From Pseudomonas sp. 31-12 (GTDB lineage: Bacteria; Pseudomonadota; Gammaproteobacteria; Pseudomonadales; Pseudomonadaceae), in the NCBI RefSeq assembly GCF_003151075.1, contig NZ_CP029482.1, forward strand, positions 6,664,001-6,728,000: DNA of 64,000 nt, written 5' to 3'. Numbering within the stretch: the first letter of the stretch is position 1; every line of letters starts with the position of its first letter. Of this stretch, positions 1 to 64,000 are shown in pieces. Made by a program: the position numbers and the translations under genes. A model generated the notes under the pieces. The model made no database searches, was not told the origin of the DNA, and saw only the letters and a program-made list of their open reading frames with translations.

Positions 1-425
1 CATGCCTCTTCACCGTGCACGGTGGCGAGGACTTTACGGGCACCGCCAAAATCACGGTGCTCGCCCAGATAAACGCCTTGCCAGGTCCCCAGCGCCAGTC
101 GGCCTGCCGAAATCGGCAAACTGAGCTGACAGCCAAGCACGCTGGCCTTGAAGTGCGCCGGGAGGTCGTCCAGGCCTTCGTCGTTATGCTCATAGCCGTC
201 TGTTCCTTGTGGGATCAGACGATTGAAAAATCGTTCGAAGTCGCGACGTACCGCCGGATCGGCGTTCTCGTTGATGGTCAACGACGCCGAGGTATGCTGC
301 AGCCACAGATGCAACAGACCGACCCGACACGCCTTGAGTTCAGGCAGGCCGGCGAGTAACTCGTCCGTTACCAGATGAAAGCCCCGGGGCCGTGCCCGCA
401 GGGTAATCAGAGTCTGTTGCCACAT
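1..425 (-). CDS. yjbQ: YjbQ family protein (UPF0047), stop codon just outside window
   Basis: Reading leftwards from ATG 423-425, 141 sense codons run to base 3, and the stop lies just beyond the window edge (the last two bases read TG). The length equals that of the YjbQ/UPF0047 family (about 140 aa). The protein starts MWQQTLITLRARPRGFHL and contains the family core HTSASLTINENADP near residue 47 and a GTWQGVYLGEHRD stretch near the C-terminus. Family members are small trimeric cytosolic proteins; some have thiamine-phosphate synthase activity in vitro, but the physiological role is unsettled. The gene lies downstream of amtB on the same strand, separated by a terminator, so it is probably a separate transcription unit. 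Family assignment is firm; the function is borrowed from the family. Confidence 0.85.
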   Translation of the reverse strand, partial: MWQQTLITLRARPRGFHLVTDELLAGLPELKACRVGLLHLWLQHTSASLTINENADPAVRRDFERFFNRLIPQGTDGYEHNDEGLDDLPAHFKASVLGCQLSLPISAGRLALGTWQGVYLGEHRDFGGARKVLATVHGEEA

Positions 426-596
426 ACAGTTCTCCGCACGTTCGGGGCGCATTCTAGCGCGCTCTGGGAAAAAACAAAGGCCCTAATATTCCTTCAATCA
501 TGTAAGCCATTGGCCGCAGAAAAACGCCCGTCTTAAACGCCACTAAACGTGTACGAAAAAACCTTTCAGCAGTCCCTTCACTGACAAACTCCAGAC

Positions 597-625
597 AAAA
601 AAATGCCCGGCAAGCCGGGCAAGTT
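597..625. terminator. Rho-independent terminator after amtB
   Basis: GCCCGGCAAGCCGGGC at 605-620 forms a compact hairpin. It is flanked by an A-run on the left (a T-run in the amtB transcript) and by AAGTTTTTT on the right, so it can work in both directions. It sits 15 to 43 bases past the amtB stop. Confidence 0.8.
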
Positions 626-639
626 TTTTATGCGCGTGC

Positions 640-1977
640 TTACAAGTTGTAGCCGCGTTCGTTGTGGAGTGCCAGGTCGATGCCGACGGCCTCTTCTTCT
701 TCCGTGATACGCAGACCCATGACAGCGTCCAGTACCTTGAGAATGACGTAGGTGACGATCGCGGTGTAGATCACCGTGAAGCCCACGCCTTTGCACTGAA
801 TCCAGACTTGAGCGGCGATGTCGGTGACGGTGCCAAAGCCACCCAGGGACGGTGCGGCGAACACACCGGTCAGGATCGCGCCGAGGATACCGCCGATACC
901 GTGCACACCGAAGGCGTCCAGGGAATCGTCATAGCCAAGTTTGCGTTTCAGGGTGGTGGCGCAGAAGAAGCACACCACGCCTGCTGCCAGACCGATGACC
1001 AGCGCGCCCATCGGGCCCACGGTGCCAGCGGCCGGGGTGATGGCGACCAGACCGGCCACAACACCCGAAGCGATACCCAGTGCACTTGGTTTGCCGTGGG
1101 TGATCCACTCGGCGAACATCCAGCCCAGTGCAGCAGCGGCGGTTGCGATCTGGGTCACCAGCATCGCCATACCGGCGGTGCCGTTGGCCGCAGCGGCGGA
1201 ACCGGCGTTGAAACCGAACCAACCCACCCACAGCATCGCGGCGCCCATCAGGGTGTAACCGAGGTTGTGCGGCGCCATCGGCGTGGTCGGGAAGCCTTTA
1301 CGCTTGCCGAGCACGATGCACGCAACCAGACCGGCCACACCGGCGTTGATGTGCACCACGGTGCCGCCAGCGAAGTCGAGCACGCCCCAGTCCCACATCA
1401 GGCCGCCGTTGCCGGACCAGACCATGTGCGCAATCGGTGCGTAAACCAGGGTGAACCACACGCCCATGAAGATCAGCATGGCGGAGAACTTCATCCGCTC
1501 GGCGAAGGCACCGACGATCAGCGCAGGGGTGATGATGGCGAAGGTCATCTGGAAGGTGATGAACACCGCCTCAGGGAACAGCGCCGCAGGACCGGTCAGG
1601 CTCGACGGCGTGACACCGGCGAGGAATGCCTTGCCCATGCCACCGAAGAACGAGTTGAAGTTGACGACGCCCTGCTCCATGCCGGTGGTGTCGAACGCGA
1701 TGCTGTAGCCATAAATGACCCACAGAATGCTGATCAGACCGGTAATGGCGAAGCACTGCATCATCACGGAAAGAATGTTTTTGGAGCGAACCATGCCGCC
1801 GTAGAACAGGGCGAGGCCGGGAATGGTCATGAACAGCACGAGGGCTGTCGAGGTCATCATCCAGGCGGTATCGCCGGAGTTGAGGACTGGGGCCGCCACT
1901 TCGTCTGCCGCCATAGCCAGGCTGGGCATTACGAGGGACAACAGGGCTCCTAGCCCTGCGAATTTACGCAGAGTCAT
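640..1977 (-). CDS. amtB: Ammonium transporter AmtB
   Basis: 445-aa Amt/MEP/Rh family channel in the inner membrane that conducts ammonium. ATG at 1977 is chosen because AGGAGA lies just upstream and the product then starts with a signal-like segment MTLRKFAGLGALLSLVMPSLAMAA, as Amt proteins do. Eleven hydrophobic segments follow. The pore histidines are visible in APIAHMVW and DAFGVHGIGG, and the AmtB signature region AGGTVVHINAGVAGL is present. The C-terminal tail contains GLRITEEEEAVGIDLALHNERGY, the cytoplasmic segment that docks with GlnK. It lies 37 bp downstream of glnK on the same strand, the usual nitrogen-starvation operon. Confidence 0.97.
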   Translation of the reverse strand: MTLRKFAGLGALLSLVMPSLAMAADEVAAPVLNSGDTAWMMTSTALVLFMTIPGLALFYGGMVRSKNILSVMMQCFAITGLISILWVIYGYSIAFDTTGMEQGVVNFNSFFGGMGKAFLAGVTPSSLTGPAALFPEAVFITFQMTFAIITPALIVGAFAERMKFSAMLIFMGVWFTLVYAPIAHMVWSGNGGLMWDWGVLDFAGGTVVHINAGVAGLVACIVLGKRKGFPTTPMAPHNLGYTLMGAAMLWVGWFGFNAGSAAAANGTAGMAMLVTQIATAAAALGWMFAEWITHGKPSALGIASGVVAGLVAITPAAGTVGPMGALVIGLAAGVVCFFCATTLKRKLGYDDSLDAFGVHGIGGILGAILTGVFAAPSLGGFGTVTDIAAQVWIQCKGVGFTVIYTAIVTYVILKVLDAVMGLRITEEEEAVGIDLALHNERGYNL

Positions 1978-2014
1978 ATTGTTTTCTCCTGGGGCGTTGG
2001 GTTTGTGGCGGCGT

Positions 2015-2521
<507 letters not shown>

Positions 2522-2770
2522 TCACAGCGACTGCATCAGTGCATGGGTTACGACTGACTAAGCAGAAAGCTTGCCATCTCGCCAAAACCCACTGAATTCA
2601 ATCCTTTGGCCGCTGCGGACAGCCGCTTCACACAATCAGCCCGACAGATACGCACAACAACAGTGCGCGACCGTCCATCCACATGCGCGAAAAGCGTGCA
2701 TCCCTGCTGTCGGAATTGACTATAGACACTGCGTGATACACTGCCCGCCATTGTTGACAGGACATTTCCC

Positions 2771-3031
2771 ATGCTCGCACCCAAAGACTTCCTCGACGCC
2801 CTGACCGGCACCGCCTCCCGCCTCTTCAGCGGCGAAACCCCGTTGCCGAAAAGCGAAATCGAAAGCCAGTTCAAGGCGCTGTTGCAGAGCGGCTTCAGCA
2901 AGCTGGACCTGGTGAGTCGTGAAGAGTTTGATAGCCAGATGGTTGTGCTGGCACGGACTCGGGCGCGGCTGGAAAGCCTCGAAGCGAAGGTTGCCGAGCT
3001 GGAAACGAAGCTCAACCCGCCCACCGAATAA
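2771..3031 (+). CDS. ubiK: Ubiquinone biosynthesis accessory factor UbiK (BMFP domain)
   Basis: 86-aa protein of the YqiC/UbiK (membrane fusogenic activity) family. ATG 2771 begins MLAPKDFLDALTG. An amphipathic N-terminal half is followed by the typical coiled-coil C-terminus (SREEFDSQMVVLARTRARLE, then heptads ESLEAKVAELETKL). UbiK binds UbiJ and helps the late steps of ubiquinone synthesis at the inner membrane under aerobic conditions. In Pseudomonas it commonly lies between glnK-amtB and comM, as here. Single-gene unit, transcribed divergently from glnK. Confidence 0.93.
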   Translation: MLAPKDFLDALTGTASRLFSGETPLPKSEIESQFKALLQSGFSKLDLVSREEFDSQMVVLARTRARLESLEAKVAELETKLNPPTE

Positions 3032-3048
3032 CCCAGCTGACAATGCAG

Positions 3049-3162
3049 TCCCCTGTGGGAGCGAGCCTGCTCGCGATTAGAGTCGCCTCGGTCTACCAGC
3101 CCTCCCACACTGGACAGACCACACCCCTGTAGGAGCTGCCGCAGGCTGCGATCTTTTGATCT
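3049..3162. repeat. Two REP-type intergenic elements
   Basis: CCTGTGGGAGCGAGCCTGCTCGCGA (within 3051-3077; core GAGCGAGCCTGCTCGC) and CTGTAGGAGCTGCCGCAGGC (from about 3127) are degenerate forms of the Pseudomonas REP palindrome. They sit downstream of ubiK. No gene is seen between 3032 and 3340. Confidence 0.7.
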
Positions 3163-3344
3163 TCCGCCCCGCCACCGTCTCGGCAACGTCCTACAAAGAT
3201 CACCACCGCCGTCCGATAGCGCCGCGAAGCCCAGGTTCCTAAGCTCATCCCCAGCTGAATATTCAGCACTGGGTTTGGCGACCTGGAAGACCCCGACGCA
3301 CCGCGACCACATTCGACTGAGGAATTTATTCCCATCACGAATTA

Positions 3345-3422
3345 TGGCGGCTATGCGTGGGAGACCTTCGGGTCTGCCGGTTCTCGGGTGTCACCGGTTC
3401 GCCAACCCGCGCATAGCTGCCA
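3345..3422 (+). ncRNA. Candidate structured RNA / 5' leader (three-way junction)
   Basis: A 17-bp outer stem pairs 3345-3361 with 3406-3422 (GGCGGCTATGCGTGGG against CCCGCGCATAGCTGCC, with two G-U wobbles and a closing T-A). Inside are AGACC-TTCG-GGTCT (3362-3375), a cUUCGg-type tetraloop hairpin, and a second arm CCGGT (3377-3381) with ACCGG (3393-3397). Wobbles in a long stem favour RNA over a protein-binding palindrome. It lies 60 nt before the BRO-N start on the same strand, and a CCCTTTTCGTTT tract follows the stem, so it could be a leader, an attenuator or a short sRNA. I do not recognise a named Rfam family. Confidence 0.5.
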
Positions 3423-3481
3423 CCCTTTTCGTTTGGCGACGATCAGAAGCAGTTTTCTTCACTCGACCCCGAGAATGCACC

Positions 3482-4003
3482 ATGAATGAAAACTATCTAA
3501 TCCCTCACGTCTTCACCCGCCACAAACTCCACCTCCACGCGCTTTTAATCGAAAACCAGCCTTGGTTCAGCGCCCGAGACCTGGGCCGCCTGCTTCGCCT
3601 TTTCCTCGACGAACGCGCCGTCCGAAAACTCGATCCCGATCAACATCAATCCGCGCGAGTCGTCATCCACGGCACCCTCGAAAACACCCTGCTGATCAGC
3701 GAGTCCGGCGTCTACGCCCTGCTCGTCTACCACTACTGCCCCGAATACCGAGGACTGCGCGAATGGCTGACCCACGACGTAGTGCCAGCGCTCAGAGATG
3801 CCCAACAACCGACGTCAACCGAACGCCCGGTGCTGAGCCTGTTGAACTGGCCCGAGATGTCGCTGAGTTTGCTGCACTGGAATAACCAGCCGTGGATTCG
3901 GTTGCAGGATGTTCCGCAGATGCTGGCGGATAGTGAACGGTCGCAGACTGTGGTCAATGCATCGTGGTGGAAGCGTGCTTCGCGGAGGCTGCAGTCGCTT
4001 TAG
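3482..4003 (+). CDS. BRO-N domain protein (phage antirepressor type)
   Basis: 173 aa from ATG 3482; longer in-frame extensions would read through the structured element upstream. Residues about 12-105 match the BRO-N pattern: QPWFSARDLGRLL near the start, then LLISESGVYALLVYH and REWLTHDVVPALRD. BRO-N is a DNA-binding module first described in phage and baculovirus proteins and frequent as single-domain genes in Pseudomonas chromosomes. The second half (about 110-173) repeats the opening pattern weakly (LLHWNNQPWIRLQDVPQML), suggesting a second degenerate copy. It ends convergently with, and overlaps by 4 nt, the HigA-like gene. A regulatory role is inferred from the domain only. Confidence 0.75.
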   Translation: MNENYLIPHVFTRHKLHLHALLIENQPWFSARDLGRLLRLFLDERAVRKLDPDQHQSARVVIHGTLENTLLISESGVYALLVYHYCPEYRGLREWLTHDVVPALRDAQQPTSTERPVLSLLNWPEMSLSLLHWNNQPWIRLQDVPQMLADSERSQTVVNASWWKRASRRLQSL

Positions 4004-4278
4004 GTGGACAAAGCGCGACCACTCTCGATTTCGGCTTTACGCAGATCGTAAGTCGATTGCAGCTTCAGCCAGAACTCGGGCGTGGTATTCAGGCAGCGAG
4101 ATAACTTGCCCGCTAGATCGGCACTGACACAACGCTGGTACATGACGATTTCGTTTACCGTTTTCAACGACTCGTCCGACGAATGGGCGAACGCTGATTC
4201 TGAAATACCCAACGGCTCAAGAAACTCCTCCTTGAGGATTTCGCCGGGATGAACCGGCCGCATTCCATTTTTTTTCAT
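4000..4278 (-). CDS. HigA-family HTH antitoxin, no adjacent toxin
   Basis: 92-aa XRE/HigA protein with the hallmark MRPVHPGEILKEEFLEPLGIS and the terminal TPEFWLKLQSTYDLRKAE. ATG 4278 has GGAGAG upstream. HigA normally neutralises the ribosome-dependent mRNase HigB and represses the higBA operon. A HigB gene would be expected immediately upstream (4279-4560), but no ORF with a HigB-like ending is there. It is therefore an orphan antitoxin or a repurposed regulator. The helix-turn-helix segment AFAHSSDESLKTVNEIV departs from the usual sequence (SSDESLKT where ALDVSPPT is common). Confidence 0.8.
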   Translation of the reverse strand: MKKNGMRPVHPGEILKEEFLEPLGISESAFAHSSDESLKTVNEIVMYQRCVSADLAGKLSRCLNTTPEFWLKLQSTYDLRKAEIESGRALST

Positions 4279-4564
4279 TTTTCTCTCCGAAGGCAGCGAT
4301 CAATTGACGATCATAAGCAGCCCTGCCTGCCAGACAGGATCGCTCACACCCTTTCGCCGGAGTCCTTCAGTAATCCAGGCAACGTCCTACAACAACCTCA
4401 TCCCGCGACTGATTACGTCGAAAATCCCCACTCCCTTACGCTTCACCCATCAGAAAGACACTAGCAACATCCTGCGAAAATTTGGCACCTGCGCCATTAC
4501 GCGCCCCCGACTACCCTTCAAAAAACCGCAGGAAGCGGTTCCCGTAAAAGCTCAAGGAACGACC

Positions 4565-5474
4565 ATGTCCCTCTCCATCGTCCACAGCCGCGCCCAGATT
4601 GGCGTGGATGCGCCCGCCGTTACCGTAGAAGTCCATTTGGCCAACGGTCTGCCGTCATTGACGATGGTCGGCTTGCCCGAAGCGGCAGTAAAGGAAAGCA
4701 AGGACCGGGTGCGCAGCGCGATCATCAATTCAGGCCTGCAATTTCCGGCTCGGCGTATCACGTTGAATCTCGCGCCTGCGGACTTACCTAAGGATGGCGG
4801 ACGGTTTGATCTGGCGATTGCCCTGGGGATTCTGTCGGCCAGTGTGCAGGTGCCAACGTTGACGCTGGATGACATTGAATGCCTGGGAGAGTTGGCGTTG
4901 TCTGGCGCGGTACGTGCCGTGAGAGGCGTGTTGCCGGCGGCGCTCGCCGCACGCAAGGCCGGGCGCTCGCTGATGGTGCCGCGGGCGAACGCCGAGGAGG
5001 CGTGCCTGGCGTCCGGATTGAAGGTGTTTGCCGTGGACCACCTGCTGGAAGCCGTTGCGCACTTCAATGGGCATACGCCTGTCGAGCCCTACGTTTCCAA
5101 TGGCTTGCTTTACGCCAGCAAACCCTATCCGGACTTGAATGAGGTGCAGGGGCAAATCTCGGCCAAGCGCGCATTGCTGATTGCGGCGGCAGGGGCTCAT
5201 AACCTGCTTTTTAGCGGACCGCCAGGAACCGGGAAAACATTGTTGGCGAGTCGTTTGCCGGGTTTGCTTCCACCGCTCGCCGAAAACGAGGCGCTGGAAG
5301 TCGCAGCCATTCAATCCGTCACCAGTTGCGTGCCCTTGAGCCACTGGCCGCAACGACCCTTCCGCCAGCCCCATCACTCGGCCTCCGGCCCGGCGTTGGT
5401 GGGTGGTGGTTCGAAGCCACAACCCGGCGAAATCACCCTCGCCCACCACGGTGTGCTGTTCCTCGATGAACTCC
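4565..5474 (+). pseudogene. comM: comM (yifB, Mg-chelatase-like AAA+ ATPase), 5' part interrupted by the island
   Basis: Start ATG 4565 (MSLSIVHSRAQIGVDAPAVT) follows CAAGGAACG. The fragment holds the Lon-protease-like S5 fold domain (GLPSLTMVGLPEAAVKES) and the AAA+ Walker A GPPGTGKT at about residue 219, and reaches FLDEL of Walker B. It then runs into QVLL and a stop that belong to the island. Wild-type ComM reads FLDELPEFDR, and PEFDRKVLKVLREPLESG resumes at 40971. ComM is a hexameric helicase that promotes branch migration during natural transformation, so the insertion should abolish this function. Confidence 0.95.
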
Positions 5475-5495
5475 AGGTTTTGCTGTGATACGCAT
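5475..5495 (+). repeat. Left end (attL) with recombinase-type terminal sequence
   Basis: After the comM junction the sequence reads AGGTTTTGCTGTGATACGCA. The TTTGCTGT block recurs in inverted orientation at the other end of the island, about 5-7 bp from the junction in each case. This is the arrangement expected of core-type recombinase sites flanking a short crossover region. Confidence 0.6.
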
Positions 5496-6198
5496 ATTGT
5501 CAAACATGCATATCTAATTGATTTATATCTGTTTTTTTATGCTATTCCGCAATCGAATTATCTGACAACTATCGCTCCAACGCAGCCCTTGATAAACCAA
5601 GTCCAGCGCACCAAATGAACAGTGCTGAGCCGTGTGATACGGCACACGGAGTCACCACCAACCAAGCTCGCCGTTTCCAATTCTAAAGCGGGCCAACCAG
5701 CTGAACACCTCAATACCTCCCGATACCCCAACGGGCGCATGCTAATTGGCTGCATCCCAATCGTTACAGTATCTACGCACCACATCGAAGGTCGTGAGGT
5801 GCAGCACCTTATAGCCCCCAGAAGCAAACGGAATCTCAAGTTGAATCTCAGAAAATCACTACCTTTGAATATCCTTACTGATGTATGACACTAGCTACAT
5901 CCCAGGCAGTTGCGGCGCGACCAACCCGAAAACCGAACTCAACACGACCACCAGCAAAAAAAATCTTATTGAACTTTATCATTTATTATTTACAAAACTT
6001 GTAAAGCATATAATAAACAAAAATATAAAATCTTTTAAAATACATGGAGATACAAACCTGCACAAAATTTTGATTGATACACTTTTTTCATTTAACAAAA
6101 ATAAAGAACACGACACCATGAGCAATATTTTTTTTACTGTTGCAGGCTGCTGAAACTTATGTAATCTGAAAGAACCTCATCTCTATCAGATACTCTAC
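5496..6198. other. AT-rich left-end region, no confident gene
   Basis: About 700 bp between the left end and the first recombinase gene. An open frame at 5881-6153 (90 codons, rich in Lys/Asn/Ile) has no ribosome-binding site and no recognisable motif; the other frames here look like chance. The region probably holds accessory recombinase-binding sites and the promoter of the recombinase operon. I saw no clear -35/-10 pair. Confidence 0.4.
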
Positions 6199-8481
6199 AT
6201 GCCGCATCTAATCCCATCACCGACGAGCTACTTGAGCAAGATGCCGCTTACGCGGGTGAGTCCGTGCTTCGTCGCTCATGTGATGTACATCGCTGACTCC
6301 AATAAGTACGTCTGCAAGGATGATTTATCATTAGGGAAATTTTTTAAGCTCCTAGAGTGTGTTTTGCTGATAGCCAACATAGATCTATCACGCGAAAAAA
6401 TAGGTTCACCTGAGTTTATGAAAATCATGAATCTACTCATAGGAGCACTTGCATCTAAAAAATTTGCAGGCTGGACCAATCGACACCGATACTCAGTAAC
6501 TGAACAATGTAAAGTTCTGATCCAGCTAATCTATGACCATCATCGCCTGGATTATAAACTACCGTACATCGGATTTCATCTTAATAGCGAAGATATAAAC
6601 GCTTTAGTTAATAACTTTGAAAAATTATCAATTCGACCAGAAGTAAAACTATATCTGAATGGCTGGAAATGTAGAAACGCCAAAGGTAAAACCGTAAGCA
6701 TCGAACTCTACGAGCTATACAAATCTCATGGCGCAGAGTTCACCATCGGTATTTATAATGTTTGCCAAAGTTATTTGGCCACAAGAGCTTCATGTTACAT
6801 CTATGCAATTAGGCCTCTTATAAACCTCCTAACCAACGAATATAAAGACTCTACGGCACGGGAACTTAACGACCCAGATTTTACCGAAAGACTGTTTTCC
6901 GATATGCGAAAAAAGTACTTTATGGAAAATCATGACGAGAACAGTCCGACACGATTTCGTACATTATGCAAACATTGGCGCGGACCTATCTCATTCTTTC
7001 TGGAGAATAAATTATTTCCTTCAGGTCTAATAGCTAAACCACGACGTGGCTTGCCTACAAACACCCCGCCAAGACACTTGGCTGAAACACATATGGGGAA
7101 GAACGAAGACGGCAAAAATATAAGTAGCAAGCTTACTTTTGACGTTCCGCTGGAAGTCACTGACGACGAAGCCATCGAGCTTATATTCGGCCAAGTTAGC
7201 AAAGACATTACCACAATTACTAGCTGGGCGAAATATTCAATAGCTAGATACTATAAAAAATTCGACACGGCATTTAAACACAGCCAAATAGGCAGCATCA
7301 CGCCAGCAGCGAACATTGTAAAGAAAGTAGACAGCATGGCAGAGTTATCGCCACAGCAGATACAATATGTAGTTCATAAATTTCGCGAGTTCGGCTACCA
7401 AACCTATCCAGACTCACTTGCTGGAACGCAACACTTCAGGGTCCCCCTCACAGCTGCGGCTGAAATCTTAGGGCTACCGAATCGAGAGATCCTGACCGCT
7501 TATGCGGCATACCTTATTGTCGTCCATCCGGAGGTGACCCCATCGTTTCTATCGACCCTGGAGCTATACGACGCACACGGTAGATACTCCGGTTATATTG
7601 AAGTGGACAATGTAGTTTATCTAAAAGGCTACAAGCGTAGAAAAGGAAAAAAGAAAGCTGAACAGATTGTATTTCTAACGCCTGAAACTAATGACGCCGT
7701 GAAAAAGCTCATTGAAATGGCTCGGCCACTTAGAGAGTTTCTACGTAGAAACGGGGATGATAACTGGAGACTTTTATTTCTTAGTCGCGGTCGACTTTTC
7801 TCATACCCTAGCCCCGTCAAATTCGAAATGGGCAACCAGTATAGATCCACCCTAGAAAAAGAACTTATTGAATCAACTAGTATTAGTTCGAATTACGCGA
7901 GAACTCTTGCAAAACGGATAACACTCACGGCGGTCAGGGCAACTTCTGCAATCAAACTTTATATAGAAGATAGAGATCTTGCTGGGGTTTCCAAGCGATT
8001 AGGGCACGATGAGTTTTCTATAAAGCTCCTTAAAAGTTACGTTCCTAGCGCACTCATTCGCTTCTTTGCGGTACGCTGGATTCGAATTGTACAACACCTA
8101 ATTATATTCGAAGCGGTTAGCGATACGGATTACTTATCGCCAGCAACGGGAATGACGATTGATCAGGCTAAGCAATTCATCAAAAATCATGTCGTGAACT
8201 TCAGAAAACACTTCAATACTGAATGCGAGAATGCAGGTTCTATACAGGCTAATGACAACGATACTGAGATCATTATTTCGGTGGACATTAGCTCTTTAAG
8301 ACTGCTGCTAGACTTTAGCAATCGCGATTTAAACAGAGAAAACAACGACTCGACGGACGCATATTGGATAAGAATAAGTAGGCTATTAATTGATCATATT
8401 GGAGATGAAAATTTCAACCGACCAGACATTAAGGCGATGCTCGCATCCGCACGACTGATAACACCAGTGGTGAACACATGA
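6199..8481 (+). CDS. Large tyrosine-recombinase-like protein with degenerate active site
   Basis: 760 aa, first gene of the island's recombinase operon. The C-terminal third (about 430-650) has the recombinase layout, but key residues are replaced. Where box I should read G-R-x-x-E it has VHPEVTPSFLSTLEL, without the arginine. Box II reads TAVR instead of HxxR. The later LGHDEFSIKLLKSYVP keeps the GH and a tyrosine. A lysine-rich turn GYKRRKGKKK precedes box II. It may therefore act as a structural or DNA-binding partner rather than a catalyst. The N-terminal ~400 residues match nothing I know. No good ribosome-binding site precedes ATG 6199, and Met at 6241 is an alternative. It overlaps the next gene by 4 nt (ATGA). 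Confidence 0.7.
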   Translation: MPHLIPSPTSYLSKMPLTRVSPCFVAHVMYIADSNKYVCKDDLSLGKFFKLLECVLLIANIDLSREKIGSPEFMKIMNLLIGALASKKFAGWTNRHRYSVTEQCKVLIQLIYDHHRLDYKLPYIGFHLNSEDINALVNNFEKLSIRPEVKLYLNGWKCRNAKGKTVSIELYELYKSHGAEFTIGIYNVCQSYLATRASCYIYAIRPLINLLTNEYKDSTARELNDPDFTERLFSDMRKKYFMENHDENSPTRFRTLCKHWRGPISFFLENKLFPSGLIAKPRRGLPTNTPPRHLAETHMGKNEDGKNISSKLTFDVPLEVTDDEAIELIFGQVSKDITTITSWAKYSIARYYKKFDTAFKHSQIGSITPAANIVKKVDSMAELSPQQIQYVVHKFREFGYQTYPDSLAGTQHFRVPLTAAAEILGLPNREILTAYAAYLIVVHPEVTPSFLSTLELYDAHGRYSGYIEVDNVVYLKGYKRRKGKKKAEQIVFLTPETNDAVKKLIEMARPLREFLRRNGDDNWRLLFLSRGRLFSYPSPVKFEMGNQYRSTLEKELIESTSISSNYARTLAKRITLTAVRATSAIKLYIEDRDLAGVSKRLGHDEFSIKLLKSYVPSALIRFFAVRWIRIVQHLIIFEAVSDTDYLSPATGMTIDQAKQFIKNHVVNFRKHFNTECENAGSIQANDNDTEIIISVDISSLRLLLDFSNRDLNRENNDSTDAYWIRISRLLIDHIGDENFNRPDIKAMLASARLITPVVNT

Positions 8482-10496
8482 TTGACACTCGCCGCGTAAG
8501 TAATTCAACAACCCCGTCATTAAGCTTTCTAGACGATGGCTATGAACCATCAAAAACCAACCCGTTACTGAAAGGCTTGACCTCTGATGTTGGCTCAACT
8601 GCATGGATAATCGAAGGATTAGCAACGCCAATTGATTTCAATGTGCTGCTTTCGGACGGGTCAAAATTAACCGATTACCGTAATTCAAAAATTTTGAGCA
8701 GCATTAAAACATGGCTTCTGATGCAAGGCGCGGATAGTGCTACGAATATTCCCTATAAAACCAAAGTGAGAACGCGCAGATTAACTCTAGTCTTAAAACA
8801 GGCTGACTTTATTCTTCAACACATACCTATTTCGCGCCTTCGTAGAGATGGGTTTGCAGCAATTTCAGAAAGCTTCTATAGCATGCTCGTATATAGAGTT
8901 AACAACTACAATTCAGATGATGACATTTACTACAATTGGACCGAGCGTTTCTCGACATTAGTGAAATGCAAAATTGAGGAAAATACTAAAGAGTTGGATA
9001 ATGGCGGCCTATATCCTGATTGCGTAGAACAGTCCGACCTCGATCTAACATCGTATATTTGCGATCTCACCAAAAGCCAAGCTAGATCGGCTCGTATTTT
9101 TTTCCACCATGAGCGTCGACAACTTTCAAGTACAAAAAGATCCTTCCCAAACTATTCGGCAAGAGAGCTGTCGCGGTCAATATTTCTGAACTGCCTATTC
9201 AAAGGTTCGAAATTTTCTTGCCCGCCAGAAATTGACATACAACCGCTCAAAAAAAAGAAGTCTATAAATAGAGTACCAACGAGAACAAGCCGCAACACGC
9301 CCTCAACACAGACTATCTCCAGGCACCTTTCCTGCTTTAAGGATATTCTCGAACTAGGTCGCTTTGATTTACCTACGCCAATTGAAACGTTTGAAACTGA
9401 TAGAGCACAACTCATCTCGGATGAATCAACAATTACAGGGAATTTCTCTAGCATTCCGTACCCTCTCGTAATAAGTGCCCTAAAGGAAGCGATCAGTTAT
9501 GTCTCAAGGTACGCCGACGGCCTATTTGAAGCCTGTTTGGAATATTACCAAGAATGCGGCGATTTAACGCCGATAGATTTGACTTGCCAGCAGCGATTGC
9601 CAACCTGCATACCAGCATCTCTATCCGAATTAGGAATTACACGCTGGAAGACACCTAATTGGGAGTGCCGAGAAGCCCAGAATGCGCAGGAAAAAAGCGA
9701 GCTATATTGGCATATAAAGATTCTCTATGGATCGTTCGAACTAATTCTTGGGGCGCTTACAGCAAGACGACAAGAAGAATTAATAAGAATAACTCGCAAA
9801 GATATAGATATTTTGTCAGGGCAGATTATTTTTCAGAACGGTAAGTCTGGAGAGGGTGATATAAGACAACCTCTTCCCTGCCCAATCCCAAAGATATGCG
9901 TAGACATTTTCGCAAAGCTGATAAAATTTCATTCCGACATTGAGACGTTAGGATTTTGTTGTAATAACAGGTCATTACTATCCCCTCCATACACTAAAAC
10001 ACTGGGGATAAAAAAATATTTTGGCAGCGTTGTTTATAATGATGCACTAGACAAGCTTTGCCTTAAATTCAATTACACGAACAACGAAGGACAAATCTAC
10101 CTTTTCCGAGAACATCAATTCAGGCGGTTCTTTACGCAGATGTTTTTTTGGGGAGGTTTTGGCGACATGGAAGCTCTTCGACAGTTCCTAGGCCATAGCA
10201 ACTACCGCCATTTGTTTCACTACATCACGGATACAGTATCAGGGGACACTATTAATAGCGTAAAAGCCGAAGTACTTGCCGAGATTACACGACGCGGAGA
10301 CCTAACATACCTTCCTCTCGCTAGACTTATAGAGAAAAAATTTGGCACGTCCAATATCAGGGTGATTCAAGAGGCTGAATTGCGACCATACTTAAACTAC
10401 TTAATTTCCAGAAACCAGATAACAACTAACCCCGTTTTTAGCATGTCAAGTAACAATGAAAGCTTTACGATCATTACGGCGGTGAAACATGCTTGA
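8478..10496 (+). CDS. Large tyrosine recombinase (GMT/Tn554 TnpB-like), complete catalytic set
   Basis: 672 aa, starting in the ATGA overlap with the previous gene. The catalytic domain occupies about residues 420-590: box I TARRQEELIRITRKDID (Arg), Lys in QNGKSGEG, HQFRRFF as HxxR, LGHSNYRHLFHYI with the second His and the nucleophilic Tyr. All six elements expected of an active tyrosine recombinase are present. The long N-terminal half has no recognisable domain and probably binds DNA arms or partners. It is about twice the size of ordinary phage integrases, as in Tn554 TnpB and the large recombinases of Gamma-Mobile-Trio elements. Low GC, unlike the backbone. Confidence 0.8.
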   Translation: MIDTRRVSNSTTPSLSFLDDGYEPSKTNPLLKGLTSDVGSTAWIIEGLATPIDFNVLLSDGSKLTDYRNSKILSSIKTWLLMQGADSATNIPYKTKVRTRRLTLVLKQADFILQHIPISRLRRDGFAAISESFYSMLVYRVNNYNSDDDIYYNWTERFSTLVKCKIEENTKELDNGGLYPDCVEQSDLDLTSYICDLTKSQARSARIFFHHERRQLSSTKRSFPNYSARELSRSIFLNCLFKGSKFSCPPEIDIQPLKKKKSINRVPTRTSRNTPSTQTISRHLSCFKDILELGRFDLPTPIETFETDRAQLISDESTITGNFSSIPYPLVISALKEAISYVSRYADGLFEACLEYYQECGDLTPIDLTCQQRLPTCIPASLSELGITRWKTPNWECREAQNAQEKSELYWHIKILYGSFELILGALTARRQEELIRITRKDIDILSGQIIFQNGKSGEGDIRQPLPCPIPKICVDIFAKLIKFHSDIETLGFCCNNRSLLSPPYTKTLGIKKYFGSVVYNDALDKLCLKFNYTNNEGQIYLFREHQFRRFFTQMFFWGGFGDMEALRQFLGHSNYRHLFHYITDTVSGDTINSVKAEVLAEITRRGDLTYLPLARLIEKKFGTSNIRVIQEAELRPYLNYLISRNQITTNPVFSMSSNNESFTIITAVKHA

Positions 10497-11052
10497 GAGC
10501 GAGAGAATTAAGAAGACATCGACTTTAAAACTTAAACAATTACTTCTCGATACAATCGAAGGAAACTACATACATTGGGGAGGAGCAGAACCAAGCATTT
10601 ATTTGACAAGCCAAAAATCGCTTTCGAGCTACGTTAATCCTGAATTTGAAATTATTCAAACTACTATAAACAGCCTCAAACGCTCAGCAGATCTCTACCT
10701 CAAAGGAGGTTACAGCTACCTCGATAAATTGCGAAAGGCAGCGCAAAAAAAAGTCAATACAACGCCTAATCAAAAACGACCACGCAAGCAGTCGAAAAGT
10801 GGCCTCGAAGTTAGGCTTAAAGAAGTCGAGAATTTAAGTGAAACGCAACGTGAAGACCTCATCGTTTTAAGCTACGCGCTAACCCTATCACTGAATAAAA
10901 GCTGGAAACTCATAACCGAGTCTGGCCGCGCTGACTTAATTGATCTTTGCAGAGAGCATCATCATGAAATTTATCAAATGCTCTCCCCTCTGAAAAACAT
11001 AGAATTAGGAATTGATAAAAATGGCAAAGTTATATTTCCTGACTTCCGCTGA
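10489..11052 (+). CDS. Small third protein of the recombinase operon, unknown domain
   Basis: 187 aa, overlapping the upstream recombinase by 8 nt. It is basic in the middle (RKAAQKKVNTTPNQKRPRKQ) and helical, with a predicted coiled segment LEVRLKEVENLSETQREDL, and has no catalytic motif I recognise. In position and size it corresponds to the small non-recombinase member of recombinase trios (Tn554 TnpC, the small GMT protein), which assists strand exchange or sets direction. That role is by analogy. The next gene starts inside its 3' end. Confidence 0.7.
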   Translation: MLESERIKKTSTLKLKQLLLDTIEGNYIHWGGAEPSIYLTSQKSLSSYVNPEFEIIQTTINSLKRSADLYLKGGYSYLDKLRKAAQKKVNTTPNQKRPRKQSKSGLEVRLKEVENLSETQREDLIVLSYALTLSLNKSWKLITESGRADLIDLCREHHHEIYQMLSPLKNIELGIDKNGKVIFPDFR

Positions 11053-12403
11053 ATTTCAGCTATTTCATTCTCTCAGCTTCGACAAAAAGCCTCAAATGGT
11101 AAACGCCCCAAATTTGGTTTCAATGCGCTGGCCCAACGGCGTTTGGTGTTACGATGCAAACCAATACTTAATTTCTAAATTTTTTAATCGTGCATCGACG
11201 CACTCTGACGGAGGCACTCTTAAACAATACGCCACGCAACTGTCACACATTATAAGGTTTTGCTTCGACAAGAACCGAAACCTAGACCAACTAGTAGATT
11301 CAGATTTTATAGAATTTATAAAACTACAAAGCGCCCCCCGCCCTAACGGGAAAATTATAACAACTAAGACTTCTGTTTCTATTCTGCGCAGAACTCTAGA
11401 GTTTCTTGACTTCGTAGGTAGATCCCGGCATCGATCAGACTATGTTGCAATTGATGGAGACATCAAGGGGTTCAAAAAGAAAATTGAACTATCAAAACAG
11501 GTCCACCATTCACATGATGCAGCGCCTAGGTGGTACTGGGATCATTCTGAGATGCCGATTGAGAGTGAGACGACAACTAGGGATTCAATTTCTGCTATTG
11601 CGATAGATAAACTGAGGACAGCAGCAGCGAACGGCGACACCAATTTTTTCCTTATGAAACGCAGGCTAGCTATGTTACTGGTATTAGAAGTTACCGGTGG
11701 ACGGCGTTCAGAGGTAGCGGAATTACAGCGTAGCGCAGTTTATAAAGCGCTAGCAATGACGCAACCGGTGCTTGAAATGCGCAATTTGAAGAAAGGCGGT
11801 AATACCTATGTGACGCGGAGGATTCGTATTTCGCACAGTGACCTTCGCTTTCTTAAAGATTTTATTGAGATGAATGTGGAGCCTTTGCTTTCTATTAAAA
11901 AAACTAGTCATGACTATGTTTTTGTAAGTGAACGGACTGGTCAACCTGTAAGACCTAACACCATAACTCAAGAGATACATTATCTACGAAACCTAGCAGG
12001 AGTTCTAGGTCGTGCTCATCCACACATGTTTAGACACCGCTACGTCACCAAGCACTTGATCGCTTTAATTGAAAGTTTCAAATTTGCAAACGAATCCGAC
12101 TTCCGCAACAAACTTTTAGATCTAGAGTTTTTCAAGGTCCAGGTTTTAGATTTTACGGGGCATAAATCTCCAAAATCTATAGAACCATATATAAAACTAG
12201 CATACGCAGAGCACTTAAAATTAAAAGAGACGCTAGATGCTCTAAATAAATTTAAAGAGGTTGATGCAGCAAAGCGAGCAATTATAAATTATTCGGCAGA
12301 ATTACAAGCACGTGGAGGTCCAAGGCATATCGTTGACGGCCTCTTAGAACTATCCAAAAATTTTCCGTTTCTCCCACCCCCAATAGTAACGACCGATGAA
12401 TGA
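11021..12403 (+). CDS. Tyrosine recombinase / integrase
   Basis: 460 aa from ATG 11021 (ATG 11012 and 11097 are in frame too). Residues about 60-130 resemble a SAM-like core-binding domain (ATQLSHIIRFCFDKNRN). The catalytic domain shows LEVTGGRRSEVAELQR (box I Arg), RNLKKGG (Lys), HPHMFRHRYVT (HxxR), FTGHKSPKSIEPYIK (His, Tyr). It overlaps the 187-aa gene by 32 nt, so translation is probably coupled. It is the last gene of the four-gene operon and the most conventional integrase in it. Together with the 672-aa recombinase it is the likely enzyme that placed the island in comM. Confidence 0.85.
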   Translation: MAKLYFLTSAEFQLFHSLSFDKKPQMVNAPNLVSMRWPNGVWCYDANQYLISKFFNRASTHSDGGTLKQYATQLSHIIRFCFDKNRNLDQLVDSDFIEFIKLQSAPRPNGKIITTKTSVSILRRTLEFLDFVGRSRHRSDYVAIDGDIKGFKKKIELSKQVHHSHDAAPRWYWDHSEMPIESETTTRDSISAIAIDKLRTAAANGDTNFFLMKRRLAMLLVLEVTGGRRSEVAELQRSAVYKALAMTQPVLEMRNLKKGGNTYVTRRIRISHSDLRFLKDFIEMNVEPLLSIKKTSHDYVFVSERTGQPVRPNTITQEIHYLRNLAGVLGRAHPHMFRHRYVTKHLIALIESFKFANESDFRNKLLDLEFFKVQVLDFTGHKSPKSIEPYIKLAYAEHLKLKETLDALNKFKEVDAAKRAIINYSAELQARGGPRHIVDGLLELSKNFPFLPPPIVTTDE

Positions 12404-12476
12404 GACATCTCAGTGTTTTTTCTAAACAAGTTATCAACCAGAGATGGATGAGTTTCACCAGTTGCATATCCCAGCC

Positions 12477-13450
12477 AAGGCCACGAGATGCTGGTCGATG
12501 CCCAAACCCGCTCAGTTTGTGCGTTAGGTGGGGTGCCGCGTCGCGGTATCTACGACAACATGAAGACCGCTGTCGATAAGGGGCAACAGGTGCCAGTGGC
12601 GCACGGTCATACCCGGTTTGCCGTGATGTGAGCCCACTACCTGTTCGACCCGGACTTTTGCAACGCGCCCTCGGATTAGGAAAAGGCATCGTTGTAAAGA
12701 ACCTCCACGACAGCCGACGGCGCATTTGCGCTCGATGCTCAAAACTGCATGTTCCACATCTTCGAGGAACTGAATACCTGCGTAGGCCAACACCGCCGTG
12801 CTCTTCGGAGCGACCTGGTGCACCCGCAGTACAACGGGCTAACGTTGGCGGCTCTGGAGCTTGAACGAGCTGAAATGATGTCAATGCTGACCGCCTTTGA
12901 TGGTTAGGTCGAATGCACGGTGAGGGCCTCCAACACCTGCTTGATCAGTGTGGGCCGAAATCGTCACTCGGTGCCTTGCGAGCAGGTCGGCCAGTGGGTC
13001 AGCAGCCGCCTGTATCCCTCTTCGGTGGTGGTCATTGCCGATGAAACGATGATTGCCAGTCACAAACGACTCAATGATCGAGACTAGGTCAGCTGCGACC
13101 GGCAGCACTACATCCCTCTTATCGAACGCAAGCCTGGAGCACTACGCAATAGCGCTACATTTGATGATCTGCCGAAGCCATTGGTGCTTTTTACGCGTCG
13201 ACCTGAGACGTCACCCCAACGCTGATCGAGTCATGACGCAGGTACGGCTGCGGTTCCCATCGCCGGGGCGTGATGCCCTGCTGGTGACGGTGGAGTTGGT
13301 ACTTTAATCAGGCAGCTTGAGCGCTGACCACATCCGGAATGTTCCAGCTCGGCTAACATCGACAGCAGCCCCTCCGTCCGCCGAGACCAGTCTTCAATTC
13401 AAGGTAGCGCCTGTCGCCAATACGGCGCGCTACTACCAGCTCCGGACCAC
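12477..13450 (+). pseudogene. istA: Decayed IS21-family transposase istA
   Basis: Read in shifting frames the DNA encodes IstA fragments in the correct order: ALGGVPRRGIYDNMKTAVDK (12520s), then AVM-stop-AHYLFDPDFC (12615-12660), LELERAEMM..AFDG (12860-12905), VGRNRHSVPCEQVGQW (12950-13000), HYIPLIERKPGALRN (13105-13150), RRHPNADRVMTQV (13210-13245) and SADHIRN (13320). At least four stops or frameshifts make it non-functional. No istB follows. It is a dead IS21 relic between the recombinase operon and the cargo. Confidence 0.8.
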
Positions 13451-13597
13451 CAATGAACACCACATGCTGCGCCATATCTGTACGATTCCGGCCCTTCGCA
13501 ACAGGCAGCTAACTGCGTAAAGCTCCCTCTGAATCTCTGAATCATTGCTCCCGTTAATTTTTGAAGCAGCAGATGGCAATAGCAAAAACTTGAATTA

Positions 13598-13617
13598 TAC
13601 TGTATAAAAAAACAGTT
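13598..13617. promoter_or_regulatory. LexA (SOS) box without an SOS gene
   Basis: TACTGTATAAAAAAACAGTT fits the gammaproteobacterial LexA operator CTGT-N8-ACAG with a correct AT-rich centre and the TA/GT flanks. No umuDC/rulAB, imuB or other SOS gene lies beside it. The nearest downstream gene on the plus strand is the recombinase at 13834. Confidence 0.65.
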
Positions 13618-13753
13618 AAATCATCTATTCCAACTTAATTAATCCTAGCGCAGTGGAGCCCATAGAAGTATCACTGGTGACGCCACGAGTCGCGGGAGTC
13701 AAAACGCGCCGAGGGCGGTAGAAATAGCTTGGACAACTAAGGACAAAAAGATT

Positions 13754-13836
13754 CATTTTGTCCAATGTGGTGTTATCCTTTTGCGGTACGGCGCGGGATT
13801 GCGCCGTTTGTTTTGCATCGAAGATTGGACAAAATG
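13754..13836. repeat. 13-bp inverted repeats around the recombinase start codon
   Basis: CATTTTGTCCAAT (13754-13766) and ATTGGACAAAATG (13824-13836) are perfect inverted copies enclosing 57 bp. The right copy contains the ATG of the recombinase gene. Further GGACAA units lie at 13731 and 13741, so at least four related sites cluster here. They could be recombinase-binding (invertible) sites, an autoregulatory operator, or an mRNA hairpin hiding the start. Confidence 0.6.
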
Positions 13837-14400
13837 ATCGAGCCCCGAAAACACCTGACGCAGATCGAAGTCGATCGATTGATTGCGGCGACCAAAGAGA
13901 GTCGCCACGAAATGCGTGATCGCTGTCTACTGCTGCTCATGTTCCGTCATGGCCTACGCGTCTCTGAAGCCTGTGGCATGACATTGGCGCAAGTTGACCT
14001 TGAGACTCGTGTTCTACACGTTTTTCGCTTGAAAAAAGGCCTTTCTACAACGCATCCGCTACGTACAGATGAACTGAAGTATATAAAAGCCTGGCTTCGG
14101 GTTAGGGCTCAAATGAAACCTGAAAATGATGCTTTTTTCATTTCAGAGAGACTGAATCCTTTGAATCGGCGTACCGCTTGGGATGCCATTCGTCGATATG
14201 GCGAGAAGGCTCATTTACCTCTGGCTACCCATCCGCACATGCTGCGCCACGCTTGCGGGTACGAACTGGCCAACCAAGGTGCAGATACACGGTTAATCCA
14301 GGACTATTTAGGGCACAAGAACATCCAGCACACCGTGCAATACACGGCAGCTAAACCAACAAGGTTTGATAGGTTGTGGCCAGCAGCGCCACGCCGCTGA
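13834..14400 (+). CDS. FimB/FimE-size tyrosine recombinase
   Basis: 188 aa from ATG 13834 (MIEPRKHLTQIEVDRLI); an in-frame ATG at 13765 would translate the repeat region and is less likely. It is a catalytic domain only: Arg42 in HGLRVSEACG, Lys in RLKKGL, HPHMLRHA (His135, Arg138), LGHKNIQHTVQYT (His161, Tyr170). The length and single-domain form match the fimbrial-switch recombinases FimB/FimE, which invert short DNA segments, and many similar proteins on Pseudomonas islands. Its start lies inside the inverted repeat described separately. The methyltransferase gene follows 81 bp downstream. Confidence 0.88.
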   Translation: MIEPRKHLTQIEVDRLIAATKESRHEMRDRCLLLLMFRHGLRVSEACGMTLAQVDLETRVLHVFRLKKGLSTTHPLRTDELKYIKAWLRVRAQMKPENDAFFISERLNPLNRRTAWDAIRRYGEKAHLPLATHPHMLRHACGYELANQGADTRLIQDYLGHKNIQHTVQYTAAKPTRFDRLWPAAPRR

Positions 14401-14481
14401 GCTGAACAGAAGATAACGGTGCGACCAGGGATTGCGACCCTGGCCACACCTGACCAATGTCTACTGAAAGGAGTAGAAGCA

Positions 14482-15813
14482 ATGGCTAATGAGTATGGTA
14501 TGACAATCGAAGCAAACAGCGAAATCTACGTAGGTACAGGCGGCAGCTCCATCGACACTCCTGTGCCCAAAAAAGCTCGTGGATCGCGGAAGAAAAAAAA
14601 GCCGCTGCGCACAATCGATTTGTTTTGTGGTGCAGGTGGAATCACCGAGGGCTTTAGACAAGCTGGTTATGTCAGCCTCTATGGCAACGATGTGATGCCA
14701 GAGGCCATCGAGACGTTTAAGCTCAATCATCCAGAAGCCATTGCAGACTGCCGGACTATCGAAGAGGTGGATCCAAGAGAGGTTAGAAATCTTCTCGGCC
14801 TGGAGCCTGGTGAGCTAGACGTTCTAGTCGGAGGCCCACCCTGCCAAGGTTTCTCGATTAACGCCCCAGAGCGTTTTCTCAGTGATCCCCGGAATGCTTT
14901 GTTCAGGCACTATGAGCGTTTCCTAGAAGAGTTCCTGCCCAAGGCTTTCGTATTCGAGAACGTTCCTGGCTTGCTATCTCTAGATGACGGAAAAGTGTTC
15001 CGTCAGATCATCGATATTTTTACCAATCTTGGATACCACGTAACGGCCAAGATTCTGTTCGCAGCTCATTACGGCGTTCCGCAAGAACGCTGGCGGCTAA
15101 TTCTTCTCGGCTCCCGCTTCACAGAAGTTCAGCATCCTGAACCTACACATTACGCAGTTGGCCGCGCCAATTTCCGTGGCGGTAGCACGATGACATTCCA
15201 GCTATCTGAGAGTGACCGTTCCCGCCTTAACCCATGGGTGAGCGTTAACGAAGCCATTGGCGATCTCCCACGCTTAGAGATGGGGGAAGGGGCTGAAATT
15301 GTCCAATATCAGGCAGCCGCTCACAGCGCCTACGCTCAAACAATGCGTAATGGTGCGCAAGAAACTTTTAACCACATTGCCGCCAAGCTTTCTAAGCAGA
15401 ATGCTGAGCGTATGAAGCATGTAAAGCCCGGTGGATCATGGCGTGATATCCCCCACGATCTTCTGCCTAAAGGTATGCAGCGCGCCCGCAAGTCTGATCA
15501 TACAAAACGTTATGGTCGACTCCATAAAGATGGTTTGTCTGGGACCATGTTGACCAAGTGCGACCCACACTGGGGAACAGTTTTTCTGCCAGATCAAGAC
15601 CGAACTCTGACAGTGCGCGAAGCAGCACGTTTCCAGTCTTTTCCTGACACCTATCGTTTTGTAGGTTCTCGCGTATCACAGTACGAGCAGGTCGGAAATG
15701 CAGTACCGGTGTTGATGGCAAAAGCCATTGCTGATCAACTGGTAAATCACCTGGCTGACCAAAAAGACATGGTTATTGAAGTAGTACAGGCGCAAGAAGA
15801 AATCTGCGCCTGA
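14482..15813 (+). CDS. DNA (cytosine-5) methyltransferase of a type II R-M system
   Basis: 443 aa. ATG 14482 is preferred over an upstream in-frame ATG because AAGGAG precedes it by 8 nt. All m5C motifs are in order: I DLFCGAGGITEGF (from residue 46), IV GGPPCQGFS with the catalytic Cys121, VI ENVPG, VIII QERWRLILLG, then a variable target-recognition region (about 250-350), IX REAARFQSFPDTYRF and X QVGNAVPVLMAKAIA. It transfers methyl groups from S-adenosylmethionine to the C5 of cytosine. It ends 5 bp from the convergent NotI-like nuclease gene, whose site it should protect. Confidence 0.95.
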   Translation: MANEYGMTIEANSEIYVGTGGSSIDTPVPKKARGSRKKKKPLRTIDLFCGAGGITEGFRQAGYVSLYGNDVMPEAIETFKLNHPEAIADCRTIEEVDPREVRNLLGLEPGELDVLVGGPPCQGFSINAPERFLSDPRNALFRHYERFLEEFLPKAFVFENVPGLLSLDDGKVFRQIIDIFTNLGYHVTAKILFAAHYGVPQERWRLILLGSRFTEVQHPEPTHYAVGRANFRGGSTMTFQLSESDRSRLNPWVSVNEAIGDLPRLEMGEGAEIVQYQAAAHSAYAQTMRNGAQETFNHIAAKLSKQNAERMKHVKPGGSWRDIPHDLLPKGMQRARKSDHTKRYGRLHKDGLSGTMLTKCDPHWGTVFLPDQDRTLTVREAARFQSFPDTYRFVGSRVSQYEQVGNAVPVLMAKAIADQLVNHLADQKDMVIEVVQAQEEICA

Positions 15814-15818
15814 CGGTC

Positions 15819-16853
15819 TTAATCCGACTCAGGTAAAGGTGCTTCGAAATCACCAAACGCAAGCAGGTCAGATCCACTGACCTGCTCTATTGGCACAGGC
15901 CAGACAAACTTATCACTGATCCGACCTTCAAAAGTCGAAAGGGGCACCGCCTTCCCACCTGTTAAACCTTCTACTGAGCGCTCAAGGGTCGTGTATCGGA
16001 CTTCGTCAGGCACAATTCGTGTACGGTTTTGGCCTTCGACTTCCTCGAATCGCACGACAAACCATGCGATATCAGCATTCGAGATGTCTTTTACGTTGTC
16101 CATTTCACCGATAGAGTCAAAGAAGGCGCGATCTACAACGACGGCCATCTTCTTCCCCCACCGCCGAAGCGTTGGAACTTTGATTTGGAGCTGAGGCATG
16201 AGACGTTTCGGCCCGCTACTTCGGTAATCTGGGCGACGACGCCCTGCTGGAAATACTACCCAATCTACCGCACTGTCGCTAAAAGCCTCGAACTCGCCTC
16301 GCATTGCGTCACCAGAGAAATATACCGCTTGAATTTCCAGCGCCGCCCACTCCATAGGCGCTCCTGGCGGTGTCTTCGTGCTAACAAGAACCATATCAAT
16401 TCGGCCAACGTCTTCACCGCCTTCATTGTCGGTTGTCGCGCCGGCCTCTAAAAAACCTACCTCAGCAACAAGTTTCGGGTCAGAGTCCCCGAGGATGGTT
16501 TCACCTACCCACTTAAAAATTTCTAGGTCTTCATGGAAGCGATTTGGGCACGTAGCCCTAAGATCGCCCTGTTTACCCTCAACAGGGACACCCATGGCCC
16601 GCCCAGTTCCTGGATGCGCTGCATATGAGTAGAGACGTAATGAGCAGACGCCTCCATCTTTTGAGCAAAGAGCATCTTGCTTGCGCGCTTGAAATGGGCA
16701 CAGCTGCTTGGCTCTAGCTTTCTTCGGTTTCAGTGTTTCAGCCGCGAGGAGCTGTCTTTCTGTACTCGATAGCTGGGTCAGGTTGTACCCATACCACTCT
16801 CCGATACCAAAGCGAGCTGTTTGATCTTTTAGTTTTCTAGGTAATTTGGCCAT
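15819..16853 (-). CDS. NotI-like type II restriction endonuclease
   Basis: 344 aa from ATG 16853 (MAKLPRKLKDQTARFGIGEWYG); a longer frame begins at 16910. The N-terminal region has four spaced cysteines (Cys52, 63, 70, 102, the last in RATCPNRFHED), as in NotI, whose structure has an iron bound by four cysteines. A PD-(D/E)xK-type core follows: GRIDMVLV (Asp153) and ALEIQAVYF (Glu173-x-Gln175). The Glu-x-Gln variant also agrees with my recollection of the NotI active site. Enzymes of this family cut GC-rich palindromes (NotI GCGGCCGC, EagI CGGCCG). Tail-to-tail with the m5C methyltransferase. The exact site cannot be read from sequence. Confidence 0.85.
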   Translation of the reverse strand: MAKLPRKLKDQTARFGIGEWYGYNLTQLSSTERQLLAAETLKPKKARAKQLCPFQARKQDALCSKDGGVCSLRLYSYAAHPGTGRAMGVPVEGKQGDLRATCPNRFHEDLEIFKWVGETILGDSDPKLVAEVGFLEAGATTDNEGGEDVGRIDMVLVSTKTPPGAPMEWAALEIQAVYFSGDAMRGEFEAFSDSAVDWVVFPAGRRRPDYRSSGPKRLMPQLQIKVPTLRRWGKKMAVVVDRAFFDSIGEMDNVKDISNADIAWFVVRFEEVEGQNRTRIVPDEVRYTTLERSVEGLTGGKAVPLSTFEGRISDKFVWPVPIEQVSGSDLLAFGDFEAPLPESD

Positions 16854-17315
16854 AGCGTACAAAGTTATCAGATAGACACATATCGGCCGAGAGCTTTGTA
16901 AAACGCTCAAGAACGTACGTCCAAGGCGGTACGAATCACTCCGCTTGTGAACTGAGGGAGAGGCACCTCGCTAGGGGCGCGGCGCGGGTGCATCTGTGCC
17001 TTCACCTTGTCGTCCTCTCGTAGGCGAACCAACTAGTGGTGATGGTAAGCATGCAGTGATCATCACGCACCATCGAACGCCTGGCCCAAAATTTAACCGC
17101 TGCGTCGGCATCCTCGACGGTTACTACTCCCTCATTAACGAGGAGAGTCAAGGTGGGCGGGCGACTCATGACCGGTGCGGACTCGACCGTTATGGAATTT
17201 GTGAAGCCTTGCAGCCATCAGATGGTATCGATAGGTCCCCAATATCGCCATACTCGTCAGCGCCTTGAGGGCAAGTCATACCTCATTTTGAACATAGGAA
17301 AGCAGGTCATACGGA
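16854..17315. other. Gap without a convincing gene
   Basis: About 460 bp between the nuclease start and the next gene. An open frame at 16996-17268 has no ribosome-binding site and no protein-like pattern. It should contain the promoters of the nuclease gene (leftward) and of the membrane/coiled-coil gene (rightward); none stands out. Confidence 0.4.
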
Positions 17316-18662
17316 ATGAAATTCCTTGACGATATATTGCAGTCAATCTCCGGAAACACGAAAACAAAGGTCGATGATCCTTTCATTGGCGCGTTCATAG
17401 GGTCATGGATTGTCTGTAATTGGAGTCACTTGGCAATACTAATATGGGGCGACGGGACCACTACAGAAAGGATTAACGCGCTCAGTAAATACATAAAAGA
17501 AACCGACGTAGTAGCGTTCAATACAATAATTGTCATCCCTTTATTAATGACGACTCTCTTTTTGTTCGCTTTCCCTTGGGTTTCATTATTGCTGAAATCG
17601 ATACAGAAATTTGCAAATGATCGACTACACCAGCAAGCAATATCAATTGAATTGAGCAAGACTAAGCAACAAGAAGCCTTGAATAGACAGAAGCTGCTTG
17701 CGGATCCAGACAAGAAATTTCTGGAGCAGAACGTCCAATTAGATATTGATCGCCGAAAAGAAATAACTGAACAGTTAAAGCTAAGAAGTGCAAAATTCAA
17801 AGAAAAAGCCGAAGCGGCAGCAGCTGTATCGGAAGCGGCGATAGCCGCAGCGACAGAAGCTAAAAGCCGAGCGAATCAAGCTCAATTAGAAGAAGAAAAA
17901 AAACAGCAGAATGCCACAATCGAAAGACAACGATTTACTGTGGCAAATGCTAGATTAAAGTCGGCACAGGCATCAAATCGTTTTCCCTCGTCGTATAGCT
18001 TCATGCTCGCTATCGAAGAAAGCCTGAAAGCAGACGGTATTCAGCTATCCCTGGCCGGACTAGGTGAGGTCGTAGCAACGATATTTGGCTATAAAGACTT
18101 CCAGTCGTTGATACTCGATGAAAATTTCAATAACGAAAAACTATCACAAGTTATATATATTTACTATGACCCTACAGATCTTGCCTCAAGCCTTGACAAT
18201 ATTGTACAAGCTGAAGGGTCAGACAACGAGGACTTAGGGTCCGACCTGCTATTCGACCATGTCATTTCAGCCTTCGAAAACTTAGAATATAAATTGATCA
18301 CCAAGGATCAAGTAGAAGAAGTGTGCAGAGACATCTGCGAAAAGCACAAGTATGACTTACTGCAAGGTGAGGAGCTATCAGGCCCCATCACAGAATCAGA
18401 TACTATATACGATGAAGTCGAGATTGGCGATTTAGACTCTATTACGTTTGATAATGGCTTAAAGGCTCTTTTTTCCGGTTCAGCAAGCGGCGATCATCGA
18501 AAGGAACACGATGTACCCGGTCGTGATATTGAGTTTAGCGTCGAAATTAAAAATACCTTGTTGCTCGGCACCAGAGCTTTGGGCGAGTTTGAGGTTGGTG
18601 AAGTGACGGGAAGCTTGGTTGACTATTATGATGAGGGTGAAGACGAAGCTGAAGCACATTAG
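17316..18662 (+). CDS. Membrane-anchored coiled-coil protein, unknown function
   Basis: 448 aa. Two transmembrane segments lie near the N-terminus (about 24-44, PFIGAFIGSWIVCNWSHLAIL, and 69-92, IIVIPLLMTTLFLFAFPWVSLLL). A long charged coiled coil follows (about 95-215, alanine/glutamate/lysine-rich). Then comes a globular part beginning FPSSYSFMLAIEESLKADG and containing GYKDFQSLIL, a pattern reminiscent of the glyoxalase-related domain common in orphan proteins; this similarity is weak. The C-terminus is very acidic. Its layout suits a membrane-tethered sensor or effector, and it sits between a restriction system and integrases, so a defence role is possible but unproven. Confidence 0.75.
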   Translation: MKFLDDILQSISGNTKTKVDDPFIGAFIGSWIVCNWSHLAILIWGDGTTTERINALSKYIKETDVVAFNTIIVIPLLMTTLFLFAFPWVSLLLKSIQKFANDRLHQQAISIELSKTKQQEALNRQKLLADPDKKFLEQNVQLDIDRRKEITEQLKLRSAKFKEKAEAAAAVSEAAIAAATEAKSRANQAQLEEEKKQQNATIERQRFTVANARLKSAQASNRFPSSYSFMLAIEESLKADGIQLSLAGLGEVVATIFGYKDFQSLILDENFNNEKLSQVIYIYYDPTDLASSLDNIVQAEGSDNEDLGSDLLFDHVISAFENLEYKLITKDQVEEVCRDICEKHKYDLLQGEELSGPITESDTIYDEVEIGDLDSITFDNGLKALFSGSASGDHRKEHDVPGRDIEFSVEIKNTLLLGTRALGEFEVGEVTGSLVDYYDEGEDEAEAH

Positions 18663-18781
18663 AGAACAAGCACTGTGCTCCAGGTCGCCGAGAGCACACC
18701 GTGAGCAACCCGTATGCATGTGCAGATTGGTATTAAGCACAACCTATCCGCAAGGCGAGCAGCTATCCGTCGGAGCCCGTG

Positions 18782-18875
18782 GCAGTCCGCTTCTGGCCGG
18801 TTGTTGCCTGTCGCCAAGGGCAGTAAACGACCCAAAGCGGCCCATCGCATGAGGCAGAAAACGGCCAGAAGCGAC
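18782..18875. repeat. Dispersed Pseudomonas repeat, copy 1
   Basis: GCAGTCCGCTTCTGGCCGGT ... GGCAGAAAACGGCCAGAAGCG: an imperfect inverted repeat built on CTTCTGGCCG and CGGCCAGAAG. It lies in the 470-bp gap between the coiled-coil gene and the short integrase; nothing else is seen in that gap. Confidence 0.7.
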
Positions 18876-19134
18876 GTCCAGCCCACCACATTTCTTCAGG
18901 CAGAAGCAGACATTCGACTCGGTTCTGGTTTCGCCCGATAGTGAATGCTTGCAGCATGCGACTGCATACCTAAAAGCAATTCTGGCTTATTGCCAATACC
19001 GTATATCCCCATATGCCCCCTCTCTCATTTTCCGTGAACACCACGGCACGCGGGTCTGTAAGCTATTCAGGAGGCCCGTTGCAAACTCTCTCAGGATCGT
19101 CCGCGATTCGTCATCAATCCTGACAGAGAACCCT

Positions 19135-19815
19135 ATGACTACACCCATCCGCCGCGCAGCATCCCTTCGTCCAGGGCAATTCAAACACTTGATCCGCGTT
19201 GCATCTGTTACTGGCCGTCTGCCAGAGCGCGACGTGATGCTTTTATGGCTCACACACACCACTGGGATTCGCGTCACCGAACTGGCCTTGCTGAAGGTCG
19301 CAGACGTGCTGTACCCCAGCGGAGCTATTAAGTCCGAGGTGTATCTACGAGCAGACATCACCAAGGGCTGCCGACCCCGCAATGTATACCTGACACATGC
19401 TCGATGCCTTGCCGCCTTGGACGGCTGGATCGCGGTTCGCTTGCAACGCCGGTGGGGCCTGTCCGGCGCTGATGAATATCGGGGCCTGCGCCCAAGTTCA
19501 AAGCTGGTTACCACACACAAGGGCCAAGCGTTTGAACTTGCGTTTAAACATCGCCAATTGGACAGCGGTCCGGAGGTTTACCGTGCCTGTGATTCGCTCC
19601 AGCAGACGATCAGTCGGCTCTACCGGCAGGCCGGTATCAAGCAGGGTTCGTCACACAGTGGCAGGCGATCTCTGGCGGCAAAGGTGCTGGCTGCGACCGG
19701 CGACGTGGAGACGGTACAGACCATCCTCGGTCATGCCTGCCTCGATCACAGCAAGCCGTATCTAACTGTTGACATCGAGGTTATCCGTCGTGCTTTCGAG
19801 CTTGCACTGGCATAG
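19135..19815 (+). CDS. Short tyrosine integrase (catalytic domain only)
   Basis: 226 aa from ATG 19135; the reading frame is open further upstream but without a credible start. It shows Arg46 in HTTGIRVTELALLK, SHSGRRSLAAKVL in the HxxR position (His-Ser-Gly-Arg), GHACLDHSKPYL with the second His and the Tyr. There is no N-terminal core-binding domain. Such short integrases are frequent in Pseudomonas islands beside small cargo genes. It may serve the adjacent gene array (19.9-26.3 kb) or be a relic of another insertion. The dispersed repeat precedes it. Confidence 0.85.
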   Translation: MTTPIRRAASLRPGQFKHLIRVASVTGRLPERDVMLLWLTHTTGIRVTELALLKVADVLYPSGAIKSEVYLRADITKGCRPRNVYLTHARCLAALDGWIAVRLQRRWGLSGADEYRGLRPSSKLVTTHKGQAFELAFKHRQLDSGPEVYRACDSLQQTISRLYRQAGIKQGSSHSGRRSLAAKVLAATGDVETVQTILGHACLDHSKPYLTVDIEVIRRAFELALA

Positions 19816-19909
19816 TGATATCGGTAACTCTTTCCGCTAGTCAGCATTGATATTGAAATGTCCGTCCAGGGGTGAGGTTTTTGCCCCCGAGAACTTGAGG
19901 AAATCAACA

Positions 19910-20215
19910 ATGGCTAGGCTCACACTGACCGATTTTGACGAATGGCTCGATGGCGCTGTGCAGACGGACGTAGAGGACGTATACGCCCTCCATGAAGCCG
20001 TTGACGGTGAAACAGAGTTCGCTCAATACAAAGCCGAGCGTGCACCAAATGGACAGCTCTTGGTCTCGTATGGCGACGATAGCCCTTGGTTGAGGCTGTC
20101 CACGGAGGAAGCTAAGCAGGGTTTTCTTCGTCGTCTTGGCGGTCGTTATGTTGGGGAAGGTTGTATGGACATCGGTGCGTGGTATGTCATGCACATGGGA
20201 TTAGCGTCCGATTAA
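19910..20215 (+). CDS. Small acidic protein, unknown
   Basis: 101 aa, ATG 19910 after CTTGAGGAAAT. Acidic N-terminus (LTDFDEWLDGAVQTDVEDVYALHEAVDGETEF), ending in DIGAWYVMHMGLASD. No domain recognised. It lies 11 bp upstream of the PD-(D/E)xK-like protein gene, so the two are probably co-transcribed. A small acidic protein before a nuclease-like one recalls toxin-antitoxin or immunity pairs. A short hairpin GGGG-TGAGGTTTTTG-CCCC lies about 30 bp before the start. Confidence 0.6.
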   Translation: MARLTLTDFDEWLDGAVQTDVEDVYALHEAVDGETEFAQYKAERAPNGQLLVSYGDDSPWLRLSTEEAKQGFLRRLGGRYVGEGCMDIGAWYVMHMGLASD

Positions 20216-20226
20216 AGGAAATCCGC

Positions 20227-20697
20227 ATGGAGGACGCCGATGAGGTGTACCAGATCCTTCGAGACACCAAGGTTTTGGCTCGCCGTTATTACCAACTCAC
20301 TCGCAAACCGCTGGGTGTGACTGGGGAAATCGCAGAGTACGAGGCAGCTCGGCACCTCAACGTCGAGTTGGAACTGGCTAGGCAAGCTGGGTACGACGCG
20401 ACAGAAGTGAGAGATGGGCTGAAAGTCAGAATTCAAATCAAGGGGCGGTATTTCACCAGCCCACGAATGCGAAGCGGTCGAGTGGGATCAATCGATTTAA
20501 GGCAACCCTTCGATACAGTTTTACTGGTTCTTCTCGATGCGGATTACAACGCTTTCCAGATTTTTGAAGCGGATCGATCTGCGGTTGAGGCGTTACTGAC
20601 AAGGCCTGGGTCAAAGGCTCGAAACGAACGTGGCTCAGTCGGTATCAGTCAATTCAAAGCGATCAGCAGACTGCGCTGGGCGCGGTCTGAATTATAG
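20227..20697 (+). CDS. PD-(D/E)xK nuclease-like protein (DUF6998 type)
   Basis: 156 aa from ATG 20227 (MEDADEVYQIL). The pattern GEIAEYEAARHLNVEL followed by GYDATEVRDGLKVRIQIKGR fits the restriction-nuclease fold: a helix with conserved Glu and Ala, then a hairpin ending in Q-x-K-G-R. LRQPFDTVLLVLLDADYNAFQIFE completes the alpha/beta core. DUF6998 proteins look like this, as far as I recall. Likely a DNA-acting protein or a degenerate nuclease; partner of the 101-aa gene upstream. No activity is established. Confidence 0.65.
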   Translation: MEDADEVYQILRDTKVLARRYYQLTRKPLGVTGEIAEYEAARHLNVELELARQAGYDATEVRDGLKVRIQIKGRYFTSPRMRSGRVGSIDLRQPFDTVLLVLLDADYNAFQIFEADRSAVEALLTRPGSKARNERGSVGISQFKAISRLRWARSEL

Positions 20698-20791
20698 GAA
20701 ATGTCGCTCCACCAACAAGCCCGCCGCCGTGCGGGCGTTGTCAGGAGGAACAGGGCACTTTAGGCCCTCATGAACGAGCAGGAAAAACCTG
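20698..20791 (+). promoter_or_regulatory. Two-hairpin leader, copy A (before the metalloprotease)
   Basis: GCCCGC/GCGGGC stem at 20719-20736 and AGGGC/GCCCT stem at 20752-20768, then GAGCAGGAAAAACC and the start. A GGAAATGTC tract directly follows the upstream stop. Same architecture as the leaders at 23192, 23604 and 24949. Confidence 0.55.
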
Positions 20792-21793
20792 ATGGAAAAC
20801 TTCATGGAGATTAACGACGCCCGGACGATACCTGTAAGCGAGTATCTCGATAGCGTCACCGACCCTTTGCGGCGCGCAGCTATAGCCTCTGTATTTGATC
20901 AAGCACGTTCAGCATTGGAACGCATGCGCGTAAGGTTTTCTGTGTACTTACCGGTTCCAGAGATTTTTGTGCTCACAACAGTTCAAATCAAGGCTGAGGC
21001 CAATCCGCTTGGCCTTATTGTGGTCAGCCAGGGCATTATTGATCACTGCCTCGATACGGCCTTAGCATCATCGAATGTCATAGAAGGGGATGAGGACCGT
21101 CAGGACGGTTTGCCAGATCTATTTCCTCAGATAGGCCTCACATGGGTGTTGGCGCACGAATACACTCATTTGTTCCGCGCACATAATGAGGTCCAAATCG
21201 AACTTGGATCCCAGGACCATGTGCTACGCGCCTTCGAGCATGATGCCGACCTATGCGCTGCGGCAGCTGTATACCGCGCAGTTCAGCAATGGCTCCCAGG
21301 CATGGAGGACATCGATATTCGTCGCTATGTCACTCATGCGCTGTTCTGGATCATTAGAACGTTTCCGAATACGAACGACGGCGCAGGAATCCATCCTTCA
21401 TTCTCTGAGCGGTTCTTTCAGATCCTGCTCAAGCTGACCACCATGCAGGCCCTAGCAGGCGACGTCTTGGATCTAGATGTAAAGCTACCAGCCACTGCTA
21501 AGCGCGGGGATGCATTACGCGACGTCGCAATAGCTTGCGAGACCGCGTATCAGGCCAAGTTCCCTGGTACTCAAAATAATTTCTTCATGCAGTGGCACGA
21601 ATACATCAAAAGCTATGGCCATATAGCCATTATTAACGAATGGATAATGGTGAGCCCATTTGTTGAAAAGCACTCACATACCACGGCTGATATGCAGCGC
21701 CACGTCTCGGCTGTCCCAATGACTATGAGCGACATAGCTCGCCTGGAAAAGGCCGAGCGTAAGCGTCAACGAAAAGCTCAGGCGAGATCATGA
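20792..21793 (+). CDS. HExxH zinc-metalloprotease-like protein
   Basis: 333 aa. His122-Glu-Tyr-Thr-His126 (LAHEYTHLFRAH) is a zinc-protease motif, and FEHDADLCAAAA (Glu149-x-x-x-Asp153) stands where M48-type gluzincins have their ExxxD third ligand. No transmembrane segments, unlike M48 membrane proteases, so it is probably soluble. A serine- and histidine-containing SFSERFFQILLK lies further on. The C-terminus is strongly basic (RLEKAERKRQRKAQARS). The substrate is unknown. It follows a two-hairpin leader. Confidence 0.7.
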   Translation: MENFMEINDARTIPVSEYLDSVTDPLRRAAIASVFDQARSALERMRVRFSVYLPVPEIFVLTTVQIKAEANPLGLIVVSQGIIDHCLDTALASSNVIEGDEDRQDGLPDLFPQIGLTWVLAHEYTHLFRAHNEVQIELGSQDHVLRAFEHDADLCAAAAVYRAVQQWLPGMEDIDIRRYVTHALFWIIRTFPNTNDGAGIHPSFSERFFQILLKLTTMQALAGDVLDLDVKLPATAKRGDALRDVAIACETAYQAKFPGTQNNFFMQWHEYIKSYGHIAIINEWIMVSPFVEKHSHTTADMQRHVSAVPMTMSDIARLEKAERKRQRKAQARS

Positions 21794-21895
21794 ACGCAGT
21801 AGCCGTTTTGACCCTGCGAACTGCCGCGTACCCCCGGAGCGACTGTGAGGCTTGCAAGGGCACCGGCAAACGCAGATCGGTATAGGAAAAGGATC

Positions 21896-22246
21896 ATGAA
21901 CATTGAGACTATGGCTGCTACCGTCGCGAAATGGGCCAGCTCGGAGCCGCTAATTCGAAAGGCGTATCTCTTCGGCAGTCGAGTTCGTGGCGCGCATAAG
22001 CCAAGCAGCGATCTGGATGTCGCGGTCGAGATTTTCACCTTGCAGGGAGATACCAATCCATTTACTACCTGGACCTGTGAAGCGCAGCGCCTCAAGGCCT
22101 CGATAGCCGGAATTGTTCCTGTGATCGTCGATCTTGATTGGTATGGAGGTGAGGTGGAGACGCCCCGCATCCATCAGGCTTTAGGGCAGTCAAGTGTCGT
22201 GGTCTATGACGTTGGAAATTCCACCTCAACTATCCCGACCATCTGA
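21896..22246 (+). CDS. MntA-like nucleotidyltransferase domain protein
   Basis: 116 aa, ATG 21896 after GGAAAAGGATC. The minimal nucleotidyltransferase signature is clear: LFGSRVRGAHKPSSDLDVAVEI (Gly27-Ser28, Asp39-x-Asp41), with a third acidic residue in PVIVDLDWYG. Single-domain proteins of this sort (MntA) normally AMPylate and neutralise an adjacent HEPN RNase toxin. No HEPN gene is adjacent, so it is an orphan or acts on something else. Confidence 0.8.
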   Translation: MNIETMAATVAKWASSEPLIRKAYLFGSRVRGAHKPSSDLDVAVEIFTLQGDTNPFTTWTCEAQRLKASIAGIVPVIVDLDWYGGEVETPRIHQALGQSSVVVYDVGNSTSTIPTI

Positions 22247-22262
22247 TCCAGGAAGTTCAGTC

Positions 22263-22583
22263 ATGAAGGTGCGGCGAAGTCTGTATGCAGCATTTCTGCT
22301 CTGGCCAGTCGGAGCGGGGATGCTTTTTGCCGGCCTTGTGCCGTTTGTGTTTGGTGAAAGTGGGCCTACACGGCTGTTGTCCTTGGTTTTTATCATCATA
22401 GGGATGTCATTCAACGGGCTCTGGGCGTTCTACATCGACCGGAGTGGCATGGCGCAGCGTGTACACGATTTTTTGGGGCTTACCCAAAACCCGTTCACCG
22501 GTCGGTATGGCGCCACCCAAAAAGAGATAGAGGCGGATGCTCGGCGTGTTCGGGATTCAGCGAGTGACAAGAAACAAGAATGA
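22263..22583 (+). CDS. Small two-helix membrane protein
   Basis: 106 aa from ATG 22263. Two transmembrane segments: about 8-30 (AAFLLWPVGAGMLFAGLVPFVF) and 38-58 (LLSLVFIIIGMSFNGLWAFYI). A charged cytoplasmic tail follows (TQKEIEADARRVRDSASDKK). It starts 16 bp after the nucleotidyltransferase stop. No family recognised. Confidence 0.6.
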   Translation: MKVRRSLYAAFLLWPVGAGMLFAGLVPFVFGESGPTRLLSLVFIIIGMSFNGLWAFYIDRSGMAQRVHDFLGLTQNPFTGRYGATQKEIEADARRVRDSASDKKQE

Positions 22584-22641
22584 CCGGCTAGTAGCACGCG
22601 TTGCCGTCAACTATATCCGTCTCAGTCATAGGAAAATCACG

Positions 22642-22917
22642 ATGAACAACGCTGAAAAATGGGTCATTCAAAACACCCATGGGCAACTGCTACAGAGTTT
22701 CGCAATTGCCCCTGAGAAGATCCGTATCGACTGGTATCGGCCAGATGCACCCGGCAAAACCAAGGCAGGCGAGAAAGGTCCGCTTAACTTTCTCGCTGAA
22801 TCTAAAGCGCAAGTTCTGCTAATGGCTCTTGTGTCCCAGGTTCCGACAGAATTTGCAGGGGCAAAGGTCATGACACTGGCCCAGGCACTCAGCCCGGTCA
22901 GCACCCTCACCAGTTAA
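22642..22917 (+). CDS. Small hypothetical protein
   Basis: 91 aa, ATG 22642 after CATAGGAAAATCACG. Begins MNNAEKWVIQNTHGQLLQSF; no domain recognised. Followed by the palindrome-like GGAAAGGATCC tract that also follows other genes of this array. Confidence 0.55.
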   Translation: MNNAEKWVIQNTHGQLLQSFAIAPEKIRIDWYRPDAPGKTKAGEKGPLNFLAESKAQVLLMALVSQVPTEFAGAKVMTLAQALSPVSTLTS

Positions 22918-22973
22918 CGGAAAGGATCCGCCGCTTTATCGTCTTCCCAAATCAATACAAAGGAGCAGCACAG

Positions 22974-23192
22974 ATGAAAACCGCCATGCTTAAAACCGCG
23001 CTGATCGACCTGGCAAACAAGGAACTGAGGGAGCATCCGTGCTATCTGGAGGGCATGCAAATTGAAGATGCTCGTATGGATAAGCACCTCCTGGTCATGT
23101 CCTCAAACGCAGTACTGATGCCGGGTGTTGATTTGAATGCCCTGAACGATTTCACGATAGCGTTTTGCAACAAATACACACTGATCGGTTAA
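22974..23192 (+). CDS. Small hypothetical protein
   Basis: 72 aa, ATG 22974 with AAAGGAGCAGCACAG upstream, a good ribosome-binding site. Begins MKTAMLKTALIDLANKELRE; no domain recognised. Its stop codon overlaps the palindrome ACGGGAATTCCCGT. Confidence 0.6.
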   Translation: MKTAMLKTALIDLANKELREHPCYLEGMQIEDARMDKHLLVMSSNAVLMPGVDLNALNDFTIAFCNKYTLIG

Positions 23193-23273
23193 CGGGAATT
23201 CCCGTCCATACACCATAAACCTCGCCGTCAAACGCGGGGTTGGATCAGTAGAAGGACGCTAATTTTCGCGTCC
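23192..23273 (+). promoter_or_regulatory. Two-hairpin leader, copy C
   Basis: Palindrome ACGGGAATTCCCGT (23192-23205), stem ACCTCGC/GCGGGGT (23219-23240, one G-U pair) and stem GGACGC/GCGTCC (23254-23273), then AAGGA and the start. Stem pairs differ from other copies but stay paired. Confidence 0.6.
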
Positions 23274-23297
23274 GGGAAAGTGAAGGAATACCTCCTC

Positions 23298-23597
23298 ATG
23301 ACATCTGTCGTCAGAAATGAAGTCGCTGCAATAGTCGAGCAGCTCCTTATCGACATCACTGCTACTGTCCGTCCAGTTTCAGCTCCTAACGCGATCATGT
23401 TGGATGGGGCTCTGGTAGAAATCGGCAAGTTGCTATTAGACCCCGCAATGCAAGCGCAAGCCGCGCCTGTGTCGCAAATGTGGCGTTTGCTGATGGGGCT
23501 CCATATTGCAGGAGCTTTGACAGAGGAAGAACTCTATGGCTTTTCTGGCGATTTTCGGGATTGCTGCCTGCGGCTGTATCCAATTAATGAAGGCTGA
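23298..23597 (+). CDS. Small hypothetical protein
   Basis: 99 aa from ATG 23298 (AAGGA 10 nt upstream; GTG 23280 is an in-frame alternative). Helical protein (VVRNEVAAIVEQLLIDITATV ... EELYGFSGDFRDCC), no domain recognised. Lies between two copies of the conserved leader. Confidence 0.55.
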   Translation: MTSVVRNEVAAIVEQLLIDITATVRPVSAPNAIMLDGALVEIGKLLLDPAMQAQAAPVSQMWRLLMGLHIAGALTEEELYGFSGDFRDCCLRLYPINEG

Positions 23598-23603
23598 TAG
23601 TTG

Positions 23604-23676
23604 ACGGAAATTCCCGTAGCACCACAGCCCCGCCAGTCGGGGCTAAGCCCGTAGAAGAGGGACGATTTTCGTTCCC
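23604..23676 (+). promoter_or_regulatory. Two-hairpin leader, copy D
   Basis: Near-palindrome ACGGAAATTCCCGT (23604-23617), stem AGCCCC/GGGGCT (23626-23644), the shared AAGCCCGTAGAAG string, and a stem starting GGGACGA (23659-23676), then GAGCAGGAAAAAAT and a GTG start. Confidence 0.6.
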
Positions 23677-23696
23677 AGGATCGAGCAGGAAAAAAT

Positions 23697-24242
23697 GTGG
23701 AACTGACAAACGCTGCGCGAGCGGTCACTGATATCGCCTACTCGGTCATATGCGAAATGCTCGGGCCTGGGTTGGACAATCTGACAAATGCCAAAATCGA
23801 ACTGAAGCATAAGCCGAATGAAGGTAAGTCGCTAATCGAAGTGCGTTGCCAACAGGATGCGGAGAGGGAAGGGAAAACCCTCGTTCTCAGGCTCCATTTC
23901 CTTCACGACGCCAGACAGATGCAAATCCCGAATATTTTGATGCCGGAGACCATGACACATCAGCGTCTCGGGAAGAGGTTAATCGGGGCGTTGTACCGAG
24001 TTGCAGCCGCTAACGATTACCTGCTGCTGGTCGTCGATATGGTCCCATCTTTTTATGATCGTTTGTTATTGCGAGGGGCTACGCCGGTCGATGAGGAAAC
24101 GGTCCTGATCACCGCGAACACGGATCTGGAAGGCGATGTCGGAAGCCCAAAAATCACTGCCGGAGAGGATGACGAACACTTCGATATCTTCGCTTGGATG
24201 AAAGGTGCAGCGAACAACACGACGGGCAACAAGGCCGAATAA
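23697..24242 (+). CDS. GNAT-like protein, probable
   Basis: 181 aa with a GTG start at 23697 (AGCAGGA upstream; the overlapping ATG at 23695 is in a frame that stops at once). The central part fits the N-acetyltransferase fold: LVLRLHFLHD strand, then HQRLGKRLIGALYRVAAAND (the acetyl-CoA loop position), LLLVVDMV and FYDRLLLRGATPV, resembling the FYERLGF ending of GNAT enzymes. The Q/R-x-x-G-x-G/A loop is imperfect, so catalysis is uncertain. Acidic C-terminal tail. Preceded by leader copy D. Confidence 0.55.
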   Translation: MELTNAARAVTDIAYSVICEMLGPGLDNLTNAKIELKHKPNEGKSLIEVRCQQDAEREGKTLVLRLHFLHDARQMQIPNILMPETMTHQRLGKRLIGALYRVAAANDYLLLVVDMVPSFYDRLLLRGATPVDEETVLITANTDLEGDVGSPKITAGEDDEHFDIFAWMKGAANNTTGNKAE

Positions 24243-24314
24243 GTAGGAAATTATTATTGCTAAAGGGTTGGAGTTTGCGACTAAGGAAGAAGCTGGCGGG
24301 CGGGGAGCGAGATT

Positions 24315-24494
24315 GTGTCTAGCCTGAAGTCTTCGCACCATGAAATGAGAAGCTTGTTCCGAGATCTAACTTTTTCTGAAGAAGATAATTTCATTGATGA
24401 GTTCATCGAAAAAGTTGAGCGACGTCTCGGTAAAAAAATTGTTGGTGGGGTTCGTGCTTTTATCGAGAAGGAAATTCGCGAACAATACGAATAG
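24315..24494 (+). CDS. Very small ORF (59 aa)
   Basis: GTG 24315 with GGGGAG seven nt upstream opens a 59-codon frame, VSSLKSSHHEMRSLFRDLTF onward, rich in charged helical residues (EFIEKVERRLGKKIV, AFIEKEIREQYE) and ending at TAG 24492-24494. Protein-like composition and a good ribosome-binding site favour it over the longer overlapping open frame in another phase. The 260 bp after it hold no clear gene. Confidence 0.45.
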   Translation: MSSLKSSHHEMRSLFRDLTFSEEDNFIDEFIEKVERRLGKKIVGGVRAFIEKEIREQYE

Positions 24495-24754
24495 CGCCGC
24501 GTGGCTTCAAGAGCGGGCTGCGTTCGGGCCGAAACTGCCCGTTTTCGTGCAACAGCTCCAAAGTAAAAGAAAAATCGGCTACCGCGCTTATAGCTTGGTG
24601 GCTGCTGTTAACAAGGGCGACAAGTCACCTTGGCCACCACCAGCTCTATGTACAGCGGAAAAACGTACCAGGTACATCCAAGCCCCGGCCTAGAAACTGG
24701 GCCGAAGACGTAAAGGGCCCCCCACTTTTGCGTCAGCAAACGAAGGATAAACGC

Positions 24755-24949
24755 ATGTCTAAATGGAAGTCATTTCTGCCCTTGGTGATCATTTTTCTGG
24801 TCGGAGTAGGTTCGTATAATGTCGCTGACTCGCTAAGAAGGGAGTTCCGACCAGATAGCATGGCCGTAGGCTGCGCGATCCTTGCTGCGGTTTTCTTCAT
24901 CTACAAAGTATGGTCTGGGCGTCCGACTGCCAAGCAGTCCGAAGGTTGA
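24755..24949 (+). CDS. Small two-helix membrane protein
   Basis: 64 aa from ATG 24755 (AAGGATAAACGC upstream). Two hydrophobic segments, SFLPLVIIFLVGVGSYNV and MAVGCAILAAVFFIYKVW, separated by a short charged loop. No family recognised. Its stop is followed by leader copy F. Confidence 0.6.
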   Translation: MSKWKSFLPLVIIFLVGVGSYNVADSLRREFRPDSMAVGCAILAAVFFIYKVWSGRPTAKQSEG

Positions 24950-25024
24950 GGAAACTTCCCGTCAAGGAACACTACAGCCCCTTGATTGGGGCTAAGCCCG
25001 TAAGAGGCACCGGGAAGGCCGGTG
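24949..25024 (+). promoter_or_regulatory. Two-hairpin leader, copy F
   Basis: AGGAAACTTCCCGT (24949-24962), stem AGCCCC/GGGGCT (24976-24993), AAGCCCGTAAGAG, and stem CACCGG/CCGGTG (25008-25024), then AAGGAA and the exported-protein start. Confidence 0.6.
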
Positions 25025-25045
25025 GACATGAAGGAAAATGAAAGC

Positions 25046-25489
25046 ATGAAAGCTCGTACCATTATCGCCACCTCCGCGTTCGCCATGCTGATGACAGCGC
25101 CGGTGTTTGCGGCTTCGCCAAGCAACGTTTTTCTCTCCGGTACGGTGTTCAAAGGCAATGAGGTAATCACTACTTTTGCCACCCCAATCGTGCTCGGCGG
25201 CACATTACCGGTGAAGGACCAAGACTCTAATGTTGTTGATGGGATCAACACTGTACGGCTCGCATTAACTCCAGAGTTGTCCACCGAAAACCGTGTGACG
25301 GTATCCATCGTGGCAAATTGGAGTGCGGGTGCTCCATCGAAGTCGGTGGCTGGAGGAATGCTTAACGAGAAGGTTGAATTGGCTCAAGGAGAATCCAAGA
25401 CCATTCCTTTTGGTGACTGCGGATATGCAGATGACAAGAAATCCAGCTGTAATTACAAACTGGTTTTAAGTGCAAGCTTGCAACCTTAG
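25046..25489 (+). CDS. Exported protein, unknown
   Basis: 147 aa from ATG 25046, chosen because AAGGAA lies 10 nt upstream and the product then opens with a classical signal peptide (MKARTIIATSAFAMLMTAPV, cleavage after VFA-A). The mature part looks beta-rich (FLSGTVFKGNEVITTFATPI, RLALTPELSTENRVTVSIVA) and has two cysteines near the end (FGDCGYADDKKSSCNYKL), probably a disulfide. Periplasmic or secreted. No family recognised. Confidence 0.65.
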   Translation: MKARTIIATSAFAMLMTAPVFAASPSNVFLSGTVFKGNEVITTFATPIVLGGTLPVKDQDSNVVDGINTVRLALTPELSTENRVTVSIVANWSAGAPSKSVAGGMLNEKVELAQGESKTIPFGDCGYADDKKSSCNYKLVLSASLQP

Positions 25490-25544
25490 CGGAAAACTCG
25501 GCTCAGGTAGGAAGCACTAAAACGTTCATGGAGTGTAGAAAGAG

Positions 25545-26198
25545 TTGAATATTACGGAATGGGCTTCGCTTCTGGCTGTCGGAGGCGTATTAGCAATTGG
25601 TGGATTTTGGGTAGTCAACACCGTCGGTGACGCCATAGACCTGACAATACGAGAGCGACGTTTCCACAAAGACCTTCTAAAGGCGATTAAGCACAGTCAA
25701 CCCTCTTGGCAAGGGGTCTGCGCTATTGCAGCGATCCACGGTATTCCAAAAAAAAATGCAATCAGAATAGTCAGGGTTTTGCGAAATGAAGTGGTCGTGG
25801 GTCGGGACAATGGAAGCGCGTTGAAACTTCACAGTAAGCTGCTCGATGAGTACATTGCTGATTATGAGGCAGAGGAACCTTTTGAAGGTTTGCCAAGTAA
25901 CACTCGTTCATCACTTGAGCGTCTACGTAAGGATTTGGGATCAAGTACGGATGCGCTGCATTCGGTTACAGATCATTTCAGAGAATTACTCGAATTTCAC
26001 AATACGAAAAATCGTAGACAACGTTTTTATACGTTCGGTGGTTTTTTGGTCGGTGTCGCGGGTTTTGTTTATGGGGTCTTTATTTCTGTTTATCCGTTTT
26101 CGCAACCTGTGGAACCGTCCACGGCTTTAAATGAGCTAAGGCCTTATGCAGCACCTCAAGCTCCGAGCTTGCAGCCGCCCTCCCATAGGAACGAATGA
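25545..26198 (+). CDS. Membrane protein, unknown
   Basis: 217 aa from a TTG at 25545; the nearby ATG 25528 stops after six codons. One transmembrane helix at the N-terminus (ASLLAVGGVLAIGGFWVVN) and one at about 165-190 (FYTFGGFLVGVAGFVYGVFI) enclose a soluble middle with WQGVCAIAAIHGIPKKNAIR, which looks like a small winged or helix-turn-helix fold. No family recognised. Confidence 0.6.
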   Translation: MNITEWASLLAVGGVLAIGGFWVVNTVGDAIDLTIRERRFHKDLLKAIKHSQPSWQGVCAIAAIHGIPKKNAIRIVRVLRNEVVVGRDNGSALKLHSKLLDEYIADYEAEEPFEGLPSNTRSSLERLRKDLGSSTDALHSVTDHFRELLEFHNTKNRRQRFYTFGGFLVGVAGFVYGVFISVYPFSQPVEPSTALNELRPYAAPQAPSLQPPSHRNE

Positions 26199-26833
26199 CA
26201 CAAAAGTAGCGATCTTTTAACGGAAAATCCGCCCTGGTACATTTCAAGCCTCGCCGTCGAACGCGGGGCTATGGGCTGCATCGGAAAGCGTTCATAGCCA
26301 AATCGAGATGGCCAGGGACAGTCATTGAGCGCTTTACCATTGCAGCTACGACAAGAAGGAAAAGCCGCCGGACCAATACACCTGTCTTTTCAGAGGCTAG
26401 CGGTACTGGTGTCAGGCACTGATATATATGCGTTGGAAGCTGGCCGCTAGGCAATCCATTCAAGCACTCCTTCCGTGTGATTACCTGATCGTAGTGAGAT
26501 GCGACCCTACTCGCTAGCATGAATGACTGCTTCTGGCCGATTCTTGCCTGCCATGAGAGCAGAAAACGGCCAACCCGTGTCTTATCCACTCACGTGACCG
26601 AAACGATGTACTTCGGGAGAATGATCCATGGGTGTGTATGACTCTGCACCTTGGAGACATGATGGATTATTCTAAAAAGGTGCTCCTTGCCCCGGCGATA
26701 CCGGAAATTCATCATCGGGGGCGCTGTGGGTGTTGGTATGCGTGCGGGGTTCAATCCCATCATCGTCATAAGCCTTGAGCTAGGCTGATGTGGTCACTAC
26801 TGAATTTGCCAATCACCCTCAAGAAGCTCATGC
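26199..26833. other. Gene-poor stretch with leader copy G and a dispersed repeat
   Basis: After the stop at 26198 comes a degenerate leader: CGGAAAATCCG at 26221, stem AGCCTCGC/GCGGGGCT (26247-26270), second hairpin unclear. No gene follows it. A dispersed repeat is at 26523-26575. The rest shows no convincing ORF and looks like decayed DNA. Confidence 0.5.
26523..26575. repeat. Dispersed Pseudomonas repeat, copy 2
   Basis: ATGACTGCTTCTGGCCGATT ... GCAGAAAACGGCCAACCCG. It keeps the CTTCTGGCCG arm; the right arm has diverged after CGGCCA. Confidence 0.65.
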
Positions 26834-27662
26834 ATGGAAGACATTCCAAACTCCTTAGCCACCACTGCTGATTCGTCGGAGGACACCATTACTCGGGAGT
26901 CTCTTTACGAACAGGCTTGGTCTACACCCATGACCAAAATAGCTGAGCGGTATGGCGTTTCCTCCAGTTACCTAGCACGCATTTTTACCAACCTTAATAT
27001 ACCCCGCCCTCCGGTGGGATATTGGGCCCAAGTGGGTGTAGGGAAGCGTAAAACGCCGCCGGCACTCCCTGAGGCCCAACCAGGTGCGCTCGTTGCCTGG
27101 AGCAGGAATGGAGCGCCTGAGCAAATCTCCCGATCTCTTCCAAAAGCCCCTGTAAGGAGCCGCGGTAAGCTGGCTGATCGCCTTGCACTACTTCCTCGTC
27201 GGCATCCGCTATTGATAGACATCGAGGAGCATTTTAAGAAAGCCCACGAAACAGATGAAGGTTACCTTCGTCCATCGAAACGCTCCATGGCAGACCTGAT
27301 AGTAAGCCGCTCTGGAGTAAGCCATGCCGTCGACTTTGCTAATCAGCTGTACTTGGCGTTCATGGGAAAAGGCTTCGCGGTTGCGCTGTCCGATCCAACC
27401 TCGCATATAGGTCGCGCTTCCGTAGACCATCGAGAGCAAGAGTCTAAGAGGTACGTGCACCCTGCCCTATGGCGACCCCAACGGCCTTCGGTGGTTCACA
27501 TAGGGACCGTCGTTTTTGGCCTGTCCATCTATGAGATCAGCGAATACGTTCACGTTAAGCGACCGGATAAAAAATACATCAGGGTGGCGGATCTGCCGGT
27601 GACTAAACGGCGTTCCGATTACCGAGATGGTTGGATGATGAGCGCGGATATGCCGACGGGCA
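26834..27662 (+). pseudogene. Hypothetical gene, 5' part, split by the IS66 insertion
   Basis: ATG 26834. Residues 20-75 look like a helix-turn-helix: TRESLYEQAWSTPMTKIAER, YGVSSSYLARIFTNLNIPRP, PVGYWAQ. The coding frame reaches ..SADMPTG at 27662, where the 8-bp GACGGGCA is duplicated and the IS begins. Codons after that are IS DNA. Joined to 31198-31658 the frame is continuous for 430 codons. Such proteins with an N-terminal wHTH-like motif are common hypothetical genes of Pseudomonas islands; function unknown. Confidence 0.8.
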
Positions 27663-27765
27663 GTAACCGTCCGGCCAAGTCATCTACCCAGCCCCGCAAA
27701 GCCAAGACATGGTGTGCACTTAAATTTAAGTGGGCACCAGTTCTAGCCTTTTAAGCGGGTATTTC

Positions 27766-28098
27766 ATGCAGCCAACACGCCGTTCCTATTCCAAGTCCTT
27801 CAAGGCCCAGGTCATTCAAGAGTGTGCACAGCCCGGCGCTTCGATTGCCAGCGTCGCGCTCGGCCATAGCCTCAACGCAAACCTCGTCCACAAATGGATT
27901 CGGCTGCAAGCGCAGAAAAGCCCGGCGCTCCCACCTGCATTTATTCCGTTAGCCATGCCGCTGGCCGGGGCAAACTCCCATCCAGCATCATCGAATATCT
28001 GCGTTGAAATACAGCACCCGCGCGGCACCATCAAAGTGAACTGGCCAACTGAAAGTGCTGCCGCCTGTGCGACTTTTCTTCGAGACCTTTTGCGATGA
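27766..28098 (+). CDS. tnpA: IS66 accessory protein TnpA
   Basis: 110 aa from ATG 27766. N-terminal helix-turn-helix of the IS66 OrfA kind (RRSYSKSFKAQVIQECAQPG, then SVALGHSLNANLVHKWIR). Required with TnpB for IS66 transposition; probably binds the ends. Overlaps tnpB by 4 nt (ATGA). Confidence 0.92.
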   Translation: MQPTRRSYSKSFKAQVIQECAQPGASIASVALGHSLNANLVHKWIRLQAQKSPALPPAFIPLAMPLAGANSHPASSNICVEIQHPRGTIKVNWPTESAAACATFLRDLLR

Positions 28099-28430
28099 TT
28101 CGCATCGACTCCATCTGGCTCGCCACCGAACCGATGGACATGCGCGCAGGCACCGAAACGGCGTTAGCCAAGGTGATCGCAGTGTTCGGTGCGGCGCAGC
28201 CGCACTGCGCTTATCTGTTCGCCAACCGCCGCGCCAATCGCATGAAAGTGCTGGTGCATGACGGCTTCGGAATATGGCTGGCGGCGCGCCGGTTGAACCA
28301 AGGCAAGTTCCACTGGCCTGGCATTCGCCATGGTTCTGAGATGGAACTGGATGCCGAGCAACTTCAGGCATTGGTGCTGGGTCTGCCATGGCAACGCGCA
28401 GGTTCTGAAGGCTCGATCACACTGCTTTAA
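28095..28430 (+). CDS. tnpB: IS66 accessory protein TnpB
   Basis: 111 aa. Shows the family core IWLATEPMDMRAGTETALAK, YLFANRRANRMKVLVHDGFG and WLAARRLNQGKF. The IS66 Orf2 protein; biochemical role unclear. Complete. Confidence 0.93.
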   Translation: MIRIDSIWLATEPMDMRAGTETALAKVIAVFGAAQPHCAYLFANRRANRMKVLVHDGFGIWLAARRLNQGKFHWPGIRHGSEMELDAEQLQALVLGLPWQRAGSEGSITLL

Positions 28431-28491
28431 CGGCTGCCATTAGCCTATCGGTCTATCGTCGCGAATTGCCTGCTCTGGCAAAATCGGCCCC

Positions 28492-30081
28492 ATGACTTCG
28501 CTACCCAATCTCGATCACCTGCCCCCTGAACAACTGCGCGCCTTGGCGGCGCAGTTGATGCAGCGTGTCGAAACGCTCGACCACCAGGTCGACACGCTGG
28601 GCAAGACGGTAGAGACGATGGGTAAAACCGTTGAGACGATGGGCAAGAAGATCAACCGCGATCAGACGGTGATCGAGAAGCTGACCCACGAGATCGCCCA
28701 GCTCAAGCGTTTGAAGTTTGCCAAGCGCAGCGAGCAGATGAATTCTGAGCAGGCCAGTTTGCTCGATGACCTGATCGATACCGATATCGCAGCGATTGAA
28801 GCAGAGCTTCAGGCCTTGCAGACAGTGCCAGCGGCGACCGAGAAAAAGCAGAAACCCAAGCGCACTGCATTACCGGCTGAGTTTCCACGCACACTGATCC
28901 ATCACGAACCGGACAACACTCACTGCCCATGCGGCTGCGCCCTCAAGCGCATCGGTGAGGACGTTAGCGAGAAGCTGGACTACATGCCCGGCGTGTTCAC
29001 CGTCGAACGCCATGTCCGTGGCAAGTGGGTCTGCGATGACTGCGAAACGCTGATCCAGGCACCGGTTCCGGCGCAGGTTATTGATAAGGGCATCCCGACT
29101 GCGGGCCTACTTGCACACGTCATGATTGCCAAGTTTGCTGACCATCTGCCGCTTTACCGTCAGGAATCGATCTTCGGTCGAGCAGGCTTGGCGATTCCAC
29201 GTTCAACATTGGCTCAATGGGTTGGCGTGACGGGCGTGCAGTTGCAGCCTCTGGTCGACGCGCTGCGCGACGTAGTGCTTGGGCAACAAGTCATCCACGC
29301 CGATGAAACACCGGTGCAGATGCTCATGCCGGGAACAAAGAAAACTCACCGTTCCTATGTGTGGGCCTACGCCACCAGCCAGTTCTCGGACTTGGCAGCG
29401 GTGGTTTATGACTTCAGTCCCAGCCGTGCCGGTGAGCATGCTCGCAACTTCCTGCAAGACTGGAGGGGCAAGCTGGTCTGCGACGATTTTGGCGGCTACA
29501 AGGCCAGCTTTGAACTCGGCGTGACCGAGATTGGGTGCATGGCCCATGCACGGCGCAAGTTCTTCGAACTGCACGCTACGAATAAAAGCACGCTCGCCGA
29601 GCAAGCCCTGCGCTATATCCAGTTGTTGTACGAAATCGAAAGAGAAGTCCGCGACCTGGAGCCGGATTTAAGGCGCCGAATACGGCAAGAAAAAGCCGTC
29701 CCAGTGATGAATATGCTGCATGCCTGGATGATCGCCCAGCGTGACCTCGTGCCCGAAGGCTCGGCCATCAGCAGAGCACTCGATTACAGCCTGAAACGCT
29801 GGGCAGCGCTGTCGCGCTACCTTGGTGACGGGGCCGTACCCATAGATAACAACTGGTGTGAGAACCAGATCCGCCCTTGGGCTCTTGGACGTAAAAATTG
29901 GCTCTTCGCAGGGTCGCTGCGCAGCGGAAAACGTGCGGCAGCGATCATGAGTTTGATCCAGTCTGCGCGGCTGAATGGGCATGATCCGTATGCTTACTTG
30001 AAAGATGTACTCACACGCCTGCCGACGCAGCGGGCGAATGAAATCGATCAGTTGTTGCCGCATAAGTGGCAACCGGTTTAA
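28492..30081 (+). CDS. tnpC: IS66 transposase TnpC
   Basis: 529 aa DDE transposase. An N-terminal leucine-zipper-like region includes tandem KTVETMGKTVETMGKKI units. A zinc-binding stretch follows (CPCGCALKR ... CDDCETLIQAP). The catalytic core contains HADETPVQMLMPG (first Asp region), KLVCDDFGGYKASF (second Asp) and VPIDNNWCENQIRPWALGRK (Glu). No frameshift or stop, so the IS may be active. It ends HKWQPV with the right terminal region directly behind. Confidence 0.95.
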   Translation: MTSLPNLDHLPPEQLRALAAQLMQRVETLDHQVDTLGKTVETMGKTVETMGKKINRDQTVIEKLTHEIAQLKRLKFAKRSEQMNSEQASLLDDLIDTDIAAIEAELQALQTVPAATEKKQKPKRTALPAEFPRTLIHHEPDNTHCPCGCALKRIGEDVSEKLDYMPGVFTVERHVRGKWVCDDCETLIQAPVPAQVIDKGIPTAGLLAHVMIAKFADHLPLYRQESIFGRAGLAIPRSTLAQWVGVTGVQLQPLVDALRDVVLGQQVIHADETPVQMLMPGTKKTHRSYVWAYATSQFSDLAAVVYDFSPSRAGEHARNFLQDWRGKLVCDDFGGYKASFELGVTEIGCMAHARRKFFELHATNKSTLAEQALRYIQLLYEIEREVRDLEPDLRRRIRQEKAVPVMNMLHAWMIAQRDLVPEGSAISRALDYSLKRWAALSRYLGDGAVPIDNNWCENQIRPWALGRKNWLFAGSLRSGKRAAAIMSLIQSARLNGHDPYAYLKDVLTRLPTQRANEIDQLLPHKWQPV

Positions 30082-30225
30082 TCACGCAGGGCGTGATGGC
30101 CGGACGCATAGGCTTGGTTGCCGCATTCGGGTCAATCAGCGCGTTCGCAGCTGTAGCTTTCTCTGTGAGGTTCGGGTCGGTGGCAACCGGTTTAGTTACG
30201 AAAGACGGGATGCCCGGACGCATAC
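30066..30225 (+). repeat. Duplicated right end of the IS66 element
   Basis: GTGGCAACCGGTTTAATCAC (from 30067) ending in GATGGCCGGACGCATAG (to 30111) is echoed by GTGGCAACCGGTTTAGTTAC (from 30181) ending in GATGCCCGGACGCATAC (to 30225). Two right ends therefore stand about 114 bp apart. Confidence 0.75.
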
Positions 30226-30419
30226 ATAGAAACCACTGCAAAACCCTGGAAACCAAAGTGGAAACCAGCGTCTGGCAACCATGACTTTTGATAACAGGCG
30301 AGCGCCCATGGTTCGCCCTTGGCTTTCACGCATGGCTGAGTGCGAGGAGCTAGCTTTACACCGCAGCTCCGAGGACGACCGCGAGGCCCGGAACTCCGGG
30401 CGCCGCGGTGGCAGATCAG

Positions 30420-30929
30420 CTAGCCAATCTGGACAATCGGCCCAGTGGGCCCAGTCGGATGATTCGGAGGAAAAGGTCCGTATGTGAGCGAGACAAGGCT
30501 CAAGGTATTCGTGAAGGTCTCAGTGCCGCGCCCGCTCGACACCGAGGTGCTCCACCGGACTTGAGAGTATCCAGAAGAGGCAGGAATACACGTGTCCGTT
30601 CCGCCGGGCTTAACCGCTTTACAAGTGAACTCCATGATCTGTTTCCCCTCGAAAACTTGGTTGTTCCACCAACGCACGTTCGCGATTACGTTGGATGAAG
30701 CATCTATCACGTCCTCCAGTTTTATGGTGAACGTCGCAGATTCAATTGGGAAGGTCGTGTCGTTGTGCAAGATTGGTGCGGAGGAGAAAAGCTCTTGCCT
30801 GTTCTGGTTGATCTGCAATGCGGCGGGCAAATCCAAGGTGATCCGGATTCCGTTTTGGGTGAACAGCGTGAAGGTTTGGGCCGGCGCTTGATCTAATTGC
30901 TGGCTTTTTTCTTGGGTTGACTGAGACAT
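30420..30929 (-). CDS. Passenger gene inside the IS66 compound element, unknown
   Basis: 169 aa from ATG 30929 (AAGGAA upstream; an ATG 18 nt earlier is in frame). Apparently beta-rich and cytosolic (no signal peptide): TFTLFTQNGIRITLDLPAAL, IESATFTIKLEDVI, VIANVRWWNNQVFEG; two cysteines (FTCKAV, DTCIPAS). It ends in a proline/glycine tail (PPNHPTGPTGPIV). No family recognised. Oriented against tnpABC. It is the only gene between the two IS66-type ends. Confidence 0.6.
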   Translation of the reverse strand: MSQSTQEKSQQLDQAPAQTFTLFTQNGIRITLDLPAALQINQNRQELFSSAPILHNDTTFPIESATFTIKLEDVIDASSNVIANVRWWNNQVFEGKQIMEFTCKAVKPGGTDTCIPASSGYSQVRWSTSVSSGRGTETFTNTLSLVSLTYGPFPPNHPTGPTGPIVQIG

Positions 30930-31069
30930 CTTAATTTCCTTATTCATTCCGTATTTACTGAAATTCTCAAAGAGAATTTCTCCCTGTTACGCGGTTCCAA
31001 ACCATGGAAACGCGTCATGATTAAAGTTCGGTCAATCCACTCTGTCAAACTCCTGCCCGGGTCGAGTCA

Positions 31070-31189
31070 GTGGGTCCGGCCAAGTCATCTAGCCCGCTCT
31101 GCGAAGCAAGGACATGGCGCGCACTTAAAATAGATGTCCACCATCGCCCTAAGCGTTGGATCAGGAAGGTGTGTTGGCCGGACGCTTAC
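31070..31189. repeat. Short IS66-derived (MITE-like) end segment
   Basis: From 31075 the sequence GTCCGGCCAAGTCATCTA and the following ~65 bp resemble the left end of the full IS at 27669 (through GACATGG-GCACTTAAA). About 50 bp later comes the right terminal repeat GGCCGGACGCTTAC. The segment has both ends but no coding capacity. The outermost five bases of its left tip do not match a normal end. Confidence 0.65.
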
Positions 31190-31197
31190 GACGGGCA

Positions 31198-31658
31198 GAC
31201 TTTGCTTGCAGGTGTATTCACCGTACTACGGCGTGGACTGGATTCAACGCTGGACTGAGAACAAGCCTGGAGACTTGGTCAGCAAAATTCCAAGCGTAGT
31301 GAAGTCACTGAAAGCCGAAGCTCCCATTCTCGCCGGTAAGGTTGAGATCGAGCGAGTGCGGAGCGAACAGGAACGCCATCGGCATGAGTTGCAGATGGAA
31401 GAATGGAGAAGAAAGGAAACCGAGAAGCGTCGGCTGAAGGCGATTCAGGACAGCCGAGATAGTCTTGAAGCGGTCATTCAGACCTGGGCGAAGGTGAACA
31501 GCATTCGTTCTTTCTTCGACGACATAGCGCTCAGCGCCGACCGTCTTGGTCCGGAGCAGCGACAAAGCGTATTAGATCGGTTGGAAAAAGCGAAGGATCT
31601 GATCGGTGACTTGGACGCGCTCAAGCATTTTGAGGGTTGGGAACCTCCGGAACTCTAG
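31198..31658 (+). pseudogene. Hypothetical gene, 3' part, split by the IS66 insertion
   Basis: Continues in frame from the 5' part: ..MPTG joined to RLCLQVYSPYYGVDWIQRW, then a charged coiled coil (EIERVRSEQERHRHELQMEE, KETEKRRLKAIQDSRDSLEA) and a helical tail ending at 31658. 829 + 461 nt = 1290 nt, exactly 430 codons including the stop. An ATG at 31134 lies in the IS remnant and is not a native start. Confidence 0.8.
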
Positions 31659-31855
31659 GAGTCTCCATCACTGGTTTGTACGCGGGAGTGTCATGCTCTG
31701 CGCGCGTGCATGATATTTCAAGATCCTTCCGTGTTCATCGACGACTTTTCGACTGGAATATCCCTCTTCTATAAAGCACCCGAGAGAAATGGGTTCTACG
31801 CTCCACCTCCTAAGCCCCGGCCCCCCAGAGTTAGGGCAAATCAGGAGAAAGTGAA

Positions 31856-33634
31856 ATGCATGGACTGACCCAGATCCACATTCAGAATTTTCGGGCGTGT
31901 AAAAACGTTTCTTTATCCCTAGGCAGCTTCACCCCTCTGGTGGGGCAAAATAACGTTGGCAAATCCACGGTACTAGACGCAATCCGTATAGTTCTGGCGC
32001 CGAAAGCGTTCGCAAAAAATGATGCTTCTGACCCTGCGTTGCCAATAGTCCTCAGCGCCTGCATTTCTGGAATAACTCCGGAATTGATCGCGTTAATTCC
32101 AGAGCCAAGACACCGCCTAGCTATTGAACCCTATTGCGTTAATGGAGAGCTATGGATCCGCACCACCGGCACAGGCACCTCAAAGCCGGTTCAGGAGGTT
32201 TGGCAACCTGATGATAAGGATGCCAATGGCATTCCTACAACCTGGCGCGCATACCCGACAGGACTGCCGTCAGTTGTTTCTGCTCTGCTTCCTGAAGCGC
32301 TTCATATTCAAGCCATGGACGATGTGCCGGAGGATTTAGGAAAAGGAAAAGCTGGCAGCACTATTCGCGGGCTGCTCGATGAAATAATGACGCCAATCCT
32401 CACAGCACATGTCGAAGTCACGCAAGCCTTGGAAGCAGTTCGACGCATATTGACGGTTGATGGCGATCAGAGATCTCCTGTATTGGCAGGCTTTGACAAT
32501 AGCGCTACCGCTGCCCTCGGAGAGTTCTTCCCAGGATTGCGCTTGGATTTAGATGTCCCCTCAATCGATGTAAAAGAATTCTTTAAATCGGGAGACCTAC
32601 ACGTTACCGACGAGGCGTCCGGTGACCGTCGACGATTTGATCAGGTGGGAAGTGGCGCACAACGAGCAATTCAGATGGCGCTCATTCGGTTGCTGGCGGA
32701 TTTGCGCCAAGCCACCGCCCAGGGAATTTCTAGGCGGATGCTGCTGATTGATGAGCCGGAACTTTTCTTACACCCACAAGGAGTCCGCAAGCTTCGAGAA
32801 GCGCTTAAACAACTTTCAGTGGTGGGCTTTCAGGTTGTGTTCACTACCCACTCTCCCCTAATGCTCAGCAGGGATAACGCTCCAGATACAGTCATCGTTC
32901 GTAGGCATCCCGTTGATGGCTCTGTCGTCCGCGCACAGTTACGCGAAGCTGTTGCTGCTGCAATGGAGGAAGCTCAGGCTCAATCGCGAACTCTTTTCGA
33001 GTTAGGCAACGTTGCTGACATCTACTTCGCAGAGAAGGTAATTCTTTGTGAGGGTAAAACCGATCAGCGTCTGCTGCCGTTGGTGTACGAAAGGCTTTAT
33101 GGATCGAGGCCAGAACTTGATCGCATCTGCTTTGTGGCGCTAGGCAGTTGCTCCAGCATCCCTAAAGGCGTTTCGGTGCTCTCAGCTATGGGTATCACCT
33201 GTGGAGTAATTGCAGACTTGGATTTTGCTTTCACACACGCCAGGAGTGGTGCCGAGTCTTGGTTATCAAAAGACGGTGAGGATATGGCCAAAGCAAGAAA
33301 CGTGTTGGCCAGAATTGGAGCAGAGCAAGGTGTGCCGCTGGGTGGGAACGGTCTGCCCGTTAATACTGGTGGATTGAGAGCGGCGGATACCTGGGCGCTT
33401 TTCGCACAGGACGCGGATGGCCTCAAATTAGCGGAAGCAGTTCACCAAGAGCTTCTGGCCCGAACTACGTGGGTATGGCCTATCGGCTGTATCGAGGATG
33501 TATTCGGTATTCACGAAAAAGGCGAAGAAGCCATTCTTGAACAAGAGGATTTTCTACGTGGCGCTGATGGTGCATCAACTGAGGCAAGGGCGCCGTTGCT
33601 GAAGGCCTGCTTGGAATGGTTGAGAGCAATTTGA
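31856..33634 (+). CDS. OLD-family ATP-dependent endonuclease (AAA + TOPRIM)
   Basis: 592 aa from ATG 31856 (AGGAGAAAGTGAA upstream). ABC-type ATPase half: IQNFRACKNVSL, Walker A GQNNVGKS (30-37), a signature-like QVGSGAQRAIQMALIRLL near 265, Walker B RMLLIDEPELFLHPQG and the H-loop VVFTTHSPLML. TOPRIM half: VILCEGKTDQRLL and GVIADLDFAF. This is the class 1 OLD arrangement (P2 Old, GajA). No UvrD-like helicase follows, so it is not a complete Gabija system. OLD nucleases nick or degrade DNA and often act in phage defence. Transcribed alone. Confidence 0.88.
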   Translation: MHGLTQIHIQNFRACKNVSLSLGSFTPLVGQNNVGKSTVLDAIRIVLAPKAFAKNDASDPALPIVLSACISGITPELIALIPEPRHRLAIEPYCVNGELWIRTTGTGTSKPVQEVWQPDDKDANGIPTTWRAYPTGLPSVVSALLPEALHIQAMDDVPEDLGKGKAGSTIRGLLDEIMTPILTAHVEVTQALEAVRRILTVDGDQRSPVLAGFDNSATAALGEFFPGLRLDLDVPSIDVKEFFKSGDLHVTDEASGDRRRFDQVGSGAQRAIQMALIRLLADLRQATAQGISRRMLLIDEPELFLHPQGVRKLREALKQLSVVGFQVVFTTHSPLMLSRDNAPDTVIVRRHPVDGSVVRAQLREAVAAAMEEAQAQSRTLFELGNVADIYFAEKVILCEGKTDQRLLPLVYERLYGSRPELDRICFVALGSCSSIPKGVSVLSAMGITCGVIADLDFAFTHARSGAESWLSKDGEDMAKARNVLARIGAEQGVPLGGNGLPVNTGGLRAADTWALFAQDADGLKLAEAVHQELLARTTWVWPIGCIEDVFGIHEKGEEAILEQEDFLRGADGASTEARAPLLKACLEWLRAI

Positions 33635-34034
33635 TCGGCTAATGAGTAGATTTAAGGAGGCCACGTATCAGTGGCCTTACCAATAGAAGCATGCGCCACC
33701 CCTGCTCAAAATAGGACCTAGGCGGGCGCGGTGCCTGTCCTGAGAGCCTTGGGTAATTGCACAGATTTGCCCACCCGTTTGTATTCGACCTGACCAATCA
33801 TTTGCATCAGATTTGACTAGCATGATTCGCGTACATGACGGGGCAGAAAACGACCCAATATAAACGGTGGCCATAGTCAGAGATCGGCCAAAAGCAGCCC
33901 CGCGAGACTGCTGCGAACTCAGGGGCTTTAGCCAGCCCCTATATGCCAAACGAACGACTTGAGCTGCTTGTTGAGTTCCGCAGTCTCCATTTGTTGGACG
34001 CTGCTCTGACATAGGTCCGATTGCTTCATCAACG
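33635..34034. other. Intergenic stretch with a dispersed repeat
   Basis: 400 bp between the convergent OLD and AbiC-like genes. An AAGGAGGCCACGTATCAGTGGCCTT hairpin region (stem AGGCCAC/GTGGCCT, about 33656-33678) directly after the OLD gene is a likely terminator. Dispersed repeat copy 3 lies at 33836-33900. No gene. Confidence 0.55.
33836..33900. repeat. Dispersed Pseudomonas repeat, copy 3
   Basis: GACGGGGCAGAAAACGACCC ... GAGATCGGCCAAAAGCAGCC, the inverted form of the same CTGCTTTTGGCCGAT family. Confidence 0.65.
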
Positions 34035-34961
34035 TTACGCTGCGCCAGGTACTCTCTTGAATTGGCTTTGGCCAAATGCTGCTTGATCGTAAAATTGTTC
34101 GGTATTTAAGAGTAATTTATTACTTTTACTATCAATTGTGAAGGGCATATGTTCAAGAAAAGCATAGCGCTCTATCAACAGCTTGAAATTCCAGTATGTA
34201 TCTTGAGGACTGGTGCAGTAGCAGTTTATAGCTAGAAGCTGAGTAATGTCATAGCTCAAGAAGGACCTAAGAATATTGCTGTACATTTTTTCGTTTTTTG
34301 CAAGTCCACAGTCTTTAATGGTGCTCTCATTGAAGCTTACTCCAATATGACTATCAGGCACATTTGTTGAAATAAACTTTAATGTTTGATACAAAACCCT
34401 GAAGTAGTGGCCGCACAAGCCGTTTTTCTCTTCAAGGGCATTTTTGGCTCCTGCTAAATCTGAGGCTGACCTTTCAAAAACAGCCTCCCTGACAATATCA
34501 ATGTCCGATCTACCGTTAGTCCATTTGCCCGTTGATGCTGATATTTTCTCCAATGCTTTGTTGTGTTGATCTAGTAACGAAAAGAAGGTGCCTTCGAATT
34601 GCTGTTTTATTTGCGTTTTCGATTGTTCGGTTAGTGCCAATTCGGATTTTTCTTGAGCTAACGCTGAGCGCTCTAGTTCTTTCCTAGTAGACTCAAGTTC
34701 CTTGCTTTGCAGGACAATTGTTAGCAGGAGGGCAATTAGACCAAGAAAGCTTAGCAAGGGGTTCAGCGTGCCGCCTATAAAGTCGCCAAAAGTTCCCCAG
34801 TCGGCGTTCTGGCTGCTAAATTCCCCATTAAACTCCATAAAATAAAATGCGAAAACCACCCCTACAACTCCTGTTGCAAAGGCTAGTATCCATACTAACC
34901 ATTTGAACAACAGCGCGGGTGTCAGAGCTTCAAATTTTTGTTCTAGATTCAGACGCGTCAT
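34035..34961 (-). CDS. AbiC-like putative phage abortive infection protein
   Basis: 308 aa from ATG 34961 (AGAGGAAAT upstream). Two transmembrane helices (about 17-42, LFKWLVWILAFATGVVGVVF, and 65-88, LLSFLGLIALLLTIVL) separated by NADWGTFGDFIGGTLNPLLS, the hallmark of this family. A coiled coil (ELESTRKELERSALAQEKSE) follows, then FEGTFFSLLDQHNKALEKI and YFRVLYQTLKFIS. Named for lactococcal AbiC; the trigger and effector activity of the Pseudomonas members are unknown, and a membrane-localised death or sensing role is inferred. It lies 92 bp downstream of the HNH gene on the same strand. Confidence 0.85.
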   Translation of the reverse strand: MTRLNLEQKFEALTPALLFKWLVWILAFATGVVGVVFAFYFMEFNGEFSSQNADWGTFGDFIGGTLNPLLSFLGLIALLLTIVLQSKELESTRKELERSALAQEKSELALTEQSKTQIKQQFEGTFFSLLDQHNKALEKISASTGKWTNGRSDIDIVREAVFERSASDLAGAKNALEEKNGLCGHYFRVLYQTLKFISTNVPDSHIGVSFNESTIKDCGLAKNEKMYSNILRSFLSYDITQLLAINCYCTSPQDTYWNFKLLIERYAFLEHMPFTIDSKSNKLLLNTEQFYDQAAFGQSQFKRVPGAA

Positions 34962-35053
34962 ATTTCCTCTTTAGGCATAACGAGCAAGCTAAGGATCGAC
35001 TTCATACGACTCAAGCGAACGAAGGGAGTAATTTAAACCAATTGTTAAATTGA

Positions 35054-35851
35054 TTACCAAAATACGGGCAAAATATTCGACGTAACTACTGTAATACCAC
35101 TTTTCTTTCCATTGCAGCTTTCACAAAGCATTTGTAAATTAGTTGGGTCATTTACTCCATTTAGAGCTACAGGAACTATATGGTCAACTGCAAGCTTTCC
35201 ATAAACATGATACAGGGATGTCAAGTCTGACTTGCAAATTGCACAAAGACCTTTCTCTCTACAAAATAGCGCCCGCTCTAACCATTTAGGCCAGTATGTA
35301 CATCTAGGAGTTCTTTTTTCCAAGCTCATAGCAATCTTTAGATTGAAGGCCTTCATTGCTTCACGATCAGCGAAAAGCAGTGTGAAAACCTCCGTAACAA
35401 TTAAAGACGTCAGACCATCCAGCGCTATATCTTCTAAATATTCTGATACATATTCATACTTATATTCCTCTATAAGCTCCTGTGTAACTGATACTGTTTC
35501 TCCAGTTTCATCATCCCGGAAGTGCTCTTCGATATACTGCGCAAGTGTTAGATATTGGATTTCGTGCGAGTTAAGCATAGAAAATATGGGACGCACATCA
35601 TCGTAATCCCATCCACCACCACGAAAGTAAAAGTTCAAATCATCACGAACTACATAATCTATGTAATCATGCAAAATAGACCATTTTTGCGGCTTGGCGA
35701 CTTGGCTTTCCAAATCGCTCGCTACATCTAATGGCTCAACCAAAAATTCACCTTCGAAAATAGCCTTCCTTACTTTGTCAGCGTAGGAATATGACTCGCT
35801 GAAATTAAAAGCATGACAGTTTTGAAGAATGTTACTCATCTTCGACACCAT
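35054..35851 (-). CDS. HNH endonuclease with an unknown N-terminal domain
   Basis: 265 aa (ATG 35851; a second Met five codons in is an alternative). The C-terminal 60 residues form an HNH module with zinc cysteines: CAICKSDLTS ... KLAVDHIVPVALNGVNDPTN and LQMLCESCNGKKSG, giving the DHIVP His, the NLQ Asn and the paired CxxC motifs. The first 190 residues are acidic and match nothing I know. First gene of a likely HNH-AbiC two-gene unit, so a nuclease effector or sensor is plausible. Confidence 0.8.
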   Translation of the reverse strand: MVSKMSNILQNCHAFNFSESYSYADKVRKAIFEGEFLVEPLDVASDLESQVAKPQKWSILHDYIDYVVRDDLNFYFRGGGWDYDDVRPIFSMLNSHEIQYLTLAQYIEEHFRDDETGETVSVTQELIEEYKYEYVSEYLEDIALDGLTSLIVTEVFTLLFADREAMKAFNLKIAMSLEKRTPRCTYWPKWLERALFCREKGLCAICKSDLTSLYHVYGKLAVDHIVPVALNGVNDPTNLQMLCESCNGKKSGITVVTSNILPVFW

Positions 35852-36151
35852 TTAAATATTTAGTAGATGACGCAATTTTTGGGATACGCCACTTGTGCAT
35901 AATAACGTTCCTTGTTCATGTCTAACTCGTTGACCGGCCTGTGTGTCCTGTTTGCACGTGCGATTTAGAGGGGCGGTAAAAAAATATGACTTCTGCGCAC
36001 ATTACGGAGTCATTTGCATCATGTCTACGGTGTGATTCTGGCTGGCTCCTATCTGTCGCTATCGTCAGCTTTGGGTCGGCAACAGCCCTTCACGACAGGC
36101 ACGAATCCACAGCCATAAGCGGTCCTTCAATATCGCTATATAGGCTTAAAT

Positions 36152-36330
36152 TCAATTGGCAGCAGAGACAAACCTCAGCAGTGCCTCGGTTACGACGCCC
36201 GGCTGTTCCTCGGCGACCCAGTGACCCGAGCCTTCGACGTTGACCGCCTCGACGTTATTGGCGACGTTACGCAAGTGTTCGCCAATCATTGGCCCGAAAC
36301 TGCCGGCACCGCCTAACCCTACGCTGGTTA
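36152..36330 (-). pseudogene. 3' remnant of an alpha/beta hydrolase gene
   Basis: On the minus strand an open frame reads SVGLGGAGSFGPMIGEHL, then NNVEAVNVEGSGHWVAEEQP and TEALLRFV, ending at TGA 36152-36154. GSGHWVAEEQP with the catalytic His is the C-terminal signature of epoxide-hydrolase/dehalogenase-type alpha/beta hydrolases. The rest of the gene is missing. GC is high, unlike its surroundings. The remaining gap 35852-36400 holds nothing else recognised. Confidence 0.75.
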
Positions 36331-36400
36331 CCTTCAGCGAAGCTGGTAGAATCAGTCTGACATCAGGCTTGCGCGACCTGGATCAAGGACTGAGACATCA

Positions 36401-38221
36401 ATGAATCTCGTTAAACAAGTAGAAATTGCATATTTTCGGTCAATTTATAAAGACCAACTGAACAACTGTACCGGCACCAATATTATTTTTGGAAGAAATG
36501 ACGCTGGCAAAAGCAACGTTTTGCGAGCTTTGAACCTGTTCTTCAATAATGAAACAAATCCTAACCAAGTGTTTAGGTTTGAGCGCGACTTTTCTCATAC
36601 GCGCCAGTCTGAAGCTACACCTGAGAAAGAAATAAAAAAATTCGTCTATGTGAAGGTGTGGTTTACACCCCCTGCCAACTGGCGTGCCTCATTGGGGGAG
36701 TCATTCTGGATCAAGAAGCAGTGGAGCGTCACAAACCAAGAAACTCCTAAGTTTTACTCTTCAATTTCAGAACCTCGACTCCAGCAATATTTAACAAGAT
36801 TTCTTAATAAAATTCAGTTCCACTACATACCAGCGATCAAAGATAGGAAAATATTTGAAAGGCTTCAAGCGGAGATCTACAAAGTAATTTCAGAGCATGA
36901 TGAATTTTCCGGCTCGCTGAAAAATTTCACAGATGCTCTGCGAAATAGAACAGAAAAGCTTACGGAAGGCCTGTTAGCATCTCTTGGTATCAATAGTTCC
37001 GTTTCTACACCACGCGATCTTACTGATCTATTTAGATCGCTCGACTTCGAGACCAGGTCTGACAACGGAGATTCATATAGTCTTACGTTACAGCGCGGTG
37101 ACGGTATTCAAGTCCGGCACATCCCACAGATTCTTTCCTTCCTGTCGGATCAAAGCTCAAAGGAATTTCATATCTGGGGCTTCGAAGAGCCTGAGAATTC
37201 GCTTGAACTCGCAAATGCGATTGAAGAAGCGGAGACGTTTATGGCGCTGGGCCAATCGGATAATAAGCAGATTTTCCTGACTAGCCATAGCCCTGCGTTT
37301 TTCTCACTGAAAAATGATCAAGTGAGTAAATACTTTGTTTCTAAAACTCAGAAGTATGAAGGCCGCTTAAATTCTGTTATTCAGGAGCTAGATAGTGACT
37401 CGAAGCATCTCCCAGGCGAGCTGATGGGAGAAACTCCACATCTCCCTGTTATCAGTAGCTACCTGCGAGAAGCCCATGCCCAAATCGAAAAGTCAAAAGT
37501 AGATCGAACGGCTCTAGAGCAGGAACTGCTACAGCGCAACACGTCCATCGTATTTGTTGAGGGAGTGACTGATGCAGCAGTTTTCGAGAAGGCTTGGGAG
37601 CTTTTCGTCGGCGGCCACATGCCATTCATTTTCGAGTCTGGTGGTGGCACAACGAAAATGCATGCATTGGCTAAGAACGGTCAGGTAATCAAAGCGTTGG
37701 CACCAGGACGAGCTGTTTTCGCGTTGGTCGATAATGACAAAGAGGGCCGCGAATTATATAGCACAGGCAAGCTTGGCGACGGCGGGGTATGGAAGCAAGA
37801 CAACTCAAACAAAGTGTATTGGTGTCGCTTACCGTTTCTCGATGAATTGCGTCAGCTTATGGCTAAATGCAAAGTTGACAAGTCCGCCTGGCCCGGCTGC
37901 CTTGAAAACCTTTTCTCCGCAGAGGTGAAGCATAAAGCGGTTCAAGCAGGGGTCCTGGCAGTTACAAAGGCACCACACAGCGAATTCCTAAGTGATCACT
38001 ACGCCAAAATAACTGACTATTTGCATGACAGAGATGATCATCTGCATTACCACATTCTTAGCCCGGTTCCGGAAAACAAGGACACTTTCGCGGAATGGGT
38101 GGTCGAGCAAGCAAATGAGACTCCTGAAATTCTTGAACCTCTCCGAGAAACCATGACCGGCCTCCGCGATATCTTGGATTTGATAAGAGCAGAAGCCGAG
38201 CTGGCTGAAGAGGAGAATTGA
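36401..38221 (+). CDS. Second OLD-family ATPase/TOPRIM nuclease
   Basis: 606 aa from ATG 36401. Walker A GRNDAGKS (31-38); ATPase core resumes with FEEPENSLEL (Walker B, near 265) and IFLTSHSPAFF. C-terminal TOPRIM-like part: IVFVEGVTDAAVFEKAWELF and AVFALVDNDKEGRELY. It is clearly a paralogue type distinct from the OLD gene at 31856 (different spacing, little shared sequence beyond motifs). Overcoming-lysogenisation-defect nucleases are common single-gene defence factors. It is followed by dispersed repeat copy 4. Confidence 0.85.
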   Translation: MNLVKQVEIAYFRSIYKDQLNNCTGTNIIFGRNDAGKSNVLRALNLFFNNETNPNQVFRFERDFSHTRQSEATPEKEIKKFVYVKVWFTPPANWRASLGESFWIKKQWSVTNQETPKFYSSISEPRLQQYLTRFLNKIQFHYIPAIKDRKIFERLQAEIYKVISEHDEFSGSLKNFTDALRNRTEKLTEGLLASLGINSSVSTPRDLTDLFRSLDFETRSDNGDSYSLTLQRGDGIQVRHIPQILSFLSDQSSKEFHIWGFEEPENSLELANAIEEAETFMALGQSDNKQIFLTSHSPAFFSLKNDQVSKYFVSKTQKYEGRLNSVIQELDSDSKHLPGELMGETPHLPVISSYLREAHAQIEKSKVDRTALEQELLQRNTSIVFVEGVTDAAVFEKAWELFVGGHMPFIFESGGGTTKMHALAKNGQVIKALAPGRAVFALVDNDKEGRELYSTGKLGDGGVWKQDNSNKVYWCRLPFLDELRQLMAKCKVDKSAWPGCLENLFSAEVKHKAVQAGVLAVTKAPHSEFLSDHYAKITDYLHDRDDHLHYHILSPVPENKDTFAEWVVEQANETPEILEPLRETMTGLRDILDLIRAEAELAEEEN

Positions 38222-38327
38222 GCAAGTTCGAAATGGACGAATTCTAACGACCTTACCTACTTCGCAGAAAAGAACCAGAAGGGGCTGAATCGCCCCTGAT
38301 TTCCTAGACGCTTTTGACTGGCTGCTT

Positions 38328-38420
38328 TTGGCCCGAGTTTCTGCCTGACACGAACGCTGGTTTTGGGCCCACTCGTTTGTCACGACTGACGGAAATCGAC
38401 CAAAGCAGTCGACCTGGCCC
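38328..38420. repeat. Dispersed Pseudomonas repeat, copy 4
   Basis: TGGCTGCTTTTGGCCCGAGT ... GAAATCGACCAAAGCAGTCG: arms CTGCTTTTGG and CCAAAGCAG. It lies between the convergent OLD gene and the three-gene operon. Confidence 0.65.
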
Positions 38421-38468
38421 GTCGATGTACAGACACTACTCGCTAGTCGCCTGCCGCTGTTCGTCCAC

Positions 38469-38954
38469 TTAATAGCGCTCGCTGACAATTCCAAAACCTA
38501 ACCCTTCGAGCACCTCGTTCAGGGCCCCTACTATGCGTGATTCAGCTCGGAGTTCTCCGGTGGTATAAGACAGTGCTATTGCGATTTTTAAGTGATCATC
38601 ACTTAAACTCATCGGATCAAACGGCCATATCTGAAGCACTGAGATACTCGCGTCGTTGAAATGATATTTTTCGACTCGGCCAGCTGTCTTCTCTAATACT
38701 GCCCATGTCTTTAGAGATATACCAACCGTTTTTTGACGCTTATCTGCCAGCATTGTTATTTGATCTAGATAGCTGTCACCAACAAAAGTTGGGGTTTCAA
38801 TCACGACATCGCGGACATAGATATCCATGATTCGGGGTGATGATACGAAGTTTTTAACTAGATCGAAATCGATCAAGCCAAGTTTTCTTTCGTAAGAAAG
38901 CTCCGAATATAAATAATCTAACAGGTAGGGGTGATCAGCCGACACATACGTCAT
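38469..38954 (-). CDS. Third gene of a tightly overlapping operon, unknown
   Basis: 161 aa; its ATG overlaps the previous stop (ATGA, 38951-38954). Begins MTYVSADHPYLLDYLYSELS; acidic, mixed alpha/beta (RDVVIETPTFVGDS, KTVGISLKTWAVLEKTAG). No domain recognised. Co-translation with the two upstream genes suggests one complex. Confidence 0.65.
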   Translation of the reverse strand: MTYVSADHPYLLDYLYSELSYERKLGLIDFDLVKNFVSSPRIMDIYVRDVVIETPTFVGDSYLDQITMLADKRQKTVGISLKTWAVLEKTAGRVEKYHFNDASISVLQIWPFDPMSLSDDHLKIAIALSYTTGELRAESRIVGALNEVLEGLGFGIVSERY

Positions 38955-39325
38955 AGATCTATGTGCTCATCGCATCTTGGGAAATGATAGTGCATTCGAC
39001 GATTTTTTACGTTTCTACCGCATATCTCGCATACATGAACAGATAGGGCTTCTGCCATATTTATTGCACCATGAACAAAGTCGTCTCCTCCACGATAATA
39101 TATCCGTAGCGTTCCTTTTTTTTCTTTCACCTCCTCAATGATCACGGAGCCACATCCAGGTGAGATTTCACTTCGTACTGTAACCAGTGCAAAGGCATGC
39201 CGGAGGAGGTTAAACCAGCCGTCATTGCATTCGACCCCCCAGAACATTTTGCCATTGATCAGAGGTGCGCTAGGAAAGAGGGTAGGATTTTCTTTGCACA
39301 ATTGTTCATCAAGGTCAGGACTCAC
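38951..39325 (-). CDS. Second gene of the operon: small Cys-containing protein
   Basis: 124 aa from a GTG at 39325, chosen because AAGGTGG lies upstream and GTGA overlaps the previous stop by 4 nt (a TTG at 39349 is in frame). LCKENPTLFPSAPLINGKMF, then WGVECNDGWFNLLRHAF, is a motif I know from a widespread family of phage/prophage hypothetical proteins. Those also end in a CxxCG-type segment, here CEICGRNVKNRRMHYHFPRC, a likely zinc knuckle. Function unknown. Confidence 0.7.
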   Translation of the reverse strand: MSPDLDEQLCKENPTLFPSAPLINGKMFWGVECNDGWFNLLRHAFALVTVRSEISPGCGSVIIEEVKEKKGTLRIYYRGGDDFVHGAINMAEALSVHVCEICGRNVKNRRMHYHFPRCDEHIDL

Positions 39326-39759
39326 TGACGCCCACCTTTGGTGGGCCAAACCACTGTTCCTTTTTCTGCGGCTAGTCGTGCGAACGCTGCGGGATACAGG
39401 TCACCATTTTTTAGTTGGTAGCAGTACCGCTCACTAGCCTCAGAAGGCAAGCACATGATCTGTTGAATTGGCTGCATCCGCCACTCATCGGACCCGTTCA
39501 TCCAGCTAGGTGAGACGAGTTGGATAGACGCCACATATGTGTCTGCGGTATCAGACCGTATTAGCCCCAACAGGCACAGCATGGAGGGGATCAAATACTG
39601 TTGTTGGCAGATCTCGTCCGTTTCTCCGTTCTGTACGCAGTTGAGCGTTACATAGAACCACCTGTCATTCGCTGACAGCATCACAAACGCCCAGCGAGAG
39701 GTGTCTCGCTGGATGAAGGGAGACGCTGGTATACGAGCCGCCTCGTAGGTTTCGAACAT
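39322..39759 (-). CDS. First gene of the operon, unknown
   Basis: 145 aa from ATG 39759 (MFETYEAARIPASPFIQRDT). Beta-rich (RWAFVMLSANDRWFYVTLN) with five cysteines; no domain recognised. Divergent from the XRE regulator, with a palindromic operator in the 93-bp gap. Confidence 0.65.
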   Translation of the reverse strand: MFETYEAARIPASPFIQRDTSRWAFVMLSANDRWFYVTLNCVQNGETDEICQQQYLIPSMLCLLGLIRSDTADTYVASIQLVSPSWMNGSDEWRMQPIQQIMCLPSEASERYCYQLKNGDLYPAAFARLAAEKGTVVWPTKGGRQ

Positions 39760-39785
39760 GTTTAATCAGCCATTAACGTGGGATG

Positions 39786-39799
39786 TGAACTATAGTTCA
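39786..39799. promoter_or_regulatory. Operator palindrome TGAACTATAGTTCA
   Basis: A perfect 14-bp palindrome in the gap between the divergent operon (start 39759) and the XRE gene (start 39853). The TATAGTTCAT on its right could also form part of a -10 element. It is the natural binding site for the adjacent XRE protein. Confidence 0.6.
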
Positions 39800-39852
39800 T
39801 AGAAATACAGATCACAACCGGGCTTCATCGTCCCTTTTGACGGGACGACGTA

Positions 39853-40131
39853 ATGGAGCTAAATCCAGCCTTCGCTGAAGCCTTGCGTGAGCTGCGCATA
39901 CGCAAGGGAAAGACTCAGGACCAGTTTGCGTCGGTAATGAGTCGTGAGTACGTAAGCATGCTGGAGCATGGGAAAAAATCCCCGACGCTTGAGAAGGTGG
40001 ACGGGCTAGCTTCTGTGCTTGGAGTACATGCCGTCAGCCTTATGGTGAGCTGCTACATGAAAAAGGAAGGAATTGAGAGTTTGAGCGAGATGTTCGCCTT
40101 GGTGGAAAGGGATCTCACCAGTGCCCGATGA
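39853..40131 (+). CDS. XRE-family transcriptional regulator
   Basis: 92 aa. A single HTH_3 domain at residues 8-62: FAEALRELRIRKGKTQDQFA, SVMSREYVSMLEHGKKSPTL, EKVDGLASVLGVHAVSLM. Short C-terminal helix. Regulators of this size occur widely in Pseudomonas and probably bind the ACTATAGT-type palindrome found 54 bp upstream, controlling itself and the divergent three-gene operon. A CGTCCC/GGGACG hairpin (39829-39847) precedes the start. Confidence 0.88.
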   Translation: MELNPAFAEALRELRIRKGKTQDQFASVMSREYVSMLEHGKKSPTLEKVDGLASVLGVHAVSLMVSCYMKKEGIESLSEMFALVERDLTSAR

Positions 40132-40243
40132 GCATTAACCTGTGAGTAGCAACCTATTCTGGATATTAATGCTCGCCGCCTCACGGAACCTCGTTCAATC
40201 TACGGTTCCTGACGCCGTTTATCATCGCCGCTAGGGCATTCGT

Positions 40244-40693
40244 TCATCCTACAACTCCATGCTCGATGCGACCGATATGGGCTTTAACCAGGTTGATGCC
40301 AACATGGGTAGTCAGAAGGGCTGCTGGCTGAATTTGATTCAAAGCCGTCGCGGGCGTACGGAGCCACATTATTGCGGAACTCACATCGCCCTCGAAAAGG
40401 CTAAGAGAGTCCCGAAAAACTTCAGCAATTCGATATAGGAGATCACTTTCAGTACGGCTCATCTGTCCTGATTTGCTCCACCGACGCCGCATGCTGAGTT
40501 TTATCGATAGCATTTCAGCCAATGCGCCTTCCCGAAGCCCTAGAAGAGTTGCCATTCGAAAGAAAAATACGGCTGATAGTCCGACGTGAATTGCCTTCCA
40601 GAGCCCTGGCCCACTTTCGTAAAAAGCCATCTCTCTCCAAAACGTCTCGGCAGGTAGTACCTTAGGTTTGCGCGTGTCTTCAAGCTGCCTCAT
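40244..40693 (-). CDS. Xre/MbcA/ParS-type antitoxin, no toxin adjacent
   Basis: 149 aa. The C-terminal ~60 residues fit the MbcA/ParS toxin-binding domain: AEVFRDSLSLFEGDVSSAIM, WLRTPATALNQIQPAALL, then NLVKAHIGRIEHGV. The N-terminal part contains an Xre-like helical segment (RMATLLGLREGALAEMLSIK). The usual partner is a RES-domain NAD-degrading toxin, encoded directly downstream. Downstream (below 40244) there is only a 112-bp gap and the convergent XRE gene, so it is an orphan. Confidence 0.8.
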   Translation of the reverse strand: MRQLEDTRKPKVLPAETFWREMAFYESGPGLWKAIHVGLSAVFFFRMATLLGLREGALAEMLSIKLSMRRRWSKSGQMSRTESDLLYRIAEVFRDSLSLFEGDVSSAIMWLRTPATALNQIQPAALLTTHVGINLVKAHIGRIEHGVVG

Positions 40694-40949
40694 TGGTCAT
40701 ACGCTCGTATTGATGATCCTCTCTACCAATAGACGATAGCGGCACGGAGAAGCAATCTCCAAGCGTTCATCTCGGAGCTGTTCATCACTGATATGGAGAG
40801 GCTCTCAGACGTTCTCATACACATCCAGTGTCGCTGCTGGCCCATAAACGGTTCATGGAGGCACACCCTGTCCGAACGAATATTGATTGGGTATCAGTGC
40901 TGGAAGCGAACCTCAGAAGCATCTGAACGCCTGACAACTTGGCACACTG
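40694..40949. other. Right-end region of the island, no gene
   Basis: About 255 bp of non-coding DNA between the orphan antitoxin start and the right end. It probably contains the antitoxin promoter and recombinase accessory sites. CTGACAACT at 40931 recurs at 5562 near the left end, which may be chance. Confidence 0.4.
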
Positions 40950-40970
40950 CACGTGTCATACAGCAAATTT
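40950..40970 (-). repeat. Right end (attR), inverted partner of the left end
   Basis: Read on the minus strand from the junction: AAATTTGCTGTATGACACGT, sharing TTTGCTGT and a following A/T-G-A-N-A-C-G pattern with the left end. The comM sequence CCGGAATTCGATCGC starts immediately after it on the plus strand. Confidence 0.6.
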
Positions 40971-41555
40971 CCGGAATTCGATCGCAAGGTATTGAAGGTT
41001 TTAAGGGAGCCGCTGGAATCCGGCCACATCGTGATTTCCCGCGCCAAGGATCGCGTGAGGTTTCCGGCACGCTTTCAATTGGTGGCCGCGATGAACCCGT
41101 GTCCCTGTGGATATCTTGGCGAACCCAGCGGCAAATGCAGTTGTACACCGGACATGGTCCAGCGTTATCGCAACAAATTGTCGGGGCCGCTGCTGGATCG
41201 GATCGACCTGCACCTGACCGTCGCTCGGGAAGCCACGGCGTTGAACCCTGCGCTCAAACCCGGTGATGACACCGCAACTGCTGCGGTACTGGTCGCCGAC
41301 GCCCGGGAGCGTCAAAACAAACGCCAAGGCTGTGCCAACGCATTCCTTGATTTGCCAGGGCTGCGTCGGCACTGCAAGTTATCCACAACCGATGAAGCGT
41401 GGCTGGAAACTGCTTGCGAGCGTTTGACCTTGTCACTCCGGTCGGCCCACCGACTGCTCAAGGTTGCCCGCACGCTGGCAGACCTTGAACAGATCGATGG
41501 CATCACCCGCGAACATCTGGCGGAGGCATTACAGTATCGGCCAAGCACAAACTGA
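40971..41555 (+). pseudogene. comM: comM 3' part, separated by the island
   Basis: Resumes with PEFDRKVLKVLREPLESGHI, then RVRFPARFQLVAAMNPCPCG, CSCTPDMVQRYRNKLSGPLL (arginine finger region) and a complete C-terminal helical domain to the stop at 41555. No degradation is seen, so the disruption is either recent or reversible by excision. The upstream codons to 40953 belong to the island. Confidence 0.95.
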
Positions 41556-41561
41556 CAAGAA

Positions 41562-42776
41562 TCATTCTTTAGTGAGATCAACCAACGGCGTTTGTCGCAC
41601 CTCAGTCGCCCGCCCACCCTGAATCTCATTCACCCGCTGCATCGCTTTATCCACAGCCCCTTTATCCGCCAGCAAACTGTAATGGATCTGAAACTGCCTC
41701 TGCTCTTTCACCCCAATCATCGGCACCAATCCAATCGGCCGCTGATACCGTCGGTTGTAGGAAAAACTCGTCCCCGGCTCCAACCCGGTCACATACCCCT
41801 GCCCTTGCGTATCCGTGTTCTTCCACAACGAAAACACCGGCAACTGCTGGGTATTAAAACCAACCGACACCCCAAGGCTCCCAGCCTTGTTGTGCAGCAC
41901 GGTCAACGTGTCGCCCTTGGCATCGCCATAAGGCACGACGTTGTAAACCGTCTCGTCGTAGTCCTTGGTCGGCGCGCGGTAAGTCTGCCAATCCGGCAAA
42001 TCCCCTTTGGCCTTTTCGTTGAACGGCGACACCTGTTTAACCGGCGCCACAAACCGCGCGCCCTGCTCCAGGAATGGCGTGCTGAAGTTGCTGTGGTAAA
42101 GCGCCTGGTATTCCTTCGGATAGTCGCCGTTGTTGGTCAATGTGTCGTTCAGGGCGAACGCTACGCTGCCGGGTTCAGTGACCAACTCGGTCACCACCGA
42201 GAAATCGACTTTCTTGAACGCCTGCTCTTTCAGCTCGCCGCGCAGGCTGATGGCGTAAGGCGGTTTTTCGTCGATGTGCAGGGTGACTTTGCTGGCCGGG
42301 ATGTTGGCGGCGCGGCCGTGCAGGGTCAGGAGTTCGCCGTTATCCATGCCGGGGTGGCCGACCCATTCGTAGCCGCAGCGGGCGACCAGTTCGTTGAAGC
42401 CTTCGAGCCAACCCAGGCCACCGCGGCCGTTGAGTTCGATGAAGGACGGATTGACCACGTCCTTGACCGGCGAATCCCAGCCCATGCGCACATCGCCGAC
42501 CGATGCCTGCAAGACGTTCATCCCGCGAGTCGGCACCACCGAGAGTTTCATTGTGCCGTTATCGATGTCGACGATGCTGACGCCCTCCTGCCGGCCACCG
42601 TGCAAGGTGCGCAGGGTCACGGAGAAAGGTTTGTCGGTTTTCACGCCGAGTTGCTGGCTGGTGATCTGCCAGTTCTGGGCGGCCTTGTCGGTGTCGAGCA
42701 GCACGTAATCCCAGGCCATGGCGTGAGAGGCAGTGGTCAGCGCGCCGAGGGCGATGGCGAGTTTAAGCGGGGTCAT
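41562..42776 (-). CDS. DUF4432 (aldose-1-epimerase-like) periplasmic protein
   Basis: 404 aa from ATG 42776; the longer frame to 42893 is rejected because MTPLKLAIALGALTTASHAM opens with a signal peptide and is preceded by AGGAAAGCTT-like sequence. The mature protein shows the galactose-mutarotase-like fold of DUF4432: LSVVPTRGMNVLQASVGDVR, GLGWLEGFNELVARCG and YHSNFSTPFLEQGARF. Probably binds or isomerises a sugar in the periplasm; the substrate is unknown. Convergent with comM. Confidence 0.88.
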   Translation of the reverse strand: MTPLKLAIALGALTTASHAMAWDYVLLDTDKAAQNWQITSQQLGVKTDKPFSVTLRTLHGGRQEGVSIVDIDNGTMKLSVVPTRGMNVLQASVGDVRMGWDSPVKDVVNPSFIELNGRGGLGWLEGFNELVARCGYEWVGHPGMDNGELLTLHGRAANIPASKVTLHIDEKPPYAISLRGELKEQAFKKVDFSVVTELVTEPGSVAFALNDTLTNNGDYPKEYQALYHSNFSTPFLEQGARFVAPVKQVSPFNEKAKGDLPDWQTYRAPTKDYDETVYNVVPYGDAKGDTLTVLHNKAGSLGVSVGFNTQQLPVFSLWKNTDTQGQGYVTGLEPGTSFSYNRRYQRPIGLVPMIGVKEQRQFQIHYSLLADKGAVDKAMQRVNEIQGGRATEVRQTPLVDLTKE

Positions 42777-43043
42777 GAGGGAAGCCTTTCTTGGAGTTGT
42801 GCGTTTTTTATAGCGCTGATGAAACGTTTCAGCAAGATTAAAAAATGCACACGCGCCAACCGTCCCTCGCAAATACTCAACGACCCCAAGCAACGCCCGC
42901 TTTGTTACGCTAATCTCATACGGTTTTGGCCTAACGGCTGATTGACGGCGACATCATTATGACATTAAGGTCGCCAGCTAATTGCAGGAGCAAGAACAGG
43001 CACTTTTGCCTGTCATTTGCGCAACGGATCATATGGAGTTTGG

Positions 43044-44411
43044 ATGCGCGGGGCACTATTACGCAGCGGTAAGAGCGGGTCATTCACAGCCCTGGGCGAA
43101 ACAGGTCAACCGGTCTACCGGGCTGCCCTGCAGTTGCGCGAAGCCATTCGCCGCAAGAACCCCGACATGGTCGATCACCTGGCCATTCCTCAAAGCGACG
43201 AACTCGGCAACCAGATCGATTGGTACAGCGGTCTCGACGGCGATGTAATCCCGTGGAGCAGCGCGACCGAAGAAGAACGCGCACCGGCCCGTCGCCAACT
43301 TGAAGCGCTGAAGACTGCGCTCGATGAATTGAGCCAGCGTTTCCTGGGCACGGATTCGGGCGAACAGCAGCAAGGCGACAAAGCCGTGTTCGGCAAGCTG
43401 CTCAAGCGCGTCATTCATTTCCCTGACGAAAACTTCGTCTACCTGGTGCAAGGCAAACCGGTGCTGACCTTCTGGGGTTTCGAGCACGCCGGTACCGGCA
43501 ATCGCGATCCCCTGCACTGCCTTTATCAGGTTCCGCCCGTATTTACGCTGCCTCCTGTGGTCGAAGAACCGGTTGTGGCGCCTGTCGTGCCGGTAGTGGC
43601 TCGCCCTTGGTGGCGTCGTTGGTGGTGGCTGTTGCTGCTGCCGTTCCTGTTGCTGCTGTTGTGGCTGTTGCTCGGCTTGCGCGGTTGCGTGCCGATTCCA
43701 TTGGTGGCGGTGGACTTGCTGCCTGAGGGCATCGTGCCAGTGGAAAACCAGCTGGAAGAGCCGCAACTGACCGGCAATGTGACAACGCTGAATGGCGTTC
43801 CCGTGACCGGCACCGTCGCAGGCTCCACCACTGGCGCAGCCGTGACCGGCACTCATGGCGTGGAAGCTCCAGCCGTGACCGGTAACGAAGCTGATGCCGC
43901 AAACGCCGACGTCACCCAAGACCCGGCCGCCGAATCACCAACCGCGCCAACTACGCCAACCGCGCCACCCGAAAACAAAACCGAGACGCCTGCCGTCACA
44001 CCGCCCGACGCGGCAAAATCCGCCGCCACAAAACCGGGCCCGCCCCTGAGCATTCCACCTGACGCCGCCGACGGTGCCGCCAAGTTCCTCGACGGCCAGT
44101 ACCGCGCCGGCGCCGGCATCCAGGATCGCCGGACCGGCAAGCCGCTGCGTCTGGAATACCAGTTGAAGGACGGTAAAGGCGAAGTCACCGTGCACCAGGC
44201 CGACGGCTCGAAATGCAGCGGCCCGGTTACCGCCACCATGAAGGGCGGCAGCCTCGCCATCGACAGCCAGGGCCAAGCCGTGTGCGGCGATGGCAGCACT
44301 TACGACATGCCCAAGGTCAACTGCCGCAAAGGGGCGACCACGGTCGCGGACTGCACCGGCGGTTACGGAAAAGATCAATTCCCCATGTCCATGCGGCAGA
44401 TGGGCGAATAA
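43044..44411 (+). CDS. srfA: SrfA family protein
   Basis: 455 aa from ATG 43044 (GGAG upstream; a TTG at 43017 is in frame). Opens MRGALLRSGKSGSFTALGET, typical of SrfA. A soluble N-terminal region of ~170 aa is followed by a proline/valine linker and one strong transmembrane helix (about 198-220, WWLLLLPFLLLLLWLLLGL). A Pro/Thr-rich spacer and a C-terminal domain of ~130 aa with four cysteines follow (KCSGPVTATMKGGSL, VNCRKGATTVADCTGGYG). First gene of the srf operon. srfA was named in Salmonella as SsrB-regulated; the molecular role is unknown. Confidence 0.85.
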   Translation: MRGALLRSGKSGSFTALGETGQPVYRAALQLREAIRRKNPDMVDHLAIPQSDELGNQIDWYSGLDGDVIPWSSATEEERAPARRQLEALKTALDELSQRFLGTDSGEQQQGDKAVFGKLLKRVIHFPDENFVYLVQGKPVLTFWGFEHAGTGNRDPLHCLYQVPPVFTLPPVVEEPVVAPVVPVVARPWWRRWWWLLLLPFLLLLLWLLLGLRGCVPIPLVAVDLLPEGIVPVENQLEEPQLTGNVTTLNGVPVTGTVAGSTTGAAVTGTHGVEAPAVTGNEADAANADVTQDPAAESPTAPTTPTAPPENKTETPAVTPPDAAKSAATKPGPPLSIPPDAADGAAKFLDGQYRAGAGIQDRRTGKPLRLEYQLKDGKGEVTVHQADGSKCSGPVTATMKGGSLAIDSQGQAVCGDGSTYDMPKVNCRKGATTVADCTGGYGKDQFPMSMRQMGE

Positions 44412-44428
44412 GACTGGAATAACCCGAC

Positions 44429-47400
44429 ATGTTGCCTGAAGTCACCCAATTCGAAGACACCGTCACGCTCGTCAGTGACACCGGTATCCAGTTCATGGAT
44501 TTCGCCCTGCGCCTGGATCCCCGCAAGGAACCGGCGGGCGAGTTCGCGCCGATGATCAGCGGGCTGATCTGCCGCCTGATGTACAACGAAGAGAAAGACT
44601 TCTACTTCTACGAGCCCGAACCGGAAAAGGTCGAGAAGGCCAGACCGGCGTTCAGCGTCGACATGAAAAGCAGCCTCGAGCTGCTGGACGGTGTCTGGCT
44701 GCCGACGCCGTTTTTCCGTTTCATGCCGCCGCACCGTTTCGACGAAGGTCCCACCAACTGGTCGCGCATGCGCCTGGTGAAACTCGCGACGCCGGACATC
44801 GACGGCAATACTCATCGCCTGACGATGGCGTTCGACAGCCGCGTCATGCCCAAGCGTGATGGCACCGCCTACCTGGCGCCGAACGAAGAAGACATCAGCT
44901 CCGGCGTGTCCTTCAAACTGGCGACCAAGGCCAGCGAAACCCGCTGGTTCCTGGCCCAGCCGTGGGTCAACGAATGGCTGCTCGAAGTATTCAACGAGGG
45001 CAACGCCCATCGTTCGCGCGAAGAGCTCGACATCGACATCCGCGCCAACCACCACCTGGCGCACTACCTCAACCTGCTGAGCCTGTTGAGCACGCCGTCA
45101 GCGGCGGCGCAGTCGACCGCCAGGCCGAAGGTGGAAATCCCTGAATTGAAAGTGGTCGCCAACGACAGCAATGGCCTGGTCAAACCGATTCCGGTGGACC
45201 TGGTGCTGGACGTCGGTAACTCGCGCACTTGCGGCATCCTGATCGAGAACCACGGTCAGGCCGGCTCCGGGTTGAAGCAGAATTACGTGCTGGAACTGCG
45301 CGACCTGATCACCCCTGAACACACCTACAACCTGCCATTCGAAAGCCGCGTCGAATTCGCCCAGGCGTATTTCGGCAAGGATCATTGCTCGGTCAAAAGC
45401 GGCCGCCACGATGCGTTCCAGTGGGCGACGATTGCCCGGGTCGGCAATGAGGCAAGCCGTTTGGCCAGCCGCCGTCGTGGCACCGAAGGCTCGACTGGCC
45501 TGTCCAGCCCGAAACGATACCTGTGGGACGAAAACGCCTACGGCCACGGCTGGCGCTTCAACTGCTCCTACATCAAGACCGACAGCGAGCCGTACGCCAC
45601 CGCCGCGCCGTTCTCGCACCTGATCAATGAAACCGGCGAGGCGCTTTACAGCCTCGAAGAAGACGATCGCCTGCCGGTGTTCATGCCGCGTTACTCGCGC
45701 AGCTCGCTGATGACCTTCATGCTCGCCGAGGTGCTGGCCCAGGCGCTGTCGCAGATCAACAGCCCGGCCCAGCGCTCGCGCCAGGGTCACACCCGCGTGC
45801 CGCGCCAGCTCAACAGCATCACCCTGACCGTGCCGCCGGGCATGCCCCAGGCCGAGCGCAGCATTCTCAACGAACGCATGCAGCAGGCCATCGGCCTGGT
45901 GTGGAAAAGCCTCGGCTGGCACGCCGGCGAGGAAGATCCGCATCAGGATCAGGCCGTCAGCCCGCGCACGCCGATCCCGAGCATCCGCGTGGAATGGGAC
46001 GAAGCTTCGTGCGGCCAGTTGGTGTACCTGTACACCGAGGTCAACGAGAACTTCGCCGGTCACCCGGAAGAGTTTTTCGACACCATCGCCCGGCCGGACA
46101 AAGCAGACCGTGAACGCATTACCCTGGCGACCATCGACATCGGCGGCGGCACCACGGACCTGGTGATCACTGACTATCGCCTCGACCGCGCCGGCAACAC
46201 CGGCAGCGGCAGCAACGTGCACATCGTGCCCGAGCAGCGGTTTCGCGATGGCTTCAAAGTGGCCGGCGACGACATCCTGCTGGACGTGATTCAGGACTTC
46301 GTCCTGCCGAGCTTCGAGAAAGCCTTGCAGAACGCTGGCGTCAAAGCCCCGGATTCGCTGATGTCACGGCTGTGCGGCGATGAATCGGTCAGCGCCCAGG
46401 ACATGATCCTGCGCCAGCAATTGAACCTGCAGGTGTTCGCACCGCTGGGCCTGGCGTTGCTCAAGGCCTACGAGCATTACGACCCGCAAGTCCCGCAGGA
46501 AGTCAGCCCGCAAAGCTACCGTCAGTTGCTGGGCGACAACGCGATCAGCCAGACCGTGCTCGACTACGTCAACGCCGCCGTGCGCCGCGATGTTGGCGGC
46601 CAGAGCGGTTTCGACCTGTACGAAGCGCTGATCGGCTTCGACCTGCAAAAGCTCCACGCCGCGTTCCTCAACGACCAGATCAACATCACCAAGATCCTTG
46701 GCGCGCTCTGTGAAGTGGTCGCCCACTACCCGTGTGACGTTCTGCTGCTGACCGGCCGCCCTTCGCGCCTGCCGGGCATCCAGGCGTTCATTCGCAAAGT
46801 GCTGCCGCTGCCACCGGGCCGCATCTTGGCGCTGCAAAACTACCGCACCGGCGGCTGGTATCCGTTCCACAAGAACGGCCGGATCGACGACCCGAAAAGT
46901 ACCGCTTCGGTGGGCGCCATGCTGTGCCTGTTGTGCGCCAACCACAGCGTGCCGAACTTCTACTTCCGCTCTTCGGCGCTCAAGCCATATTCGACGGTCA
47001 AGCACATCGGCGTCATCGACCTGAACAACGTGATCAAGGATGCCGACGTGCTGTACCGCGACATCCAGTCCGAAGACTACAAAATCAAGCTGCCGGAAAT
47101 CGGCACAGGCGATGATGCCGACACGCCGCAACTGGAAATGCGCGGCGATCTGCGCCTCGGTTTCCGCCAGTTGGCGGCCGATCGCTGGGCCGCTTCGCCG
47201 CTGTACACCCTGCGGTTTACCAAGGCCGGTCGGGAGAAGTTCTCCCGCGCGATTGGGGAAAACGGCAGCGCGCCGCTGCTCAAGGTGCGCTTCGAAGTAA
47301 AATCGGCCGACAAATACACGCGCAAGCAGGATCTGGTCAGCGACCGCCTCTCGGTACGCGACATCGAATCCAACAGTAACAACGTCAACTTCAACCCGCG

Positions 47401-47494
47401 CAGCGACCTCGAGCTGGAACTCAACACCATGCTCGACGCCGGCCTGAGCGAGACCAAGTACTGGCTCGACAGTGGAAGTGTGAAACGCAAATGA
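44429..47494 (+). CDS. srfB: SrfB family protein (actin/Hsp70-type ATPase motifs)
   Basis: 1021 aa, ATG 44429, 17 bp after srfA. Labelled virulence factor in databases. The middle of the protein has the ASKHA nucleotide-binding signature in order: phosphate 1 DLVLDVGNSRTCGILIEN (about 256), phosphate 2 ATIDIGGGTTDLVITDY (about 568) and adenosine motif LLLTGRPSRLPGIQAFI (about 771). It is thus probably a soluble ATPase of the actin/Hsp70/FtsA fold. It overlaps srfC by 4 nt (ATGA), implying stoichiometric synthesis. Confidence 0.9.
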   Translation: MLPEVTQFEDTVTLVSDTGIQFMDFALRLDPRKEPAGEFAPMISGLICRLMYNEEKDFYFYEPEPEKVEKARPAFSVDMKSSLELLDGVWLPTPFFRFMPPHRFDEGPTNWSRMRLVKLATPDIDGNTHRLTMAFDSRVMPKRDGTAYLAPNEEDISSGVSFKLATKASETRWFLAQPWVNEWLLEVFNEGNAHRSREELDIDIRANHHLAHYLNLLSLLSTPSAAAQSTARPKVEIPELKVVANDSNGLVKPIPVDLVLDVGNSRTCGILIENHGQAGSGLKQNYVLELRDLITPEHTYNLPFESRVEFAQAYFGKDHCSVKSGRHDAFQWATIARVGNEASRLASRRRGTEGSTGLSSPKRYLWDENAYGHGWRFNCSYIKTDSEPYATAAPFSHLINETGEALYSLEEDDRLPVFMPRYSRSSLMTFMLAEVLAQALSQINSPAQRSRQGHTRVPRQLNSITLTVPPGMPQAERSILNERMQQAIGLVWKSLGWHAGEEDPHQDQAVSPRTPIPSIRVEWDEASCGQLVYLYTEVNENFAGHPEEFFDTIARPDKADRERITLATIDIGGGTTDLVITDYRLDRAGNTGSGSNVHIVPEQRFRDGFKVAGDDILLDVIQDFVLPSFEKALQNAGVKAPDSLMSRLCGDESVSAQDMILRQQLNLQVFAPLGLALLKAYEHYDPQVPQEVSPQSYRQLLGDNAISQTVLDYVNAAVRRDVGGQSGFDLYEALIGFDLQKLHAAFLNDQINITKILGALCEVVAHYPCDVLLLTGRPSRLPGIQAFIRKVLPLPPGRILALQNYRTGGWYPFHKNGRIDDPKSTASVGAMLCLLCANHSVPNFYFRSSALKPYSTVKHIGVIDLNNVIKDADVLYRDIQSEDYKIKLPEIGTGDDADTPQLEMRGDLRLGFRQLAADRWAASPLYTLRFTKAGREKFSRAIGENGSAPLLKVRFEVKSADKYTRKQDLVSDRLSVRDIESNSNNVNFNPRSDLELELNTMLDAGLSETKYWLDSGSVKRK

Positions 47495-50202
47495 ATGACC
47501 TGACCCCCGAACAAACTCAGCTTTCAGCCAGTTGGGCCGCTGTTTATGAAGGTGCCGGTCAGGCGCTGGAATGGATTGGCCAGACGCGCGGCAACGCGCC
47601 ACGCCTGGACAGCGAAGCCGACAGCCTGAACATCCGCCTGCACCGCGCCCGCAACCTGGCCCACAGCCTGGGTCGCGTGGCCTGCACGCCGATGACCATT
47701 GGCTTTTTCGGCCTGTCTCAGGCTGGTAAGTCCTATCTGATTTCGGCCCTCGCGGCCGGTCAGAACGGCAAACTGGAGACCGATTTCGGTGGCCAGCGCC
47801 TGGACTTCATCAAGCACATCAACCCGGTGGGTGGCGGCAAGGAAGCCACCGGCCTGGTGACGCGCTTCAGCCGCCGCGCCACGCCGAGCCAGGATCCGCA
47901 GTTCCCGGTCGAACTGACGCTGTTCAAGGAAATCGAGCTGGCGAAGATTCTCGCCAACTCCTGGTTCAAGGACTTCGACCTTGAACGGATCTCCTACGAG
48001 ATCGACGAAGAGCGCATCCAGCGCGTGCTGAAACCATTCGAAGGCCGCGAAACCGGGCCACTGCAACCGGGCGTCAGCGCCGATGATCTGGTGTCTCTGT
48101 GGGATTACCTGCGGGACAACTTCCGCAACTCCGTGAAGAAGCTTGAGCACCTGTATTGGCCGACAGCGTTGCAACTGGCGCCGCGCCTGAATTTCCAGGA
48201 ACGTGCCGAGCTGTTTTCGATCCTTTGGGGTGAGCAGAGCGAGCTGACGCGTGTGTACCAGCAACTGGCCGGCGCGCTGCACAAGCTCGGCTTGCCCGAG
48301 ACCGTGTTCGCGCCATTAAAGGCCTTGGTGAGTTTCGAAAACGACACCTACAGCCAGCGCGACAGCATCATGAACGTCGACATCCTCGAGCGCTTCGGCA
48401 GCCCGCGGGACTTGCCGATCGACGTGCGGCCTCAGGTCGAAGGACGCCTGCAAAACAGTCAGGGCATCCCGGTCGCGCAACTGGCGGCACTGACGGCCGA
48501 GATGACCTTTGGCCTGATCGAAGCCCCAGCGGACGACATCGTCAACCAGGTCGACTTGCTGGACTTCCCCGGTTATCGCGGACGTAAAAAACTGCACGAG
48601 ATCGCCAATTCCAGCGACCCGGAATCCGCCACCAAGGACAACTCCGTCTCGCAGCTGATCCTGCGCGGCAAGGTTGCTTACCTGTTCGAACGCTACACCG
48701 ACAACCAAGAAATGAACGCGCTGGTGGTCTGCACCGGTTCGACCAAACAGAGCGATGTCAACGACGTCGGCCCGGTGCTCACGCGCTGGATTGAAAAAAC
48801 CCAGGGCGCCGACGCAGCCGCTCGCAGCAAGCGCGACACCGGCCTGATCTGGGCGTTGACCATGCTCGACCTGCGCATCACCAACTCCCTGAGCCTGACG
48901 CCTGATCAGTACGACGAGAGCTGGAACGGCATGGTCAAGCTGACCATGCTCGAGCGCTTCGGCAGCCTGAGCTGGATGAACGACTGGGCCGGCACGCCGT
49001 TCCAGAACACCTTCCTGGTGCGCAAACCGCGCATGGATGCGGCGTTCATCGTGCAAGACGCCAGCGGCGCCGAAACCGGCCTCAACGTGAGCTATCAGGA
49101 GCGCGTCGACGCCCTGGGCGCAAGCTTTGCCGGCAACGAACTGGTGTGCAAACACATCAACAATCCCGCCAACGCCTGGAAAGAAATGCTGCGCAACGAT
49201 GACGGTGGCATCAGCCACTTCAGCGGCAGTTTCAAGGGTGTGGCCAAGATCGAATTCAAACTGCAGCGCATCCGCGAACAGTTGAGCGAATGCCTCGAAG
49301 GCTTGACCACTCACGGCTTGAGCACCTGGTATCACGCCGACGGTGACGGTGCTGCAGCCGCCAAGAAAGCCCAGGCGCAGATGATTCTGACCGGCCTGGG
49401 CCGTCGCCCGGCCGTGCTCGGCGAGTTCATTGATGAGCTCGACATGCCGAGCGAATCGGTGCGCGACCTGTACCTCAGCGGTGTGTACGAAACCGATGAC
49501 GCACCTGCCGCCAGCGATGAGCCTGCCGCGCCGACACCGAGCCAGAGCCTGTACGGCAATGACGCCGGTTTCGACTTCGATTTCGGCGACGACCTGAGCC
49601 ACGAAGCACCGGTCAGCAGTAAAACCAACACCCCGGCGCCGGAACTGCAAAGCAACGAACACCGCTTTGCCAAAGCCGCGTTCAAGGCCTGGATTGCGCA
49701 CCTGCGCGAGCTGACCACCCGGCAGAGCCTGCTCAACCTGTTGGGGTTGGAAAAGGCGTTGATCGAAGCCGTGGTCGACGAACTGATCACCGCCGGTTAC
49801 CGCCAGGACCTGCCCGGCCAACTGAGCCGTGCGGTGCTCAAGCGTGCGCAAAGCGGCGCGCGACGCGATCAACTGGTCGAGCGCCAGGTGCTGGAAGTGC
49901 AACGCGTGCTGCGCGATTTCGTGTCCTGGTTCGGCTACCTGCAGAAACCGGTCAACGAGCGCCCGAACAGCCGCGCCGGTGCCAAGGCGCCGTTGTTCTC
50001 GTTCTACACCGACATCGGTCCGGGACAAGTGCCGGTACTGCCGCCGCAACCGGCGAACCAGGCGCAGCGCTATCTGGGCGACTGGCTTTCGGGTCTGGCC
50101 TACATCACGCAGGACAACGCCGGCCATGGTGCCGGTCGCGAAATCACCCCTGAACAGAATGAACGGCTGGGCCATGTGCTCACAGCCTTCACAGCGAGAT
50201 AA
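47491..50202 (+). CDS. srfC: SrfC family protein (large P-loop GTPase)
   Basis: 903 aa. Walker A/G1 GFFGLSQAGKSYLISAL at about 70-86 and G3-like LLDFPGYRGR near 355 mark a dynamin/septin-like GTPase. The region after (350-560) is alpha/beta, and the C-terminal 250 residues are helical with an acidic, low-complexity linker (TDDAPAASDEPAAPTPSQSL, about 665-715). No transmembrane segment. In Salmonella and other genera srfABC are always linked. Interaction with SrfB is inferred from the ATGA overlap and invariant linkage. Confidence 0.88.
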   Translation: MNDLTPEQTQLSASWAAVYEGAGQALEWIGQTRGNAPRLDSEADSLNIRLHRARNLAHSLGRVACTPMTIGFFGLSQAGKSYLISALAAGQNGKLETDFGGQRLDFIKHINPVGGGKEATGLVTRFSRRATPSQDPQFPVELTLFKEIELAKILANSWFKDFDLERISYEIDEERIQRVLKPFEGRETGPLQPGVSADDLVSLWDYLRDNFRNSVKKLEHLYWPTALQLAPRLNFQERAELFSILWGEQSELTRVYQQLAGALHKLGLPETVFAPLKALVSFENDTYSQRDSIMNVDILERFGSPRDLPIDVRPQVEGRLQNSQGIPVAQLAALTAEMTFGLIEAPADDIVNQVDLLDFPGYRGRKKLHEIANSSDPESATKDNSVSQLILRGKVAYLFERYTDNQEMNALVVCTGSTKQSDVNDVGPVLTRWIEKTQGADAAARSKRDTGLIWALTMLDLRITNSLSLTPDQYDESWNGMVKLTMLERFGSLSWMNDWAGTPFQNTFLVRKPRMDAAFIVQDASGAETGLNVSYQERVDALGASFAGNELVCKHINNPANAWKEMLRNDDGGISHFSGSFKGVAKIEFKLQRIREQLSECLEGLTTHGLSTWYHADGDGAAAAKKAQAQMILTGLGRRPAVLGEFIDELDMPSESVRDLYLSGVYETDDAPAASDEPAAPTPSQSLYGNDAGFDFDFGDDLSHEAPVSSKTNTPAPELQSNEHRFAKAAFKAWIAHLRELTTRQSLLNLLGLEKALIEAVVDELITAGYRQDLPGQLSRAVLKRAQSGARRDQLVERQVLEVQRVLRDFVSWFGYLQKPVNERPNSRAGAKAPLFSFYTDIGPGQVPVLPPQPANQAQRYLGDWLSGLAYITQDNAGHGAGREITPEQNERLGHVLTAFTAR

Positions 50203-50205
50203 GCA

Positions 50206-51222
50206 ATGCCAATTCGTGTCGACCTGCTCGCCTTAGAACCCAACGTGCCTGGCCAGGCGTGCCTCACTGTGAAGAAATGGCAGGGTGGCGAAGAACGGCT
50301 GGAGTTCTCCATTCAGCGCAACCAGGACGGTTTCTACCTCCAGGATCAGAAGGCCTGGAGCAACAACCCGTTCTGGTTCAAGGTCTCGCGCTTCAGCGTT
50401 GCGGCCAGTGGTGAAGCCCTTGAAGCCCAGGTCGGCCCGGAAGTGGTCGACCCGCTGCTCGAAGGCGGCGCCAACTCGCAATTCCAGATCGAACTGCGTG
50501 AGCAAAGCCTCGATCATAGCGATAAAGGGGTAGTCCGCCCCGGTGTGGGCCTGTTGCCGTCTACTGCGGGCGGTCAAACACGCTCGACTTATGGTGGTGC
50601 GGACCTGACCGCGCCCCGTGCGCCAGAACCCGAAATTCCGGAGCTGCCGGAATTGGTCCTGCCCACCGCCGAGCCAGAAATCGAACTGGAGTCGGTGCCC
50701 AACGAACCCGCCTACACCCCACCTCCGCCCCCGGTGAAGAAAAGCAACAAAGGCCTCATCGGCCTCGCGCTCGTCGTGCTGTTGCTGGTGGCCGCAGCGG
50801 CCGGATTCTGGTTCTACAAACGCACTCCGGCGCCTGCCCCGGCCATCGCTGCCGCCGCACCGGCCGGTGCCGATGCGCAAGCCTGCACCCTCGACAGCAT
50901 GAACAGTCTGCCCGAGCTGACTTTCGTCCAGACCTGCATCAAGGCCGCGCCCGACAGCGCCAAATTGCTGGAGATCATCAACGAAGCCAAGGCCGGCAAG
51001 CACTGCGGCGTCGCCCAGCGTCTGTACGCCAACCGTGCCCAGGCCGGTGACTCCTTGATTGCCAACGCCTATGCCCGCGAATACGACCCCAAATACCTGA
51101 AGGCCAGCGAGTGCTTCCCGGCCGCGGACAACGCCACCGCCGCCTACTGGTATGAAACGATCCTGACCCAGGACCCGAACAACGCCGAAGCCAAGCAGCG
51201 TTTCGAGGAGTTGCAGAAGTGA
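50206..51222 (+). CDS. Single-pass membrane protein of the srf operon
   Basis: 338 aa, ATG 50206, 3 bp after srfC. The N-terminal ~110 residues are beta-rich and cytoplasmic (PIRVDLLALEPNVPGQACLT). A proline-rich linker (PEIPELPELVLPTAEPEIEL) precedes a transmembrane helix at about 184-203 (GLIGLALVVLLLVAAAAGFW). The periplasmic tail of ~130 aa has Sel1-like alpha-helical repeats with cysteines (EAKAGKHCGVAQRLYANRAQ, ASECFPAADNATAAYWYETI). Overlaps the VWA gene by 4 nt. Confidence 0.8.
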   Translation: MPIRVDLLALEPNVPGQACLTVKKWQGGEERLEFSIQRNQDGFYLQDQKAWSNNPFWFKVSRFSVAASGEALEAQVGPEVVDPLLEGGANSQFQIELREQSLDHSDKGVVRPGVGLLPSTAGGQTRSTYGGADLTAPRAPEPEIPELPELVLPTAEPEIELESVPNEPAYTPPPPPVKKSNKGLIGLALVVLLLVAAAAGFWFYKRTPAPAPAIAAAAPAGADAQACTLDSMNSLPELTFVQTCIKAAPDSAKLLEIINEAKAGKHCGVAQRLYANRAQAGDSLIANAYAREYDPKYLKASECFPAADNATAAYWYETILTQDPNNAEAKQRFEELQK

Positions 51223-53213
51223 TGCGTTCGTCCCTGAGTCGTTTCCTGCTGAGCGGCGCCGCGCTGTTGGCGCTGTGCATCAGCCCGTTGTCCCAGGCCG
51301 ATGACAAACCGCTGATCCAGGCCGGTAAGAAAACCCTGTTCCAGCGCGTGCTGACCACCCCGGGCTGCAAGATCAGCCCGACAGCGGGCGGCGCCGCCGG
51401 CGATGAGCAACCGGTGTTCAGCCGTTTTTATGTGTACGAACGCGCGCAAGCGGCCAACGCCGAATGGCTGAAAGTCGGCCCCGACAGTTACGGCAAAACC
51501 ATTGGCTGGCTGCCCGCCAGCTGCACCACCGACTGGAAAATGCAGCTGACGCTGGCCTTCACCAATCCGGCCAACCGCGACCGGCTGCTGTTCTTCAAGG
51601 AACGCGCCACCGTCGAAGGCATCCTCGATGCGCCGGACCCGGTGAGCAAAGTCGCCCCACTGCGGGCCACGCTGAAAAAGGGCAAGCAAGCCCCCGGCGT
51701 GCTGGCCGAAGAACCTGAATATTTCGTCGACCTGCAAAAGCAGTTCTACCTGTTGCCGGTCCTCAGCGGCGAAGAGGTCATGACCGAGGGCGGTTTCCGC
51801 ACGCGGCTGCTCAACGTCGCATCGGTCAGTAAACCGGATGACAAGAACGCCAAGGGCGGTGCTGCGAGCGGCGCGGCCGGCGGCAAGGAAGCCGAGGACA
51901 AGGCAGCCAGCCAGTTGAAGGAATTCAGCGCAGCGGTGGTGTTTGTCATCGACTCGACCATCTCGATGGACCCGTACATCGACCGCACCCGCGAGGCGAT
52001 CCGTAAGGTTTATCAGCGGATCGAAGCGCAGAACCTCGGCAAGCAGGTCAAGTTCGGCATGGTCGCTTTCCGCTCCAACACCCAAGCGGTGCCGGGGCTG
52101 GAGTACACCACCAAGATGTACGCCGACCCTACAAAGGTAAAAGACAGCGCCGACTTTTTCGCCAAGATCGCCGACCTCAAACAAGCCAAAGTCTCCAGCA
52201 GCAGTTTCGACGAAGATGCGTTTGCCGGCGTCATGGACAGCATCGACAAGGTCGACTGGAGCCAGTTCGGCGCGCGCTACGTGGTGCTGATCACCGACGC
52301 GGGCGCCATCGAAGGCGACGACAAACTGTCGAAGACCGGCTTGAGCGCCGCGCAGGTGCGTATGGAAGCCGCCAACCCGGGCGTAGCGATTTACACCCTG
52401 CACTTGAAAACCCCAGCCGGGGCCAAGGACCACGCCAAGGCCGAAGCGCAGTACCAGAACCTGTCGACCTACCCGGGCACCAACACTTCGCTGTATTACC
52501 CGGTGAACGCGGGCGACATTCAGGAGTTCGGACGCAAGGTTGACGCACTGGCTGCCGCGATCACGACACAGGTGAAAGCCGCCTACATGGGCGAAGACGC
52601 CATCGGCAGCGCGGTGAACGCCAAGCAGGACCCGGGCGAGAAGAAAATGCTCGAAGACGCGGCACTGATCGGCCATGCGATGCAGCTCGCCTATCTGGGC
52701 GAGAAGACCAACAGCAAGGCACCGCCGGTGTTCAAGGCGTGGATCACCGACCGTGACCTGATCAAGCAGAACATCCCGACCACCGACGTGCGGGTGCTGC
52801 TGACCAAGTCCCAGCTCAGTGACTTGAGCGACGTGATGAAGAAGATTCTCGACGCGGCCAACGAAGGCCTGATCTCGCCGACGGAAATGTTCGAGCGTCT
52901 GCGCTCGGTCGCCGCAACCATGGGCGCCGATCCGAACCAGCTCAAACAGAACGGCAACGCCAAACTGGCGGACATGGGCGTGCTCGGCGAGTACCTCGAA
53001 GACCTGCCGTATCAGAGCGAAGTGCTGAACCTGGACGAAGAAACCTGGAAGAGCTGGGATGGCCTGGCGCAGGAGAAATTTATCCGCACGCTCAATACCA
53101 AACTGCGGCACTACCAGCGCTACAACGCTGACGTCGACCGCTGGGTGGCGTTAGCCAAGGACAGCGATGCACGGGACAACGTCTACCCCGTGCCACTGGA
53201 AATGATGCCTTAA
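51219..53213 (+). CDS. Secreted VWA-domain protein
   Basis: 664 aa, ATG 51219 (ATGA-type overlap). Signal peptide MMRSSLSRFLLSGAALLALC. An N-terminal SH3-like/PpkA-like region is followed by a von Willebrand factor A domain from about residue 238: VFVIDSTISMDPYIDRTREA gives the MIDAS D-x-S-x-S, and YVVLITDAGAIEGDDKLS the later Asp. The C-terminal ~200 residues are helical. Resembles the C-terminal half of type VI PpkA proteins without the kinase. Periplasmic, metal-dependent protein binding is inferred. Confidence 0.85.
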   Translation: MMRSSLSRFLLSGAALLALCISPLSQADDKPLIQAGKKTLFQRVLTTPGCKISPTAGGAAGDEQPVFSRFYVYERAQAANAEWLKVGPDSYGKTIGWLPASCTTDWKMQLTLAFTNPANRDRLLFFKERATVEGILDAPDPVSKVAPLRATLKKGKQAPGVLAEEPEYFVDLQKQFYLLPVLSGEEVMTEGGFRTRLLNVASVSKPDDKNAKGGAASGAAGGKEAEDKAASQLKEFSAAVVFVIDSTISMDPYIDRTREAIRKVYQRIEAQNLGKQVKFGMVAFRSNTQAVPGLEYTTKMYADPTKVKDSADFFAKIADLKQAKVSSSSFDEDAFAGVMDSIDKVDWSQFGARYVVLITDAGAIEGDDKLSKTGLSAAQVRMEAANPGVAIYTLHLKTPAGAKDHAKAEAQYQNLSTYPGTNTSLYYPVNAGDIQEFGRKVDALAAAITTQVKAAYMGEDAIGSAVNAKQDPGEKKMLEDAALIGHAMQLAYLGEKTNSKAPPVFKAWITDRDLIKQNIPTTDVRVLLTKSQLSDLSDVMKKILDAANEGLISPTEMFERLRSVAATMGADPNQLKQNGNAKLADMGVLGEYLEDLPYQSEVLNLDEETWKSWDGLAQEKFIRTLNTKLRHYQRYNADVDRWVALAKDSDARDNVYPVPLEMMP

Positions 53214-53223
53214 CGAGACGCCG

Positions 53224-53925
53224 ATGCTCGATATCAAGAACCTGCTGGTGCGCCGTGGTGACGGCGCGCTGGCCCACCATGTGCGCCTGCCGCGCTTGCA
53301 AGTCGGTGCCGGGGAAATCCTCGCCATCACCGGTGAGAGCGGCAGTGGCAAAAGCACGTTGCTCGAAGCCATCGGCCTGTTGCTGGCGCCGGTGGAGCTC
53401 GAGCGCTTTCGGCTGGGCGCGGCGCAGGATCAGGACATCGCGCAATTGCTGGCTACCGATGACCAACCGGCTTTGGCGGCGGTGCGTTCGCGGCACTTGG
53501 GGTTCATTTTGCAAAGCGGCGGCTTGCTGCCGTTCCTGAGCGTGCGCGACAACATCAGCCTGCCCCGCCGCTTGCTCGGTATGCCGGTCAAGAGCGCGCA
53601 CGTTGATCACGCAGTCGAGGTGTTGCGCCTGCAAGGCTTGCTGGATAAACAACCACAGGCACTCTCGATAGGTGAACGCCAGCGCGTTGCCTGCGTTCGC
53701 GCAATTGCCCATGAACCGCTGCTGCTGTTGGCCGACGAGCCCACCGCCGCACTCGATCCGCACAGCGCCCGGCGTTTGTTCGAATTGCTGCTGAGTCTGG
53801 TGTCGAGCATGGGCCTGAGTGCCCTGGTGGTCTCCCATGACTGGGCCTTGCTGAAGGATTTCGGCTTGCCGCGACTCGGCGCTATCAGCCGTCAGGGAGA
53901 GACACTGTTTGAACCGATGGACTGA
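53224..53925 (+). CDS. ABC transporter ATP-binding protein (LolD/MacB type)
   Basis: 233 aa. Walker A GESGSGKST (37-45), Q-loop FILQSGGLLPFLSVRDNI, signature LSIGERQRVACVRAIAHE (the usual LSGGQ is LSIGE), Walker B LLLLADEPTAALDP and H-loop VVSHD. Similar to LolD/MacB ATPases that drive mechanotransmission rather than transport across the membrane. Pairs with the overlapping FtsX-type permease. Confidence 0.9.
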   Translation: MLDIKNLLVRRGDGALAHHVRLPRLQVGAGEILAITGESGSGKSTLLEAIGLLLAPVELERFRLGAAQDQDIAQLLATDDQPALAAVRSRHLGFILQSGGLLPFLSVRDNISLPRRLLGMPVKSAHVDHAVEVLRLQGLLDKQPQALSIGERQRVACVRAIAHEPLLLLADEPTAALDPHSARRLFELLLSLVSSMGLSALVVSHDWALLKDFGLPRLGAISRQGETLFEPMD

Positions 53926-55132
53926 CCGACTGCGCCTGCTGGGCTCGCTGGCCCTGCAAGACCTCTGGCACGACCGCAAGGTGTCGTTGTGCATCGCCGC
54001 CTCGTTGGTGGCGGTGATCGCGCCGCTGTTGCTGCTGTTCGGCCTCAAGCATGGCGTGGTCAGCCAGTTGCAGGACGAATTGCTGCGCGACCCGCGCAAC
54101 CTTGAAGTGAAGATGCTCAGCAACGGCAATTACGACAGCGCCTGGATAGAACGTGTGCGCCAACGGCCCGAAACCGGCTTTGCCTTGGGTCAGACCCGCT
54201 CGCTCAACACCCAGGCGGATTTGCTGATCGGCATGCAACGCTTCGTCGAAGGCGCGGAAATCATCGCCACCGAACCCGGCGACCCGCAGCTGAACCTGCC
54301 GCAACTCAATCCCACCGGCAACCAAGTGATCCTCAGCGCCCGCGCCGCGCAACGTTTGCAGGCCAAGGTCGGCGACCGTGTGCAAATGCGCGTGTTGCGT
54401 CGCCTGGAAGGTGTGAATGAACGCGGTGAGATGACGTTGACGGTGCTGGAAGTGCTCGACGGTGCGCGGTTCGGCCGTGCGGCCGGGTTTGTCGCCCCAC
54501 CGCTGCTGCTGGACCTGGAGCGCTTTCGCGATGGCTATCAGGTCAGCGCATTCGGCATCGGAACCGGCAAGCCTCTGGGCGATCTGCAACCGCTGTACGC
54601 CCGCGCCCGCCTCTACGCCCGCGACATCGATCAGGTCGCACCGCTGGAACGCTGGCTCAACGAACAACACATCGAAACCTCAAGCCGACTGGCCGACATC
54701 GACAACGTCAAAGCCATCAACCATGTGCTGGGGCTGATCTTCGGGGTGATTGCCCTGGCGGCTTTGATCGGTTGTGTGGCGTCGATGGTCGGCGCGTTCC
54801 TGGCCAACATCGACCGCAAGCGCAAAAGCCTCGCGGTCCTGCGTTTGCTGGGTTTCAAACGCACGGCAGTCGGCGGTTTCGTGGTCCTGCAAGCGCTGGT
54901 GCTGAGCCTCGCCGGTTACCTCGGCGGATTGGTTTTCTATGCCGTCGGCAGTCATTTGTTCGACTACCTGCTCGGCAGTAGCCAGGCCACCGGCACCTTC
55001 GTTTGCCACATCACACTCTGGCACGGCCTCGCCGCCCTGCTCCTGACCTTTCTGGTCGCTGCACTGGTGGCCGTGATCGGCGCCGTGCGAGCGATCAACA
55101 TCCAACCTGCGGAGAGTCTGCGTGAGCTATAA
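53909..55132 (+). CDS. FtsX/MacB-type ABC permease
   Basis: 407 aa, TTG start at 53909 overlapping the ATPase by 17 nt. One N-terminal transmembrane helix (about 23-45), a large periplasmic domain (about 46-265) and three C-terminal helices (about 272-295, 320-345, 365-395), the LolC/MacB/FtsX topology. Probably a type VII-fold ABC system coupling cytoplasmic ATP hydrolysis to movement of the periplasmic partners in this operon. Confidence 0.87.
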   Translation: MNRWTDRLRLLGSLALQDLWHDRKVSLCIAASLVAVIAPLLLLFGLKHGVVSQLQDELLRDPRNLEVKMLSNGNYDSAWIERVRQRPETGFALGQTRSLNTQADLLIGMQRFVEGAEIIATEPGDPQLNLPQLNPTGNQVILSARAAQRLQAKVGDRVQMRVLRRLEGVNERGEMTLTVLEVLDGARFGRAAGFVAPPLLLDLERFRDGYQVSAFGIGTGKPLGDLQPLYARARLYARDIDQVAPLERWLNEQHIETSSRLADIDNVKAINHVLGLIFGVIALAALIGCVASMVGAFLANIDRKRKSLAVLRLLGFKRTAVGGFVVLQALVLSLAGYLGGLVFYAVGSHLFDYLLGSSQATGTFVCHITLWHGLAALLLTFLVAALVAVIGAVRAINIQPAESLREL

Positions 55133-56666
55133 ACGTTTGGGCTTGCTGTTGCCCCTGAGCCTCGGCTATCTGCTCGACGCCTCGGCGGCGGGCTGGGAAG
55201 AGAAGTATTACAACCCGATGCCCGAGGCCAGCGACGTCGTGCTGCCAATGCCGTGCGAAGGTTCGATGGTGTTTCGCAAGGTGTTCATTCCGGTCGCCGG
55301 GCCGCTTGACGACTACCCGATCAACATCGGTCAGGACGGCGCGGAATACGGCTATGTGGAACAGACTCGACCGACCTTCATCGCAGGCAGTTTCACCGGC
55401 GCGAAGAACGACAAATCCCGCTACTACCTGATGGCCAAGTACGAGATGAGTCAGCTGCAGTACGCTGCACTGACCGACGAAACCTGCCCCACCGCCGCCA
55501 CCAAAATGCGCCTGCCGCAAGTGTCGGTAAGCTGGGTGCAAGCCGTTGAAGCGGCCGACAAGTACAACCTGTGGCTGCGCAAAAACGCAGCGGCCAAGCT
55601 GCCGAAAGAAGACGGCGCGCTGGGCTTCCTGCGCCTGCCGACAGAAGTCGAGTGGGAGTTCGCGGCGCGCGGTGGCCTGGAAGTCGGCGCGGCGGAGTTC
55701 CGTGACACGCGCTACCCGATGGCCGAGGGCATCAACGCTTACGAATGGTTCGCCGGGGCGCAATCGTCCAACGGCAAACTGCAATTGTCCGGCCTGCAAA
55801 AACCCAATCCGCTGGGCTTGCACGACATGCTCGGCAACGTCGACGAGATGATGTTCGAGCCGTTCCGCCTGAACAAACTCGACCGCCAGCACGGTCAGGC
55901 CGGTGGCTACGTGGTGCGTGGCGGCAATTACCTGACCGCTCAGGCCGACCTGCGCACCGGGTTGCGCAAGGAAGAGCCGTACTACAACGCCGAAGGCCAG
56001 GTGAAAAACAAAACCACCGGTATGCGACTGGTCCTGGTGTCGCCGACCCTGACGTCGCGCGAACGTGTCGCCAGCATTGAAAGCAGCTGGAAGAAACTCG
56101 GCACTGGCAGCAAGGAAACCGAGTCGGCCGACAAAGGCACCGTTCAGTCGCTAAACACCCTGGCCTCGGGCGTGGAAGACAAGGCGCTCAAGGAAAAGCT
56201 TCAGGCGTTGGAAAACCAATTGCGCGCCAGCAACCAGCAGCAGGAAGAAACCCGCGACCAGGCGATCCGCGCCAGCCTTAACCTCGGTGCGTTCCTGTGC
56301 ACCAAGATGCTCGACGACGGCCAGTACGTGGACTTCCTGCAAAAGAACTACAAGCTCAACTGCGAATCCGCGGACAAAGACGCCAGCTGCGACATGCGCA
56401 AAGGCAAGCTCGACGAGCAGAAGGATCGCTTGCACAAACTCAGCCGTTACTACGCCAGCAGCCTGGTGGAATCGGCGACCTTGTACGGCCAGCCGCTGCT
56501 GGAAGCACAGGTGCCGGTGATGGAAGAAATCATCACCCGCAACAAACAGCTGCAAGAACTCAAACCCTATTTGCGCACCCACTGGGCCAATCAGAAGACC
56601 TTCCTGCAAAAGCAGAAGATCGACACTGACGCCTGGCTGACCAGCTGCAAAACCGTCACTCAATAA
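55122..56666 (+). CDS. Formylglycine-generating-enzyme-like (SUMF1) exported protein
   Basis: 514 aa, GTG 55122 overlapping the permease by 11 nt. Signal peptide SYKRLGLLLPLSLGYLLDAS. The FGE-sulfatase domain spans about 40-310: MAKYEMSQLQYAAL, LPTEVEWEFAARGG, GNVDEMMFEPFRL, YVVRGGNYLT and GLRKEEP. The two catalytic cysteines of true FGE are not apparent, so it is more likely a C-type-lectin-fold binding module, as in many periplasmic SUMF1 proteins. The C-terminal 200 residues are coiled coil with cysteines. Confidence 0.85.
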   Translation: MSYKRLGLLLPLSLGYLLDASAAGWEEKYYNPMPEASDVVLPMPCEGSMVFRKVFIPVAGPLDDYPINIGQDGAEYGYVEQTRPTFIAGSFTGAKNDKSRYYLMAKYEMSQLQYAALTDETCPTAATKMRLPQVSVSWVQAVEAADKYNLWLRKNAAAKLPKEDGALGFLRLPTEVEWEFAARGGLEVGAAEFRDTRYPMAEGINAYEWFAGAQSSNGKLQLSGLQKPNPLGLHDMLGNVDEMMFEPFRLNKLDRQHGQAGGYVVRGGNYLTAQADLRTGLRKEEPYYNAEGQVKNKTTGMRLVLVSPTLTSRERVASIESSWKKLGTGSKETESADKGTVQSLNTLASGVEDKALKEKLQALENQLRASNQQQEETRDQAIRASLNLGAFLCTKMLDDGQYVDFLQKNYKLNCESADKDASCDMRKGKLDEQKDRLHKLSRYYASSLVESATLYGQPLLEAQVPVMEEIITRNKQLQELKPYLRTHWANQKTFLQKQKIDTDAWLTSCKTVTQ

Positions 56667-56712
56667 CTCTCTCAATAACAACACGCCAACACCGTCACCA
56701 AGGAGTTTCACC

Positions 56713-57444
56713 ATGTCGCGCAGCCTTTGGACTCGCTTCAAGCTTCAGATTGCTTTCGTCCTCACTGGCAGCCTGTTGCTGACCGGTTGCGCCAACACCG
56801 GCAGCTCGATGCTCGGTGGCAGCGAGGGTGCCGACCCGCGCCTGACCCAAAGCAATGACGCAGAGTTCTTCAGCAAATCCGGTTACCAGGCCTGTGCGGT
56901 CGGCGCCGGCGTCGGCATCCTCAGTTGCGCACTGTCCAACAGCAGCAACAAAGCGGTCTGCGCTATTGCCGCCGGTATTACCGCGTGTGGCGTGGCCATG
57001 GGCGCGAACTACTACCTGGATCAGCGTCGCAGCGAATACTCCGACACCACCACCCGCCTGGCGAAGATGAACAGCGACGTCGAGCAAGACACCCAGAACG
57101 TGATCGCCCGTACCGCAACCGCTCAGCAAGTGATCAATGATGATCAGGCGCAAATCGCCCAGATCAAAAAGGACATCGCCAACAAGAAAGTCGACAAGAC
57201 CAAGGCCCAGGCGCAGATCGCCGAGATTGACCAGAACATCGCACGCCTGCGTAAAGACCTCGGCAACATGCGCAACAAGGTCACCGAATACACCAAAGTG
57301 GCGGATGCCGAGCGTGCACAAGGCGCCGGTGCCGAGATCAAGCAGGTGGACGTGAGCATTATGAAAATGAACCAGAAAGTCGCCGCCCTGCAAAAGGAAG
57401 TCGACGGTCTGTACAACCAGCGTTCCGCGATCACCCTGGGCTAA
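56713..57444 (+). CDS. Coiled-coil lipoprotein
   Basis: 243 aa, ATG 56713 (AAGGAG upstream). Lipobox LLLTGC at about residue 26 after a basic signal sequence. A glycine/alanine-rich short membrane-like segment (about 57-100, ACAVGAGVGILSCAL ... AICAIAAGITAC) is followed by a long coiled coil (QIKKDIANKKVDKTKAQAQI). Envelope-attached. No family recognised. Confidence 0.8.
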   Translation: MSRSLWTRFKLQIAFVLTGSLLLTGCANTGSSMLGGSEGADPRLTQSNDAEFFSKSGYQACAVGAGVGILSCALSNSSNKAVCAIAAGITACGVAMGANYYLDQRRSEYSDTTTRLAKMNSDVEQDTQNVIARTATAQQVINDDQAQIAQIKKDIANKKVDKTKAQAQIAEIDQNIARLRKDLGNMRNKVTEYTKVADAERAQGAGAEIKQVDVSIMKMNQKVAALQKEVDGLYNQRSAITLG

Positions 57445-57448
57445 GCAC

Positions 57449-57955
57449 ATGACTCTACGACAGCTGGCGGTCCTCACCGCCGTCCTGGCCTTGAGCGGTT
57501 GCGCGACCAAGCCCGGGGAATGCGATGCGACCAATCGCGACAGCAGCATGCTGACCAAGATGAACTGCGACTACTCTGGTGGTTACAGCGATCAGGTCAA
57601 GCAGAAGGAACTGGCCCTGACCGCGTCCCGTCAGGAAAACGCGATGTTCCGCCAGGTGTACGAGAACATTCAGGCCCAGCAGCTCAGCACCAAGACCGAC
57701 CTGGCCAGCCAGCAGAAATCCCAGGCGGCGCTGAACCAGTCGCTGGGTCAGTTGCTGTCTTCGCTCAAGGCTCGGCATGGCAATAAAGGCCAGATACACA
57801 AGCAGATTGCCGGGCTTGAGCAGCAGCTCAAGGCTTCGCAAACGGCGCCCGCGACCAAGGCGTCTCCAGCGACGCTGGCCGCCAAGCAGGAACAACTGAA
57901 GGCGTTGCAGAAGAAAGTGAATCAGCTGCAGTTCAGCCTCGGTTACGAAGAGTAA
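57449..57955 (+). CDS. Small coiled-coil lipoprotein
   Basis: 168 aa, ATG 57449, 4 bp after the previous stop. Lipobox ALSGC at about residue 20, then a helical coiled coil (QKELALTASRQENAMFRQVY, KQEQLKALQKKVNQLQFSLG). Partner of the preceding lipoprotein by position and type. Confidence 0.8.
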   Translation: MTLRQLAVLTAVLALSGCATKPGECDATNRDSSMLTKMNCDYSGGYSDQVKQKELALTASRQENAMFRQVYENIQAQQLSTKTDLASQQKSQAALNQSLGQLLSSLKARHGNKGQIHKQIAGLEQQLKASQTAPATKASPATLAAKQEQLKALQKKVNQLQFSLGYEE

Positions 57956-57966
57956 CTTTTCACCCC

Positions 57967-57990
57967 GCAGGCCTCCCGATGGAGGCCTGC
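57967..57990 (+). terminator. Perfect hairpin after the lipoprotein genes
   Basis: GCAGGCCTCC-CGAT-GGAGGCCTGC followed by ACCCTTTTC: a 10-bp perfect stem with a short T-run. Terminator or attenuator between the lipoprotein genes and the last VWA gene. Confidence 0.65.
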
Positions 57991-58012
57991 ACCCTTTTCA
58001 GGAATCGTCGTC

Positions 58013-59431
58013 ATGCAGCGGGTTATCAGGGATGCGCAAGCCACACCGGAGGGGATGAGTGCGCTGCAAGCCAAAGTCGCCCTCATCCAGAAACACTTTC
58101 CGCCGACCGTCGCCAGCCTCTTCGCCATCCCGCGGATGGGCAGCGGCGACGTGCTGGAATGGTGGACCGAACTGGGTGGCCAACCCACACCCTATGCCGA
58201 CCTCAACGAGGACGCGCAACGACGTTTGCTGGAAACCTATGAAGTGCGTCAGACGTCCCTGGGACAGCTGGCGGACGAACTGCAAAAACGCGGACAGCCC
58301 ACGGTAGCGGATGACCTGCGCAGCCTGCTCGGCACCCCCGAGCTGGACAAACTCTACAGCCTCAACGGCGAGCCACTGGTGGTGCGCTGGAACCAGCGTC
58401 CGCCGAAACCGATCGTGCCGCCGGTGGTTCCGGTGGCGCCGGTCGTACCGCCGTCGCGCCGTGGCTGGTGGATCGCGGCGGCCTTGCTGGCGCTGCTGTT
58501 GCTGCTTCTGGCGCTCTGGGCTTATTGGTGGTTTATGCACCGCGAACCCGTCGTTGTGGTCCCGCCTGTAGCGCCCGTGGTGACACCGGTCGAGAAACCG
58601 GTCGAGCCTGTTCCCGAGCCTGTCGTGGAACCCGAGCCGGTTCCAGAACCTGTCCCAGAACCGGTGCCGGTGCCGGTGCCGGTGCCAGTGCCGGAACCCA
58701 AGCCAGTTCCGCCACCGAAACCTGTGGTCGCCGCCCCGCCACCGGCCCCGACGCTGGACAACTTCGCCTGCCGCAAAAAAGCGCCAAACGCGGAGATCCC
58801 GCAATTCGTCGTGGTGCTCGACACCTCGGGCTCGATGGATTTGAACATCAAGTCCGTGAAAGCCGACGAGGACTGGTTCTTCGGCAATGAGCTCAACAAG
58901 TACCTGGATGTGAACCGCACCACGCAGATCTTCGCCAAGCCCAGCCGCATGGACGTCGCCAAGGACTCCTTGGCCGGCATGATCAACGGGCTGGACCCGA
59001 AGATCGACACGCGCCTCATCACCTTCGCCGGCTGCGAACGCACACCGGACCAAGGCGTGTTCAAGTTTGGCGACCGCCAGCGGCTGATCAACGGGATTCG
59101 AGGACTGGTGCCCAACGACGGCACACCGCTGGCCGACAGCCTGGCCCACGCGGCAAGCACCGTGGACGGGCGCAATAACGATGCGGTGATCGTGATGTTC
59201 GTCGACGGTGAGGACGGTTGCCAGAAAGACGTGTGCGCGGTCTCCCGTCAAATCGCCAGGGACCAACCGCGCCTGCGGGTCAACGTGGTCAAAATCGGCG
59301 CCGGTGGCCCGTCACGGTGCATAGCGGAAAACACCGGAGGCCGGGTTTACAGCAGCACCAATGCGGCGGAGCTGGGCAAGCAGTTGAAACTGGCGAGCAA
59401 GGAAGTGTCTAGCAATGCCAAGTGTGATTGA
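58013..59431 (+). CDS. Membrane-anchored VWA-domain protein
   Basis: 472 aa, ATG 58013. Cytoplasmic N-terminus (~150 aa), one transmembrane helix (about 158-185, WWIAAALLALLLLLLALWAYW), a rigid Pro-Glu-Pro-Val repeat linker (about 195-250), then a periplasmic VWA domain with MIDAS DTSGSMD at about 269 and AVIVMFVDGEDGC. The linker resembles TonB-type spacers that cross the periplasm. Last gene of the srf cluster, separated from the others only by the hairpin. Confidence 0.85.
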   Translation: MQRVIRDAQATPEGMSALQAKVALIQKHFPPTVASLFAIPRMGSGDVLEWWTELGGQPTPYADLNEDAQRRLLETYEVRQTSLGQLADELQKRGQPTVADDLRSLLGTPELDKLYSLNGEPLVVRWNQRPPKPIVPPVVPVAPVVPPSRRGWWIAAALLALLLLLLALWAYWWFMHREPVVVVPPVAPVVTPVEKPVEPVPEPVVEPEPVPEPVPEPVPVPVPVPVPEPKPVPPPKPVVAAPPPAPTLDNFACRKKAPNAEIPQFVVVLDTSGSMDLNIKSVKADEDWFFGNELNKYLDVNRTTQIFAKPSRMDVAKDSLAGMINGLDPKIDTRLITFAGCERTPDQGVFKFGDRQRLINGIRGLVPNDGTPLADSLAHAASTVDGRNNDAVIVMFVDGEDGCQKDVCAVSRQIARDQPRLRVNVVKIGAGGPSRCIAENTGGRVYSSTNAAELGKQLKLASKEVSSNAKCD

Positions 59432-59462
59432 TCGTCTGATCTGAACATTGAGGTGACCCCAA

Positions 59463-59551
59463 TCGCGGGCAAGCCCGCTCCCACAGGTTATATGTCGTTC
59501 CAGTTTCTTGTGAACGACACAAATCCTGTGGGAGCGGGCTTGCCCGCGAAA
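59463..59551. repeat. Paired REP elements (BIME) forming a large hairpin
   Basis: TCGCGGGCAAGCCCGCTCCC (59463) and GGGAGCGGGCTTGCCCGCGA (59530) are inverted copies. The spacer itself pairs (GTCGTTC/GAACGAC). It lies between the convergent VWA and chemoreceptor genes and probably serves as terminator. Confidence 0.85.
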
Positions 59552-59568
59552 GCTATTTCAGCGACGAC

Positions 59569-61545
59569 TCACCGAAACCGGTCAACCTCTTGGCGCAAGT
59601 CCGCCGCCAGCTTCTCCAGCTCTTTGGCGGTCACGGCCAGGTTCGACACCACTTCGCGCTGCTCACTGTTCGCCAGGGCAATGCTCTGCAGGTTGCTGCT
59701 GAGCAAGGTCGCGGTGCTGCTCTGCTCCTGAGTCGCGGTTGTGATCGCCGCGAATTGCTGCCCGGCCGAGCGGCTCTGCTCATCGATCCGCGCCAGGGCC
59801 GACGCCACGTTGGCGTTGCGTGACAAGCCTTCCTGCATCAGCACATTGCCCTGCTCCATCGTGCTGATAGCGTTGCCGGTTTCTTGCTGGATGCTTTGAA
59901 TCATCCCGGAAATTTCATCAGTAGCCTGACGCGTACGCGAAGCCAGGTTACGCACCTCGTCGGCCACCACCGCAAAACCACGACCCTGCTCACCGGCACG
60001 GGCCGCTTCGATGGCCGCGTTCAGCGCCAGCAGGTTGGTTTGATCGGCGATCGAGGTAATCACCCCGACGATGCCGCCGATTTCCTGTGAGCGCTGACCG
60101 AGGGTGTTGATCACTGTCGCGGTGCTGTTCAGGGCGCCAGCGATTTGCTCCAGCGACGAGGACGCTTCGTCCATCGACGTACGACCGATCTGGGTTTGCT
60201 GTGCGTTTTCCTGGGCCAGACGCTGGGTGTTGCCCATGTTGTCGGCGATGTTCAGGGAAGTCGCGCTGAATTCTTCCACGGCACCGGCCATGCTGGTGAT
60301 TTCGCCCGACTGCTGCTCCATCCCTTCATAGGCACCACCGGACAGGCCGGACAACGCCTGAGCGCGGCTGTTGACCTCGCCCGATGCCTTGCGGATGTGC
60401 TCGACCATGGTCGACAAAGCCTGGCTCATCTGGTTGAAGGCACGAGCCAGCTGACCGATTTCGTCATTGCTCGACACGCTCAGGCGCACGCTCAAATCAC
60501 CGGCGCCCAAGGCTTCTGCCTGACGCACCAGATCACCCAGCGGCGCAAGTTTGCTGCGCAACAGCCAGACTGCCGAGCCGACCGCAATCAGCATCGCCAG
60601 CAGACTGCCGATCGCCAATTGAATACCGACACTCCAGGTCACGGCGTTGATTTCGGCTTTTGGCATGCTCGCCACCACCGACCACGGGCCGCCTTCGAAC
60701 GGCACGGCCACGCTGTAGAAGTCTTCGGACTTGTCGCTCCAGAAGTCACCCTTGCCTGGGTTTTTCGCCAGATCGACGATGGCCGGGACCGCTTGATCCA
60801 GCGCTTGCACGCCGGCGATCGGCACCAGCCATTTACGTTGCTCATCGAGCAGCGCCAGCGAGCCGGTCTGGCCGATGCGGAAGCGTTTGAGATTCTCGAA
60901 CTGCGCGTTCTGCGCGTCGGTGTAATCGAATCCTACGAACAGCACGGCAATCACCTTGCCGCTGCTGTCGCGTACAGGCGTGTACTGCGTCATGTAGGAG
61001 CGATCGAACAGCAAGGCGCGGCCGACATAACTCTGCCCCGCCATCAAGCGCGCATAGGCCGGGTGAGCGTGATCCAGCAAGGTGCCGATGGCACGGTTGC
61101 CATCCTGCTTGGTCAGGGAAGTACTGACCCGGACGAAGTCTTCACCGCTGCGCACAAACACCGTCGCAACGCCCGCGGTCATTTGCTTGAACTCGTCCAC
61201 TTCCTTGAAGTTGTTGTTCAACACTTCGCTGCCCAGGTGCAGACCCGGGGTCTGGGTGCCGGCCACGGCCACCGGCTCGTCCGGATGCACGCTCAGGCCT
61301 GCGCTGAAGCGCTTCTCGAACAGGCCGGCCAGACGTTGGGTGCTTTCACGCAACGTGCCGTGAAAGGTACTCAACTGATCGGCCAGCAACCGGGCTTCAC
61401 TGGCCAGGTGTTCTTCGCGGGTGGCGAGGTTGGCGGAGTCCAGCGAACGCAGGGCGAACACGGTACTGCCAGTGATGACAATCGCCAGTATCACGGCAAG
61501 CGCAAGACCAAGCTGTGAGGCGATCCGGGCACGAGGTTGAGACAT
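59569..61545 (-). CDS. Methyl-accepting chemotaxis protein
   Basis: 658 aa from ATG 61545; the longer frame is rejected because [20 protein letters not shown] begins the first transmembrane helix (about 12-32). Periplasmic Cache-type sensor (about 35-310) with [58 protein letters not shown]. Second helix about 320-345, HAMP, then the signalling hairpin tip [20 protein letters not shown]. Signals through CheA/CheW. The C-terminus has no CheR pentapeptide. Confidence 0.95.
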
Positions 61546-61727
61546 GACAGCTCCTGGCCGAGTGACCGGATCATCCTGATCACGATGCGCACTCGGCAAA
61601 AATTCAAATGGGAATTGCGACGAACCTGCACGAAGGTTCCACCTGCAGATTTTCGGCGGCAAATCTGAATACTTGAGTAATTAGCGGGGATATGGCGCAA
61701 GGCCTCTATTGCAGAGGCTCTAACGAT

Positions 61728-62648
61728 TCAGCTCAAGCGCTCGACAGCCGGTAAATCCATGGTCCGGACCTCGCCTTGCAGGAAATCGCTGAGGCGGCGC
61801 AAACGTTCACCTCCCGGGCGGGTTTTCGGCCAGACGAGGTAATAATTCTCTCCGCTGGCGACAGCCGTCGGCCACGGCAAACTCAGGCGACCTTGAGCGA
61901 CATCCTCCGCCACCATCAGCAAATCGCCCATGGACACGCCATAGCCCCGGGCAGCGGCAATCATGCCCAGCTCCAGCGTGTCGAACACCTGGCCCCCCTT
62001 GAGCGACACCTGATCGGCCAGCCCCATACGCGCCAGCCATGTTCGCCAGTCACGGCGGTCCGGTGTCGGGTGCAGCAGTTCGGTGCTCGCCAGACGCGCC
62101 ACATCCCACGGCTGATCCTTCAGCAGATTTGGCGCGCCCACTGGAATCAGCTCCTCTGGAAACAACAGCGTCGCTTCCCAATCCGGCGGGAAATGGCCGT
62201 TGCTGAGGATGACGGCGCAGTCGAAGGGTTCGTGGTTGAAGTCCACGGTATCGATGTCCATCCAGGCGCTGGTCAATTGCACTTCGTTGCCCGGTTGCAA
62301 GTGCCGGAAGCGGCTGAGGCGCGCCAACAGCCAGCGCATGGTCAACGTCGACGGGGCTTTCATGCGCAGGATGTCGTCTTCGGCGCGCAAGGTATTGCAG
62401 GCGCGTTCGAGCGCGGTAAAACCTTCACGAATGCCGGGCAGGATCAGCCGCGCTGACTCGGTCAGTTGCAGGTTGCGCCCGCTGCGGTGGAACAGTCGGC
62501 AGGCAAAATGCTCTTCGAGCGTACGAATGTGTCGACTGACCGCGCTCTGGGTGATCGACAATTCTTCAGCGGCGCGGGTAAACGAGCTATGCCGCGCCGC
62601 CGCTTCGAATGCGCGCAGGGCATACAAGGGAGGAAGACGACGGGACAT
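61728..62648 (-). CDS. LysR-family transcriptional regulator (GcvA-like)
   Basis: 306 aa from ATG 62648 (MSRRLPPLYALRAFEAAARH); the upstream in-frame extension is not family-like. HTH at 18-58 (SFTRAAEELSITQSAVSRHI), then the effector-binding domain with WLLARLSRFRHLQP and GYGVSMGDLLMVAEDVAQGR. Divergent from the MATE gene (152 bp apart), which it may regulate. Confidence 0.92.
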   Translation of the reverse strand: MSRRLPPLYALRAFEAAARHSSFTRAAEELSITQSAVSRHIRTLEEHFACRLFHRSGRNLQLTESARLILPGIREGFTALERACNTLRAEDDILRMKAPSTLTMRWLLARLSRFRHLQPGNEVQLTSAWMDIDTVDFNHEPFDCAVILSNGHFPPDWEATLLFPEELIPVGAPNLLKDQPWDVARLASTELLHPTPDRRDWRTWLARMGLADQVSLKGGQVFDTLELGMIAAARGYGVSMGDLLMVAEDVAQGRLSLPWPTAVASGENYYLVWPKTRPGGERLRRLSDFLQGEVRTMDLPAVERLS

Positions 62649-62800
62649 TCGCAAAGCTCCTATAGCGCGGTCACGCCACGTTAGCAGAAACTTGTCAGCA
62701 TGAGTTTGACTCATGCTACCCATCCTTTTTATCCCTTTGTGAAAAGCCCGCAGAGCGCCGAGAATCGGCTCTCTTCTGTTTACACTGAAATCGAGGCGTG

Positions 62801-64000
62801 ATGACCATGCAGCATCCAGCACGTACCGAACTCTGGGCCATCCTGCGGCTGGCGGGGCCGTTGATTGCCTCGCAGTTGGCGCACATGCTGATGGTCCTCA
62901 CCGACACCTTGATGATGGCGCGCCTGAGTCCGGAGGCGCTGGCCGGTGGCGGCCTGGGCGCGGCGACGTATTCGTTCGTGTCGATCTTCTGCATCGGCGT
63001 GATCGCAGCGGTCGGCACCCTGGTGGCGATCCGTCAGGGCGCGGGCGATATCGTCGGCGCCGCGCGACTGACCCAGGCCGGATTGTGGCTGGCGTGGCTG
63101 ATGGCGCTGGTGGCCGGTCTGTTGCTGTGGAACCTCAAGCCGGTGCTGTTGCTGTTCGGCCAGACCGAAACCAACGTCCAGGCTGCCGGGCAGTTTCTGC
63201 TGATCCTGCCGTTCGCCCTGCCCGGCTACCTGAGCTTCATGGCCCTGCGCGGTTTTACTAGCGCCATCGGCCGGGCGACGCCAGTCATGGTCATCAGCCT
63301 CGGCGGCACCGTGGCTAACTTCCTGCTCAACTATGCGTTGATCACCGGGATGTTCGGGCTGCCGAAAATGGGCCTGGTGGGCATCGGGCTGGTCACGGCG
63401 ATTGTTGCCAACCTGATGGCCGTGGCGCTGGCGCTGCACATCCGTCGGCATCCGGCTTACGACGCTTATCCGCTGCGCCAGGGTCTGTCGCGTCCAAACC
63501 GTCAGTATCTGAAGGAACTGTGGCGCCTCGGGCTGCCCATCGGCGGCACTTACGCGGTTGAAGTCGGCTTGTTTGCGTTCGCCGCGCTGTGCATGGGCAC
63601 CATGGGCAGTACGCAACTGGCGGCGCACCAGATCGCCCTGCAGATCGTTTCGGTGGCGTTCATGATCCCGGCGGGCATTTCCTACGCGATCACTATGCGC
63701 ATCGGCCAGCATTACGGCGCCGGGCAGTTGCTGGATGCGCGCCTGGCCGGTCGGGTCGGGATCGCCTTCGGCGCGGCGGCGATGCTGGGTTTTGCCATGG
63801 TCTTCTGGTTCCTGCCGAATCAGTTGATCGGTTTGTTCCTCGACCATAACGACCCGGCATTCCGGGACGTTATCAACCTGGCTGTAAGCTTGCTGGCGGT
63901 GGCGGCGTGGTTCGAGCTGTTCGACGGCACGCAAACCATCGCCATGGGCTGCATTCGCGGGCTCAAGGACGCCAAGACCACGTTCCTGGTCGGACTGGGT
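62801..64000 (+). CDS. MATE family multidrug efflux transporter, 3' end outside window
   Basis: 400 codons visible from ATG 62801 (a second Met two codons on). NorM-type topology, about ten helices seen. Family landmarks: AGPLIASQLAHMLMVLTDTL at the start, AAHQIALQIVSVAFMIPAGI and AITMRIGQHYGAG in the second half. Exports cationic drugs in exchange for Na+ or H+ at the inner membrane. Truncated only by the window end. Confidence 0.93.
   Translation, partial: MTMQHPARTELWAILRLAGPLIASQLAHMLMVLTDTLMMARLSPEALAGGGLGAATYSFVSIFCIGVIAAVGTLVAIRQGAGDIVGAARLTQAGLWLAWLMALVAGLLLWNLKPVLLLFGQTETNVQAAGQFLLILPFALPGYLSFMALRGFTSAIGRATPVMVISLGGTVANFLLNYALITGMFGLPKMGLVGIGLVTAIVANLMAVALALHIRRHPAYDAYPLRQGLSRPNRQYLKELWRLGLPIGGTYAVEVGLFAFAALCMGTMGSTQLAAHQIALQIVSVAFMIPAGISYAITMRIGQHYGAGQLLDARLAGRVGIAFGAAAMLGFAMVFWFLPNQLIGLFLDHNDPAFRDVINLAVSLLAVAAWFELFDGTQTIAMGCIRGLKDAKTTFLVGLG

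Follow-up and report, generated by a model that had tools for sequence, protein, structure and literature searches.

A putative gene-cassette array with GGAAA joints and a minimal tyrosine recombinase, probably distinct from integrons, in Pseudomonas sp. 31-12

In the window (the whole 64,000-nt stretch of Pseudomonas sp. 31-12 DNA analysed), the region at 19.03–26.36 kb consists of a gene for a 226-residue tyrosine recombinase with about 12 small genes in the same orientation behind it, and at most joints of this array (A)GGAAA-N-C stands right behind the stop codon. Comparison with related loci suggests that the region is quite probably an array of gene cassettes that behaves like an integron without being one. 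A unit would be a small gene, or sometimes a small non-coding element, ending in (A)GGAAA-N-C just behind the stop. Such units may be gained, lost and shuffled through exchange in the few bases 3′ of GGAAA; the boundaries come from comparison, and from them we infer the reaction. The likely agent would be the recombinase heading the array, as judged from its association with such arrays, which is kept down to about 35% protein identity. Many Pseudomonas-type cassettes appear to carry in addition a two-hairpin leader, a candidate structured element of the coding strand. The first-pass annotation had taken this shared leader as what defines the array; instead, what is shared throughout is the GGAAA joint together with the adjacent recombinase, and many cassettes have no leader. 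Its view that the genes behave as cassettes held up, since units are present or absent exactly and recur in other surroundings.

The recombinase module starts at a left edge, TTTTCCGTGAACACC (19028–19042, reverse strand), whose first bases are an inverted GGAAAA; all further features are on the forward strand. The recombinase gene (19135–19815; start codon placed from relatives, the frame being open further upstream) is followed by a GGAAA joint (19899–19903) and cassette 1 (19910–20215; 101 residues, no Pfam match), which is common to loci L008, L022 and L019 up to the next GGAAA (20217–20221). Cassette 2 (20227–20697) is DUF6998-like (27.5 bits vs. a cut-off of 27, scored on a longer frame). 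Leader copy 1 (20697–20785), atypical and with GGAAA at each end, forms the left end of a 1188-nt unit absent from L008; the right end is the GGAAA joint at 21885–21889. Between them lies cassette 3 (20792–21793; 333 residues), which in L071 is flanked by GGAAA joints and stands without the leader copy seen here. It had been called a protease; the HExxH motif is present, but no Pfam family matched at E ≤ 0.01. Cassette 4 (21896–22246) encodes a nucleotidyltransferase (Polbeta, 6.2e-8) that L065 has in other surroundings (93%). Cassette 5 (22263–22583; 106 residues) is preceded by GGAAG instead of GGAAA, and cassette 6 (22642–22917; 91 residues, no Pfam match) lies between GGAAA joints at 22631–22635 and 22919–22923, the latter being the point where the window and L008 part.

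Cassette 7 (22974–23192; 72 residues, 87% in L012) is weakly DUF2498-like (24.5 bits vs. a cut-off of 25). Behind it, leader copy 2 (23194–23278, second GGAAA at 23275) precedes cassette 8 (23280–23597; 105 residues), found without leader in pQBR55 (L006), and leader copy 3 (23606–23692, second GGAAA at 23688) precedes cassette 9 (23697–24242; 181 residues), found without leader in L048 (83%). The earlier label of cassette 9 as GNAT-like gained no backing from Pfam (no match at E ≤ 0.01). A GGAAA joint (24246–24250) leads to cassette 10 (24315–24494; 59 residues, weakly DUF2789-like, below cut-off), a second repeated non-coding element (24561–24661; 75% alike in L002 and L006) and leader copy 4 (24657–24757). 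Cassette 11 (24758–24949; 63 residues, no Pfam match) has a 75% counterpart in L014, the likeness stopping at GGAAA. Then come leader copy 5 (24950–25037, second GGAAA at 25033), cassette 12 (25046–25489; about 147 residues, no Pfam match, N-terminus signal peptide-like as judged by eye), a GGAAA joint (25491–25495), cassette 13 (25545–26198; 217 residues, no Pfam match) and the chimeric leader copy 6 (26222–26363), in which the final GGAAA joint was noted.

The array-heading recombinase matched Pfam Phage_integrase (4.9e-11, scored on the longer frame). The catalytic R, K, H-x-x-R, H, Y set of tyrosine recombinases is complete, and the residues R46, K77, H174, R177, H200 and Y209 are invariant across 40 relatives. 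Profile matches were confined to the C-terminal parts of Xer models, and the protein is predicted to be a catalytic domain without an N-terminal domain; the two-domain 'simple' tyrosine recombinases, according to excerpts of PMC8138268, consist of a core-binding and a catalytic domain. XerA, XerC and XerD were the nearest curated models, yet the scores fell far under the cut-offs (50.4, 50.1 and 45.4 bits vs. 220, 335 and 330), with the catalytic part alone matching. In Foldseek, all matches apart from tyrosine recombinases were at E > 1. FimB/FimE-type recombinases, of about 200 residues, have no N-terminal core-binding domain, a make-up similar to the one predicted here; in our case, however, we see gene arrays and no invertible switch. 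Weak matches to the two invertase models were given by 5/40 and 7/40 family members. Among five ORFs scanned at 13765–18662, one (13765–14400) had a Phage_integrase match; the array-heading gene stands alone.

As a tyrosine recombinase adjoins a variable gene array, the region could be a known element, namely an integron, a rulB-type integron-like element (ILE) or a GInt island, but we give this hardly any probability. Integrons resemble the array in their head tyrosine recombinase, their mostly unknown small genes with one boundary site per unit, the recurrence of single units in other arrays and the existence of arrays without an intact recombinase. They are headed by IntI, whereas the recombinase found here lies far under the cut-off of the integron-integrase model TIGR02249 (30.5 vs. 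265 bits), appears to be without the N-terminal domain and is co-oriented with the cassettes; in place of attC there is (A)GGAAA-N-C, a joint that can double as ribosome-binding site. The attC pattern is RYYYAAC ... GTTRRRY. A scan for this pattern, which is not an attC model, showed no enrichment of attC-like cores (14 and 16 on the two strands downstream vs. 12 and 12 upstream), and 7 of 233 AGGAAA sites were ≤15 nt from GTTRRRY. An integron was rejected on the IntI score and this simple scan. ILEs and GInts, too, occur in Pseudomonas and combine tyrosine recombinases with variable cargo; in the excerpts of their published descriptions they have three recombinases and carry cargo as a block, with no repeated per-gene joint, whereas this array is headed otherwise. 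The hallmark of GInts, a ginABCD operon with three integrases, was not found at the window array. Both were rejected on these partial descriptions and on gene content as read from Pfam matches.

To quantify the joints, we used gene tables compiled by hand from annotation listings, with a few array genes omitted. GGAAA was present in 92 of 131 array joints, leaving about 30% without it, vs. none of 60 control joints picked by hand from 13 loci (gaps of 6–200 nt; p 2.5e-23); the reverse motif was seen in 3/131 array joints. With gaps of 3–200 nt, L006 added and overlap with the stop codon included, 107/137 joints had the motif, and the consensus was (A)GGAAA-N-C. A start codon followed within 12 nt at 85 joints, and in 60 of these GGAAA stood 5–7 nt ahead of the start; at leaderless joints GGAAA would thus double as the Shine-Dalgarno sequence of the next gene. 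This spacing also fits an alternative in which GGAAA is merely the Shine-Dalgarno of packed small genes, the arrays change by homologous or illegitimate recombination at short repeats, and the recombinase plays no part. Arrays that lack a nearby recombinase, and the nearly one third of joints without GGAAA, point the same way. We consider this explanation unlikely, as the control joints are devoid of GGAAA, the motif lies about 80–100 nt ahead of the start in leader joints, the blocks shared at joints are under ten bases, which is short for RecA, and the link between recombinase and array holds in both beta- and gammaproteobacteria.

The unit boundaries are part of the evidence for exchange of cassettes at GGAAA. 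A P. viridiflava array is the same as that of the window (99% identity) except that exactly the 1188-nt unit is missing, and a second presence/absence case involves a unit of about 1160 nt. These two were the array units among 32 present/absent pairs listed, most of which were recombinase-internal deletions or insertions elsewhere. Cassettes of the window turn up in other neighbourhoods at 75–99% identity, the homology often stopping at GGAAA. Within hand-delimited arrays (alignments of ≥88% identity and ≤2500 nt, near-duplicates merged), 36 of 57 right ends and 18 of 48 left ends of shared segments were ≤10 nt from GGAA in both sequences, compared with 9.6% of interior positions; the remaining 21 right and 30 left ends lay away from GGAA in at least one of the sequences. 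One unit was found in four records with four different sequences separating GGAAA from the start.

The main reading of the first-pass annotation, an undescribed family of cis-regulatory RNA in a static operon with no cassette mobility, draws on the leader, with its covariation, strand asymmetry and copies in other genomes. The exact presence/absence of the 1188-nt unit contradicts its static part, as does the fact that single units reappear in different surroundings, and GGAAA is common to the leaderless joints as well; taken whole, the static-operon explanation is thus extremely improbable, with its RNA part retained. The five leader copies it listed were recovered as GGAAA/GGGAA blocks at 20697, 23194, 23606, 24950 and 26222, and the stems given for them are present, namely ACCTCGC/GCGGGGT and GGACGC/GCGTCC in 23194, GCCTCGC/GCGGGGC in 26222 and CACCGG/CCGGTG in 24950. 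Two of the five are not ordinary copies: 20697 escapes the covariance model at E ≤ 1, and in 26222 hairpin 1 is leader-like and the remainder matches an element of L014 and L015 (90–91% over 91 nt). The gene proposed behind the latter was not seen (no ORF of ≥42 codons starts just behind it on the same strand). The copy at about 24657–24757 had been overlooked, and the sequence said to recur between the stems, AAGCCCGTAGAAG, was found in the 23606 copy alone, 24950 having AAGCCCGTAAGAG.

Covariation was measured on 49 leaders. A good second stem was present in 52 of the 69 high-confidence leaders, and 49 of these 52 entered the trimmed alignment A4, with three outliers excluded; the structure was read from A4 by eye, and the rows were chosen partly for pairing, so that pairing percentages are inflated. 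RNAalifold found no pairs in the first alignment (A2) because the stems were misaligned in it. There were 81 double-changed cells vs. 30.6 in shuffled alignments, and four of five measures exceeded all 500 shuffles, which bears out the covariation noticed earlier. In stem 1, G-U pairs outnumbered A-C (32 vs. 6), indicating that the coding strand folds and hence RNA. An upstream GGAAA-like block was required for entry into the leader set used for this asymmetry and for the first covariation counts, so the block's presence there is no result. Single-copy folds of the six window copies were mildly better than shuffles (z −0.84 to −2.98), and Rfam 15 gave no family at E ≤ 1 for window positions 18900–26500. 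The leader thus resembles known Rfam RNAs as a covarying intergenic structure of the coding strand, yet matches none of them. These sequence patterns point to a structured coding-strand element, probably RNA, in keeping with the earlier suggestion of an undescribed structured RNA. Its most likely role, proposed with low confidence, would be that of an intercistronic cis-acting RNA that provides a cassette with a translation start of its own or shields it from the message upstream. The results lend no support to the earlier suggestion that the leader brings the genes behind it under shared control.

Searches for the leader yielded further copies. A hairpin-anchor-hairpin descriptor that demanded GGRAA ahead of it had 52 matches downstream of the recombinase on the gene strand. 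The opposite strand had 7 there, and the upstream side had 8 and 7; once GGRAA was dropped, the descriptor became unspecific (166 vs. 111, 155 and 129). The covariance model, a step the first-pass annotation had advised, gave 150 matches at E ≤ 1 over 69 loci, the 49 training rows included, and the leader was found in 37 of 199 Pseudomonas genomes and also on plasmids. A lack of further copies and of covariation had been named as what would speak against the proposed RNA; further copies and covariation were both found. Inside the window the model matched at 23207–23275 (E 1.7e-7), 23616 (E 1.2e-8, a copy of the training set), 24671–24737 (E 3.6e-5), 26236 (E 0.018) and, weakly, 24966 (E 0.68, stems visible in the fold). 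A strong match at 4258258 of the same genome lies outside any array; over 16 kb, that strand has a single joint-like motif, and there is no recombinase match.

The leader itself might instead be the recombination site, folded like attC, with GGAAA as its edge. Sites of the attC type have a covarying structure with little conserved sequence, as the leader does, and several left ends of shared segments fall within leaders, either in hairpin 1 or in the bases that separate the two hairpins. We regard this as very unlikely: leaderless units likewise end at GGAAA, the model had no match at E ≤ 1 in arrays L056, L057, L058, L060 and L061 (Burkholderia, Azonexus, Vibrio, Aeromonas and Rhodoferax), and attC recombines as a folded bottom strand, whereas the stem 1 pairs indicate folding of the coding strand. 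In some cases leader and gene can be parted at a second GGAAA. It speaks against the cassette explanation, however, that only 26 of 69 leaders have a GAAA-type block at the 3′ end.

In the plasmid regions inspected, from Pseudomonas, Aeromonas, Burkholderia, Azonexus, Rhodoferax and Vibrio, recombinase relatives have similar arrays behind them, an association that spans beta- and gammaproteobacteria. A TTTCCGTGAA-type left edge with unrelated DNA beyond it was found in 23 of 42 recombinase loci scanned. In the branch of about 35% identity, four of eight loci had an array behind the gene and the other four were ambiguous; an Acinetobacter relative (29%) had none at its locus. Recombinase copies are often broken, and some arrays lack a nearby copy. 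The familiar platform for capturing genes one by one as cassettes is the integron. We think it rather likely that beta- and gammaproteobacteria have, mostly on plasmids, a second, integron-independent platform, in which a minimal tyrosine recombinase would shuffle small genes and RNA mini-cassettes through a joint roughly 8 bp long; as this joint would also serve as ribosome-binding site, each inserted gene could be translated at once. Among open-licence PMC papers, to which the survey was confined, the excerpts considered (including PMC4542609, PMC5385486, PMC4989453, PMC5424326 and PMC8138268) hold no description of GGAAA-bounded cassettes. If the platform is real, it would be a counterpart of integrons that uses a different family of recombinases and a far simpler site; this would revise the view of how plasmid accessory genes are assembled and allow genomes to be tested for the transfer of genes one at a time outside integrons. 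The leader would add a structured RNA family, outside Rfam 15, that travels with such cassettes. The platform would also account for the long runs of small hypothetical genes on pA506, pQBR55 and Rms163, the last of which has an array of at least 43 genes.

The small co-oriented genes at 19.03–26.36 kb of the window are separated by joints that typically read (A)GGAAA-N-C. Among joints with gaps of 6–200 nt, counted from gene tables typed by hand, GGAAA was present in 92 of 131 array joints vs. 0 of 60 control joints picked from 13 loci (Fisher p 2.5e-23), and the reverse of the motif in 3 of 131; its absence from approximately 30% of the counted array joints counts against the cassette reading. 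With stop-codon overlap included, the motif was found in 107 of 137 joints with the consensus (A)GGAAA-N-C, and a start codon followed within 12 nt in 85 of these 107, at a spacing of 5–7 nt in 60 of the 85. At 38 recombinase loci, GGAAA[AT] occurred 366 times on the gene strand vs. 142 on the other strand downstream of the recombinase, and 167 vs. 191 times upstream of it.

When the loci were aligned all against all, short similar segments turned up in differing contexts, and these segments often start or stop at GGAAA. Of the segment ends inside arrays, 36 of 57 on the right and 18 of 48 on the left lay no more than 10 nt from GGAA in both sequences, against a baseline of 9.6% for random interior positions. 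Counting against this are the ends away from GGAA in at least one sequence (21 of 57 right, 30 of 48 left) and several left ends located within hairpin 1 of the leader, in the stretch separating its hairpins or at its 3′ end. A unit of ~540 nt is found in four records (L003, L044, L045, L046) with four different sequences between GGAAA and the start codon; since these differ, the exchange point, as judged from the compared boundaries, would lie in the few bases 3′ of GGAAA, and GGAAA would move as the 3′ terminus of the unit before it. In P. viridiflava (L008) an 1188-nt unit is absent and both of its flanks match the window at 99%; the joint there reads TATAGGAAATGGATC, and the unit’s left and right ends in the window read TATAGGAAATGTCGC and TATAGGAAAAGGATC. 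A second present/absent unit, of ~1160 nt, distinguishes plasmid Rms163 (L053) from L051 (88–93% identity). Single cassettes of the window also recur elsewhere: cassette 3 (20792..21793) in L071 at 90%, with GGAAA joints on both sides and without the window’s leader; cassette 4 (21896..22246) in L065 at 93%, in differing surroundings; and, both leaderless, cassette 9 (23697..24242) in L048 at 83% and cassette 8 (23280..23597) in plasmid pQBR55 at 81%.

The array is headed by a 226-residue tyrosine recombinase (19135..19815, plus strand). A tblastn search with its 288-residue frame hit relatives in 509 plasmid records, and one with the 226-residue protein did so in 486, mostly at less than 60% identity; 898 proteins among 8000 candidates scored match at E≤1e-10. 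Of the first six regions inspected, five have co-oriented small genes, hypothetical for the most part, immediately behind an annotated recombinase gene; the sixth, on pQBR55, retains its array although the recombinase has lost an internal stretch. A toxin-antitoxin pair starts three of these six arrays, and in Rms163 the recombinase is followed by 43 co-oriented small genes within the stretch fetched. Relatives at a greater distance, between 66% and 35% identical, head arrays resembling these in Aeromonas, Burkholderia glumae, Azonexus, Rhodoferax and Vibrio campbellii, and four of eight loci (L062, L063, L066, L067) of a ~35% identity branch on Pseudomonas chromosomes show a clear array pattern; no such array lies behind an Acinetobacter relative (29% identity). 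Among sampled genomes, the window’s own counted in both sets, 37 of 398 from the genus and 4 of 398 from the phylum carry the recombinase; many copies are partial or broken and some arrays have no recombinase nearby, which counts against the association.

A scan of 42 recombinase loci showed a TTTCCGTGAA-type edge at the start of the module in 23, the DNA to the left of this edge being unrelated. The first bases of the module are an inverted GGAAA, followed by two hairpins ahead of the recombinase start, and this edge may be a fixed end of the element. L018 and L023 differ by a stretch of ~450 bp at this TTTTCCGTGA edge, present in one and absent from the other, as might be expected if the inverted site were also subject to recombination. 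Just upstream of the small recombinase, L007:13400-15032 and L056:6780-8870 carry a larger integrase and a small gene; the two integrases share 29% identity in their alignable portion and are possible partners of the small recombinase.

For the two-hairpin leader preceding several cassettes, covariation was examined in 49 aligned leaders, selected in part for pairing, with a 15-pair structure taken from the alignment and 500 shuffles: 79.6% of cells pair vs. 70.0% in shuffled alignments, 12 pairs vs. 8.0 have double changes, and 81 cells vs. 30.6 are double-changed. The covariation score was 0.312 vs. 0.152 (slid structures, 0.037 to 0.130); further pair types numbered 31 vs. 27.2, a value matched or exceeded by 25 of the 500 shuffles. 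Excess pairing was already seen at several variable positions in 126 candidates, false ones among them, aligned without use of pairing. Because G-U pairs are commoner than A-C mismatches (32 vs. 6 in stem 1, 20 vs. 10 in stem 2), the folding strand would be the coding strand, which favours RNA. The covariance model gave 150 matches at E≤1 across the 69 sources searched, five of them in the window, and none in L056–L061, which include the Burkholderia, Azonexus, Vibrio, Aeromonas and Rhodoferax loci. A strong additional match was located in the genome of the window itself, in no array; 37 of the 199 genus genomes searched, that genome included, have matches at E≤0.01; and an Rfam search of the leader region returned no matching family.

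The stem pairs quoted in the first-pass annotation are present in the window sequence, and its five leader places do carry GGAAA-type blocks (20697, 23194, 23606, 24950, 26222); the 20697 copy is, however, atypical and that at 26222 chimeric, with leader hairpin 1 joined to another repeated element. This third element (26273-26363), fused to hairpin 1 in the window, is 90–91% alike at L014 ~17273 and L015 ~14744. A further leader copy, at 24657, had been overlooked and was recovered by the covariance model. A GAAA-type block closes the 3′ end of 26 of 69 high-confidence leaders, and for some of these the gene occurs elsewhere leaderless, cut at that block. The favoured view of the leader is that of a cassette component, in some cases a mini-cassette by itself, with a likely though putative role in translating the gene behind it.

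Judged from sequence, the array is integron-like in its working and lies outside the integron family, since the two defining features sought were both lacking: the recombinase stayed below the cut-off for an IntI-type integrase, and a simple pattern scan gave no enrichment of attC-like sites. Integron-like elements at rulB and GInts, islands with a ginABCD operon, differ from it in their recombinases and in mode, according to the parts of their descriptions available. No description of such arrays was found in open-licence full text, and with that reservation the cassette array would be new.

Other elements were observed within or near the arrays. A non-coding element of ~138 nt in pQBR55 (L006:18737-18873), bounded by GGAAA and strongly folded (z -5.60), recurs in Rms163 (L053:17385-17522) and twice in L008 (~17783 and ~15538), and is by its distribution a candidate non-coding mobile unit. 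A second family of repeated non-coding elements, 73–76% alike, is found in the window (24561-24661), L002 (~6655), L006 (~20543), L021, L037 and L071. In Rms163, L053:1-6224 holds ~20 small minus-strand genes with two leader matches on the minus strand, probably a second array. ArdR antirestriction genes lie within arrays (L048:16980-17231, L050:14963-15214) and annotated anti-CRISPR genes ~10 kb away from one (L045:20172-20551), a hint of counter-defence cargo. Elsewhere in the window, we observed a C4 antisense RNA (Rfam RF01695, 3340-3427, 83.1 bits) and, at 14419-16910, a C5 DNA methylase and, beside it but encoded on the other strand, a NotI-like endonuclease, with a FimB-like recombinase nearby at 13765.
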